Positions 1 to 45,916 of a stretch of DNA of 45,916 nucleotides are shown piece by piece. Under the pieces are notes generated by a model. It ran no database searches, was not told the DNA's origin, and saw only the letters and a program-made list of their open reading frames with translations. Origin of the DNA: Pseudomonadota bacterium (GTDB lineage Bacteria; Desulfobacterota; QYQD01). Made by a program: the position numbers and the translations under genes. Every line of letters starts with the position of its first letter. Position 1 is the first letter of the stretch. Location: the NCBI GenBank assembly GCA_011046395.1, contig DSAQ01000053.1, positions 1-45,916 of the forward strand. The letters are read 5' to 3'.

Positions 1-14
1 GTATTTCTTGTTCC

Positions 15-75
15 ATCACGATCTCTTTCTCTTGGTTTTTGTTGGGGAACTCTAACCATAGAAAGAGATCGTGAT
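15..75. repeat. Long perfect inverted repeat 3' of the CBS gene
   Basis: ATCACGATCTCTTTCT (15-30) perfectly inverted at 60-75, with TGGTT/AACCA continuing the stem after a bulge. Confidence 0.85.
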
Positions 76-112
76 TTAATCAATTTTTAGACCATGTAAA
101 CACTTTTGAACG

Positions 113-532
113 TTACCAATATATTAGCAAATCCAACATAGTAATGTCTCCCACAATCTTGTTTTCCTTGTTCACAACAGCGATTTCCTTCACTCCAGCC
201 CTGATCATACGCTTGATTACATCTTCTACATCATCCTCTTCTGTAGCATTGATCATCCTGCGGCTCATGATGTCCTTGGCTGTCTCAGCAGTTATCATAG
301 ATATAATAGAACGAGGATGAATGGCCGGTTCAAAGCCATGGGAAAACAAATGCCTTATCAAAATACCTAGTGAAATTGTTCCTTCAAATTTGCCATCCTT
401 GTCCACGACGTAAACGAGGCGCGTATGGCAATGATCAAACATCTTTTGGACCACTCCCTCAATTGTCTCCCCTTCTTCAACCAAGGGGAGCGCTCTTTTG
501 CCCAGCTTATTGAGGATATCTCTAACTTTCAT
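113..532 (-). CDS. Two-CBS-domain protein, coupled to the adjacent antiporter
   Basis: 139 aa with two CBS-like repeats (FEGTISLGILIRHL; VKEIAVVNKENKIVGDITMLDLL). Its start overlaps the end of the antiporter ORF (522-532). Confidence 0.85.
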   Translation of the reverse strand: MKVRDILNKLGKRALPLVEEGETIEGVVQKMFDHCHTRLVYVVDKDGKFEGTISLGILIRHLFSHGFEPAIHPRSIISMITAETAKDIMSRRMINATEEDDVEDVIKRMIRAGVKEIAVVNKENKIVGDITMLDLLIYW

Positions 533-1778
533 GACTTAACTCCTTGACGTCTTCCCCTGCCTTCTCAAGGGCGTATTTCACCAAGGGCGGTGCTATTAAT
601 TCATTTATAATCACTGATCCCAGTACAGCATTGACCATTATCTCAGACATCACCGGATTCTTTATCAGGGGCTGAGCCAAAAGAACAAGACCAATGGTTA
701 CCCCAGCCTTTGGAAGCAAACCAAAACCAAGATATTTTTTCACTGCCTCTGGGGTGTAAGAAAGATAGGCACCCAGCCTAGTCCCAAGAAGCTTGCCGGT
801 AAAGCGCCCCAGAATGATTATAAATGCCATCGGTCCGGCCAACTTGAAAACACCCAAATCGAAATGAGCCCCAGCCAGGGTAAAGAAGAGAACAAAGATA
901 GGTTCTTCAATGCCTTCCAAAGAATGAAAAAGCTCCGGGCTATGTTTTCCCATATTGATTACCAAAAAGCCCATCATCATATTTGCCAACAGAAGAGAAA
1001 ACCCTAACCTCACTGCAATGCCAGTGCAGAAAAAGATAGAGCCTAGGATAATGACCAGAAGAGACTCTTTTGTTTTGACGTAGGCAACGATACGAGTTAA
1101 CAAAAATCCAAAGACTGCCCCCAAGCAGATAGCCCCAAGGATAGTGATTACTGGCCTGGCACCCACTTCATACAAAGAGATTGCACCAGTTCCTCGCCCC
1201 AGGGCAATCACTGCAGCACTGGCAAAGGCATAAAAAATTATGGCTATACCATCGTCAAGGGCCACTACTCCCAGCAGAGTAGTGGTTAAGGGCCCTTTGG
1301 CCCTACATTCGTGCACTATGGCCAGGACCGCGGCCGGAGCGGTCGCCGCAGAAATCGCCCCAATAATTAGTGCCATAGGTAAATAAGCCTCCCAGAAAAG
1401 TGCATGGGACATGGGCAATCCCATGACATAACGGCTTAGGCCAGCGACCAAGGCGGTGGTCAAAAAGAAGGCTCCCAAGGCCTGACTTATGGTTATCCAA
1501 AAGATACTCTTCCCCAGGAGTTTAAGTCTTGATAACTGTAAGCTGCCACCTATGGAATAGGCGATTACAGCCAGCGCTATGTCAGTAATAATTGCGAATC
1601 TATCTGTTACCAGTTCTCGCGGAATAATACTGAAAAGCGACGGGCTCAACAGTATCCCCGCCAGGATATATCCGGTTACCCTGGGGAATTTAAGACGATT
1701 GGCTATCCGTCCGCCGAAATATCCAGAGAGAAATATGATACCCAGGGCAGTGAGGGGTTCAATTTTATAATATTCCAT
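522..1778 (-). CDS. Cation:proton antiporter (CPA2/Kef-type membrane domain)
   Basis: 418 aa polytopic protein with an N-terminal 'FPRVTGYILAGILLSPSLF' motif typical of Na+/H+ exchangers. Confidence 0.88.
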   Translation of the reverse strand: MEYYKIEPLTALGIIFLSGYFGGRIANRLKFPRVTGYILAGILLSPSLFSIIPRELVTDRFAIITDIALAVIAYSIGGSLQLSRLKLLGKSIFWITISQALGAFFLTTALVAGLSRYVMGLPMSHALFWEAYLPMALIIGAISAATAPAAVLAIVHECRAKGPLTTTLLGVVALDDGIAIIFYAFASAAVIALGRGTGAISLYEVGARPVITILGAICLGAVFGFLLTRIVAYVKTKESLLVIILGSIFFCTGIAVRLGFSLLLANMMMGFLVINMGKHSPELFHSLEGIEEPIFVLFFTLAGAHFDLGVFKLAGPMAFIIILGRFTGKLLGTRLGAYLSYTPEAVKKYLGFGLLPKAGVTIGLVLLAQPLIKNPVMSEIMVNAVLGSVIINELIAPPLVKYALEKAGEDVKELSHES

Positions 1779-1846
1779 ATGAACCTGCCGAAGTTTTGCT
1801 CGGCTTTCCGTTCCTTGCTAGAAAAATCGGTAGGCGGCTCATGGGT

Positions 1847-1927
1847 TGAACATGCATAGCGAGCGAATACGATGTATTTTACCTTGCATACGGAGATTCC
1901 CCGCAGCTTGCTGCGGGGAGCTTCAAT
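1847..1927 (+). repeat. Dispersed hairpin repeat, copy 1 (short form)
   Basis: tgaacatgcatagcgagcgaatacgatgtattttaccttgcatacggagattccccgcagcttgctgcggggagcttcaat; lacks the first hairpin. Confidence 0.9.
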
Positions 1928-1953
1928 GTTTTTGGTAACAAATCTACACCGGC

Positions 1954-2538
1954 TCAACCCTCACTGCAAGGAATACAGATAATCTTCCCGCCCTTTACCC
2001 GGGCGCGAGGCTCCATGACCTTTTCTCCACAGATTGCACAGCGCACGCCGGGATATATCTGCGCTTCGGGCGGGACGGGCATGGTCACATGCCTTATCTT
2101 CATCACTTCCTCAGGAGAAGCACTGAGGATAGCCTGAATTTTTCTGGCCTTACGACTCCGGATTCGCGACATAACCTCCTCGGTCTTTTCGCCCGCATGG
2201 AATCTCTCCCAGGCCGCTTTCTCTTCCGGTGTCTCCGGGTAATCGAAGTCTATAGAAAAACGGATTCCTTCACCAGTAGCCCGGCTGTAAAACGTATAAA
2301 CCTGTTTCCCGTAGTCTCTGTGGATGAGGTTCCCCTTGCCAAAGGTGCAGCCGGTCAATACCTGAATAGCATCTACAGCACAGGAATCATTTTCCACAAT
2401 AGCCACGAGTTCTTCATCTTTTGCCTTCCGGCCAAGTTGTTTAATCGCCTCCCTGGCCACCCTGTAACCATAGGCCACCCCCGGACAGATGTGACCGTGA
2501 AAGGCAACGATCCTTTTTAAATCATCGTCATATTCCAT
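1954..2538 (-). CDS. FmdE family protein with C-terminal zinc ribbon
   Basis: FHGHICPGVAYGYR motif, NDSCAVDAIQVLTGCTFGKGNL, and C-terminal CAICGEKV...CIPC. The ORF track starts at 2592, but its first 18 codons come from a palindromic repeat. ATG at 2538 (MEYDDDLKRIVAFHGH) has AGGAGG upstream. Confidence 0.87.
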   Translation of the reverse strand: MEYDDDLKRIVAFHGHICPGVAYGYRVAREAIKQLGRKAKDEELVAIVENDSCAVDAIQVLTGCTFGKGNLIHRDYGKQVYTFYSRATGEGIRFSIDFDYPETPEEKAAWERFHAGEKTEEVMSRIRSRKARKIQAILSASPEEVMKIRHVTMPVPPEAQIYPGVRCAICGEKVMEPRARVKGGKIICIPCSEG

Positions 2539-2717
2539 CTGAAAATACCCTCCTGACAGGCGAGACGCCTGTCCTACTGCTAACGTTACCACCTATGGTA
2601 GTCCGCCGGAGGCGGATCAAGCCAAATCCAAATGACCAGGAACCCCAACATTTGAACTTCGGTACTTTGACATTCCTTTGGGCTTTGGGCTTCAGGCTTT
2701 CAGCCTTGAGCTTCTTT

Positions 2718-4058
2718 TTAGGTCGCTACCAGCTCTCCGACCAAATCATAAGGATGGGCCTCGGTGATCCGGACTGAAGCGATCTGGCCGATTTCCGTCT
2801 GACCGCTTGCGATATAAACCTGCCCGTCTATATCCGGGGCCTGAAAAACAGCCCGGCCCTTTAAGAGAAGTTCTGTTTCATCGCTCAGGCCTTCAACCAG
2901 TACCGGGATTATCTTCCCGACCCGGGAGCGGTTTATGGCCAGAGATATGGCCTGTTGCGCCTTGAGTATTTTTTTCTGCCGCTCCCTTTTTACCTTTTCC
3001 GGCAATTGGCCGGGCAACCGGCCGGCTACCGTCCCATCTTCCGCTGCATAGGGAAAAACCCCTACGTGCTCAAAGCGCGCCTCTTTGACAAGTCGCAGCA
3101 ATTTCTGGAATTCTTCCCCGGTCTCACCGGGAAATCCCGCTATAAGTGATGTGCGGAGCGCAGCCCCGGGTAATTTGCGGCGGATTTTTTCTATCAAGGC
3201 ATAGATATAATCCTGATCGTAAGGGCGGCGCATAAGTCTGAGGATGCGCGGACTTATATGCTGGATGGGAATATCGAGGTATGGGCATATCCGCGGCTCT
3301 GAGGCCATTAATTCCAGGAGTTCATTATCAATAGCAGTAGGATAGAGGTAAAGCAACCGAATCCAGTCTAAACCCGGAATAGTAAGCAGCTTCTTCAGCA
3401 GATCGGTCAGGCCTGTGCCGTCCCCAAGGTCACTGCCATAGGCACTTGTGTCCTGAGCAACCAAGATAAGTTCGCGCACCCCTTCTCCGGCCAGTCGCGA
3501 GGCCTCTGCAAAAACCGAGTCAACCGGACGGCTCCTTAATTTTCCTCTGAGACGCGGGATCAGGCAGAAGCTGCAGCGATGGCCACATCCTTCAGCAATC
3601 TTCAGATAAGCAGTATAAAAAGGCGTGGTGCGTCTCCGCGGGGTATATTCATCCATAATAAAACAGGATCTGCGCGGTAAGGAGAGCGGCTGAACCAGGC
3701 CATCTTTGAGACTGCGCAGCACCTCTCCTATATTCTGGAAACCATCTGTACCGATAAAGACGTCAACTTCAGGAAGGAGTTTTATCAGTTCCTTGCCATA
3801 GCGCTGAGGGAAGCAGCCGGTTACGACCAGGTATCTTAAGCTGCCTCTCTTCTTGTTCTCAGCAAGGGCCAAAATAGTTCCGATGGATTCTTCCACGGCC
3901 GGCTGGATGAAGGCGCACGTATTTATAATTATGACCCCGGCCTCTTTCTCCCTGGAGGTAATCTCATAGCCGGCGGCTATCAGCACGCCCAGCATGACCT
4001 CGCTGTCCACCAGGTTTTTGGGACAGCCGAGACTGGTTATGAAAACTGACTCAGGCAT
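2718..4058 (-). CDS. rimO: Ribosomal protein S12 methylthiotransferase RimO (radical SAM)
   Basis: N-terminal SLGCPKNLVDSEVMLG, radical-SAM CGHRCSFCLIP, TRAM-like C-terminus. Confidence 0.93.
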   Translation of the reverse strand: MPESVFITSLGCPKNLVDSEVMLGVLIAAGYEITSREKEAGVIIINTCAFIQPAVEESIGTILALAENKKRGSLRYLVVTGCFPQRYGKELIKLLPEVDVFIGTDGFQNIGEVLRSLKDGLVQPLSLPRRSCFIMDEYTPRRRTTPFYTAYLKIAEGCGHRCSFCLIPRLRGKLRSRPVDSVFAEASRLAGEGVRELILVAQDTSAYGSDLGDGTGLTDLLKKLLTIPGLDWIRLLYLYPTAIDNELLELMASEPRICPYLDIPIQHISPRILRLMRRPYDQDYIYALIEKIRRKLPGAALRTSLIAGFPGETGEEFQKLLRLVKEARFEHVGVFPYAAEDGTVAGRLPGQLPEKVKRERQKKILKAQQAISLAINRSRVGKIIPVLVEGLSDETELLLKGRAVFQAPDIDGQVYIASGQTEIGQIASVRITEAHPYDLVGELVAT

Positions 4059-4063
4059 CGGTA

Positions 4064-5029
4064 TTAGTAAAATACAGGGGCAAAGGAGTGAACAGTCTTT
4101 TGATCAATGGTCTGGAACATAATGTAGGCATAGGAGACTATGATAGCCACGGCTGCCAGCACAAAATAAGGCGCTGTCTTCTCCTGTATTCCAATACTCC
4201 CCTCTTCCCACCCTTTATTCTCCCGTAATAAGGAGATGAAATTATATATGACATAACATTCTACTGCAAAAGGCGGGAACCCGAGATAGCCGGCAATGGG
4301 CATCTCAAACACTTTAAACTGTTCCACAAAGGGCACGGTATATACCCACTTGCTCCCGGCCCAGAAATTCCACAGCTCCCAGAATACGCCGCAGATGAAT
4401 CCAGCCGTAAGCAGGAGAGAGAATTTGCGGAGAGAGCCTTGCTGCCAGTCGCGCATTAACGACCGGCCGCCAAAGTGATGATTTATCGGCTCCAGAAGAA
4501 AAACGAAACAGCCCCAGACCAACGGGAAAAAGTATTGCGGCCAGATGACCGGCAGGATGAAAAAGGCCAGGCCTAAAAGTATAAACGGGCCATACCAACT
4601 TTTGGTCGGAGAAAGTGGCCGAATGTGCCTCTTCTTGTAGAGACCGGCTGCCTCCAGAAACTCTGTGGTTTCAAAAAGGCCAGGCAGTACCGTACCATAG
4701 GCTACAAAATAACCCAGCCAGCGCAGCCAGCGGATATCTATTATCCTGACATAATACCAGTTTTTGATATAAATGTTAAAGGCCTCGAAGATGAGCCAGA
4801 TAAAGACTGACCAGGGAACAAGTAAAAGAAACTCGCCAGTACGATCTACGAGAAGGGAATTCCCCTTATATCGATAAACCAGGCCATCGATCAGCAGGAT
4901 GTACGGCCACCAGGCAAAGATGTAAAAAAGCGAATAGACTGGCTCAGTCCTGGAAATAAGCAACATAGAGGAAACAGCCAGAATTATCAATCCCAGGTAG
5001 GCGTGTGCAGGCAATTTAGCCGTAGCCAT
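4064..5029 (-). CDS. Polytopic membrane protein of unknown function
   Basis: 321 aa, many hydrophobic segments; motifs WELWNFWAGSKWVYTVPF and EMPIAGYLGFPPFAVECYVIY. Confidence 0.75.
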   Translation of the reverse strand: MATAKLPAHAYLGLIILAVSSMLLISRTEPVYSLFYIFAWWPYILLIDGLVYRYKGNSLLVDRTGEFLLLVPWSVFIWLIFEAFNIYIKNWYYVRIIDIRWLRWLGYFVAYGTVLPGLFETTEFLEAAGLYKKRHIRPLSPTKSWYGPFILLGLAFFILPVIWPQYFFPLVWGCFVFLLEPINHHFGGRSLMRDWQQGSLRKFSLLLTAGFICGVFWELWNFWAGSKWVYTVPFVEQFKVFEMPIAGYLGFPPFAVECYVIYNFISLLRENKGWEEGSIGIQEKTAPYFVLAAVAIIVSYAYIMFQTIDQKTVHSFAPVFY

Positions 5030-5140
5030 GATTTTCCCTTATGTTTTTATGTTTATCTCACCGACCGCAGACTGTCAACGTTTTTGACTAAAAGCGTCAA
5101 AGGCCATGTTGAATGTCTCTCGCTTTTACAGTATATTGCC

Positions 5141-5391
5141 ATATCGTAACTACTCAGGTTCAAAGTTCCAAGGTTCACGGTTCAAAGTTAGAGAGCGAAG
5201 AATGCGGAGTTTATCCGGTTTTTGCAACCTGTCTGCCGACAGGCAGGTACGCCAAGCGGTCTTGCACGGAAGTCCAGAGCGAACTCTATGTCGCCTTGGA
5301 TAAAGAGAATGGTTCACCGTGCACCGTTCTGTGTTTTGTTAACCCTGAACCCTGAACTTTGAACCTGACAACCTGAGTAGTTACGACATAT
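5141..5391. repeat. Inverted-repeat-bounded intergenic element (about 250 bp)
   Basis: CGTAACTACTCAGGTT (5145-5160) is inverted at AACCTGAGTAGTTACG (5370-5385). The inner 'caaagttc'/'gaactttg' words and a cctgtctgccgacagg palindrome lie between. Confidence 0.75.
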
Positions 5392-5476
5392 CAAAATATT
5401 AGGCGTTCCTTACTGAAAGCCGAGGGCTGATCGCTGAATGCTTAACCCATATTATCCTCTTTGGGGGCTCACATAG

Positions 5477-7216
5477 ATGAAGGTTATTCTGGCCAAGAAG
5501 GCGGGGTTTTGCATGGGCGTAAGAAGGGCCATGGATACTGTGCTGGCCGCGGTCAAAGAAAAATCCGCCGCAGGCGGACCTATATCCACTTTTGGCCCTC
5601 TTATTCACAACCAGCAGGTCCTGGATTTGCTGGCTGCTAAAGGCGTCTCCGTGGTCAGGAGCGTCGGTGAGATCAAAGGTGGCACGGTAGTCATTCGGGC
5701 CCATGGCATCCCTCCTCAGCAAAAAGAAGCTATCCTGCAGACCGGCGCACAGGTAATAGATGGCACCTGCCTGCGGGTTATAAAGGTTCAAACCATTATC
5801 CGCCGCTTTGCCCGCAGAGGATATCGAGTAATCATCGTTGGCGACCAAGGGCATCCGGAGGTATTGGGACTCCTTGGTTTTGCCGGAGGCCAGGGCCTCT
5901 TAATAAGCAGCAAGAGCGATATTGCCGGACTCCCCAAACTGGACAAATACATCGTTGTGGCCCAGACTACGCAGGATGAAAACCTTTTTAACGAGATCGC
6001 CTCGGAAATCACCTCAAAATATCCAGGGGGCCAGATATTTAATTCTATCTGTCATTCAACCCACGAACGGCAGGCCGAGGTTCTTGAACTCTGTAAAGAA
6101 GTTGAGGCCGTTGTTGTAGTGGGTGGCAAGGAAAGCGCAAATACAAAAAGACTGGCTCAAATTGCAGAAGAGGCCGGGTTAAAAGCCTACCATATCGAGA
6201 CAGAAAACGATTTGGATTTAAAAAAGATGTCTGGTTTCAGCCGGGTGGCCGTTACGGCCGGGGCATCGACCCCCAACTGGATAATCAACCGGGTTGTAAG
6301 CAAACTGGAAAGCGTAAAGGGTAAACAGGAAAGCACCCTTAAGGCTACGGCATATACATTCTTTCGCTTTCTTCTGGAAAGTAACCTTTATATCAGCCTC
6401 GGGGCAGGATTCCTCGCTTATGCCTCTCTCAAGTTACAGGGAATAAAAGGAACCTTACCATATTTATTCATTGCGGCCGCTTATATCTATGCCGTCCATA
6501 ATTTGAATCATTTTACAGACAAAGAAGCAGACGCCTTTTCCGAACCCGGACGGGCTGTATTCTTCGCTAAACATGAAAGACTTATCCTTTTATTATCTCT
6601 CCTGGCCGCTGCCTTTGCCCTTTCTCTATCTCACTCCCTGGGTCTATTTCCGTTTCTCTTCCTGTTTTTTATTTGCATCCTGGGGACATTGTACGGAGTT
6701 AAAATTATTCCCGATTTTTTAAGCCCTATTATTCCCCTCCGTCGATTGAAAGACATACCAGGATCCCGGACATTATTTATAGCCCTGGCCTGGGCGGCAG
6801 TTGCGGCTTTTTTGCCTGCCTGGAACTCAGGCCAGGGGTTCACGCCGGGCCTTATCGCGGCCTTCCTCTTTGTCCTTGCCTTTGTCTTCGTGCGTTCGGC
6901 GCTCCTGGAAGTATTTGATGTCCAGGCTGACCGTATGTTCGGACGAGAAACACTGCCTATTTTAATCGGAGAGAGGTCAACGCTTACCCTGCTGAAGGGA
7001 CTTATAGCCTTTATGGTTATCCTCCTCGCGGCTTCTTCCTTCCTCGGATATGTTACCACGGTCGGCCTCTGGCTGACCTTACCGGTGTTATCTATGGCCG
7101 GATGCATTGTCCTTTTCGAAAAGAACTACTTGCGACGGGGAGTAAAATTAGAATTCCTGATTGAAAATAACTTTGTTCTGGCCGGCCTGGTAAGCTATCT
7201 ATGGGCGCATTTCTGA
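5477..7216 (+). CDS. ispH: Fusion: 4-hydroxy-3-methylbut-2-enyl diphosphate reductase (IspH/LytB) plus UbiA-family prenyltransferase domain
   Basis: IspH half: AKKAGFCMGVRRAMD, GPLIHNQQV, IDGTC, NSICHSTHERQ. UbiA half: NHFTDKEAD (NxxxDxxxD) and DVQADRMFGRETLPILIG (DxxxD...TLP) in a multi-TM region. One uninterrupted 579-codon ORF. Confidence 0.9.
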   Translation: MKVILAKKAGFCMGVRRAMDTVLAAVKEKSAAGGPISTFGPLIHNQQVLDLLAAKGVSVVRSVGEIKGGTVVIRAHGIPPQQKEAILQTGAQVIDGTCLRVIKVQTIIRRFARRGYRVIIVGDQGHPEVLGLLGFAGGQGLLISSKSDIAGLPKLDKYIVVAQTTQDENLFNEIASEITSKYPGGQIFNSICHSTHERQAEVLELCKEVEAVVVVGGKESANTKRLAQIAEEAGLKAYHIETENDLDLKKMSGFSRVAVTAGASTPNWIINRVVSKLESVKGKQESTLKATAYTFFRFLLESNLYISLGAGFLAYASLKLQGIKGTLPYLFIAAAYIYAVHNLNHFTDKEADAFSEPGRAVFFAKHERLILLLSLLAAAFALSLSHSLGLFPFLFLFFICILGTLYGVKIIPDFLSPIIPLRRLKDIPGSRTLFIALAWAAVAAFLPAWNSGQGFTPGLIAAFLFVLAFVFVRSALLEVFDVQADRMFGRETLPILIGERSTLTLLKGLIAFMVILLAASSFLGYVTTVGLWLTLPVLSMAGCIVLFEKNYLRRGVKLEFLIENNFVLAGLVSYLWAHF

Positions 7217-7328
7217 ACATGCATAGCGAGCGCTAACCCCGCTGCTTGCAGCGGGGTTAGCGAGCGAATACGATGTATTTTACCTTGCATACGGAGATTC
7301 CCCGTAGCTTGCTGCGGGGAGCTTCAAT
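7214..7328 (+). repeat. Dispersed double-hairpin repeat, copy 2
   Basis: Same element with an added perfect 30-nt palindrome GCTAACCCCGCTGC-tt-GCAGCGGGGTTAGC (7232-7261). The first 3 nt are the TGA stop of the ispH-ubiA ORF. Confidence 0.9.
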
Positions 7329-7364
7329 TGCTTACCGGATGCCTGACTTTTTACGAAGCCACCT

Positions 7365-7559
7365 TTAATGATACACTCCGGTTTCATTGTCGGATGACAG
7401 AAAATAATAGATCTGCAGCACATGTGTATAGCAGACCCGCTCTCTCCAATTAGCGCAGCGCTGCTTTATACTATCCCATTGGAAAAATACGCAATCGACA
7501 CAGGGGGATTCGCCTTCGGCTGTCTTAATCATCCGTTGTCCCTTAGCTACATCCATCAT
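7365..7559 (-). CDS. Small Cys-containing protein (CVDCVFFQWDSIKQRC...C)
   Basis: 64 aa ORF in an otherwise empty gap, with a compositionally protein-like Cys-rich pattern and a plausible RBS upstream. Weak evidence. Confidence 0.35.
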   Translation of the reverse strand: MMDVAKGQRMIKTAEGESPCVDCVFFQWDSIKQRCANWRERVCYTHVLQIYYFLSSDNETGVYH

Positions 7560-7823
7560 GTCATATTCACCTGTTAAATGATATGCATCAAGGTATTCCG
7601 CAGTCTCTTATTTTTATTATCGGACAAGACGGTCCTCCCCTTGAAAATTTCAGTACAAGTTGACCAACTATTGCTTATATGAAGCAATTACTTTTATTTC
7701 TATAAAGAGTTCTTGCCTTGCCCTTTAAAAAATGATAGTTATTTTTTATTATTTATGTACGATTAAAATAATACCGATTTATTGAATTATATTTAATAAC
7801 ATAGGTAAAAAGGAGGAAGACAA

Positions 7824-8405
7824 ATGGCAAAGAGAAATTTGTACTATAGTCTGTCTTTTTTATTGGCAATAATAGCGATTTTTCTTATGTCTTGCTGTGC
7901 CAAGAGAGTCAGCGTCTCTGAAGAAGAAGCGGCTAAAACACCAGAGACCGTTGCGCCCGCACCAAAACCAGTAGAGACCGTTGCACCTAAACCCATGGTT
8001 GAAGAAGCTATGCCCACCACCGAGGCGCTTAAAGAAGAAGTCCTCGCGATGGCAGAGGGCCGAACCTCGGCTGGTCTGTTACCGGTTTACTTTGATTTTG
8101 ATAAGTATAATATGCGTAGTGACCAGACCTCAAGACTGGATCAGAATGCCAAATGGCTGAAGAAAAATCCTACGGCCAAAATACGCATCGAGGGTAATTG
8201 CGACGAAAGAGGCTCAAACGAATATAACCTGGCCCTGGGCGAGCGCAGGGCAAACAGCGTCCAAGAGTATTTAACAAACATGGGCATTGCTCCTGAGCGC
8301 ATAGAAACCCTAAGCTACGGGGAAGAAAGACCGCTTTGTTTTGAGCACGACGAAGAATGCTGGGGTAAAAATAGACGTGCTGACCTTGTCACGATAAGAA
8401 AATAG
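7824..8405 (+). CDS. pal: Peptidoglycan-associated lipoprotein Pal (OmpA C-terminal domain)
   Basis: Lipobox LMSCC; OmpA motif GNCDERGSNEYNLALGERRANSVQEYL; AGGAGG RBS. Confidence 0.93.
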   Translation: MAKRNLYYSLSFLLAIIAIFLMSCCAKRVSVSEEEAAKTPETVAPAPKPVETVAPKPMVEEAMPTTEALKEEVLAMAEGRTSAGLLPVYFDFDKYNMRSDQTSRLDQNAKWLKKNPTAKIRIEGNCDERGSNEYNLALGERRANSVQEYLTNMGIAPERIETLSYGEERPLCFEHDEECWGKNRRADLVTIRK

Positions 8406-8441
8406 CTGCATATTAAAAATAAGAAAGGATAAGAACAATAA

Positions 8442-8969
8442 ATGAAAAAGGGACTACTAATAGGGATAATGATTGTCCTCATGTTTGCCGGGCAATCGTG
8501 GGCGGAGGAAAAAACTAAAATAGCTATTCTGAACATACAAAAAGTACTGGCGGAGTCTGAAGTAGGCAAAAAGACTAAAGATGACTTATCCTTAAGATTT
8601 AAGGCTCTGCAGGAAAAAATAAACAAAAAACAGGATGAGTTGGAAAAATTCAGGCAGGACTTAGAGAAAAAAAGCGCTGTCCTCAGCGCTGAAGCCAAAG
8701 ACGAAAAAGAGAGAGAATACCAGAAACAATACCGGGAATTTAAACAGCTTTACGAGGATGCCCAATATGAGATGCAGCAAGCTGAACGCAAGGCAACTGA
8801 GCCTTTAATAAAGAGCCTGCAAACGATTCTGGAAAAATTTGGCAAAGAGCAGGGGTACACGCTGATATTAGACCCCGTAAGGAGTGGTGTTGTTTATGCT
8901 GCGGAAGAAATCGACATCACGGATAAGATCCTCGACCTCTTCAATAAGGGCACTAAGGTAAAAAAATAA
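8442..8969 (+). CDS. OmpH/Skp family periplasmic chaperone
   Basis: Signal peptide, KIAILNIQKVLAESEVGKK start, long coiled coil, TLILDPVRSGVVYA C-terminus. Confidence 0.88.
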   Translation: MKKGLLIGIMIVLMFAGQSWAEEKTKIAILNIQKVLAESEVGKKTKDDLSLRFKALQEKINKKQDELEKFRQDLEKKSAVLSAEAKDEKEREYQKQYREFKQLYEDAQYEMQQAERKATEPLIKSLQTILEKFGKEQGYTLILDPVRSGVVYAAEEIDITDKILDLFNKGTKVKK

Positions 8970-8994
8970 ATCGATTGAAAATCGCAAATCTAAT

Positions 8995-9025
8995 AAAAAA
9001 GGGCGGGCGTCACCCGCCCTTTTTT
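8995..9025. terminator. Bidirectional rho-independent terminator between skp-like gene and mgtE
   Basis: AAAAAAGGGCGGG-cgtca-CCCGCCCTTTTTT: 13-bp perfect stem with A/T tracts on both sides. Confidence 0.93.
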
Positions 9026-10376
9026 ATTTAAACAGGATAAATCGAGCCACCTGGAAATAGGTGAACACCCCCAGCACATCGACCATTGTTGTAATAAAAG
9101 GGGCGGACATGATGGCCGGATCAAGTTTTAAACGCGAGAAGACAAAAGGCAGCATACCTCCCGCAAGACTGGCCAAAGTCGAGATGACCACGAGACTCAA
9201 ACCAACGGTGAGAGAAACAAGCCAATTACCTTGCAACCAGTGGGCCCAGACTGTCACTATTGTTCCTAACATAACGCCCAATAAACAGCCGATGCCCACT
9301 TCCCGCGACAGCAGGCCCCAATAATTCCTTGCCGATACCTCCCTTAGCGCCAGACCCCTGACCATGACCGTGGAAGACTGCGCACCTATGTTGCCTCCGC
9401 TCCCTATTAAAAGCGGTATAAAAGCCGCCAGCGCAACGACAGACTTTAAGGTATCCGCTTGGCCCATGATAATATTGCCGGTAAGTGTGTTGGTTATGAG
9501 TAGTATCAGAAGCCAGCCTACCCGCCGGCCTACAACAGAAAAAACCCGGGCCTTAAAATATCCCGTATCCGGGACTTCCACACCACCCATACGGTAAATA
9601 TCTTCGGTAACCTCTTCTTCCATAACGTCCATGACGTCATCGACCGTTATTATCCCCACCAGCCTATCTTCTTTATCCACTACCGGCACAGCCAGGAGGT
9701 CGTACTTTTGCAGGTCACGCGCCACTTTTTCCTGGTCGTCCTCTGTCCTTACTGATATGGCGTCGGAGTCCATAATATCGCCGATGATGGCTGTAGGCGG
9801 CTTAATAACCAGGAGCTTGAGAGAAACAATACCCACCAGCCGTCTTTTTTCGTCAACCACATAACAGTAATAGACGGTTTCCTTTTCCAAACCTACGCGT
9901 CTGATCTTGTCCAGGGCCTCAGCTACGGTCATCTCCCTCTTTAGAGCGACGTATTCTGGCGTCATAATACGCCCGGCGGTGTCCTCCGGATAGCCAAGCA
10001 ATGTACTGGTATTTTTACGTTCCTGCGGCGGCAGTAACTGCACCAACCGTTTGGCCACTACAGCCGGCACCTCGTCTAAAAGCCTGGCCAGGTCGTCCGG
10101 CGACATCTCTTCAAGAATATCCTTGACCTTACTGTCTTGAAAATTTTGCAAAAGGTGTTGCTGGTCCGGAGAGCTGAGATGTTCAAAGACATCAACGGCC
10201 AGCTCTTTGTCCAACAACCTGAAGAGAAGCACCTGTTCTTTCGGTGGCTGGTGGGTGATCAGCTCGGCAATATCCTGGGCATTGTTGGCTGAAAGTATCT
10301 GTTTAATGGCCGCAAACCGCCGTTCAGCCAATAATGGCTCTACTTCTTCCCGTAGATCTTTATAGAGCTCTTCCAT
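9024..10376 (-). CDS. mgtE: Magnesium transporter MgtE
   Basis: MgtE N-domain, two CBS domains, C-terminal TM domain with FIPLLIGSGGNIGAQSSTVMVRGLA and PAIMSAPFITTMVDVLGVFTYF. Confidence 0.94.
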   Translation of the reverse strand: MEELYKDLREEVEPLLAERRFAAIKQILSANNAQDIAELITHQPPKEQVLLFRLLDKELAVDVFEHLSSPDQQHLLQNFQDSKVKDILEEMSPDDLARLLDEVPAVVAKRLVQLLPPQERKNTSTLLGYPEDTAGRIMTPEYVALKREMTVAEALDKIRRVGLEKETVYYCYVVDEKRRLVGIVSLKLLVIKPPTAIIGDIMDSDAISVRTEDDQEKVARDLQKYDLLAVPVVDKEDRLVGIITVDDVMDVMEEEVTEDIYRMGGVEVPDTGYFKARVFSVVGRRVGWLLILLITNTLTGNIIMGQADTLKSVVALAAFIPLLIGSGGNIGAQSSTVMVRGLALREVSARNYWGLLSREVGIGCLLGVMLGTIVTVWAHWLQGNWLVSLTVGLSLVVISTLASLAGGMLPFVFSRLKLDPAIMSAPFITTMVDVLGVFTYFQVARFILFK

Positions 10377-10535
10377 GGCCAGCCTCCACTATGATTTTAT
10401 CCGGGCATCCTGTCCGGCAAAACCGACTACAAATCAAAGTTGAAGGTTTTACCCCAAAACATCTGAATGTCAAACATATTTTAGAGCTATTTTTGAACTT
10501 TGACGCCTTCGTAAAAGGTCCGGAGGACTAAAGGC

Positions 10536-12203
10536 TTAAAGCCGGGCAGGGTTAACCGGCAGGTAGATATAACATATTGTCCCCTGATCCTCTTCCGGCG
10601 GACTTTTGAAATAAATCTTACCCCCGTAATACTCAACCAGGCGACAGATCACGGCCAAACCAAGCTCATCCGCACCACCTTCTATCATAGGAAACGGACT
10701 GAACGCACTATCTGTATGATCAGGAAACACTCCTGCACCGCCATATTTCACTAAAAGGCAAAGGAATTTCCCGTCTCCAACTGCAACGTTCCCATCTGCC
10801 TGCTTAACCAATCGTCCGTCTATCCTGATCTCTCCGCCTTCCGGTCCGGTCTCCAGTATTTTAATAAGCAGGTTTTCTATAATCCTGGAAAGGTGCTCAG
10901 GGGCTATCTTTATATAGACAGGCGATTTTAAATCAATCACTACCTGCATACCAATCCGGCCGGTCCGTTCACGAAGATCAGCGACTACCTCCCCCACTAC
11001 TTGTCCGACCTCAATCTCCCTGGCCTCGCTGTCTTCAGGTCTGGCATAGAGCAAAAAATCGGATAATAATCTGTCCAGTCTTTCTGCATCCCGTAATATA
11101 ATATTTATGAATTTTCCCGGGGTTCCGGATCCATCCCGGCCCAGCATCTGGGCACAGCCGCTTAGGGAGGCCAGGGGATTTCTTATCTCATGGGCCATAG
11201 CCGCGGTCAGTTTCCCGATGGAAGCCAAGACCTGCTGACGCTGAATCTCTGCCTCCATGGCCTTAATTTCTGTCATGTCCTGAAACAAGATGAGCTGGCC
11301 TATATTTTCGTGCTCCGCATTCTTCAGGGACGATATTAAAAAGGAAAGCCACAGCTCTCTGCCCTCTCTATTTTTATACTGAAAACTGGAAAGGTTATTG
11401 TTTTCAGAGATATTATCCCCTTCGGAAGGCAGGTTAAGATGTGGAAAAACCGTGGCTAAGGGTTGACCTGTAACCTCATTGTGGGAAAAAGCGGTAATGT
11501 CCTCCGCTGTGCGGTTAAACGAAGTTATCCGGCCATGCGTATCTAAAGTAAAAAGGCCGGTATTTATCGATTGTACGATGTTCCGGTTGAATGCCTCTAA
11601 TTCCCATATATTCCTCTGTCTTCTGTCCAGTTCAATAGCATCTTTCCTGGCCTGTTCAGACCAATAGCTGCTTAAAAAAGCCATAAAATAAAAGGCTGTT
11701 ATGTGAATACTAGCCTGGTAAATTACGTGGCCGACTGAAATACCGGCCAGGTCTATGGGGTCAAAGTTGAGGGGCGCTATGTAACCAAGATATTGAAAAT
11801 CGAGAAGGGCCGCGTAGAGTATGCCGCTCAACGAGGCTGCTATTACCCCCCCCCGCCTGTAAAGCAACCGGCTGGCCACCATGATTACCAGCAGGTACAG
11901 AAAGGTGAAAGGACTGCTTATCCCGCCGGTCACATAAATTAAGGCCGTAACCAGGAGGGGATCCAGGATCATCTGCACAAAAATGACCCGGCCGGGATCT
12001 CTGATCACCCTGAGCAGAATACTATAGACAACGGTCAGAAGATATACAGAGGATATAAATACGTATAAAGGAAACAGGGTGCCCAATACACCGGCCGGGC
12101 GTGACTGATACTGGATGAGGACAGTAATGACCAGAAGGAGAGTGGCCACCACCACCCTCAAAGACATTAACCATAGCGCCCTGCTGAGATGTGAGTCACT
12201 CAA
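10536..12203 (-). CDS. PilS-like PAS histidine kinase with degenerate catalytic ATP-binding domain
   Basis: N-terminal TM region, PAS (NRNIVQSINTGLFTLDTHGRITSFNRTAE), H-box AHEIRNPLASLSG. N, G1 and G2 boxes are degenerate. Co-directional with pilC. Confidence 0.87.
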   Translation of the reverse strand: MSDSHLSRALWLMSLRVVVATLLLVITVLIQYQSRPAGVLGTLFPLYVFISSVYLLTVVYSILLRVIRDPGRVIFVQMILDPLLVTALIYVTGGISSPFTFLYLLVIMVASRLLYRRGGVIAASLSGILYAALLDFQYLGYIAPLNFDPIDLAGISVGHVIYQASIHITAFYFMAFLSSYWSEQARKDAIELDRRQRNIWELEAFNRNIVQSINTGLFTLDTHGRITSFNRTAEDITAFSHNEVTGQPLATVFPHLNLPSEGDNISENNNLSSFQYKNREGRELWLSFLISSLKNAEHENIGQLILFQDMTEIKAMEAEIQRQQVLASIGKLTAAMAHEIRNPLASLSGCAQMLGRDGSGTPGKFINIILRDAERLDRLLSDFLLYARPEDSEAREIEVGQVVGEVVADLRERTGRIGMQVVIDLKSPVYIKIAPEHLSRIIENLLIKILETGPEGGEIRIDGRLVKQADGNVAVGDGKFLCLLVKYGGAGVFPDHTDSAFSPFPMIEGGADELGLAVICRLVEYYGGKIYFKSPPEEDQGTICYIYLPVNPARL

Positions 12204-13415
12204 TTAATTACCTACCGCCGCCGCCATCTTAAAGATAGGCAAATACATGGCAATGACTAAGCCGCCAATAGTCCCCCCGAGAAAGACCATCATAAAGGGT
12301 TCGATCATAGACGTTAAGGCATCTACGGCCGCATCTACCTCGTCATCATAAAAATCGGCAATCTTTCCCAGCATGGCATCCAGGGCGCCTGTCGTTTCAC
12401 CCACGGTGATCATTTGAACCACCATGTTAGGGAACACCCCGGTCTCCATGAGCGGTTCGGCTATCGGGCGGCCCTCGCTTATGTTTACCCTGACCTTTAA
12501 GATAGCCTCTTCAATGATCTTATTTCCAGCCGTGCCGGCTACTATGTTTAAGGAATCCAGTATCGGGACACCGCTGCTTATCAGGGTTCCCAGGGTCCGG
12601 GTAAATTTAGCTACGGCTACCTTGCGGACCAGCGGTCCGAACACCGGGAGCCTGAGAACAAGGCTGTCCACCCATTTCCTGCCCTTAGCCGTAGAGTAAA
12701 ATCTCCGAAAGGCAAATACAAACGCAATCAGCCCGGCAATCATAAAAATGATATTTTTCTTAAAGAAATCGCTCAGATTAATAACAAGTTGAGTAGGAGC
12801 CGGTAATGCCTGGCCGAAATCGGCAAACATTTTCTGGAACACCGGGATAACAAAGATGAGGATTACGGCCACGACTAAAACAGCAATGCAAAGGACTACT
12901 AAGGGATAAGTCAGTGCACCTTTGACTTTTTTCTTCAATTTCATAACCTTTTCCATGTACATAGCCAGACGATTGAGGATAACATCCAGTATGCCGCCCA
13001 ACTCCCCCGCGGCTACCATCTTGGAAAAGAGGCTGTCAAAAATCTTATCATGCTTTGCCAGAGAATCGGCAAATGTTGAGCCGGTCTCTACGTTCGTCTT
13101 TATATCCGTAAGCACATCCCTGAAAGTCTTATTGATCTGCTGCTTGGCCAGGATATCCAGGCCCTGAATAAGAGGCAGGCCCGCATCTATCATGGTAGAA
13201 AGTTGTCGTGTAAAAATGACTATATCTTTCTGTGTCACCTTGGGCTTTAAAAATTTGATATTCCCCAGGAGATCCTTTGGTTTTTTCTTTATCTTCGTAG
13301 GTGTTAGCTGCAACCTCCTCAACTGAACCCGCACCGTGGTCTCATCCGGCGCTTCTAACTCACCGCTCCTCTTTTCCCCTTTGCCTGTCTTTGCTTCCCA
13401 GATATAAACAGCCAT
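12204..13415 (-). CDS. pilC: Type IV pilus inner membrane platform protein PilC (GspF family)
   Basis: VYIWEAKTGKGEKRSGELEA start, DIVIFTRQLSTMIDAGLPL, MVVQMITVGETTGALD, C-terminal TMs. Confidence 0.93.
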   Translation of the reverse strand: MAVYIWEAKTGKGEKRSGELEAPDETTVRVQLRRLQLTPTKIKKKPKDLLGNIKFLKPKVTQKDIVIFTRQLSTMIDAGLPLIQGLDILAKQQINKTFRDVLTDIKTNVETGSTFADSLAKHDKIFDSLFSKMVAAGELGGILDVILNRLAMYMEKVMKLKKKVKGALTYPLVVLCIAVLVVAVILIFVIPVFQKMFADFGQALPAPTQLVINLSDFFKKNIIFMIAGLIAFVFAFRRFYSTAKGRKWVDSLVLRLPVFGPLVRKVAVAKFTRTLGTLISSGVPILDSLNIVAGTAGNKIIEEAILKVRVNISEGRPIAEPLMETGVFPNMVVQMITVGETTGALDAMLGKIADFYDDEVDAAVDALTSMIEPFMMVFLGGTIGGLVIAMYLPIFKMAAAVGN

Positions 13416-13453
13416 CTTTATCCCTCCTTAAGTCCTCTAAAACCCCGTAACTA

Positions 13454-15145
13454 TCAATCTGCTACCGTTGTTCGGGCCACTTCTTCTATTGTGGTAACTC
13501 CTTCGAGTATCTTGGTTAACCCGCTCTGACGGAGCGTTTTCGTGCCCAAACGTATAGTCTCTTTCTTAATCTCCATGGCCGAGGCCCCCACCAGAACCAT
13601 TTCTTTCAATTCTTCATACATAGGCATAACCTCATAGAGGGCAATCCGTCCCCGATAACCACTCTGATTGCAATTAAGGCAGCCCTTGCCCTTGTAGCAG
13701 ATAATCTCTCCGTCAGACTCCTGTTGTAACCCCATATTTCGTAAGACCTCGCTAGGAATAGAGACTTCCTCCTTACAATCCGGACAAATCTTTCGTACTA
13801 AACGCTGAGCCAGGATAAGATTGACAGAAGATGACACCAAAAATGGCTCTACGCCCATATTGAGCAGACGGTTAATCGTAGAAGGAGCATCATTGGTATG
13901 AAGCGTAGAAAGGACCAGATGCCCGGTCAGGGCAGCCTTGACTCCAATCTCTGCCGTCTCAAAATCTCTAATCTCACCAACCATAATTATGTCTGGATCC
14001 TGCCTCAAGAATGACCGTAAGGCAGCCGCAAAGGTCAAACCTATATCATCATGGATTTGTACCTGGTTTATGCCCATTAGGTTGAATTCCACAGGGTCTT
14101 CCGCAGTCGAAATATTCTCGGTCACCTTATTTAACTCGGCCAGTGCCGAATAAAGGGTGGTGGTCTTCCCGCTCCCGGTCGGTCCGGTAACCAGGACCAT
14201 ACCATAGGGCTTGTGGATAGCCTCCATAAAATCATCCAGGGCCTTTTCCTCAAAACCCAGCCTGGTCATATCCAGTTGGAGATTAGACTTGTCGAGGAGC
14301 CGTAAGACTACTTTTTCACCGAATAGGGTGGGCAGCACCGATACCCGGAAATCCATCTCCTTACCCTTCCCTACGATTAGCTTTATACGCCCGTCCTGAG
14401 GCAGCCTCCTCTCCGCAATATCCAGTTTGGACATAATCTTAATTCGCGAGATTATCGCGTTCTTCAGTCGCAAAGGTGGGTTCATTATCTCATATAAGAC
14501 GCCATCGATTCTGAACCTGACCCGAAAGACCTTTTCATACGGTTCTACATGGATATCGCTGGCCTGCTTTTTAATAGCGTCAGCCAGAATAAAGTTAACC
14601 AGCTTAACAACCGGCGCCTCCGTGGCTGCTGTAGCCAGGACTGAGGCATCGAGCTCTTCCTCATCACCGGCATAGTCCATCCCTTCGTCTTTAAATCCCT
14701 CCATCACATCGCTCAGGGAAGCAGACATATCATAAAAACGATCAATGGCCTTTTTGATCGCCAGGTCAGTGGCTAACTGAACTACCACGTTTGTACCGGT
14801 AAAAAACTTTATGTCATCTATGGCCGAAATGTTGGAGGGATCAGCTATGGCCACGGTCAAAACCGAGCCGACTTTCTTTAGCGGGATAACATATTTCTGG
14901 ACAATACGGGGGGGGATAAGCCTGATAACCTCCTCGGGGATATCTATAGCGGAAGGATCCACCACGGAAACCCCAAATTGTCTGCTCAAAAAACTGAGCA
15001 GGGCATTTTCAGCAAGAATGCCCATTTTAACAAGATGATAACCAAGAGTCCCCCCGTGGAGCCTTTGTTCGTTCAAGACCCTTTTCAGTTGTTCCACGGT
15101 TATCAACTTTTCTCTAACTAATAATTCGCCGAGACGGGTTGACAT
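13454..15145 (-). CDS. pilB: Type IV pilus assembly ATPase PilB (GspE/PulE family)
   Basis: Walker A GPTGSGKTTTLY, VQIHDDIGLTFAAALRSFLRQDPDIIMVGEIRD, tetracysteine zinc region CPDC...CLNC. Confidence 0.94.
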   Translation of the reverse strand: MSTRLGELLVREKLITVEQLKRVLNEQRLHGGTLGYHLVKMGILAENALLSFLSRQFGVSVVDPSAIDIPEEVIRLIPPRIVQKYVIPLKKVGSVLTVAIADPSNISAIDDIKFFTGTNVVVQLATDLAIKKAIDRFYDMSASLSDVMEGFKDEGMDYAGDEEELDASVLATAATEAPVVKLVNFILADAIKKQASDIHVEPYEKVFRVRFRIDGVLYEIMNPPLRLKNAIISRIKIMSKLDIAERRLPQDGRIKLIVGKGKEMDFRVSVLPTLFGEKVVLRLLDKSNLQLDMTRLGFEEKALDDFMEAIHKPYGMVLVTGPTGSGKTTTLYSALAELNKVTENISTAEDPVEFNLMGINQVQIHDDIGLTFAAALRSFLRQDPDIIMVGEIRDFETAEIGVKAALTGHLVLSTLHTNDAPSTINRLLNMGVEPFLVSSSVNLILAQRLVRKICPDCKEEVSIPSEVLRNMGLQQESDGEIICYKGKGCLNCNQSGYRGRIALYEVMPMYEELKEMVLVGASAMEIKKETIRLGTKTLRQSGLTKILEGVTTIEEVARTTVAD

Positions 15146-15289
15146 ACATATCCACCTAATTTATATCCTGATCGGCATCTCCGGGCAAACCCTTGAACAC
15201 GCCCTGGCGCATCTACGACCGGCTTAGGTTGCCTTGTCACATTCGTTTGATAAAACACGCCTTTCAGCCGATAATATTGTTAGCAGTCA

Positions 15290-15430
15290 GCTTTGATGAC
15301 TTCGTAAGAAGTAAGATGTTACCGCAGAGATCGCTGAGAACGCCGAGATAATATATTGAATAGTTTATATTTTTTCTCTGCGGGCTCTGCGTGCTCAGCG
15401 GTGAAAAGGCTTTTTTACGAAATCATCAGC
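15290..15430. repeat. Nested composite inverted repeat upstream of pilB
   Basis: Outer arms CTTTGATGACTTCGTAA / TTACGAAATCATCAG (15291-15307 / 15415-15429). Inner arms ACCGCAGAGATCGCTGAGAACGCCGAGA / TCTCTGCGGGCTCTGCGTGCTCAGCGGT (15321-15348 / 15375-15402). Confidence 0.8.
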
Positions 15431-15477
15431 CCTAAGCATGCGCAAAATCAGCGCAAAGCCGAAGGCTGAATGCACAG

Positions 15478-15638
15478 TATCCGTTCACCGTTCACCGTTC
15501 ACCGAAAAAGACGTTTTCGTGTTTTTCACGGACAACGGTGGCCGAATAACGGAAATTTTGACCAAGGCAACCGTGTTGCCGTGACAACGGTGAACTGATA
15601 ACGGTGAACGGATACAACGATTGTTTCCGGACGGAAAC
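15478..15638. repeat. GTTCACC/GGTGAAC repeat block plus GTTTCCG-ga-CGGAAAC hairpin
   Basis: TATCCGTTCACCGTT (15478-15492) perfectly inverted at 15600-15614; 7-bp tandem cgttcac x3 at 15482-15502; GTTTCCG/CGGAAAC at 15623-15638. Confidence 0.85.
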
Positions 15639-15646
15639 CAGGCGAC

Positions 15647-17596
15647 ATGGAAGAACTGGCCCCTAATAACATAGAAGTCTTTTATGCACTTCCCGGAGTG
15701 GATTTCCTGGCATTTCTCCCGGAAGAGGAACTCTTCCATTTAGCAAAACGGTTCAAAAGGCTCCAGGCCAGAAAAGGTGAGACAATCTGCCGGGAAGGAG
15801 ATCCGGGAGATTCACTTTTCATAATCAAGTCCGGCATGGTTGGCGTTTACGTAAGGAAGGACGAGCAGGATAACCTTATTGCCCAATTACACCGGGGAGA
15901 TTTCTTCGGTGAACGGGCCATTCTCACCGGGGAACCAAGGATGGCTACAGTCAAAGCAGCCCTTGACGTCGAACTTTTTGAACTTAAGAAAGCAGATTTT
16001 GAGGAACTACTGTACAAACATCCATCGGTTGCTCTGCACATCAGCCGCGTTATATCTTCCAGGTTCAGTAAGGTTGGAGGGCTTATTACTCCGCTGCTCA
16101 CCCCTTGTTTTTATAGTGTCATCGGTTCTCATGCCGGCCTTGGTTGCTCCACTTTCACTGCTATGCTGGCGGTATCCGTCACCCGTGAAACAGGGGGAAA
16201 AGTCCTGGTTATAGACTTGGAAGCCTCCTGTGGACAGGTCTTACATATCTTGGGCGGGGAACAGATAGACTGCCCGGACAAACGATTAATTGAAGACTTT
16301 TCTCCGGAAACCAGGGCTAAGCTAAGGCAATCCTGGTACAAAAGTCCCAACGGTGTCACTATCTTCCAGTTGCCGCAAACGAGTGATCGACAATTTGTTG
16401 CGGAAATCAGGTCGCATCTATCCTCTATCATGGAAGTATTGAAAAATAATTTTGCATTTGTCTTTTTCGATCTCCACCCTGTGATCAATACGGTGAGTAA
16501 AAGGGTCTTGAGGCTCTCTGACTGCATTCTCTTTCTTAGCCCGACCCTTGCGGAAGATATGGCCGATGTCCGGAAAAAGCTCCGTCAGATTCAGAATATC
16601 ACCGATTCTACGTCAGCGCGGGTCAAGATCGGCACAAGCCATACAAGAGGAGACACAGGTCTTCACCGCGCTGAAATAAAGGCCCGTCTGAACCTGGCCG
16701 AGGTTCCGGAGATATGGCAATATAAGGAGGAAGAAAAAAATAGAACTGCGCTGAGAAGACTGGCGCGCGAAATTTGCAAAAGACGAGTCGGGGTAGCGCT
16801 CGGGGCCGGAGGCGCACGGGGATGGACACATCTGGGCGTTCTGAAAGCGCTGGAAGAAAGGGGCATCCCCATAGATATGATGGCCGGATGCAGCATCGGG
16901 GCATTTGTAGCCGCATTATACGGGAAGACCGGTTCGGCAAAAGAGGCTATAAAACTGGCCTTGTCCTATTTCTCCACCACTCGCCAGGTAAGAAAAAATA
17001 TATACGACTACACACTGCTGGGCGGTGGAGTTTTAAAGGGAAATCGCATCCTCTCCGTACTCGAAGAGATGTTAGAGGGTGCAGATTTTCTTGACCTATC
17101 GATCCCGGTGAGTATTATTGCCGTTGACATGGCCACCGGTCAGGAGGTTATTATGGAGCGGGGGTCGGTGAGCAAGGCCGTGAGGGCCAGTATATCCAGC
17201 CCGGGCATGTTCAATCCATTTAATATGAATGGACAGTGGCTTAGCGATGGGGCGCTTCTCAATCCGTTGCCCGTGGATGTACTTGTCAATAAAGGCGCCG
17301 ACTTTGTATTAGCTTCGGTAGTAGAAAGGCGTACCCGCGAGCACTGGCCTGAAAATAGCGGGCCTTCTATCTTAGGCGTACTCGCCCGTTCCTTCTCCAT
17401 AATGTTTTCCCATGCGGCACGGGAAAGCATTAATAAATCTGACATCGTTATTTATCCTGATGTCGAAGGCTACCGGTGGGGAGATTTCCATATGGGAAAG
17501 GAATTAATACGCAGGGGAGAAGAGGCCTGCCTTAAAAAGATCGAAGAGATTGAGAAATTAATAAGCGGAGAACTACCAGCAGTCGGCAGTCGATAG
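15647..17596 (+). CDS. Three-domain protein: cyclic-nucleotide-binding domain, TadZ/CpaE-like (SIMIBI) domain with atypical P-loop, patatin-like phospholipase
   Basis: cNMP: GETICREGDPGDSLFIIKSGMVGVY...GDFFGERAILTGEPRMATVKA. Middle: VIGSHAGLGCSTFTAMLAVSV...KVLVIDLEASCGQVLHILGG. Patatin: GAGGARGWTHLGVLKALEERG, GCSIGA, DGALLNPLPV. Confidence 0.9.
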   Translation: MEELAPNNIEVFYALPGVDFLAFLPEEELFHLAKRFKRLQARKGETICREGDPGDSLFIIKSGMVGVYVRKDEQDNLIAQLHRGDFFGERAILTGEPRMATVKAALDVELFELKKADFEELLYKHPSVALHISRVISSRFSKVGGLITPLLTPCFYSVIGSHAGLGCSTFTAMLAVSVTRETGGKVLVIDLEASCGQVLHILGGEQIDCPDKRLIEDFSPETRAKLRQSWYKSPNGVTIFQLPQTSDRQFVAEIRSHLSSIMEVLKNNFAFVFFDLHPVINTVSKRVLRLSDCILFLSPTLAEDMADVRKKLRQIQNITDSTSARVKIGTSHTRGDTGLHRAEIKARLNLAEVPEIWQYKEEEKNRTALRRLAREICKRRVGVALGAGGARGWTHLGVLKALEERGIPIDMMAGCSIGAFVAALYGKTGSAKEAIKLALSYFSTTRQVRKNIYDYTLLGGGVLKGNRILSVLEEMLEGADFLDLSIPVSIIAVDMATGQEVIMERGSVSKAVRASISSPGMFNPFNMNGQWLSDGALLNPLPVDVLVNKGADFVLASVVERRTREHWPENSGPSILGVLARSFSIMFSHAARESINKSDIVIYPDVEGYRWGDFHMGKELIRRGEEACLKKIEEIEKLISGELPAVGSR

Positions 17597-17705
17597 TCGG
17601 CAGTCAGGGACCGTCAGTTCGCCGCGGCGAACGAAAGGTACGAACGAATCGAACAACTCGAACGAATTGATAGCTGATAGCTGAAGGCTCATAGGATCAC
17701 CGGAC

Positions 17706-19496
17706 ATGCAAGACACAATTAACCATTTACTTGAGCAGGCCATATCCAAATTCCCGGAAAGTGTTGCGCTGCAGGAAAGGCATCATACCGGGTGGACAAC
17801 CCTGTCCTACAGCGCACTGGGAAAAACTATTGCCGAGTTAGGAACTGGCCTTATCTCCCTGGGTGTAAGACCGGGGGAAAACATAGGCCTTTTCATAAAT
17901 AAAGGCTGCAACTGGCTCATCAGCGACTTTGCTATCCTGGGCAGCGGCGGGGTAGATGTCCCGCGCGGTAATGACCTGGCCCTGGACGAGCTCACCTATA
18001 TAGCCAACCACGCAGAGGTCAAGATCGCTATCACGGATATGTCCCCGGACACAATCCCAATCCTGAAAAAGGAAGCCCCAACCATTGGATACATCATCTA
18101 CTCAGGAGATAAAACGCCCCCCGAAGTAAAAGGTCTCATCACCTGGGAAGAGGTAAGGCTTAAGGGAAAAGAACTGTTATCCAACGGCGATAAGACATTT
18201 TTTGAGCGGGCTAACACGGCCAGAGAAAACGATCTGGCCACTATTGTCTATACCTCAGGCACGACCGGGCGGCCTAAAGGGGTTATGCTCACACATGGGA
18301 ACATAGCTAAAAACGTTGGTTCCGTCCTCAAGTGCATACCGGTATATCCAGGCGAGCGCTTTTTGTCCCTCCTCCCGCCTTACCACATGTTTGAAAGGAT
18401 AATCGAATATGTCGCCCTTTCAAACGGGGCCACGCTTATTTTCAGTGACCCCCACCACTTTCGTAAGGATCTGTCTGCGCAACAGCCAAATTTCATAGCC
18501 GGTGTGCCCAGGCTGTGGGAGATATTTTATCAGGGGGTAATGGACAGATTAAAAAAGGAAAAATATTATAAGCTGATCAGCTTATTACTTACGGCCAGCA
18601 AAAACTTCATAAAATCCAGGCGGTTCATGTACCTTCCACTCCACCTTCTGGCTGACCGGCTGATATATAAAACCGTGCGAAACAACCTGGGCGGCGAGTT
18701 AAGGATAGCGGTGAGCGGAGGAGGAAGCCTGCCGATCCATCTCGATGATTTTTTCGAAATGATAGGAGTAACCCTTCTCAATGGCTACGGGCTGACGGAA
18801 ACCTCACCAGTCCTCACCATAAGACGGCCGGAAGCCAACATTAAGGGCAGCGCGGGAAGACCGATACCCGAAACAGAGATAAAAATACTGACCGAAACTG
18901 AGGAACCCGTCCCGCCCGGCAAGGCCGGGATTATCTGGGTAAAGGGGCCTCAGGTTATGCAGGGATACTTTAAGGACAAGGAGGCCACGGATAAGGTACT
19001 CAAAAATGGCTGGCTGAACACCGGCGATCTCGGCATGCTAACCCCGCAAGGGGATCTCATCATCACCGGCCGGGCCAAGGATACTATCGTCCTTTTGAGC
19101 GGTGAAAACGTGGAACCGGAACCCATAGAAACAAGCCTGGCCTTAAGCCCGTTCATATCCCAGGCCATGCTCGTCGGACAGGACCGAAAATACCCTGGAG
19201 CACTTATAGTGCCACATATACAAGTTATCAAGGATTATGCCCATGAACATAATATACCCTATAGTGATTCTAACCAATTGGTCCAGCATCCTGAAATTAT
19301 CCAGCTTATCAAAAATGAGATGGATCGACTCCACAATAAAAAAGAAAGCGCCAAGCCATGGGCAAAGATTATCAGGTTTAGGCTAATCCCTGAAGAATGG
19401 ACTACACAAAGCGGCCTTTTGACCTTTACCTTAAAAAAGAAAAGGACGGCCATCGCCGCAAATTTTCAAGAAGAGATAGAAGACCTCTACCGGTAA
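17706..19496 (+). CDS. AMP-forming long-chain acyl-CoA synthetase
   Basis: YTSGTTGRPKGVMLTHGN, LNGYGLTETSPVLT, GWLNTGDLGMLTPQGDLIITGRAKD. Confidence 0.92.
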   Translation: MQDTINHLLEQAISKFPESVALQERHHTGWTTLSYSALGKTIAELGTGLISLGVRPGENIGLFINKGCNWLISDFAILGSGGVDVPRGNDLALDELTYIANHAEVKIAITDMSPDTIPILKKEAPTIGYIIYSGDKTPPEVKGLITWEEVRLKGKELLSNGDKTFFERANTARENDLATIVYTSGTTGRPKGVMLTHGNIAKNVGSVLKCIPVYPGERFLSLLPPYHMFERIIEYVALSNGATLIFSDPHHFRKDLSAQQPNFIAGVPRLWEIFYQGVMDRLKKEKYYKLISLLLTASKNFIKSRRFMYLPLHLLADRLIYKTVRNNLGGELRIAVSGGGSLPIHLDDFFEMIGVTLLNGYGLTETSPVLTIRRPEANIKGSAGRPIPETEIKILTETEEPVPPGKAGIIWVKGPQVMQGYFKDKEATDKVLKNGWLNTGDLGMLTPQGDLIITGRAKDTIVLLSGENVEPEPIETSLALSPFISQAMLVGQDRKYPGALIVPHIQVIKDYAHEHNIPYSDSNQLVQHPEIIQLIKNEMDRLHNKKESAKPWAKIIRFRLIPEEWTTQSGLLTFTLKKKRTAIAANFQEEIEDLYR

Positions 19497-19533
19497 GGTA
19501 GCAAAATCACGACAGCGGAGGCTTTTTACTTAC

Positions 19534-19794
19534 ATGGGCAGACACAGACATGAATTTGTGAATACATTTGATGAAGGCCAGATAGCCTTTGGCTTAAGTC
19601 GGGAACTGGATGAAAAGTCCCTCATTGCGTACCTGCAAAAATTTACGGATGACGAGCTTATGCATCTTCTGGTGAAACGACTAACTGACGCAGAGATCGA
19701 GGATATAGTAAATTTTGTCACCAAAATACTCAGAAAGCACCTCGCTGAAGAAGAATATCATAAATATTTTCTGAAAGACGAAAGACATCACTAA
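19534..19794 (+). CDS. Small helical protein of unknown function
   Basis: 86 aa ORF immediately downstream of and co-directional with the acyl-CoA synthetase. Confidence 0.65.
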   Translation: MGRHRHEFVNTFDEGQIAFGLSRELDEKSLIAYLQKFTDDELMHLLVKRLTDAEIEDIVNFVTKILRKHLAEEEYHKYFLKDERHH

Positions 19795-20059
19795 AAAGGA
19801 TTCGCGCCGGCTTGCACAATTTGCCGAACCAGACTTGGCCTCCTACCAATAAAGATGCCAATCCCGATGTTTTCTTCGGCCAAACCGTCTCAAAATTCTC
19901 CCTACCCATACCATTTCATCTTGCAATCGTACCCATTCCTGATATAGCATTGAATAATACATTTATACTGATACTGGGCCGATAAATTTCCAAATAACAG
20001 CTCAGCTTGCGCGGTTCAGTTCAATTGAATTTGAGGGGGCGGGAAAGGGAGGAAATAGA

Positions 20060-20563
20060 ATGGAAGAGAAAAAAAGGAACTATTATCTGTATGCGATAGG
20101 GATTCTCATTTTACTGCTTGTCGCAGTGTATATATGGAAAACCGCCGCTGTCAGAAATACAGAAAAGAGGTTGACGGAACATTATCAAAAGGTCATCACG
20201 AGCAGGACAGAGGGGCTTCTCCGCATGACGGCTATTCCCTTTAGCTGGGCCGTCAGGAAAGAGATGATCAGGGAAAATTATGATCAGATAAACGAGTATC
20301 TGATTCGGTTTGTTAAAGAGCCGATGGTCAAACAGATACTCGTTGTAAAGTCTGACGGCATCGTTGCGGTCTCGACCGACAAGAAGCTGGAGGGGATGTC
20401 CTTTTCGTCCCTTTATCCAACTCAGACCCTAAACCAAGATGAGATTTCGGCAACTTTCGCAGAAGACGGCAATATAGTTGTGGTTGCCCCGATCATGGGG
20501 CTTAACGCAAGTCTCGGGTTTATCTATATGATTTATATGCCAAAAAAAATCTCCAGGGAGTAG
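20060..20563 (+). CDS. Single-TM protein with extracytoplasmic Cache-like sensor domain and no output domain
   Basis: N-terminal TM (YLYAIGILILLLVAVYIWK), then VKQILVVKSDGIVAVSTDKKLEGMSF typical of Cache folds; strong RBS gggaggaaatag. Confidence 0.7.
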   Translation: MEEKKRNYYLYAIGILILLLVAVYIWKTAAVRNTEKRLTEHYQKVITSRTEGLLRMTAIPFSWAVRKEMIRENYDQINEYLIRFVKEPMVKQILVVKSDGIVAVSTDKKLEGMSFSSLYPTQTLNQDEISATFAEDGNIVVVAPIMGLNASLGFIYMIYMPKKISRE

Positions 20564-20652
20564 ATATTGCCGCAAAAAGGAGGGAGGTGGATGGGGGAGG
20601 ATTTTCAGAGCAGATAAAATGTCATATAATATATAATTTTTAGGAGGATACG

Positions 20653-21243
20653 ATGTTAAAAAGAAAGGATATCAACAGGATTTTGGTATTAATGGTAGTT
20701 TTATCCTTTGCACTTCTCAGTGGATGTGCAAAGCCACCGACGGAAGAGATTACGAAGGCTGAAACGGCTGTAGCAGAGGCTAAGCAGAAAGAAGCAGACC
20801 TTTATGTGCAGGATGTTTTTGCAAAAGCAGAAGAGTCTCTGAAAAAGGCCAAAGATCTTGTTACTGCAAAGAAGTATAAAGAGGCAAAAGAAATTGCCGA
20901 AGAGACAGCCAGGATTGCCCAGCAGTCCGTTTCAATGGTTGAAGCCAATAAAGCCAAGATGAAGGAAGAGGCGGAACAGATGGTTAAAGATATTCAGGGA
21001 GCGATAGCTGAATTAAAAACCTCCGTTGCAATGGCTATCAAGAAAAAGGCTCAGATCAATCGGGAAGAGATACAGGGCATGATAGGCAAGTGGGAGATAG
21101 ATATGGTGAATATAAAAGACCAGATACAGACCGGCAAGATACGTCAGGCATATGACCCGTTATCATCAATAAAGGAACAGGTAAAATCGCAAGCAGAAGG
21201 CATTGCCGCTGCATTAGAACCAGAAACAGCAGACAAAAAATAA
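20653..21243 (+). CDS. Ala/Lys/Glu-rich helical lipoprotein (DUF4398-like)
   Basis: Lipobox LLSGCAK and long helical repeats; RBS taggagg. Confidence 0.78.
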   Translation: MLKRKDINRILVLMVVLSFALLSGCAKPPTEEITKAETAVAEAKQKEADLYVQDVFAKAEESLKKAKDLVTAKKYKEAKEIAEETARIAQQSVSMVEANKAKMKEEAEQMVKDIQGAIAELKTSVAMAIKKKAQINREEIQGMIGKWEIDMVNIKDQIQTGKIRQAYDPLSSIKEQVKSQAEGIAAALEPETADKK

Positions 21244-21422
21244 CAGGCAGGAGGGGGGGATTAAAGAGGGCGCCTCAATGGTTGAGGAAGGGCTACTGTT
21301 GTAAAAGAGAAGGCAGAGGAACTTACTGAAGAAGGTTCATGAGCGGGTAGCAGAACTCGGTGGCCGGGTGTATGATTTGAGTTCGAAAGTCATAAATACT
21401 ATGGATGACACATCCGACACCC

Positions 21423-21554
21423 GGCTTCGACAATGAAGCTCAAGCATTGTGGGATGATCCTGATTTAATTGAGATTCCTGTAAAAACCAGTGATGAACCA
21501 AGATTTTTGATAATCGGAAAGATTGCAGGAAAGCACTGGTCAGGAGTTACTTAA
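21423..21554 (+). pseudogene. Truncated BrnT-like toxin remnant
   Basis: Frame at 21423 reads GFDNEAQALWDDPDLIEIPVKTSDEPRFLIIGKIAGKHWSGVT*, the core of a BrnT-type toxin without N-terminal start or C-terminal R.IS.RR region. Confidence 0.7.
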
Positions 21555-21700
21555 GAAATCGTAGTCAATCCCATTGAATTAAAGTCTCTATCAAAAGAGA
21601 GGGCCGGCAGGTTCTTTAGTTCGCCTGAAATGAGAATATATGAAAGGGCATCCACATACGAAATTTTCCTATCTTTTCCCAAAAGATTGAACAAGGCGAT
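21551..21700 (-). pseudogene. Truncated PIN-domain (VapC-like) toxin remnant, C-terminal part only
   Basis: Minus frame reads ALFNLLGKDRKISYVDALSYILISGELKNLPALSFDRDFNSMGLTTIS*, matching the PIN C-terminus (sxxDalsf...aLtfDrdF). No N-terminal acidic part upstream. Confidence 0.65.
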
Positions 21701-21731
21701 GGCCTGATGGCAATGGTTGGAGAGTGTGCAT

Positions 21732-22130
21732 ATGTCACCGAAGAAGACACAAACAGAGGGCGACAAGCAGGACCAGATCATTGCTGAAGCGCGCCGCGAC
21801 CGAGAGCGTCGGCAGAAGACCTATCGGGAGCGAGCCCTCAAGATTTTCCCGTGGATTTGCGCGCGGTGCGGGCGTGAATTCATGGGCAAGAGACTTCGTG
21901 AGCTGACGGTCCATCATAAGGACCACAACCACGATAACAATCCGCCTGATGGCAGCAACTGGGAGCTACTGTGTCTCTATTGTCATGACAATGAGCACTC
22001 ACGCTATTTGGATGCAGAATGGTATGACGGTCCAACGCCGGGAGGCGAGCCGGAACCACCTTCGACTTACAGGTCGTTCGCTAATCTCGCTGCCTTGCTG
22101 AAGGACAAGAACCTGAAGGACAAAAAGTAA
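21732..22130 (+). CDS. YajD-like HNH nuclease family protein
   Basis: CARCGREF...LTVHHKDHNHDNNPPDGSNWELLCLYCHDNEHSR. ATG at 21732 (MSPKKTQ) preferred over 21717. Confidence 0.88.
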   Translation: MSPKKTQTEGDKQDQIIAEARRDRERRQKTYRERALKIFPWICARCGREFMGKRLRELTVHHKDHNHDNNPPDGSNWELLCLYCHDNEHSRYLDAEWYDGPTPGGEPEPPSTYRSFANLAALLKDKNLKDKK

Positions 22131-22139
22131 AGGAGCACC

Positions 22140-22748
22140 GTGCATACAGCAGCTGAAAGATACAGACTTGGATTTAGTTGGTTAATTGGATTAATTTTCA
22201 TCTCAATAATTCTATTTTCAAAATCAGGTCACGAAGGGTCACTTTCATATGAAATTCTAGAATTATCCGGATGTGCATTGATAGTTATTGCAACCCTTGG
22301 ACGAATCTGGGCTACCGTTTACATCGGAGGAAGAAAAGATGAAGAATTATGCCAGGATGGGCCATATTCTATATGGCGAAATCCTCTGTATGTGTTCTCT
22401 TTTCTCGGTGCAGTTGGGATCATTCTTAGCTCGGGGAAATTAATACTTCTTTTTATAATCATGCCTTTTTTTATTTATAACTACTACTTTGTTATCAAAG
22501 GAGAAGAAGCAAGACTCTTTGAATTATTTGGGAATGAATACGCTGAATACTGCAAAAAAGTTAAACGAATTATCCCAAACTTCAATAACTATTGGTCAAA
22601 AAACAGTTTCGAAGTTTACCCGAAGGTTTTTTTCCGCTCAATGGTCCATGCCAGTCTTTTTATGTGGTTATTCATTTTATTAGAATTTCTTGAATATTTT
22701 AAAGAAAATACAAAATTGATACCGACCTTATTTTATTTACCATTTTAG
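22140..22748 (+). CDS. Isoprenylcysteine carboxyl methyltransferase-like (ICMT/PEMT) membrane methyltransferase
   Basis: GTG start; DGPYSIWRNPLYVFSFLGAVGIIL and EEARLFELFGNEYAEYCKKVKRIIP are ICMT-like motifs. Confidence 0.85.
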   Translation: MHTAAERYRLGFSWLIGLIFISIILFSKSGHEGSLSYEILELSGCALIVIATLGRIWATVYIGGRKDEELCQDGPYSIWRNPLYVFSFLGAVGIILSSGKLILLFIIMPFFIYNYYFVIKGEEARLFELFGNEYAEYCKKVKRIIPNFNNYWSKNSFEVYPKVFFRSMVHASLFMWLFILLEFLEYFKENTKLIPTLFYLPF

Positions 22749-23005
22749 AGAATAAAATCTAATCGGGTAACCGGGGGCTTTTCCCCTCCCAGTCCCCATA
22801 CCACCCAGCATCCGCCTGCGGCGGGCGGCTCACAGGGCCTACCAGGTTCGCCCCAGGCGAAATCATGAACGTTCACCCACAGCTCTTTAAGTGAAACAAC
22901 CCCCCTGATTTTTCAGTCATTGGTTGGTCATGCCGGTCTGGATGGCCAGAGTACAAACCTGACCGGCCTCCCTGCCAGCCATTTATGAAGCTTTTAAGCT
23001 ATATT

Positions 23006-23317
23006 TCAGAGTACCTTCCGCCCGCTATTCAGGGCCTCCTCTTCCACAAACCTATCCATAACATAGAGCCTGATCTTATGACTCCTGGGAAACTCCTTCT
23101 TTAAGAGGGGCTTCAATATCTTCTCCAGCTTTTCCGGCTTCAGGCGAAATTTTTCCTGGAAATAGCCGTTCTCAATGACTAACAGGTCCTCTTCGCCCGT
23201 CTTGACAATAATGACCGATCGGTTGCGCTTATAGGTCCGGAGGTCCAGATAATGGCCTACCGGAAGCTTTTCCAGCCTTTCGCGGACGGTTTCAATTATC
23301 TTGGTCTTATCAATCAT
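23006..23317 (-). CDS. Small conserved-looking protein of unknown function
   Basis: Start taken at MIDKTKIIETVRERLEKLPVGHYLDLRTYKRNRSVIIVKTG (23317); the longer track ORF (23365) is less likely. Confidence 0.6.
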   Translation of the reverse strand: MIDKTKIIETVRERLEKLPVGHYLDLRTYKRNRSVIIVKTGEEDLLVIENGYFQEKFRLKPEKLEKILKPLLKKEFPRSHKIRLYVMDRFVEEEALNSGRKVL

Positions 23318-23473
23318 TGGAAACGGTTGGGTTAACGGGCTGGAAGTCTTTGCGGATATCCCCAATAAAGCGGTCAGCGTTCAGCTTAATGTTTTGTTTA
23401 TGCTAGGTTTTTTTCGCCTCGGCGAATCTGCCTGTGGCACGACCGGAAACGGTAGTTTCCGGATGAGCACTAA

Positions 23474-24955
23474 CTACTCGAAAAACTCCACGGCCTTCCG
23501 CAGGCGATCTACTACCCGCTTTTGTCCTACAGCAATCAGGACATCGAATATACCGGGACCGACTGACTGGCCGGTGACCACAGTCCGGGTACTGTTTATC
23601 AAGACCCCGGGCTTAATCTCCAGTTCTTCAACCATCCCGTGAAGCACCTTTTCAATCTCTTCAGCCGTAAATGACTCGATCGCCTCCAAGCGTTCCGCCA
23701 GGACGGGAAGCCATTTTTTGAGCGCCTCGTGCTTACGAACGTTTTTTTCGAGGGCCTTGGGATCGATTGGATACTCATCAGAAAAATAGGCACGGCCAAG
23801 GGTTGCAAAATCCGTGAGCAGATGATACCGGCTTCGAATCAGGTCGATGGTCTGAAGGAACCAGGTCCGTTTCTCGTCCTCAAAGGCTGAATCCCACATC
23901 CCTGCCTTTTTCAACTCCTCCCTTACGTAAGGCTCGATCTCTTCCACCGGAAGGGTCCTTACGTAATGGACGTTGATATTGATCGCCTTGGGATCGGTGA
24001 AAAATCTCGGATCATTCGGCAGGAGATTTAATATGGCGTTATGACGGCTGATCCCTTCCAATGAAAAGGCCTCGATCAATTCTTCCTTTGAGAAGATCTC
24101 TCTTGAGTCAGGCGTTGCCCAGCCAAGAAGCACCAGGAAATTTACCAGCGCCCAGGGAAGAAAACCGTGTTCCCGGTAAAAATGAACGGCAACCATCTCA
24201 CCATGTTTCCGCTTGGAGATCTTGGCCTTCTGCGGATCGAGCGTAAGGGACATATGGGCAAACTTGGGGACCGGCACGCCGAGCGCATTGTACAGGAGGA
24301 TCTGCTTGGGAGTGTTGGCCAGGCCGTCCTGACCGCGAATGATGTGCGTAATACGGTCACGGATGTCGTCTACGGCGTTCGAAAGGATATACAGGGGCTG
24401 GCCATTGGATCGCACAATGACAAAGTCCTCTATGTCTTCATACTTCTTTTCAATAATCCCGTAGACCATGTCCTGAAAAAAAACAGACCCCTCTCCACGC
24501 GGCACCTTGAAACGGATAACGTATGGGATACCGGCTCTTTCCTTTTCCTGGACCTCTTGTTGCGTCAAACCGAGGCAGACATCCCGCTCCTTCGAGGCAG
24601 TTTTACCTTTTTTCTCTTCTTCCCGTCTGCGCTCGAGTTCCTCTTTGGTACAGAAGCACTTATAGGCATGACCGGAATTAAGGAGCTTTTGCGCTGCGGC
24701 CAGGTGTTCCTTGATAAAGTGGGACTGGAAATAGGGCCCTTCATCCCAGTCAATCCCTAACCATTTTAAGCTCTCGATGATCCCCTGGAGCGATTCTTCT
24801 GTCGACCGTTCAACGTCGGTGTCCTCGATCCTCAGGATAAACTTTCCGCCCGTCTTTTTGGCAAAGAGCCAGTTAAATATGGCCGTCCGTGCCCCTCCGA
24901 TATGGAGATAACCCGTCGGGCTGGGAGGAAAACGAACCCGTACCTCTTCACTCAT
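23474..24955 (-). CDS. gltX: Glutamyl-tRNA synthetase
   Basis: RFPPSPTGYLHIGGARTA (HIGH region), FAHMSLTLDPQKAKISKRKHG (KMSKS region), 493 aa. Confidence 0.95.
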   Translation of the reverse strand: MSEEVRVRFPPSPTGYLHIGGARTAIFNWLFAKKTGGKFILRIEDTDVERSTEESLQGIIESLKWLGIDWDEGPYFQSHFIKEHLAAAQKLLNSGHAYKCFCTKEELERRREEEKKGKTASKERDVCLGLTQQEVQEKERAGIPYVIRFKVPRGEGSVFFQDMVYGIIEKKYEDIEDFVIVRSNGQPLYILSNAVDDIRDRITHIIRGQDGLANTPKQILLYNALGVPVPKFAHMSLTLDPQKAKISKRKHGEMVAVHFYREHGFLPWALVNFLVLLGWATPDSREIFSKEELIEAFSLEGISRHNAILNLLPNDPRFFTDPKAININVHYVRTLPVEEIEPYVREELKKAGMWDSAFEDEKRTWFLQTIDLIRSRYHLLTDFATLGRAYFSDEYPIDPKALEKNVRKHEALKKWLPVLAERLEAIESFTAEEIEKVLHGMVEELEIKPGVLINSTRTVVTGQSVGPGIFDVLIAVGQKRVVDRLRKAVEFFE

Positions 24956-25014
24956 ATATGCTCACCTTTCTCATTCATCCACAAATGGTTTATTTTGTGC
25001 TGATACTGGGACAT

Positions 25015-26514
25015 TTATCCCCGGCCATAGATGTAAGTAAGCTCTGAAAGGCTGGCTATCAAAGAAGGCGTTAATTGTTCCGGCAAAAGCCGCCAGCCCC
25101 AATTGCCGTCGGCCGTGGCCGGGACGTTCATCCGGGCCTCTTCCCCCAGGCCAAGGATGTCCTGCATGGGGATGATAACCAGATCGGCCACGGACATCAT
25201 GGCCATCCTTATGAGTTCCTGGTGAACCGTCTCCTCTGAGACCTCCCGCCCCAGGTATTGAAAAAGCCTCTGCTTATCTTCAGGTCTGGCCTCTTTCCTG
25301 AACCATCCCTTAGCCGTGTTATTGTCATGCGTTCCTGTATATACCACAGAGTTTTTTACGTGATTGTGCGGCACGTAGGGATTGGCTGCCAGGTCGTCAC
25401 CAAAGGCAAAAAGGAGCACCTTCATCCCTGGGAATCCGTACAGGTCAAGGAGTTCCCGTACATCCGGGGTTATAATCCCCAGGTCTTCGGCAATAATGGG
25501 AAGGGAGGGAAAACGCTTTAAAAGCTTGTCGAAAAAGTCCCGGGCCGGGACCTCTACCCATCTTCCATTTATAGCCGTCTCTTCACCTGCCGGGACCTCC
25601 CAATAGGCCACAAGCCCCCTGAAATGGTCGAGCCTGATTATATCAAAGAGTTTCAGATTGCGTTCTATAAGCCTCATCCACCATGCGTAGCCGGTTTTCT
25701 TAAGGGCTTCCCAGTTATAAACCGGATTACCCCACAACTGGCCTGTACTACTGAAATAATCCGGCGGAACTCCGGCCACAAACACAGGCTTTTTGTTTTC
25801 GTCCAGTTTAAATATCTCGGGATTGGCCCATACGTCTGCACAGTCGTAATTCACATAGATAGGCATATCACCTATTATCTGGATGTCTTTGCTATTACAG
25901 TAAGCCCTTAACGAATGCCTTTGTTTGTAAAATACATACTGAAGAAACTTTTCCATCTCGATTTTGTCTTTAAGCTTGCCTTTTAACTTTTTACTTACCT
26001 CCCCTTTTCTATCTCTTATATCCTCCGGCCATTCACTCCAGACGGCCCCGCTAAAATTTTCCTTTAGAGTCACAAACAAGACATAATCATCAAGCCAGTG
26101 CTGATTCTCTTTACAGAACTTTTCAAAGCCGCTGTCTTTCTGCTTTCTGTTTTTAAAATTATCATGAGCAAGGCGAAAAAGTCCTGTCTTATACTCGGTC
26201 ACAGCCTTATAGACAACCTTCTCGCGCGGAAAGGAAGGGGGGCATTCAATATCCGATGGAGAGAGCAAACCGTCTTCCACCAGAAGCTGTGGACTGATGA
26301 GGAGTGTATTTCCGGCAAAAGCAGAGACGCTGCTATAGGGAGAATTACCATGTGCCTCATTTATTGGCGTTAAGGGGAGGATTTGCCAGAAGCTCTGTTT
26401 GGTTTCAGAAAGAAAATCTACAAACTGGTACGCCGATGGGCCTAAATCTCCTATACCGTAAAATGAAGGCAGGGATGTGATGTGCAGTAATATTCCACTT
26501 CCTCTTCTCTTCAT
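25015..26514 (-). CDS. malQ: 4-alpha-glucanotransferase (amylomaltase)
   Basis: RRGSGILLHITSLPSFYGIGDLGPSAYQFVDFL; IIAEDLGIITPDVRELLDLYGFPGMKVLLFAF; YTGTHDNNTAKGWF. Confidence 0.94.
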   Translation of the reverse strand: MKRRGSGILLHITSLPSFYGIGDLGPSAYQFVDFLSETKQSFWQILPLTPINEAHGNSPYSSVSAFAGNTLLISPQLLVEDGLLSPSDIECPPSFPREKVVYKAVTEYKTGLFRLAHDNFKNRKQKDSGFEKFCKENQHWLDDYVLFVTLKENFSGAVWSEWPEDIRDRKGEVSKKLKGKLKDKIEMEKFLQYVFYKQRHSLRAYCNSKDIQIIGDMPIYVNYDCADVWANPEIFKLDENKKPVFVAGVPPDYFSSTGQLWGNPVYNWEALKKTGYAWWMRLIERNLKLFDIIRLDHFRGLVAYWEVPAGEETAINGRWVEVPARDFFDKLLKRFPSLPIIAEDLGIITPDVRELLDLYGFPGMKVLLFAFGDDLAANPYVPHNHVKNSVVYTGTHDNNTAKGWFRKEARPEDKQRLFQYLGREVSEETVHQELIRMAMMSVADLVIIPMQDILGLGEEARMNVPATADGNWGWRLLPEQLTPSLIASLSELTYIYGRG

Positions 26515-29384
26515 GTTTTCTCCTCACTTAGGAGCAAGGCCACAGGAAAATGTCTTAAGACATCCCCTATGGGCAGGGTTCCTTCACTTTTGATTATCTC
26601 TGAAGTTATGACATCCCTCCATACAGAAGGGCCATAACCGGGAAGAATAATATAGGTGTCGTCCCATATCTCTCTACCTACCGGATATCGGTCTTCGCTT
26701 ACGAGACTGGTTACAAACCTTGGAACTACGGTTATTGCCTGTAAGCCCTCACTTGATGACTTCGCCTTGTTACGCAGGGCATGTTTATGAGCCGTATACA
26801 TCTGGATCTGCGGGGTATCCATCTTCCTCATATAGGCCACTATGTGATCCTTAAACCTTCCGCCCACCTCAAGCGGAGCATAAACGCCTTTTTGGAAGAC
26901 CTCGCTATTCTCTCTTCTCGCCGCGAGCGCCCTGTTTGTCAAAAAAAGCTTAATCCTGCCATCTTCTTTCGTCAAAAAGAGTTCTTTTATTAAAGCCAAC
27001 ACGTCTTTACTTGCCTTATCCTTTATCTCCTGTAAAAATCTTTTTCTCTTTTCAAAATCTACAGGACGACGGTTATCTGGGTCTACGAGATTAAGATCCC
27101 ACAACTCTGTCCCCTGATAGAAATCCGGAAGTCCAGGCGAAGTGATCTTGATAAGAGCCTGCGAAAGAGAATTGAATATCCCATAAGAGGCCACCCGTTT
27201 CTGAAAGGGCAAAAATTCTTTTAAAAATTCATTCCCTCCCGCGGGTGTCAGAATCTCTTCGATGAAGGAGACAAACGCCTCCTCATACTCTGTATCGGGT
27301 TTCAGCCACGCCGTATGGACCTTGGCCTCCCGCACGGCCTTGACCATATAGTCCTTTACCCTTTCTATAAAGCTGGGGCGCTCGGTTTCATCGAAAGGAA
27401 AGGCCCCGATAAGTGTCTGATAGAGAAAATATTCATCATTCCGGTCTGGGACGCTGGTGCCATTTACAAGCTTCTTTTTTCTTTTGTTGATCCGGCTCCA
27501 TTTCTTGATGCTATCTTCCCATTCTTTCGGAACTTCAGACAAAATGTTAATTCTTGCCCGCACGTCTTCGCCTCTTTTCGTGTCATGGGTGGAGGTGGCA
27601 TTCACGGAGTGCGGCCAGGAATGTGCCCTTTTCTGGTTGAAGCCATGGAACTCCTTCATCGCTATACCGAATTTATCCGGACTTCCACCCACTTCATTAA
27701 GTGAAAGGAGTCGGTTATATATGTAGAAAATCGTATCCTCAAACCCTTTAGCCATCAGCGGTCCGGTGAACTGCTGAAATTTCATGACAAAATGAAACCA
27801 CTCCTCCCTTTCTTCTTCCTTAAGGTATTCCTCGAATTCGAGGAGGAGAAATTTTTCAATAAAGTCCAGTTCGTACAGCAGCCCGGGATTCCTCTGTTTG
27901 GCCTTTTTTACCGCCTCTGTTATGTACAGTTGATCTGTTTTACTAAAAGACTCCTTGCTTATATAGGTTCGATAAACTGGAAAGAGCGCCAGAACATCCA
28001 CTAAGGCCCTTTTGAGACCGTAGAGCGTAATATCACTGCTATGTCTATACCTGCCGGAGATCCTCTTCATAAGATGGGCAAGGTTGTCAACATCTCCGGC
28101 CATCTCCTTTCCTATTATGAGCCTCTTTTTATCACACACCAGATCCTCATAAGAGGTCTTTAAACGGGTAAACTCGGTGTATATTTTGCTGAATGCCCTG
28201 GCGTTTCTCGTCTTGCAAAAAATCCCATTTACATAATTCATAAAGTCATAGCCGGTTGTCCCCTGCACAGGCCAGGTGGCCGGTAACTCCTCTTCGAGGT
28301 CAAGAATTTTCTCAACCACCAGGTATACCTCCCCGGCCCTTTCTCTTAATCTTCCCAGATAACCGTTTGGATCATAGAGGCCATCTATGTGATCTACTCT
28401 CAGTCCAGTAAATTTCCCATCCTTTGCCAGGCTTATGATGAGCCCATGGGTTTGCTCTAAGACGTTTTCGTCTTCCATCCGCAAGGAGATGAGGCCGTTG
28501 ATATTGAAAAACCGCCGGTAATTTATCTCCTCGGTGGCCACCTTCCAAAAAGATAATCTAAAGAACTGTTCGGAAAGGAGGCTATCGAGCCTGTTAAAGC
28601 TCTCCGCCACCCCCTTTGTACCATTAAAGATTTCTATATTTTCATCAGTGAATCTCTTTATATCAGGATTTTCTCTGTAAAGCTCCCAAAGCATCCTCTT
28701 TATAAACCGTATCTGCTGGTAGCGTTCACTGACGTCTTCTCTGGATACAGGCATATTCTTTATGGAATAGAGGATGCCCAGCAACTTTATAAAATCCGGA
28801 TGGTCTTCACCCAGCTTTTTCCGCAATGTGTTTAATCTGTGGGTGATAACACTGGCATATGATTCCGGTCTTAGCGGCAGTTTCAAATCATAGTAGCGGA
28901 CACTAAAACCATCCCGGTCATATTGTAATTTAATTTCTTCCTCTTCTAAGGACTCCCCATAAAGCCGTCCCAGGAAAGGAACGAGGAGTCTTCCCTGAAT
29001 GCTTTCATACGGATGGCTCCATTCTATGTCAAAGAAATCAAAATACTCCGAACTCTGACCATTTTCCAGGACGTCCATAAGCATGGCATTTTCGCCATCA
29101 AAGGCCATGTGGTTCGGGACTATATCCTGAATCCAGCCCATTCCCCGGGCCTTTGATGCCCTTATCAGTTCTTCGAAGTCCTCAGCGCTCCCCAGCTCAG
29201 GGTTTAGCTGATTGGTATCTACCACATCGTATCCATGCAGACTTCCCTTCTTCGCTTTAAATATGGGGGAGGCATAAACATCGGAGACCCCGAGGTCAAA
29301 AAGAAACTGCACTATCTCCTTGGCCTTTTTAAACCCAAAGGTAGGATTAAACTGAAGTCTATAAGTAGCTGACGGGATCCTCAT
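26511..29384 (-). CDS. treY: Malto-oligosyltrehalose synthase
   Basis: [90 protein letters not shown]. Overlaps malQ by ATGA. Confidence 0.95.
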
Positions 29385-29411
29385 TCTTGAACCTTCATTA
29401 AAACCGCTCCA

Positions 29412-31250
29412 CTAAGCAATTCCTTTCTTTATATACATGACAAGGCCCTGTGCCCGCAGGGTTATCTTGTCCCCAGAAGCGATCGCTTGCGGGAGAAGGG
29501 TGCCCGGCCCATGCCACACACGGTCAGAAGAGTCCAGCACCTTTTGCCATTTTCCTGCCGGCAAAGAAACTGTGATTGCAATATCCGCTTTATTGAAATT
29601 AAAGATGCAGAAAACGTGGCTCTTTTCTGCATCTTTCCACCTTCTCATAAATAAAACCTCCTGCTCCTCAAGCCCCCATGCATCAAGGTTATCTTTATCC
29701 AGAGCGGAAAGCGCTGGAATCTCTCGCCTCAGCCTTATGAGATCCTGATAAAATTTGAGTAAAACATTGTGATTTCCTTCATCCCTACTCCCCCAGTTTA
29801 TCTTCGCCTTTAGAAATGTCTCTCCACTCTGAGGATCAGGAGGCTCTCCCTTCCAGCTAAAGGCATTGAACTCCTCCTTCCTTCCTTCCCTCACGGCTTC
29901 GATCAAATCCGCATCAGAATGGCTGACAAAATAAAGGAATGGAGCCTCCTCACCGTATTCCTCACCCATAAAGAGAAGCGGTATATAGGGAGAAAGCAAA
30001 ATAACACCAGATGCCAGTTTAAGCGCTTCAAACGAGACCAGGCTTGATAACCTATCCCCAAGCATTCTGTTTCCAACCTGGTCATGATTCTGTGCAAATA
30101 CAACAAATTGGTTCGCTGGCCTCTCCTTGGCAGAATTTCCGTGACTTCGTCTTCTATAACAGGAATACTGCCCGGAATATATAAATCCTTCTCTTATAGA
30201 CTTTATAAGGTGATCTATCTGGCCAAAGTCAACGTAGTACCCCTGATCCTCTCCGGTAAGAAGGACATGGAGGGCGTGGTGGAAATCATCGCACCACTGG
30301 GCATTAATGCCATATCCACCAACTTCCCTGGGTCGTATCACTCTGGAGTCATTCAAATCGCTCTCCGCTATCAGATAAACCTTTCTCCTTTCCTGATTCG
30401 AAAATTCTTCAACCCTTTCTGCAAGCTCTTGAAGAAATGGTCTGGCGCTCATGTCAAATATGCCGTGGATAGCGTCAAGACGAAGGGCATCAATATGATA
30501 AACCTGAAACCAATATAGAGCATTCTCTATAAAATAGTTCTTTACCTCGTCACTATAAGCTCCGTCAAAATTTATAGCCTGTCCCCAGGGGGTTTTATAT
30601 CTATCAGTAAAGTACGGTCCATAGTCCCACAGATAGTTTCCCTCCGGGCCGAGGTGATTATAGACGACATCCAGTATCACGGCCATCCCCTTTTTGTGGC
30701 AGGCATTGACCAGTTTTTTGAGTCCATCCGGCCCGCCATAAGAGTCTTGTACGGCAAAAGGATACACGCCGTCATAACCCCAATTTCTCTCCCCCGGGAA
30801 TTGGGCCACAGGCATTATCTCTATGGCGTTGACCCCGAGATCCTTAAGCTCATCAAGCCTGGGGATTACCGCCTCAAAAGTGCCTTCAGGCGTAAACGCC
30901 CCCACATGGAGTTCATAGATTATCATCTCAGATAGGTCTAATCCCCTCCAGATATCGTCGCCCCAATGAAAAGAATGGTGATCGACTACTTGAGAAGGCC
31001 CATGTACGCCTTCAGACTGAAAATAGGATGCGGGATCAGGTCTGTCCCGTTCGCCTTCAAGCCGGTAAAAGTAGCGTGTTCCGGGAAGCACATCTTCTAC
31101 CCGTGTCTTCCAGTAGCCTCTTTCATCCCTGCTCAATGAAACGAGCCGTTCCCGTGGAGAGACTATCTTTAATTTTACCTCTTTGAGGAGTGGAGCCCAG
31201 GCAGTAAATTCGCAACGCCCATTTCCCAGATAATGGGCCCCAATTCTCAT
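29412..31250 (-). CDS. treZ: Malto-oligosyltrehalose trehalohydrolase
   Basis: Recognisable homology begins at MRIGAHYLGNGRCEFTAWAPLLKEV (31250); GVNAIEIMPVAQFPGERNWGYDGVYPFAVQDSYGGP; LRLDAIHGI. The track ORF extends to 31463 (TTG start) through repeat-derived sequence. Confidence 0.93.
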   Translation of the reverse strand: MRIGAHYLGNGRCEFTAWAPLLKEVKLKIVSPRERLVSLSRDERGYWKTRVEDVLPGTRYFYRLEGERDRPDPASYFQSEGVHGPSQVVDHHSFHWGDDIWRGLDLSEMIIYELHVGAFTPEGTFEAVIPRLDELKDLGVNAIEIMPVAQFPGERNWGYDGVYPFAVQDSYGGPDGLKKLVNACHKKGMAVILDVVYNHLGPEGNYLWDYGPYFTDRYKTPWGQAINFDGAYSDEVKNYFIENALYWFQVYHIDALRLDAIHGIFDMSARPFLQELAERVEEFSNQERRKVYLIAESDLNDSRVIRPREVGGYGINAQWCDDFHHALHVLLTGEDQGYYVDFGQIDHLIKSIREGFIYSGQYSCYRRRSHGNSAKERPANQFVVFAQNHDQVGNRMLGDRLSSLVSFEALKLASGVILLSPYIPLLFMGEEYGEEAPFLYFVSHSDADLIEAVREGRKEEFNAFSWKGEPPDPQSGETFLKAKINWGSRDEGNHNVLLKFYQDLIRLRREIPALSALDKDNLDAWGLEEQEVLFMRRWKDAEKSHVFCIFNFNKADIAITVSLPAGKWQKVLDSSDRVWHGPGTLLPQAIASGDKITLRAQGLVMYIKKGIA

Positions 31251-31258
31251 CTGAAAAT

Positions 31259-31295
31259 CCCCCACACCCCCCTTTTCCAAAGGGGGGTGTGGGGG
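31259..31295. repeat. 17-bp perfect palindrome just upstream of the treZ body
   Basis: CCCCCACACCCCCCTTT-tcc-AAAGGGGGGTGTGGGGG. Confidence 0.9.
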
Positions 31296-31352
31296 GATTC
31301 GGGGGATTATTCTCATTGTCCCTTGTCCGTCGCAGACAGATGTGTATTTCAG

Positions 31353-31384
31353 GTATCCGTTCACCGTTATCAGTTCACCGTTGT
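31353..31384 (+). repeat. 32-bp exact dispersed repeat (GTTCACC family)
   Basis: GTATCCGTTCACCGTTATCAGTTCACCGTTGT is the exact reverse complement of 15584-15615. Confidence 0.92.
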
Positions 31385-31434
31385 CCGTAAGAACCTGAAA
31401 AGCTTTTTTCGGTGAACAGTGAACGGTTACTATT

Positions 31435-33354
31435 TCATTTTCCTTCGCTCTTAAAAAAGACAACGCTGAGCGGTGGTAAGATTAGAGATAAAGAATGGTA
31501 TTGCCCATGCGCCGGAACCGGGGCTGCTTCAACGCCCCCGGAATTTCCCCAATTGCCTCCCCAGTATATCCGGGCATCGCTGTTTAAAACCTCTCTCCAG
31601 AAGCCTCCCCGTGGAACCCCGACCCTGTAATTCTGTCTGGGAACCGGGGTGAGGTTACAGACTACGAGGATAATATCGTCTGTACTTTTACCTCTTCGCG
31701 TATAACTTATGACGCTCCCTTCCCAATCAGAGCTGTCTATCCAGGCAAAGCCTTGATTGTTAAAATCCAGTTCGTACAGGGCCGGCTCAGCCCTATAAAA
31801 GTGGTTCAGGTCTTTGACCCACCTTTGTAACCCGTGATGGGAGGGATATTCGAGAACATGCCATTCCAGACTCTCCTCGTGATTCCACTCTTTCCACTGA
31901 CCAAATTCGTCTCCCATAAACAATAGCTTCTTTCCGGGGTGGCCGTACATGTATCCGAATAATAGTCTGAGGTTTGCATACCTCTGCCACTCATCCCCGG
32001 GCATCTTTCCGGACAGCGCGCCTTTTCCATGAACTACCTCGTCGTGGGAAAGAGGAAGGACGAAGTTCTCGGAAAAGGCATACCAGATGCTAAAGGTAAG
32101 CTGGTTGTGATGATACTTTCTAAAGACAGGATCGTTAGAAAAATAATCCAGCGTATCGTGCATCCAGCCCATGTTCCACTTCATGCCAAATCCCAGCCCG
32201 CCCACATATGCCGGCCTGGAGACCATAGGCCAGGCCGTGGACTCTTCCGCTATGGTCTGAACGTCGGGATAATTTTCGTAAACCGCCTCATTAAACCTCC
32301 TTATGAACCTTACGGCCTCTATATTTTCGTTCCCTCCATACTCGTTTGGTATCCAATCTCCGCCCGTTCTCGCATAGTCCAGGTAAAGCATAGAGGCCAC
32401 GGCATCCACCCTCAACCCATCAATATGGTATTTGCCAAGCCAGAAGAGGGCGCTGCTGATAAGAAAATTTTTCACCTCGTTTCGCCCATAGTTAAAGATG
32501 GCGCTTTTCCAATCAGGGTGAAATCCTTTTCTAGGGTCTTCGTGTTCATAAACGTGCGTGCCATCAAAATAGACGAGTCCGTGCTCGTCATTTGGAAAAT
32601 GGGAAGGTACCCAATCAAGGATAATGGCTATCCCGTTTTGATGGAGGTGATCAACAAAGTACATGAAATCCTGAGGCGTTCCGAACCGGCTGGATGGCGC
32701 AAAGTAGCCTGTGGTCTGGTACCCCCAGGAGCCGTAGAACGGGTGTTCCATTATTGGTAATAGTTCGATATGGGTGAAACCCATCTCCTTCATATAATCC
32801 GCCAGGTAATGGGCCATCTCCCGGTAGGTAAGGAACCGGTTACCCTCTTCGGGGACCCGCCGCCAGGATCCGAGGTGTAATTCGTAGATAGCAAAGGGGG
32901 AGTCAAGCCCGTTACGTTTATACCGATTCTGCATCCATTCGGCATCGTTCCATTCATAGCCTAGCTCCCATACCACAGTAGCGGTTTTGGGTGAAAGCTC
33001 CCACAGATAGGCATAGGGATCGCCCTTGTCCACTTTATAATCGTTATAATTTGAGACGATGTGATACTTATAAAGCGCGCCCTGGCTGACCCCGGAAACA
33101 AAACCCTCCCAGATGCCGGAGGCGTCCTCTCTTGACTTTAAGGGATGGGTTTCCGGAACCCATGCGTTGAACTCACCGACCACGGATACCCTGTTGGCAT
33201 TGGGCGCCCAGACGGCAAAGTAAGTCCCTCGGGTGTCACCCACAGACATTACGTGTGCCCCCAGTTTGTCATACAGTTGAAAGTGATTCCCCTCTTTGAA
33301 GAGATAAATATCATGCTCTGTGAATAGGCTAACATCGTATCGTACGCTTCCCAT
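31435..33354 (-). CDS. glgB: 1,4-alpha-glucan branching enzyme
   Basis: [90 protein letters not shown]. Confidence 0.95.
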
Positions 33355-33404
33355 TTTACCTCCCTGTCTTTTTCAATCAAAAATACCCTTATACCTAAAT
33401 TGAG

Positions 33405-33494
33405 CGATTTAAAAACCACAGAGTGCACAGAGAAAGAGGGTCTTTTCTTTTATTTATCATGTTCTTCTCTGTGTTCTCTGTGGTGAATCGCCTT
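33405..33494. repeat. CACAGAG-type inverted repeat in the glgB/treS intergenic gap
   Basis: accacagagtgcacagagaa (33415-33434) inverted at ttctctgtgttctctgtggt (33465-33484), 18/20 matches; flanking gcgatt/aatcgc also pair. Confidence 0.85.
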
Positions 33495-33501
33495 TTTTAG
33501 G

Positions 33502-36500
33502 TTATATACCACTTTTTAAGATACACTGTACGCCCCTGACGGGAATAATAATCCAATCAGGACGATTATTCAGTTCATAACCAAGTTCATAAATCGCTTT
33601 GTCCAAAAGGAAGGCATGGAGGAGGGTTTCGAGCTCTCCTTTTTCATGCGGGATGAAAGGAGCTTCTCCACAGGTCTCCAGATAGGAATGGAGGAATATC
33701 CCGCTCACATAGTGATACCACAGGTCAGCCCATGGCTCCAGCAGAGGCTTATCTTTGGCTCGCAGCGATGCATCCAGAAAAAGGGCATTATAGGCCGCAT
33801 AATGAAAGGAGCGAATCATGCCCGCCACATCCCGAAGAGGCGAACGCTTCAATCTCCTTTCACTGAGTGTCCGTGCTGGTTCACCCTCGAAGTCTATAAT
33901 CACGAAATCCTTTCCGGTAAAAAGAACCTGGCCCAGGTGATAATCTCCGTGAATACGAATCTTCATCGCGGAGATCTTTTCCGGCAAAATTTTCTGGAAG
34001 CGGGCCAGAATCTCTTGCTCAGAAGCCAGAATTGCAGATGCGTCCTTTTGCACACCTTCGCGCAGTCTTTTGAGGTTTTTCCCCAGAGATTGTAGCACCC
34101 GCCGCGCTAAGCTCCGCATAGACTGATATACAGATCTTTGATAAAGCGTTGAGAAGGGTTCAGGGGCAAAATCTGCATCCCCGGATACGGATGATAAGGC
34201 GAGATGCAATTCTGCGGTTCGCTTTCCCAGGAGGCGAGCCGTTTCGAAATAAACGCCGCCTATTAATTCCTGCACCAGCGGTGGAATGGCGGAAAATTCG
34301 ATGCCCAGCAGGGAGGTAGGTATTTCCGGCACATGCCGAATCTCTCGTCTCCTGGACAGAATGCGCTCGAAATATTCGCGCACTGCGTCCAGTGTGTACG
34401 TCCAGGCATCGCCTTGATTGGGGACAAAACCCTGCAAGAGGCCGATTAATATCGGCTCCGAGCCCTGATGCCGGTACTCAATGGCACCGGCAAAAGGGGG
34501 AACCTGGGAAAAGTCCGTCTTTTCCGTGAGGAATCTCAAGATTTCAAGGTCAGGATTTACTCCTTCTTCGAGCCGCCGGCAGAGCTTTAAGAAAAACTTA
34601 TCCTCATAAAGGACGGAGGTATTGCTTTGTTCGGCCTTGAGTACTTGAGAGGTCAATAGCAGCGCCTTATCAGACAGCAGGCTGCGGAATTCCCTACCCG
34701 GGAAAGCGACAAGCTCTCCCCTCTTGCCCTTTATCCGTTTTCTTTGCGCAATCATGGCCAGAAGACTCTCACGGACCTTCTGGTCATAAATGCCGTCGCA
34801 GAGAATCCCCTCTTCATCCCCGATATGCAAGCATGCGATTACGGCCTGCGGAAATTCTTGTGTAATCTGCTTGGCCTTAGCCCCTTGGATGTATGAGACA
34901 GCAAGTGAATATATCTCCATCGTACCCTCTGTATAACCCACCTCCAACAAGACTAATTGAGTCACATCGGCATTTTTAGAAATCGGTATACTTTCCAGGA
35001 TCTTAACCTGCCGGATCGTCCGTGCCTTTCCGGCAAACCAACGACAACCTCTTAGGTAACCCGGAAGGATTTTTTTCTCCAGTATTTCCCGGGCATCATC
35101 CTCCAGAACCGTCTCCCAGTTCCCCTCTACGCGCAGCCCCGGAATGGCTATTTTTTCACAGACGCTGACAGGCTCTCGTCTCTCTTTTAGTAAAAGCCAA
35201 TAGTGATCGTAGGGCCCGAATGTGAGTACATAAGGTGACTTTTTTATGATCGGGAATTTATTTTGACTGAAGACCTCTTCCGGCACAAATCCGGCATATT
35301 GTGAAAGGTCGAGTCCGCCCACTTGAGAAAACCTGGACAGGTTTATAACCACGAGTATATTTTCATCCTCATACCGGCGGATAAATGCCAGTACCTTCGG
35401 GTTATTGGGCGAAAGGAATTCTATGGTTCCCCGACCAAAGGCCTTAAAGCGTTTCCGCATACCTATGACGCGTTTCATCCACCAGAGGAGTGAAGATAAG
35501 TTCCGTTCGTGGTTCTCCACGTTTACTGACTCGTAGTGATACTCAGGGTCGATAATCACCGGCAGATACAGCTTCTGGGGATTCACCTTAGAAAAGCCGG
35601 CATTCCTGTCCGGACTCCACTGCATTGGTGTTCTAACGCCATTCCGGTCACCGAGATAATAGTTGTCACCCATGCCAATCTCGTCGCCATAGTAAATAAT
35701 GGGTGTACCCGGAAGAGAAAAGAGGAGGATATTCATAAGTTCTATCTTCCTTCGATTATTACCGACCAGTGGCGCCAGACGCCGGCGAATACCCAGGTTG
35801 ATTCTGGCGCGCGGGTCTCTGGCATAGACCCGGTACATATAGTCACGCTCTTCATCTGTAACCATCTCCAGGGTTAATTCATCGTGATTACGAAGGAATA
35901 GCGCCCACTGAGCGGATTCAGGTACAGCGGGAGTTTGTTCGAGGATGTCTATAATCGGATAATGATCCTCCATCCAAAGCGACATAAACATCCTGGGCAT
36001 AAGGGGGAAATGAAAGGCCATGTGGCATTCATCACCGTCACCAAAATAGGCCGTGGCATCTTCCGGCCACTGGTTGGCCTCTGCCAGAAGCATTCGGTTT
36101 TTAAACTTACCATCTATATAAGCCCTTAATTTCTTTAGGAAGGCGTACGTCTCGGGCAGGTTTTCGCAGTTGGTTCCCTCCCGTTCATATAAATAGGGGA
36201 TAGCGTCCAATCGCAGACCGTCTACCCCCATGTCAAACCAGAAATCAATCACCCGGAACAGCGCCTTTTGTACCTGGGGATTGTCAAAATTCAGGTCCGG
36301 TTGATGGGAATAAAAACGGTGCCAGTAATACGCCTTGGTCATGGGATCCCAGGCCCAGTTTGAAGGTTCAAAGTCTTTAAAGATGATCCGGGCGTCCTTG
36401 TATTTTTCCGGGGTATCACTCCAGACGTAAAAGTTTCGCCATGTCGAACCCGGCTTCGCCTGTCTGGCTCGTTGAAACCACAAATGCTGATCAGAGGTGT

Positions 36501-36834
36501 GGTTTAAAACAAGCTCCGTAATAACCCGCATGCCGCGTCGATGGGCCTGCCTCAGAAGCTCCCGAAAATCTCGCAGACTGCCATAATCTTGATGAACATT
36601 GTAATAGTCCGCAATGTCATACCCATCATCCCTGAGGGGAGACGGATAAAAAGGCAAAAGCCATAGAGCTGTCACCCCCAGATGTTCGAGGTAATCGAGT
36701 TTCTCTATAAGCCCTCGAAAGTCACCTATGCCATCTCCGTTGCTGTCGTAAAACGTCTTTATGTGGAGTTCATAGATGATGGCATCCTTGTACCATAAAG
36801 GATCGTCATCGAGATATACCTCTTTCTTAGGCAT
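33502..36834 (-). CDS. treS: Trehalose synthase fused to maltokinase (TreS-Mak/Pep2)
   Basis: TreS: PLWYKDAIIYELHIKTFYDSNGDGIGDF, GVDGLRLDAIPYLYEREGTNCENLPET. Maltokinase: KIRIHGDYHLGQVLFTGKDFVIIDFEGEPARTLSERRLKRSPLRDVAGMIRSF. Confidence 0.95.
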   Translation of the reverse strand: MPKKEVYLDDDPLWYKDAIIYELHIKTFYDSNGDGIGDFRGLIEKLDYLEHLGVTALWLLPFYPSPLRDDGYDIADYYNVHQDYGSLRDFRELLRQAHRRGMRVITELVLNHTSDQHLWFQRARQAKPGSTWRNFYVWSDTPEKYKDARIIFKDFEPSNWAWDPMTKAYYWHRFYSHQPDLNFDNPQVQKALFRVIDFWFDMGVDGLRLDAIPYLYEREGTNCENLPETYAFLKKLRAYIDGKFKNRMLLAEANQWPEDATAYFGDGDECHMAFHFPLMPRMFMSLWMEDHYPIIDILEQTPAVPESAQWALFLRNHDELTLEMVTDEERDYMYRVYARDPRARINLGIRRRLAPLVGNNRRKIELMNILLFSLPGTPIIYYGDEIGMGDNYYLGDRNGVRTPMQWSPDRNAGFSKVNPQKLYLPVIIDPEYHYESVNVENHERNLSSLLWWMKRVIGMRKRFKAFGRGTIEFLSPNNPKVLAFIRRYEDENILVVINLSRFSQVGGLDLSQYAGFVPEEVFSQNKFPIIKKSPYVLTFGPYDHYWLLLKERREPVSVCEKIAIPGLRVEGNWETVLEDDAREILEKKILPGYLRGCRWFAGKARTIRQVKILESIPISKNADVTQLVLLEVGYTEGTMEIYSLAVSYIQGAKAKQITQEFPQAVIACLHIGDEEGILCDGIYDQKVRESLLAMIAQRKRIKGKRGELVAFPGREFRSLLSDKALLLTSQVLKAEQSNTSVLYEDKFFLKLCRRLEEGVNPDLEILRFLTEKTDFSQVPPFAGAIEYRHQGSEPILIGLLQGFVPNQGDAWTYTLDAVREYFERILSRRREIRHVPEIPTSLLGIEFSAIPPLVQELIGGVYFETARLLGKRTAELHLALSSVSGDADFAPEPFSTLYQRSVYQSMRSLARRVLQSLGKNLKRLREGVQKDASAILASEQEILARFQKILPEKISAMKIRIHGDYHLGQVLFTGKDFVIIDFEGEPARTLSERRLKRSPLRDVAGMIRSFHYAAYNALFLDASLRAKDKPLLEPWADLWYHYVSGIFLHSYLETCGEAPFIPHEKGELETLLHAFLLDKAIYELGYELNNRPDWIIIPVRGVQCILKSGI

Positions 36835-36846
36835 TAACCTATCTCC

Positions 36847-38850
36847 TCACATAAAATAGTCGAAGTCCGTCTCTCTTTTCAGCCTTTTCCTGACTCTCAA
36901 AATATTCGCCGGAAGCACGTGAGGATTAAGCTCTACATAATTCCGTTCGCCCTGCCAGATATACTTATCATCGCTCAAAAGGTCGTGCACCAGATATGGT
37001 TGGTCAGGATCTATGCCTAACTCATGAATAGGAACTTTCAGCCACCCGGACTGGGTATGATACGGATCAAGATTTACCACCACAAGTATAATGTTGGAGA
37101 AGTCCTCGGTCGCCTTGGCGTAAAAGAGGAGATAATCATTATCCACTTCGTAAAACTTCAGGATCCACGGAATCTGAAGGGCAGGATTTTCCCTCCTTAT
37201 CCTGTTCACTCTCGCGATGAAGTCTCTGAGGTTCCCAGGCGCATCCCAATCCCAGTGTTTCAGTTCATATTTTTCTGAATGGAGATATTCCTCCTTTCCA
37301 GGTACCGCGTCGTTAACGCACAGTTCAAAAGCCGGCCCATAGATGCCGTAACTGGATGAAAGGGTTGCCGCCAGGGCCAGCCTTATGGTAAAGGCTGAGC
37401 GCCCTCCATATTGCAGTTGCTCCGGGAGGATATCCGGCGTATTAGGCCAGAAGTTGGGCCGGAAGTATTCTCTCACCTCGGTTTTCATAAGCTCCGTAAG
37501 GTATTCCATGAATTCTCTTTTTGTATTCCGCCAGGTAAAGTAGGTATATGACTGGGTAAATCCCAGTTTGGCCAGGTAGTACATGACCTTCGGCCTGGTA
37601 AACGCCTCGGCGAGGAAAATCACCTCCGGATAATCCCTTTTGATCTCCTTTATCAGCCATTCCCAGAACGGAAACGCCTTGGTATGCGGGTTATCGACCC
37701 GGAATATCCGTACCCCTTTACCAATCCAGCAAAGAACCACACTCTTCAGTTCCTCCCACAGTTCCGGCCAGTGTTCGGTTTCAAAGTTAAGCGGAAAAAT
37801 GTCTTCATACTTTTTGGGAGGGTTTTCCGCATACTGGACTGTCCCATCCGGACGCCACCGAAACCATTCCGGGTGTTTTTTGACATAGGGATGATCCGGA
37901 GAGCACTGAAAGGCCAGGTCGACGGCAACTTCTATCCCATGCTCGCCAGCTTTGGCTACCAGCCTCTCAAAATCCTCGATGGTTCCAAGTTCGGGATGAA
38001 CAGCCTTGTGCCCGCCTTCATCCGAGCCAATGGCCCAGGGACTCCCCACATCGGCCGGGTCAGCCTGGGGAAGGTTATTCTTCCCTTTACGCTTGGTCTT
38101 CCCTATAGGATGAATGGGCGGGAGATAGAGCACATCAAAGCCCATTCTCGCTATCTCAGGGATGATCGTCTCACAATCCCTGAATGTTCCATGTTCACCA
38201 GACCTTGAAGGACATGACCTCGGAAACAATTCATACCACGTGCTGAAAACTGCCTTATCCCGGTCCACGACCACAACCAGTTCCTTTTCATAACGTGTAG
38301 CCATCCCCTTATCCGGATATCTATCCATGAGTTTACCAATTTCTTTACCCAGGATAAATGTCACGGTCTTTTCTATGTCCGTTTCTTTTCTTAAGATGTT
38401 AATATATTCCAATAGCTTCTTTCGGTCGTTTTTCGAAGTCTTCTTCACGGACTTTTCAAGGTGTTCAATCCCTACAAGTACATCCACCCGTATATCCTGA
38501 CCGGCCTCAAATTTCTTCTTGAGATCCTTCTGCCAGGTCCTGAACTGATCAACCCAGCCCTCGATAGCGTAAAGGTAAGGTCCCAGTTCCTCAACGATGA
38601 ACTGTCCCATCCAACGGTCGTTCTCAATAAACTTCATGGGAACGTCCTGCCATCCTTTATCGCCTTGCCGTTTATAGAGAAGTCTGGCTGAAATAGAATC
38701 ATGCCCATCACCAAAGATATCGGCCGTCACTATAACCTTTTCTCCGACAACCCTCTTAATAGGGAAAAAACCACCGTTTATCTCAGGCCTCACATTCTCT
38801 ATCACTACTCTCTTTCTTCCCCTATCCGCCATCATAGATGACCCATCCAT
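36847..38850 (-). CDS. glgE: Alpha-1,4-glucan:maltose-1-phosphate maltosyltransferase
   Basis: VVIENVRPEINGGFFPIKRVVGEKVIVTADIFGDGHD; FDVLYLPPIHPIGKTKRKGKNN; VRIFRVDNPHTKAFPFWEWLI. Confidence 0.95.
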   Translation of the reverse strand: MDGSSMMADRGRKRVVIENVRPEINGGFFPIKRVVGEKVIVTADIFGDGHDSISARLLYKRQGDKGWQDVPMKFIENDRWMGQFIVEELGPYLYAIEGWVDQFRTWQKDLKKKFEAGQDIRVDVLVGIEHLEKSVKKTSKNDRKKLLEYINILRKETDIEKTVTFILGKEIGKLMDRYPDKGMATRYEKELVVVVDRDKAVFSTWYELFPRSCPSRSGEHGTFRDCETIIPEIARMGFDVLYLPPIHPIGKTKRKGKNNLPQADPADVGSPWAIGSDEGGHKAVHPELGTIEDFERLVAKAGEHGIEVAVDLAFQCSPDHPYVKKHPEWFRWRPDGTVQYAENPPKKYEDIFPLNFETEHWPELWEELKSVVLCWIGKGVRIFRVDNPHTKAFPFWEWLIKEIKRDYPEVIFLAEAFTRPKVMYYLAKLGFTQSYTYFTWRNTKREFMEYLTELMKTEVREYFRPNFWPNTPDILPEQLQYGGRSAFTIRLALAATLSSSYGIYGPAFELCVNDAVPGKEEYLHSEKYELKHWDWDAPGNLRDFIARVNRIRRENPALQIPWILKFYEVDNDYLLFYAKATEDFSNIILVVVNLDPYHTQSGWLKVPIHELGIDPDQPYLVHDLLSDDKYIWQGERNYVELNPHVLPANILRVRKRLKRETDFDYFM

Positions 38851-38906
38851 TTTGATCCCCTTTAAGTGGTAATTATCATAAGAAAAGAACCTTTACCTAA
38901 GGCATT

Positions 38907-39022
38907 TGAACATGCATAGCGAGCGCATTCCCCGCTGCTTGCAGCGGGGTTAGCGAGCGAATACGATGCATTTTACCTTGCATACGGAGATTCCCCCACA
39001 GCTTGCTGCGGGGAGCTTCAAT
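38907..39022 (+). repeat. Dispersed double-hairpin repeat, copy 3
   Basis: tgaacatgcatagcgagcg...gcagcggggttagcgagcgaatacgatgcattttaccttgcatacggagattccc...gcttgctgcggggagcttcaat. Confidence 0.9.
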
Positions 39023-39197
39023 TTGTGGCAGAGTAAAGCCCGAAAAGATCAAAAAACGGGTTCTTAAAAACCTGTAACCTGTATGGTTTAAAATAGCGTA
39101 AAATAGGCACAAAAGTCAAGTTAGGGCAGGATGCGATAAAGCAACCAACGATAAAAAGTACTTGAACTTCTCTCTTGAACGTGCCAAATACTCACCC

Positions 39198-40439
39198 ATG
39201 AAAATTGCCTTCTTAACCAATGAATATCCTCCTCATATATACGGAGGAGCAGGAGTTCATGTTGAGTATCTGTCCCGCGAACTGGCAGATATTGAAAACA
39301 AAAGACATGCCATAAAGATTCTCTGTTTCGGCGAACAAGAGGAATATTCGGAAAATAAGACCGTGAAAGGGATTAACCCGGATTTTACTTTCCCTTCCCA
39401 TGATCCCCGACATCAAAAGTTTTTGCATACCCTCCTGAGAAACCTGGTCATGGTCGGTTCTATGAGAGATGTGGACATCGTTCATTGCCACACCTGGTAC
39501 ACCCACCTTGCCGGTTGTCTGCTTAAGCATCTCTTAGGCGTACCCCTCGTCCTCACCACCCATTCCCTGGAGCCTCAACGCCCCTGGAAAGAGGAACAAC
39601 TCGGCTCTGCCTATCAGGGTAGCACATGGGTAGAGAAAACGGCCTATGAAAATGCTGATGGAGTCATCGCCGTATCTCAATCCATGAAAAAGGCTGTCCA
39701 CGATCTTTATGGTATTCCGTTAGAAAAGGTTCGCGTTATCTATAACGGCATTGATACCAACCAGTATAAGCCCACGCCCAATCCCGCAATTCTTGCCTCT
39801 TACCAGATCAGGCCTGATCAGCCCTTCATTCTCTTTGTAGGCCGGATCACCCGGCAGAAGGGTGTCTTCCATCTCCTCGAAGCAGTAAAATATCTGCGGC
39901 CGGGCGTGCAGATTGTGGTCTGTGCTGCATCCCCGGATACGGAAGAGATCGCCAAAGAGATGGTGGAAAAGACGGAAGCAGCACAAACCAAGACACAAAA
40001 TGAGGTCATCTGGATATCACAGATGGTTCCCAGAGAAGACCTTATCAGTCTGTATACCCACGCCTCCATCTTTGTCTGCCCTTCTATCTATGAACCTTTC
40101 GGGATTATCAATGTAGAAGCCATGGCCTGCCAGACGCCCGTGGTCGCCTCATCTGTAGGTGGTATCAAGGAAGCGGTGGTGCATGGAGAAACCGGTCTTC
40201 TCGTCTCCTTTGAACCCTTAAGCGCCCGTGACCCTGCGCCCAAACATCCGGAGCAGTTCGCACAGGGTCTGGCTTCGGCTATAAACAGTCTTCTTTCTGC
40301 ACCAGAAAAGATTCAGGAGATGGGTCTCAAAGCCAGGCAGCGGGTCGAAAAGTACTTCAGTTGGACCAGTATAGCCCAGCAGACCCTGGAATTTTATCGG
40401 GAGATGATAAGGGCCGAGCATTACAAACGGCTAGACTGA
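39198..40439 (+). CDS. glgM: GT4 glycosyltransferase of the actinobacterial-type glycogen synthase / maltose-1-phosphate synthase (GlgM) family
   Basis: MKIAFLTNEYPPHIYGGAGVHVEYLSREL; VLTTHSLEPQRPWKEEQLGSAYQGSTWVEKTAYENADGVIAVS; divergent from glgE. ATG at 39198 preferred over 39162. Confidence 0.88.
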   Translation: MKIAFLTNEYPPHIYGGAGVHVEYLSRELADIENKRHAIKILCFGEQEEYSENKTVKGINPDFTFPSHDPRHQKFLHTLLRNLVMVGSMRDVDIVHCHTWYTHLAGCLLKHLLGVPLVLTTHSLEPQRPWKEEQLGSAYQGSTWVEKTAYENADGVIAVSQSMKKAVHDLYGIPLEKVRVIYNGIDTNQYKPTPNPAILASYQIRPDQPFILFVGRITRQKGVFHLLEAVKYLRPGVQIVVCAASPDTEEIAKEMVEKTEAAQTKTQNEVIWISQMVPREDLISLYTHASIFVCPSIYEPFGIINVEAMACQTPVVASSVGGIKEAVVHGETGLLVSFEPLSARDPAPKHPEQFAQGLASAINSLLSAPEKIQEMGLKARQRVEKYFSWTSIAQQTLEFYREMIRAEHYKRLD

Positions 40440-40532
40440 TGACCTTCCAACCTATAATATTGTTGGCAAAACTGATCATAAACATCAGTTTGCACGGGCT
40501 TGTCAAGAAACATTTAATCCCCATAGCTTAAC

Positions 40533-40549
40533 TTGCAAACGATTTGCAT
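40533..40549. promoter_or_regulatory. Palindromic operator candidate (TTGCAAA-cga-TTTGCAT) upstream of the Fur-family gene
   Basis: TGCAAA-cga-TTTGCA dyad about 11-20 nt upstream of the likely ATG codons at 40560/40569. Confidence 0.5.
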
Positions 40550-40559
40550 TTTTGTTATT

Positions 40560-41000
40560 ATGGCGGCTATGGATATAGCGAACCATTTGCGCAGGCACAA
40601 AAAGTCTCTCACCCGGGCACGGGCGGAAATATGGCACATATTGACCCAAAGCGAAAAACCCTTAAGTCCGGATGAGATCCACAGGCGACTTACAGGCCAT
40701 AAGGTCGATCTGGCCACTGTCTATCGCAACCTGCGCGCCTTGAAGGACATTGGCCTGGTGAGGGAAATCGATTTAAGAGAGGCTTTCAAACGCTACGAAG
40801 CTATATTACCCGGCCAGCATGTGCACCATATCATGTGCCAGGTCTGCGGCCGGATAGAAAAAGTGCGCCATTGTGTGGTGCAGAATATGGCTAATGCTAT
40901 TCAAAAAGAATCAGGTTTCACCTTAAAAGACCACTCCCTGGAATGTTTTGGTATTTGTCCAAGCTGTCAACCTCACAAAACTAAAGCACAGGGGACTTAG
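40560..41000 (+). CDS. Fur-family transcriptional regulator, likely zinc-responsive (Zur/PerR-like)
   Basis: DEIHRRLTGHKVDLATVYRNLRALKDIGLV; HHIMCQVCGRIEKV...CPSC; adjacent to zinc ABC genes. Start 40560 or 40569 rather than 40533 (TTG). Confidence 0.88.
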   Translation: MAAMDIANHLRRHKKSLTRARAEIWHILTQSEKPLSPDEIHRRLTGHKVDLATVYRNLRALKDIGLVREIDLREAFKRYEAILPGQHVHHIMCQVCGRIEKVRHCVVQNMANAIQKESGFTLKDHSLECFGICPSCQPHKTKAQGT

Positions 41001-41003
41001 TTT

Positions 41004-41969
41004 ATGCGTAAACTAATTTCGCTCGCTGTTTGCTTCATTATCTCGTTAGTCCTGTTTATATGTCCGATGCCTGCCCATGCCAGCTCATCGCAAGCGAAAA
41101 ATGACCTCCACATCCTCGCATCTTTCCTGCCCATCTATGTCTTTACAAGTAATGTAATCCAAGGAGTTCCGGGAGTATCTGTCGAACTCATGCTCCCTCC
41201 GGGTACGGGTTGTCCGCATGACTATACCTTGACACCAGGCGACTTGAAAAAGATCGCTGCCTCCTCCGTTCTGGTCATCAACGGTCTCGGTATAGAAGAA
41301 TTTGCCGGCCGCCCTGTTCAGGCAGCAAACCCTGATATTAAAATCATAGATGCTTCAAGAGGGATTACACCTCTGGAAGCGAAAGAAGGCCACAGTCACC
41401 ATGGCCATGAACATCATCCCGGCCGGATCAATGCCCACGTATGGACCAGCCCGGCCCTGGCCGCGGTTCAGGTTAGAAATATTGCCGCGTCTCTTTCCGC
41501 CATAGACCCGAAACATTCTGTACTCTACCGCAAAAACGCCGCAAAATTTACGGCGCGCCTGGAAAAACTCATCTCCGGGGTCAAAGACACCGCCGGCAAA
41601 CTTAAAAAACGAAAGGTCGTTGCCTTCCATAACATTTTTGATTACCTGGCCCGCGACCTTGGCCTTACGGTAGTCGCTTATATCGAAGAAGATCCCGGCC
41701 AGCCGCCATCCGCCGGGAAATTGAACAAATTGGTCCAGACCATACAAAAAGAGAAGGTCGCCGCTATTTTTGCCGAACCGCAGTATCCGCCCCGCCTGGC
41801 CCAGGTCTTGAGCCGTGAAACCGGGGTCCCATTTTATGTCTTAGACCCGGTAAACGCTGCCCGGGGGAGCGTCGGGCTTGACTACTATGAAAAGGTCATG
41901 CATGCAAACCTTGCTATCATACAAAAGGCCCTGGCAGGAGAATTAACTGATGGCCGAAACAGCTATTGA
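41004..41969 (+). CDS. znuA: Zinc ABC transporter substrate-binding protein
   Basis: ILASFLPIYVFTSNVIQG, LPPGTGCPHDYTLTPGD, His-rich EGHSHHGHEHHPGRINAHVWTSP. Confidence 0.9.
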   Translation: MRKLISLAVCFIISLVLFICPMPAHASSSQAKNDLHILASFLPIYVFTSNVIQGVPGVSVELMLPPGTGCPHDYTLTPGDLKKIAASSVLVINGLGIEEFAGRPVQAANPDIKIIDASRGITPLEAKEGHSHHGHEHHPGRINAHVWTSPALAAVQVRNIAASLSAIDPKHSVLYRKNAAKFTARLEKLISGVKDTAGKLKKRKVVAFHNIFDYLARDLGLTVVAYIEEDPGQPPSAGKLNKLVQTIQKEKVAAIFAEPQYPPRLAQVLSRETGVPFYVLDPVNAARGSVGLDYYEKVMHANLAIIQKALAGELTDGRNSY

Positions 41970-42738
41970 ACTTGCAAATGTAAGCGTAACTGTAAATCGT
42001 GTATCTCTTCTGAAGAATGTCAGCGCCGGCATCCCTAAGGGCAAAATTACGGCCCTGATCGGCCCCAATGGTGCGGGAAAAACAACTTTGGTTTTGGCCA
42101 TCCTTGGTGTCATCCCATATGAAGGTGAAATATTTTTTATACGCAAAGGGCGACGGGAAACAACCAGGCCCCGCATCGGGTACGTCCCGCAGCGCCTGGA
42201 TTTTGATCGTGGGCTGCCGCTCACCGTCCTAGATTTTCTCACCCTTTCTTCCCAGCGCCGCCCCCTCTGGCTGGGCTACCAGCAGGCCAAAAGAGACAAG
42301 GCCCTGGAAGCCCTCCGGGAGATCGGTGTGGAACACTTGCGCGAGCGTCAGATCGGACGGCTATCCGGCGGAGAACTGCAGCGGGTTATGCTGGCCATGG
42401 CTATCTCGCGGGATCCGGAAATCCTGCTTCTGGACGAACCGGCCGCGGGGGTCGATGTATCCGGAGAAGTCCTGTTCTGTGAATTTATGACCCGGGTGCA
42501 GAGAGAAGGCCACTTAACCATGATGATTGTCTCTCATGATCTCTCCATAGTGACCGGCCATGCCGAACACGTCATCTGTCTTAACCGAACCGTCCAGTGC
42601 CAGGGTGGAGCGCCGGAAGTTTTGACACCGGAAAATATCATGGCCGTCTATGGCCCCCACGCCGGCCTGTACCGGCACGGCAAAGATACACGCCCCGGCG
42701 CATCTGCGACCTGTATCCATCCCTTGCACCATAAATAA
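41950..42738 (+). CDS. znuC: Zinc ABC transporter ATP-binding protein
   Basis: GPNGAGKTTL, LSGGELQRVMLAMAISRDPEILLLDEPAAGVD. Confidence 0.92.
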   Translation: MAETAIELANVSVTVNRVSLLKNVSAGIPKGKITALIGPNGAGKTTLVLAILGVIPYEGEIFFIRKGRRETTRPRIGYVPQRLDFDRGLPLTVLDFLTLSSQRRPLWLGYQQAKRDKALEALREIGVEHLRERQIGRLSGGELQRVMLAMAISRDPEILLLDEPAAGVDVSGEVLFCEFMTRVQREGHLTMMIVSHDLSIVTGHAEHVICLNRTVQCQGGAPEVLTPENIMAVYGPHAGLYRHGKDTRPGASATCIHPLHHK

Positions 42739-42741
42739 CCT

Positions 42742-43599
42742 ATGACTATGGAATCTCTCTTCGCCACAATCTACAGCCTTATGGACACCGCCCTCCCCTT
42801 CGCCTGGGCCGCTTCCCTCTTTATGAAAAGGGCCTTTCTGGAAATCATGCTCATAACCCCGCTCTGCGCCATCGTCGGCATACAGGTGGTGAATTACCGC
42901 ATGGCCTTTTTCAGTGATGCCATCTCTCATTCGGCCTTTGCCGGTATCGCCCTCGGCCTGCTTTTAAACATAAATCCGCTCCTGACCATGGTCGTATTCG
43001 GGGTCCTGGTAGCCCTGGGCATCGCCAAGTTTAAAACCCGGTCCGATCTCCCTATGGACACCATAATCGGCGTCTTTTTTGCCGCCACCATCGCCCTGGG
43101 TATCGCCATAATCAGCGCCCGCAAAGGTCTTTCCCAGACTCTTTCCCCTTTCCTCTTTGGTGACGTCCTCACCATAGCAGAAATGGAGATAGCCATCACT
43201 TTCGCCCTGTTCGCGGTCGTTCTTATCTTCATAGCCCTTAGCTATAACCGCCTCCTACTCACCGGGATCAACGAACCATTGGCGCGCTCACAAGACATCC
43301 CGGTCAAGATCTATAACTACATTTTTGCCATAATCCTGGCCGTGGTGGTAACCGTGGGGATAAGAACTATAGGCATGCTGCTTATCACCGCGCTCCTCAT
43401 TGTCCCCCCGGCCAGCGCCCGAAATGTCAGCCGGAACGTCCGCCAGATGTTCTGGTATTCTCTGGTTTTTGCCTGGGTATCCGGTATCGCCGGGCTGGTA
43501 ATCTCCTTCTACACCGATATAGCCACCGGCGCCTCAATCATCCTCACGGCATCGCTCTGCTTTTTACTCACCTTTATAATCAGCTTGGTAAGAAGATAA
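42742..43599 (+). CDS. znuB: Zinc ABC transporter permease
   Basis: FFSDAISHSAFAGIALGLLL; GIRTIGMLLITALLIVPPASARNVSRNVRQM. Confidence 0.92.
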   Translation: MTMESLFATIYSLMDTALPFAWAASLFMKRAFLEIMLITPLCAIVGIQVVNYRMAFFSDAISHSAFAGIALGLLLNINPLLTMVVFGVLVALGIAKFKTRSDLPMDTIIGVFFAATIALGIAIISARKGLSQTLSPFLFGDVLTIAEMEIAITFALFAVVLIFIALSYNRLLLTGINEPLARSQDIPVKIYNYIFAIILAVVVTVGIRTIGMLLITALLIVPPASARNVSRNVRQMFWYSLVFAWVSGIAGLVISFYTDIATGASIILTASLCFLLTFIISLVRR

Positions 43600-43748
43600 A
43601 TTACCACAGGCCTGCCCGGGACATCTTCCTGAACTTCATTGACTTTTTAACAGATTTATGGAATCTTACCGCAGGTTGCTGTAACATATTGCGTATTGCG
43701 CCTTTTCGAAGGCATTGTATCGGTTTGACCGAACAAAAAGGGGCGTAC

Positions 43749-45608
43749 ATGATAGACTATTACCACACCTTTCACATCCCGGTCATGGGTACCGGGCACT
43801 CTGTTGACACGCCCATCCGTGTGGCTCCGCTGGGTATCTCTTCCGTTATTTCACTGGTAGATGACATTTTGCTCGAACAAATCCGTAGATACTACAGCGA
43901 AAAATACAATTTACCATACGTCGAAATCCCAAGGCACGAAGAGAATGGCAGGGCAAAAAGGATCACTGCTTACCTCGAAGTCGTCAGGGAAATCGTTCAG
44001 CTTAGAATGGAGGACATCCGGCAACAACCCTTCTTCGCAGACAACGACAAGAGGAAGTATTTTGAGCTGTTACCGGATGAAAGCCCCCTGAAGAAGGATT
44101 ACAGCAGACTTTTCGATATGCAGGCCGGGCCGGGAAGAGATGCGCTGGAAGGGGATCTGACCCGTAGAATGCGCGCCGGCTCTATCGACGTCAATATTAT
44201 GGTCAAACTGGACAACACCTTTGACAGAAACGGCCACCCCCGCGATGATGAATTCAGCGACGCCAAGACAGCCCTTAAAGGCTATGCCGATAGCAGCCTC
44301 AAGTCCGGCATCGTATTTTCCGCCGGAATTAACCAGAGCCTTTACACCTACATGACCCGGTTCCGGGATTTTTACCGGGATGAACGGGGTGAGGTCAAAA
44401 AGAAAATAATCCTCAAGGTGAGCGACTTCCGCTCCGCACTCATCCAGGGGAAGTTTCTGGCGAAAAAGGGATTGGAGGTGCATGAATTCCGCATTGAATC
44501 AGGACTTAATTGCGGAGGGCATGCCTTTCCCACCAACGGAATTTTACTCCCCGGCATTCTCCAGGAATTCAAAGAAAAACGCGGGCAACTGGCCGCAGAA
44601 TTTAAACCGCTGATACTCAGGCACTACCGGGATATGGGCTGGACCTATCCGGAACCGGGCCTGGAAACCGGCCCCCTCATCACCGTTCAGGGGGGCATCG
44701 GCAACCACGGAGAGGTGCGCAGGCTGCAGGAAGACTTCGGTATGGACCTGACCGGATGGGGTACCCCGTTTCTCCTGGTCCCTGAAGCCACCTGCGTGGA
44801 TGCCCCTACCCGTGAGTTATTAAGGCAGGCCGGGGAAAGTGATCTCTACATTAGCGGCGCCTCCCCTCTCGGAATTCCTTTCAACAATGTGCGCAACACC
44901 GGGTCAGAACTGTGGCTGCGCAAGATGGCGGCAGGGGGCAGGCCGGGCTCTCCCTGCGCCAAGGGTTACTTGATATCCAACACCGAATTTACTAAAAGGC
45001 CTATATGTCTTGCCTCCAGACAATTCCAGAAAAATAAGCTGGAAGAGATAAATCAGATGAGGCTTCCGGAAGTCGAGAAAAAGAGGCTGCGTGAGGAGAT
45101 CATGGAAAAGGCCTGTATCTGCGATCATCTGGGAAATGGAGCCCTTATCGCCCTGGGAATCGCCGAGGCCAAAGATGCGCCCCAGTGTATATGCCCCGGC
45201 CCTAACCTTGCCTGGTTTAACAAAATTTACACCTTGCAAGAGATGGTGGATCATATCTACGGGAGGGGCCCGTCCCTGGTTTCATCCCAGCGGCCGCATA
45301 TGTTCGCCAACGAAATCGTGCTGTACGTGGATTACTTCGAAAAACAGGTGGCTCGCAGTCAACACACGCCCAAGGAAATCAAAAACCTGCGGGAATTTAA
45401 GGACAATCTCGAAAAAAGTATGGATTTTTGCCTTGATATTGGGCGAAGGCAGCCCTATCCGGGAGAAAACCTGGCATCCATCCCGTCGGTCGTGGAGCAG
45501 CAGAAAGCCCGTATGAAATCTCTATACGCCGGCTTTGAAAAAAAATGTGCGATTAGAGAGAGGGGGCACGATGAGGCGTGCCCACCGCAGGTCGGAATTT
45601 TACAGTAG
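43749..45608 (+). CDS. Large conserved-looking protein of unknown function with a Cys/His cluster
   Basis: Likely ATG 43749 (MIDYYHTFHIPVMGTGHSVDTPIRVAPLGISSVIS). Motifs LNCGGHAFPTNGILLPGIL and CICDHLGNGALIALGIAEAKDAPQCICPGPNLAWF. Confidence 0.8.
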   Translation: MIDYYHTFHIPVMGTGHSVDTPIRVAPLGISSVISLVDDILLEQIRRYYSEKYNLPYVEIPRHEENGRAKRITAYLEVVREIVQLRMEDIRQQPFFADNDKRKYFELLPDESPLKKDYSRLFDMQAGPGRDALEGDLTRRMRAGSIDVNIMVKLDNTFDRNGHPRDDEFSDAKTALKGYADSSLKSGIVFSAGINQSLYTYMTRFRDFYRDERGEVKKKIILKVSDFRSALIQGKFLAKKGLEVHEFRIESGLNCGGHAFPTNGILLPGILQEFKEKRGQLAAEFKPLILRHYRDMGWTYPEPGLETGPLITVQGGIGNHGEVRRLQEDFGMDLTGWGTPFLLVPEATCVDAPTRELLRQAGESDLYISGASPLGIPFNNVRNTGSELWLRKMAAGGRPGSPCAKGYLISNTEFTKRPICLASRQFQKNKLEEINQMRLPEVEKKRLREEIMEKACICDHLGNGALIALGIAEAKDAPQCICPGPNLAWFNKIYTLQEMVDHIYGRGPSLVSSQRPHMFANEIVLYVDYFEKQVARSQHTPKEIKNLREFKDNLEKSMDFCLDIGRRQPYPGENLASIPSVVEQQKARMKSLYAGFEKKCAIRERGHDEACPPQVGILQ

Positions 45609-45916
45609 GCCGCCATGCTGTTTTGAATTTGCATGGCCGCTACCATTTGTTAAACCGCTAATAACAGTTCAAGCAGCTTAAACCGCTCAAACGGTTGAAA
45701 CCGTCTCTTCTCGGTGTGCTCTGTGGTTAATCTTTTGACAGTACTATTACCATCAAAGGGATATGATTATGTTTCTGTTTAAAAAAATAATCTCTCAACT
45801 TTGATGACCTCGTAAAAAGTCATGCAGCTGTTTTAAGATCAAACTGAGAGCCAAGTGCAAATGAGGTCAGAATATTTTTAAATTGGCCCCAGGTAGTTTC
45901 AGTTTGCTCTTTGAAA

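Follow-up and report, generated by a model that had tools for sequence, protein, structure and literature searches.

Two groups of described proteins are among the closest to the protein reported here. TadZ/CpaE proteins carry a receiver-like N-terminal region and are encoded in Tad loci together with CpaF. TadZ has been implicated in the positioning of the Tad system (PMC11300603), and the motor CpaF is described as depending on CpaE for its localisation (PMC8513845). A deviant Walker A motif, KGGVGSS, is found in the CpaE of Liberibacter (PMC8513845). According to a paper on mycobacterial MinD homologues, ATPase activity has been reported for the TadZ of E. rectale despite the loss of both conserved lysines, for which a lysine in an adjacent helix compensates (PMC10482377). 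The second group is the neuropathy target esterase (NTE) family (PNPLA6/7, Nte1 and bacterial NTE-type proteins), in which cyclic-nucleotide-binding (cNMP) domains are followed by an NTE_Ploop domain (PF24179) and a patatin domain. A previous study reported that human NTE can be targeted to the ER without its cNMP-binding domains, but that these domains influence its ER distribution and its localisation to lipid droplets (PMC9319352). No role for the P-loop-like segment between the cNMP domains and the lipase was found in the literature searched.

The window (the whole stretch of DNA analysed, 45,916 nucleotides) encodes a 649-aa protein (15647..17596, + strand) in which Pfam and profile searches place a cNMP-binding domain, a ParA/MinD-superfamily domain and a patatin domain, in that order. 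Two further genes follow on the same strand, coding for proteins of 596 aa (17706..19496) and 86 aa (19534..19794). All three ORFs had been listed in the initial annotation and were found again, and the three-domain make-up that it claimed for the first was borne out by a domain scan (PF00027, AAA_31 and PF01734) and by profiles. Full-length orthologs with 90-94% identity are present in three congeners (59 genomes sampled, its own included), and a search of 395 genomes of the phylum with a middle-domain profile identified two further three-domain proteins, L103 (genome G159, 43% identity) and L104 (genome G386, 41% identity), each in another family. The 649-aa protein is thereby confirmed as a genuine, conserved and rare three-domain fusion. 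No more three-domain proteins were found in the 17 and 85 genomes of the G159 and G386 classes, which makes the architecture a rare one with a scattered distribution in the sample. Within the genus, dN/dS is lower in the cNMP and patatin domains (about 0.1-0.2) than in the middle domain (about 0.3). With values of about 0.1-0.35 overall, purifying selection acts on each of the three domains, and the middle domain is the least constrained. No structured RNA reached the Rfam gathering score in 15140-21800, and no plasmid record contained one single place spanning 80% of the query.

The middle domain (aa 144-376; 16076..16774, + strand) is, by sequence profile, a SIMIBI domain, and its assignment to the TadZ/CpaE type, also proposed initially, is well supported by several sequence comparisons. 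The AAA_31 match to the 649-aa protein (7e-5) lies slightly under the curated cut-off, and that to the ortholog L103 (32.1 bits) lies over the cut-off of 27. A profile built from the middle domains of six orthologs matched CpaE-type proteins with E-values of about 1e-7 to 1e-15, and more weakly the ParA of the source genome (1.7e-5); no further CpaE-like protein in that genome reached E<=0.01. In HHalign comparisons, the CpaE set gave 99.6% over 194 columns with the middle domain; the values were 97% for the ParA/MinD-type proteins of its own genome and less than 1% for four unrelated proteins. The top PDB match of the profile was 3ea0, a ParA-family ATPase (6.5e-4, profile positions 13-207). 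The six middle domains form one clade (1.000) in a tree that leaves their exact place among CpaE/ParA unfixed. AlphaFold2 models computed from two sequences (94% identical) had a pLDDT of 29.5 for the whole protein and 37.9 for the middle domain, and added nothing to the assignment.

The P-loop of the middle domain is degenerate and reads SHAGLGCST (aa 161-169; 16127..16153, + strand). As first read, the Walker A lysine is replaced by a cysteine (Cys167, codon TGC), and the signature lysine position is occupied by His162. All members of the genus have Cys at the Walker A position; L103 has Thr there and L104 has Arg. The same lysine is missing in 30 of the 31 CpaE-type proteins matched by the profile, and a CpaF-like ORF is present at 26 of the 31 loci. 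The initial annotation had taken the lost lysine to suggest a role in localisation or as a scaffold rather than ATPase activity. The first half of this suggestion stands, in that a positioning role is a fair inference by analogy with TadZ/CpaE; the second half is unsafe, because the TadZ of E. rectale reportedly hydrolyses ATP without both lysines (PMC10482377), and their absence does not exclude the use of ATP.

The patatin domain (aa 384-546; 16796..17284, + strand; PF01734, 3e-26) retains its motifs intact, namely the GAGGARG oxyanion region, GCSIGA with the nucleophile S416, and DGA with D534. GCSIGA and DGA had been noted before, and an alignment of all six orthologs shows no variation at S416 or D534. 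RssA/PlpD-type patatins are the nearest family matches, with RssA as the top NCBIfam match (2.8e-43) and PlpD (5fqu, 6e-33) as the top patatin in the PDB, to which the 649-aa protein adds two N-terminal domains; the RssA equivalog cut-off is not reached (148 versus 272 bits). In a midpoint-rooted tree of 41 patatins, which holds bacterial members only and no eukaryotic NTE, the three-domain clade (97/88) nests in stand-alone, RssA-like forms. Its sister (100/99) is L008, a stand-alone patatin of genome G008 (279-aa frame) that has neither the cNMP nor the middle domain; at 48% identity, it is the closest of the patatins that are not part of the fusion. The neighbourhood of L008 includes a gene for a FeeM-type N-acyl amino acid synthase.

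The cyclic-nucleotide-binding domain (aa 40-123; 15764..16015, + strand) matches PF00027 (cNMP_binding) at 5.2e-25, and its phosphate-binding cassette residues G88-E89 and R98 are invariant in the six orthologs. The source genome encodes a single class III cyclase domain that scores over its cut-off, in a protein that carries the motifs FTDI and KTVGD and has TPR repeats at its C terminus, so that the genome plausibly supplies a ligand source for the 649-aa protein. Because the phosphate-binding residues are conserved and such a cyclase is encoded, gating by a cyclic nucleotide appears plausible. The report on the human NTE cNMP domains (PMC9319352) makes it uncertain, by analogy, whether catalysis is switched allosterically.

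Judged from these comparisons, phospholipase is the most likely function of the 649-aa protein, whose middle domain is TadZ/CpaE-like. It would be a single-chain enzyme, probably soluble or peripheral, whose C-terminal, RssA/PlpD-like patatin half is predicted to deacylate phospholipid or lysophospholipid, and whose cNMP-binding and TadZ/CpaE-like domains would together make up a regulatory N-terminal half. As in TadZ/CpaE, the middle domain most likely dimerises and positions the enzyme, and its ATP binding may persist despite the loss of the canonical lysines; binding of a cyclic nucleotide would then shift the activity or the location of the enzyme. We consider that this reading as a whole, with nucleotide acting through the regulatory half, has an even chance of being correct.

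Because its constraint is weaker and its P-loop residues vary from one ortholog to another, the middle domain may be only a spacer, that is, a decayed and inert CpaE-like linker that is kept for folding or spacing in what would simply be a cNMP-binding patatin. The loss of both P-loop lysines, the Cys, Thr or Arg found at the Walker A position across three families, and the highest dN/dS of the three domains (about 0.3) are consistent with such decay. However, the three families share the GxGxS frame of the P-loop, the A' Asp190 and the LRLSD segment without change, even where the middle domains share 28-36% identity, and CpaE proteins normally lack the Walker A lysine, with TadZ reported to be active without both (PMC10482377). 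An inert linker is for these reasons the less favoured explanation, and we regard it as unlikely.

The 596-aa protein, encoded by the next gene, is a long-chain acyl-CoA synthetase, as had been proposed, with an AMP-binding domain (PF00501, 3.5e-84) and a C-terminal lid (AMP-binding_C_3, PF23562, 2.5e-12), and its gene is likely co-transcribed with the 649-aa gene. The 86-aa protein matched no Pfam or NCBIfam family. It had been described as an orphan, which is refuted by relatives in eight other genomes (G009, G019, G023, G036, G045, G050, G055 and G056), including other families of the phylum; it is a conserved small protein, and its intact relatives show about 42-52% identity. The initial annotation had joined all three genes into a spatially targeted, second-messenger-gated system for lipid deacylation and fatty-acid reactivation. 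In keeping with this proposal, the genes point in one direction and keep their synteny in G001, in G004 and, as far as the contig end, in G002, and all three are undetected in G003, whose contig ends at that site. However, neither the acyl-CoA synthetase gene nor the 86-aa gene was found near the distant orthologs L103 (a three-domain gene in the middle of an 8.2 kb contig) and L104, the synthetase had no match at 1e-100 outside the genus in the sampled genomes, and the 86-aa family occurs elsewhere beside other neighbours, the neighbourhoods of its intact relatives giving no BLAST match to the 649-aa patatin or the 596-aa synthetase. The pairing is thus kept within the genus only, and because it is not conserved in the distant orthologs, an outcome that the initial annotation had itself named as refuting its proposal, a three-gene module is unsupported beyond the genus and improbable. 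Within the genus, the synthetase could re-activate fatty acids released by the patatin, a lineage-specific and conjectural step. A PEP-CTERM/exosortase-associated acyltransferase is encoded near L103, and an acyl theme recurs weakly near L103 and L008.

On the other side of the 649-aa gene lies the divergent pilus operon noted in the initial annotation, which is represented by pilB (13454..15145, - strand), pilC and a histidine kinase. It encodes a type IVa pilus and not a Tad pilus. The adjacency to pilB and pilC was found in the genus only, with no BLAST match to these operon genes near L103 or L104, and a functional tie to the type IVa pilus was rejected. The contig of G003 ends 225 bases past pilB, so that the non-detection of the three genes in this genome may reflect the contig end rather than a natural deletion.

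Compared with TadZ/CpaE, the 649-aa protein has a middle domain that is homologous over the aligned columns, and a P-loop without the lysine is common to both. Unlike TadZ/CpaE, it carries a cNMP-binding domain in place of the receiver-like N-terminal region, its TadZ/CpaE-like domain is fused between this domain and a patatin, and its gene has no CpaF next door. With NTE, the order of the domains is shared and the markers of the family are not. NTE-type proteins with cNMP domains, NTE_Ploop and patatin are encoded in the same phylum (G039, G225 and G148), and the NTE family has the same domain order as the 649-aa protein, with the patatin motifs of a Ser-Asp dyad in both. In contrast to the NTE family, the 649-aa protein has one cNMP domain, and its middle domain matches TadZ/CpaE in the slot where NTE proteins have NTE_Ploop. 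That it might be a true bacterial neuropathy target esterase with a merely less degenerate NTE_Ploop domain is very improbable and NTE membership was rejected, since, despite the shared domain order and a best NTE_Ploop alignment that falls on the equivalent strand-helix-strand segment, PF24179 has no match in the source genome even at E<=1, HHalign against NTE was not significant (26% across just 41 columns for a three-sequence set, 5.7% for a ten-sequence set), and the patatin groups with the stand-alone RssA-like forms, outside a separate NTE clade at 100/100 in the bacterial-only, midpoint-rooted tree.

The 649-aa protein has the appearance of an NTE-like phospholipase that was put together separately, and independent assembly is the simplest reading of its relation to NTE. 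We tentatively raise the possibility, which we hold to be somewhat doubtful, that the NTE-like plan was assembled at least two times, and that in the second version, where a TadZ/CpaE positioning domain can still be recognised, a pilus-locator-type module places the phospholipase and a cyclic nucleotide tunes it. If true, a pilus-locator domain would here be serving outside pili, a rare case. NTE-type proteins are relevant to human neurodegeneration, and the smaller bacterial protein offers a system in which the hypothesis that the P-loop-like segment of NTE is a dimerising or positioning module, as the TadZ/CpaE-like domain may be here, can be tested.

Within the middle domain of the 649-aa protein, the A' region (window 16222-16236) reads EASC, versus DEPR in all three congeners, and the change relative to these genomes spans several adjacent codons. 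The intergenic gaps at window 15480-15620 and 17580-17700 are filled by short degenerate repeats of the types GTTCACCG, AACGGTGAAC, CGGCAGTC, and GAACGAA, which vary between congeners.

The 86-aa protein (window 19534-19794) belongs to a small conserved family (relatives at L055-L061), whose members are spread over several of the phylum's families and have differing gene neighbourhoods. Its rough consensus is HSHxFVE..GxxxFGL.R..DE...YLQKFSDD...HLxEEEYHxxFLK, for which neither Pfam nor NCBIfam gave a match. One relative (L051/L062, G050:C141:6908-7147) looks like a pseudogene, because it is interrupted by four in-frame stops.

Between the 86-aa and HNH genes, the window carries two genes (20060-21243), one for a 167-aa protein with a membrane anchor and one for a DUF4398-like lipoprotein. 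Since neither was found by BLAST in the fetched regions of congeners G001 and G004, window 20060-21243 is a variable spot. Window 21551-21781, on the minus strand, appears to encode the remaining C-terminal part of a VapC-like PIN-domain protein; G004 (L042:9924-10594) carries an intact PIN gene together with a small partner gene, both lying between the 86-aa and HNH genes.

Near both distant three-domain orthologs, a gene encoding a DUF885 protein was identified (L103:6422-8149; L104:1993-3663), in each case on the strand opposite to the ortholog and pointing away from it.

An NTE-type (neuropathy target esterase-like) gene on the Rhizobium sp. RCAM05350 plasmid (L111) is annotated as two separate CDS, one cNMP-binding and the other patatin, which suggests a frameshift or split.

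Among the CpaE-type matches, a single open frame spans the CpaE-like and CpaF-like regions in loci L080 and L088 (654 and 665 aa, respectively), and the Walker A lysine is retained in L080 only; both frames are apparent TadZ-TadA fusions.
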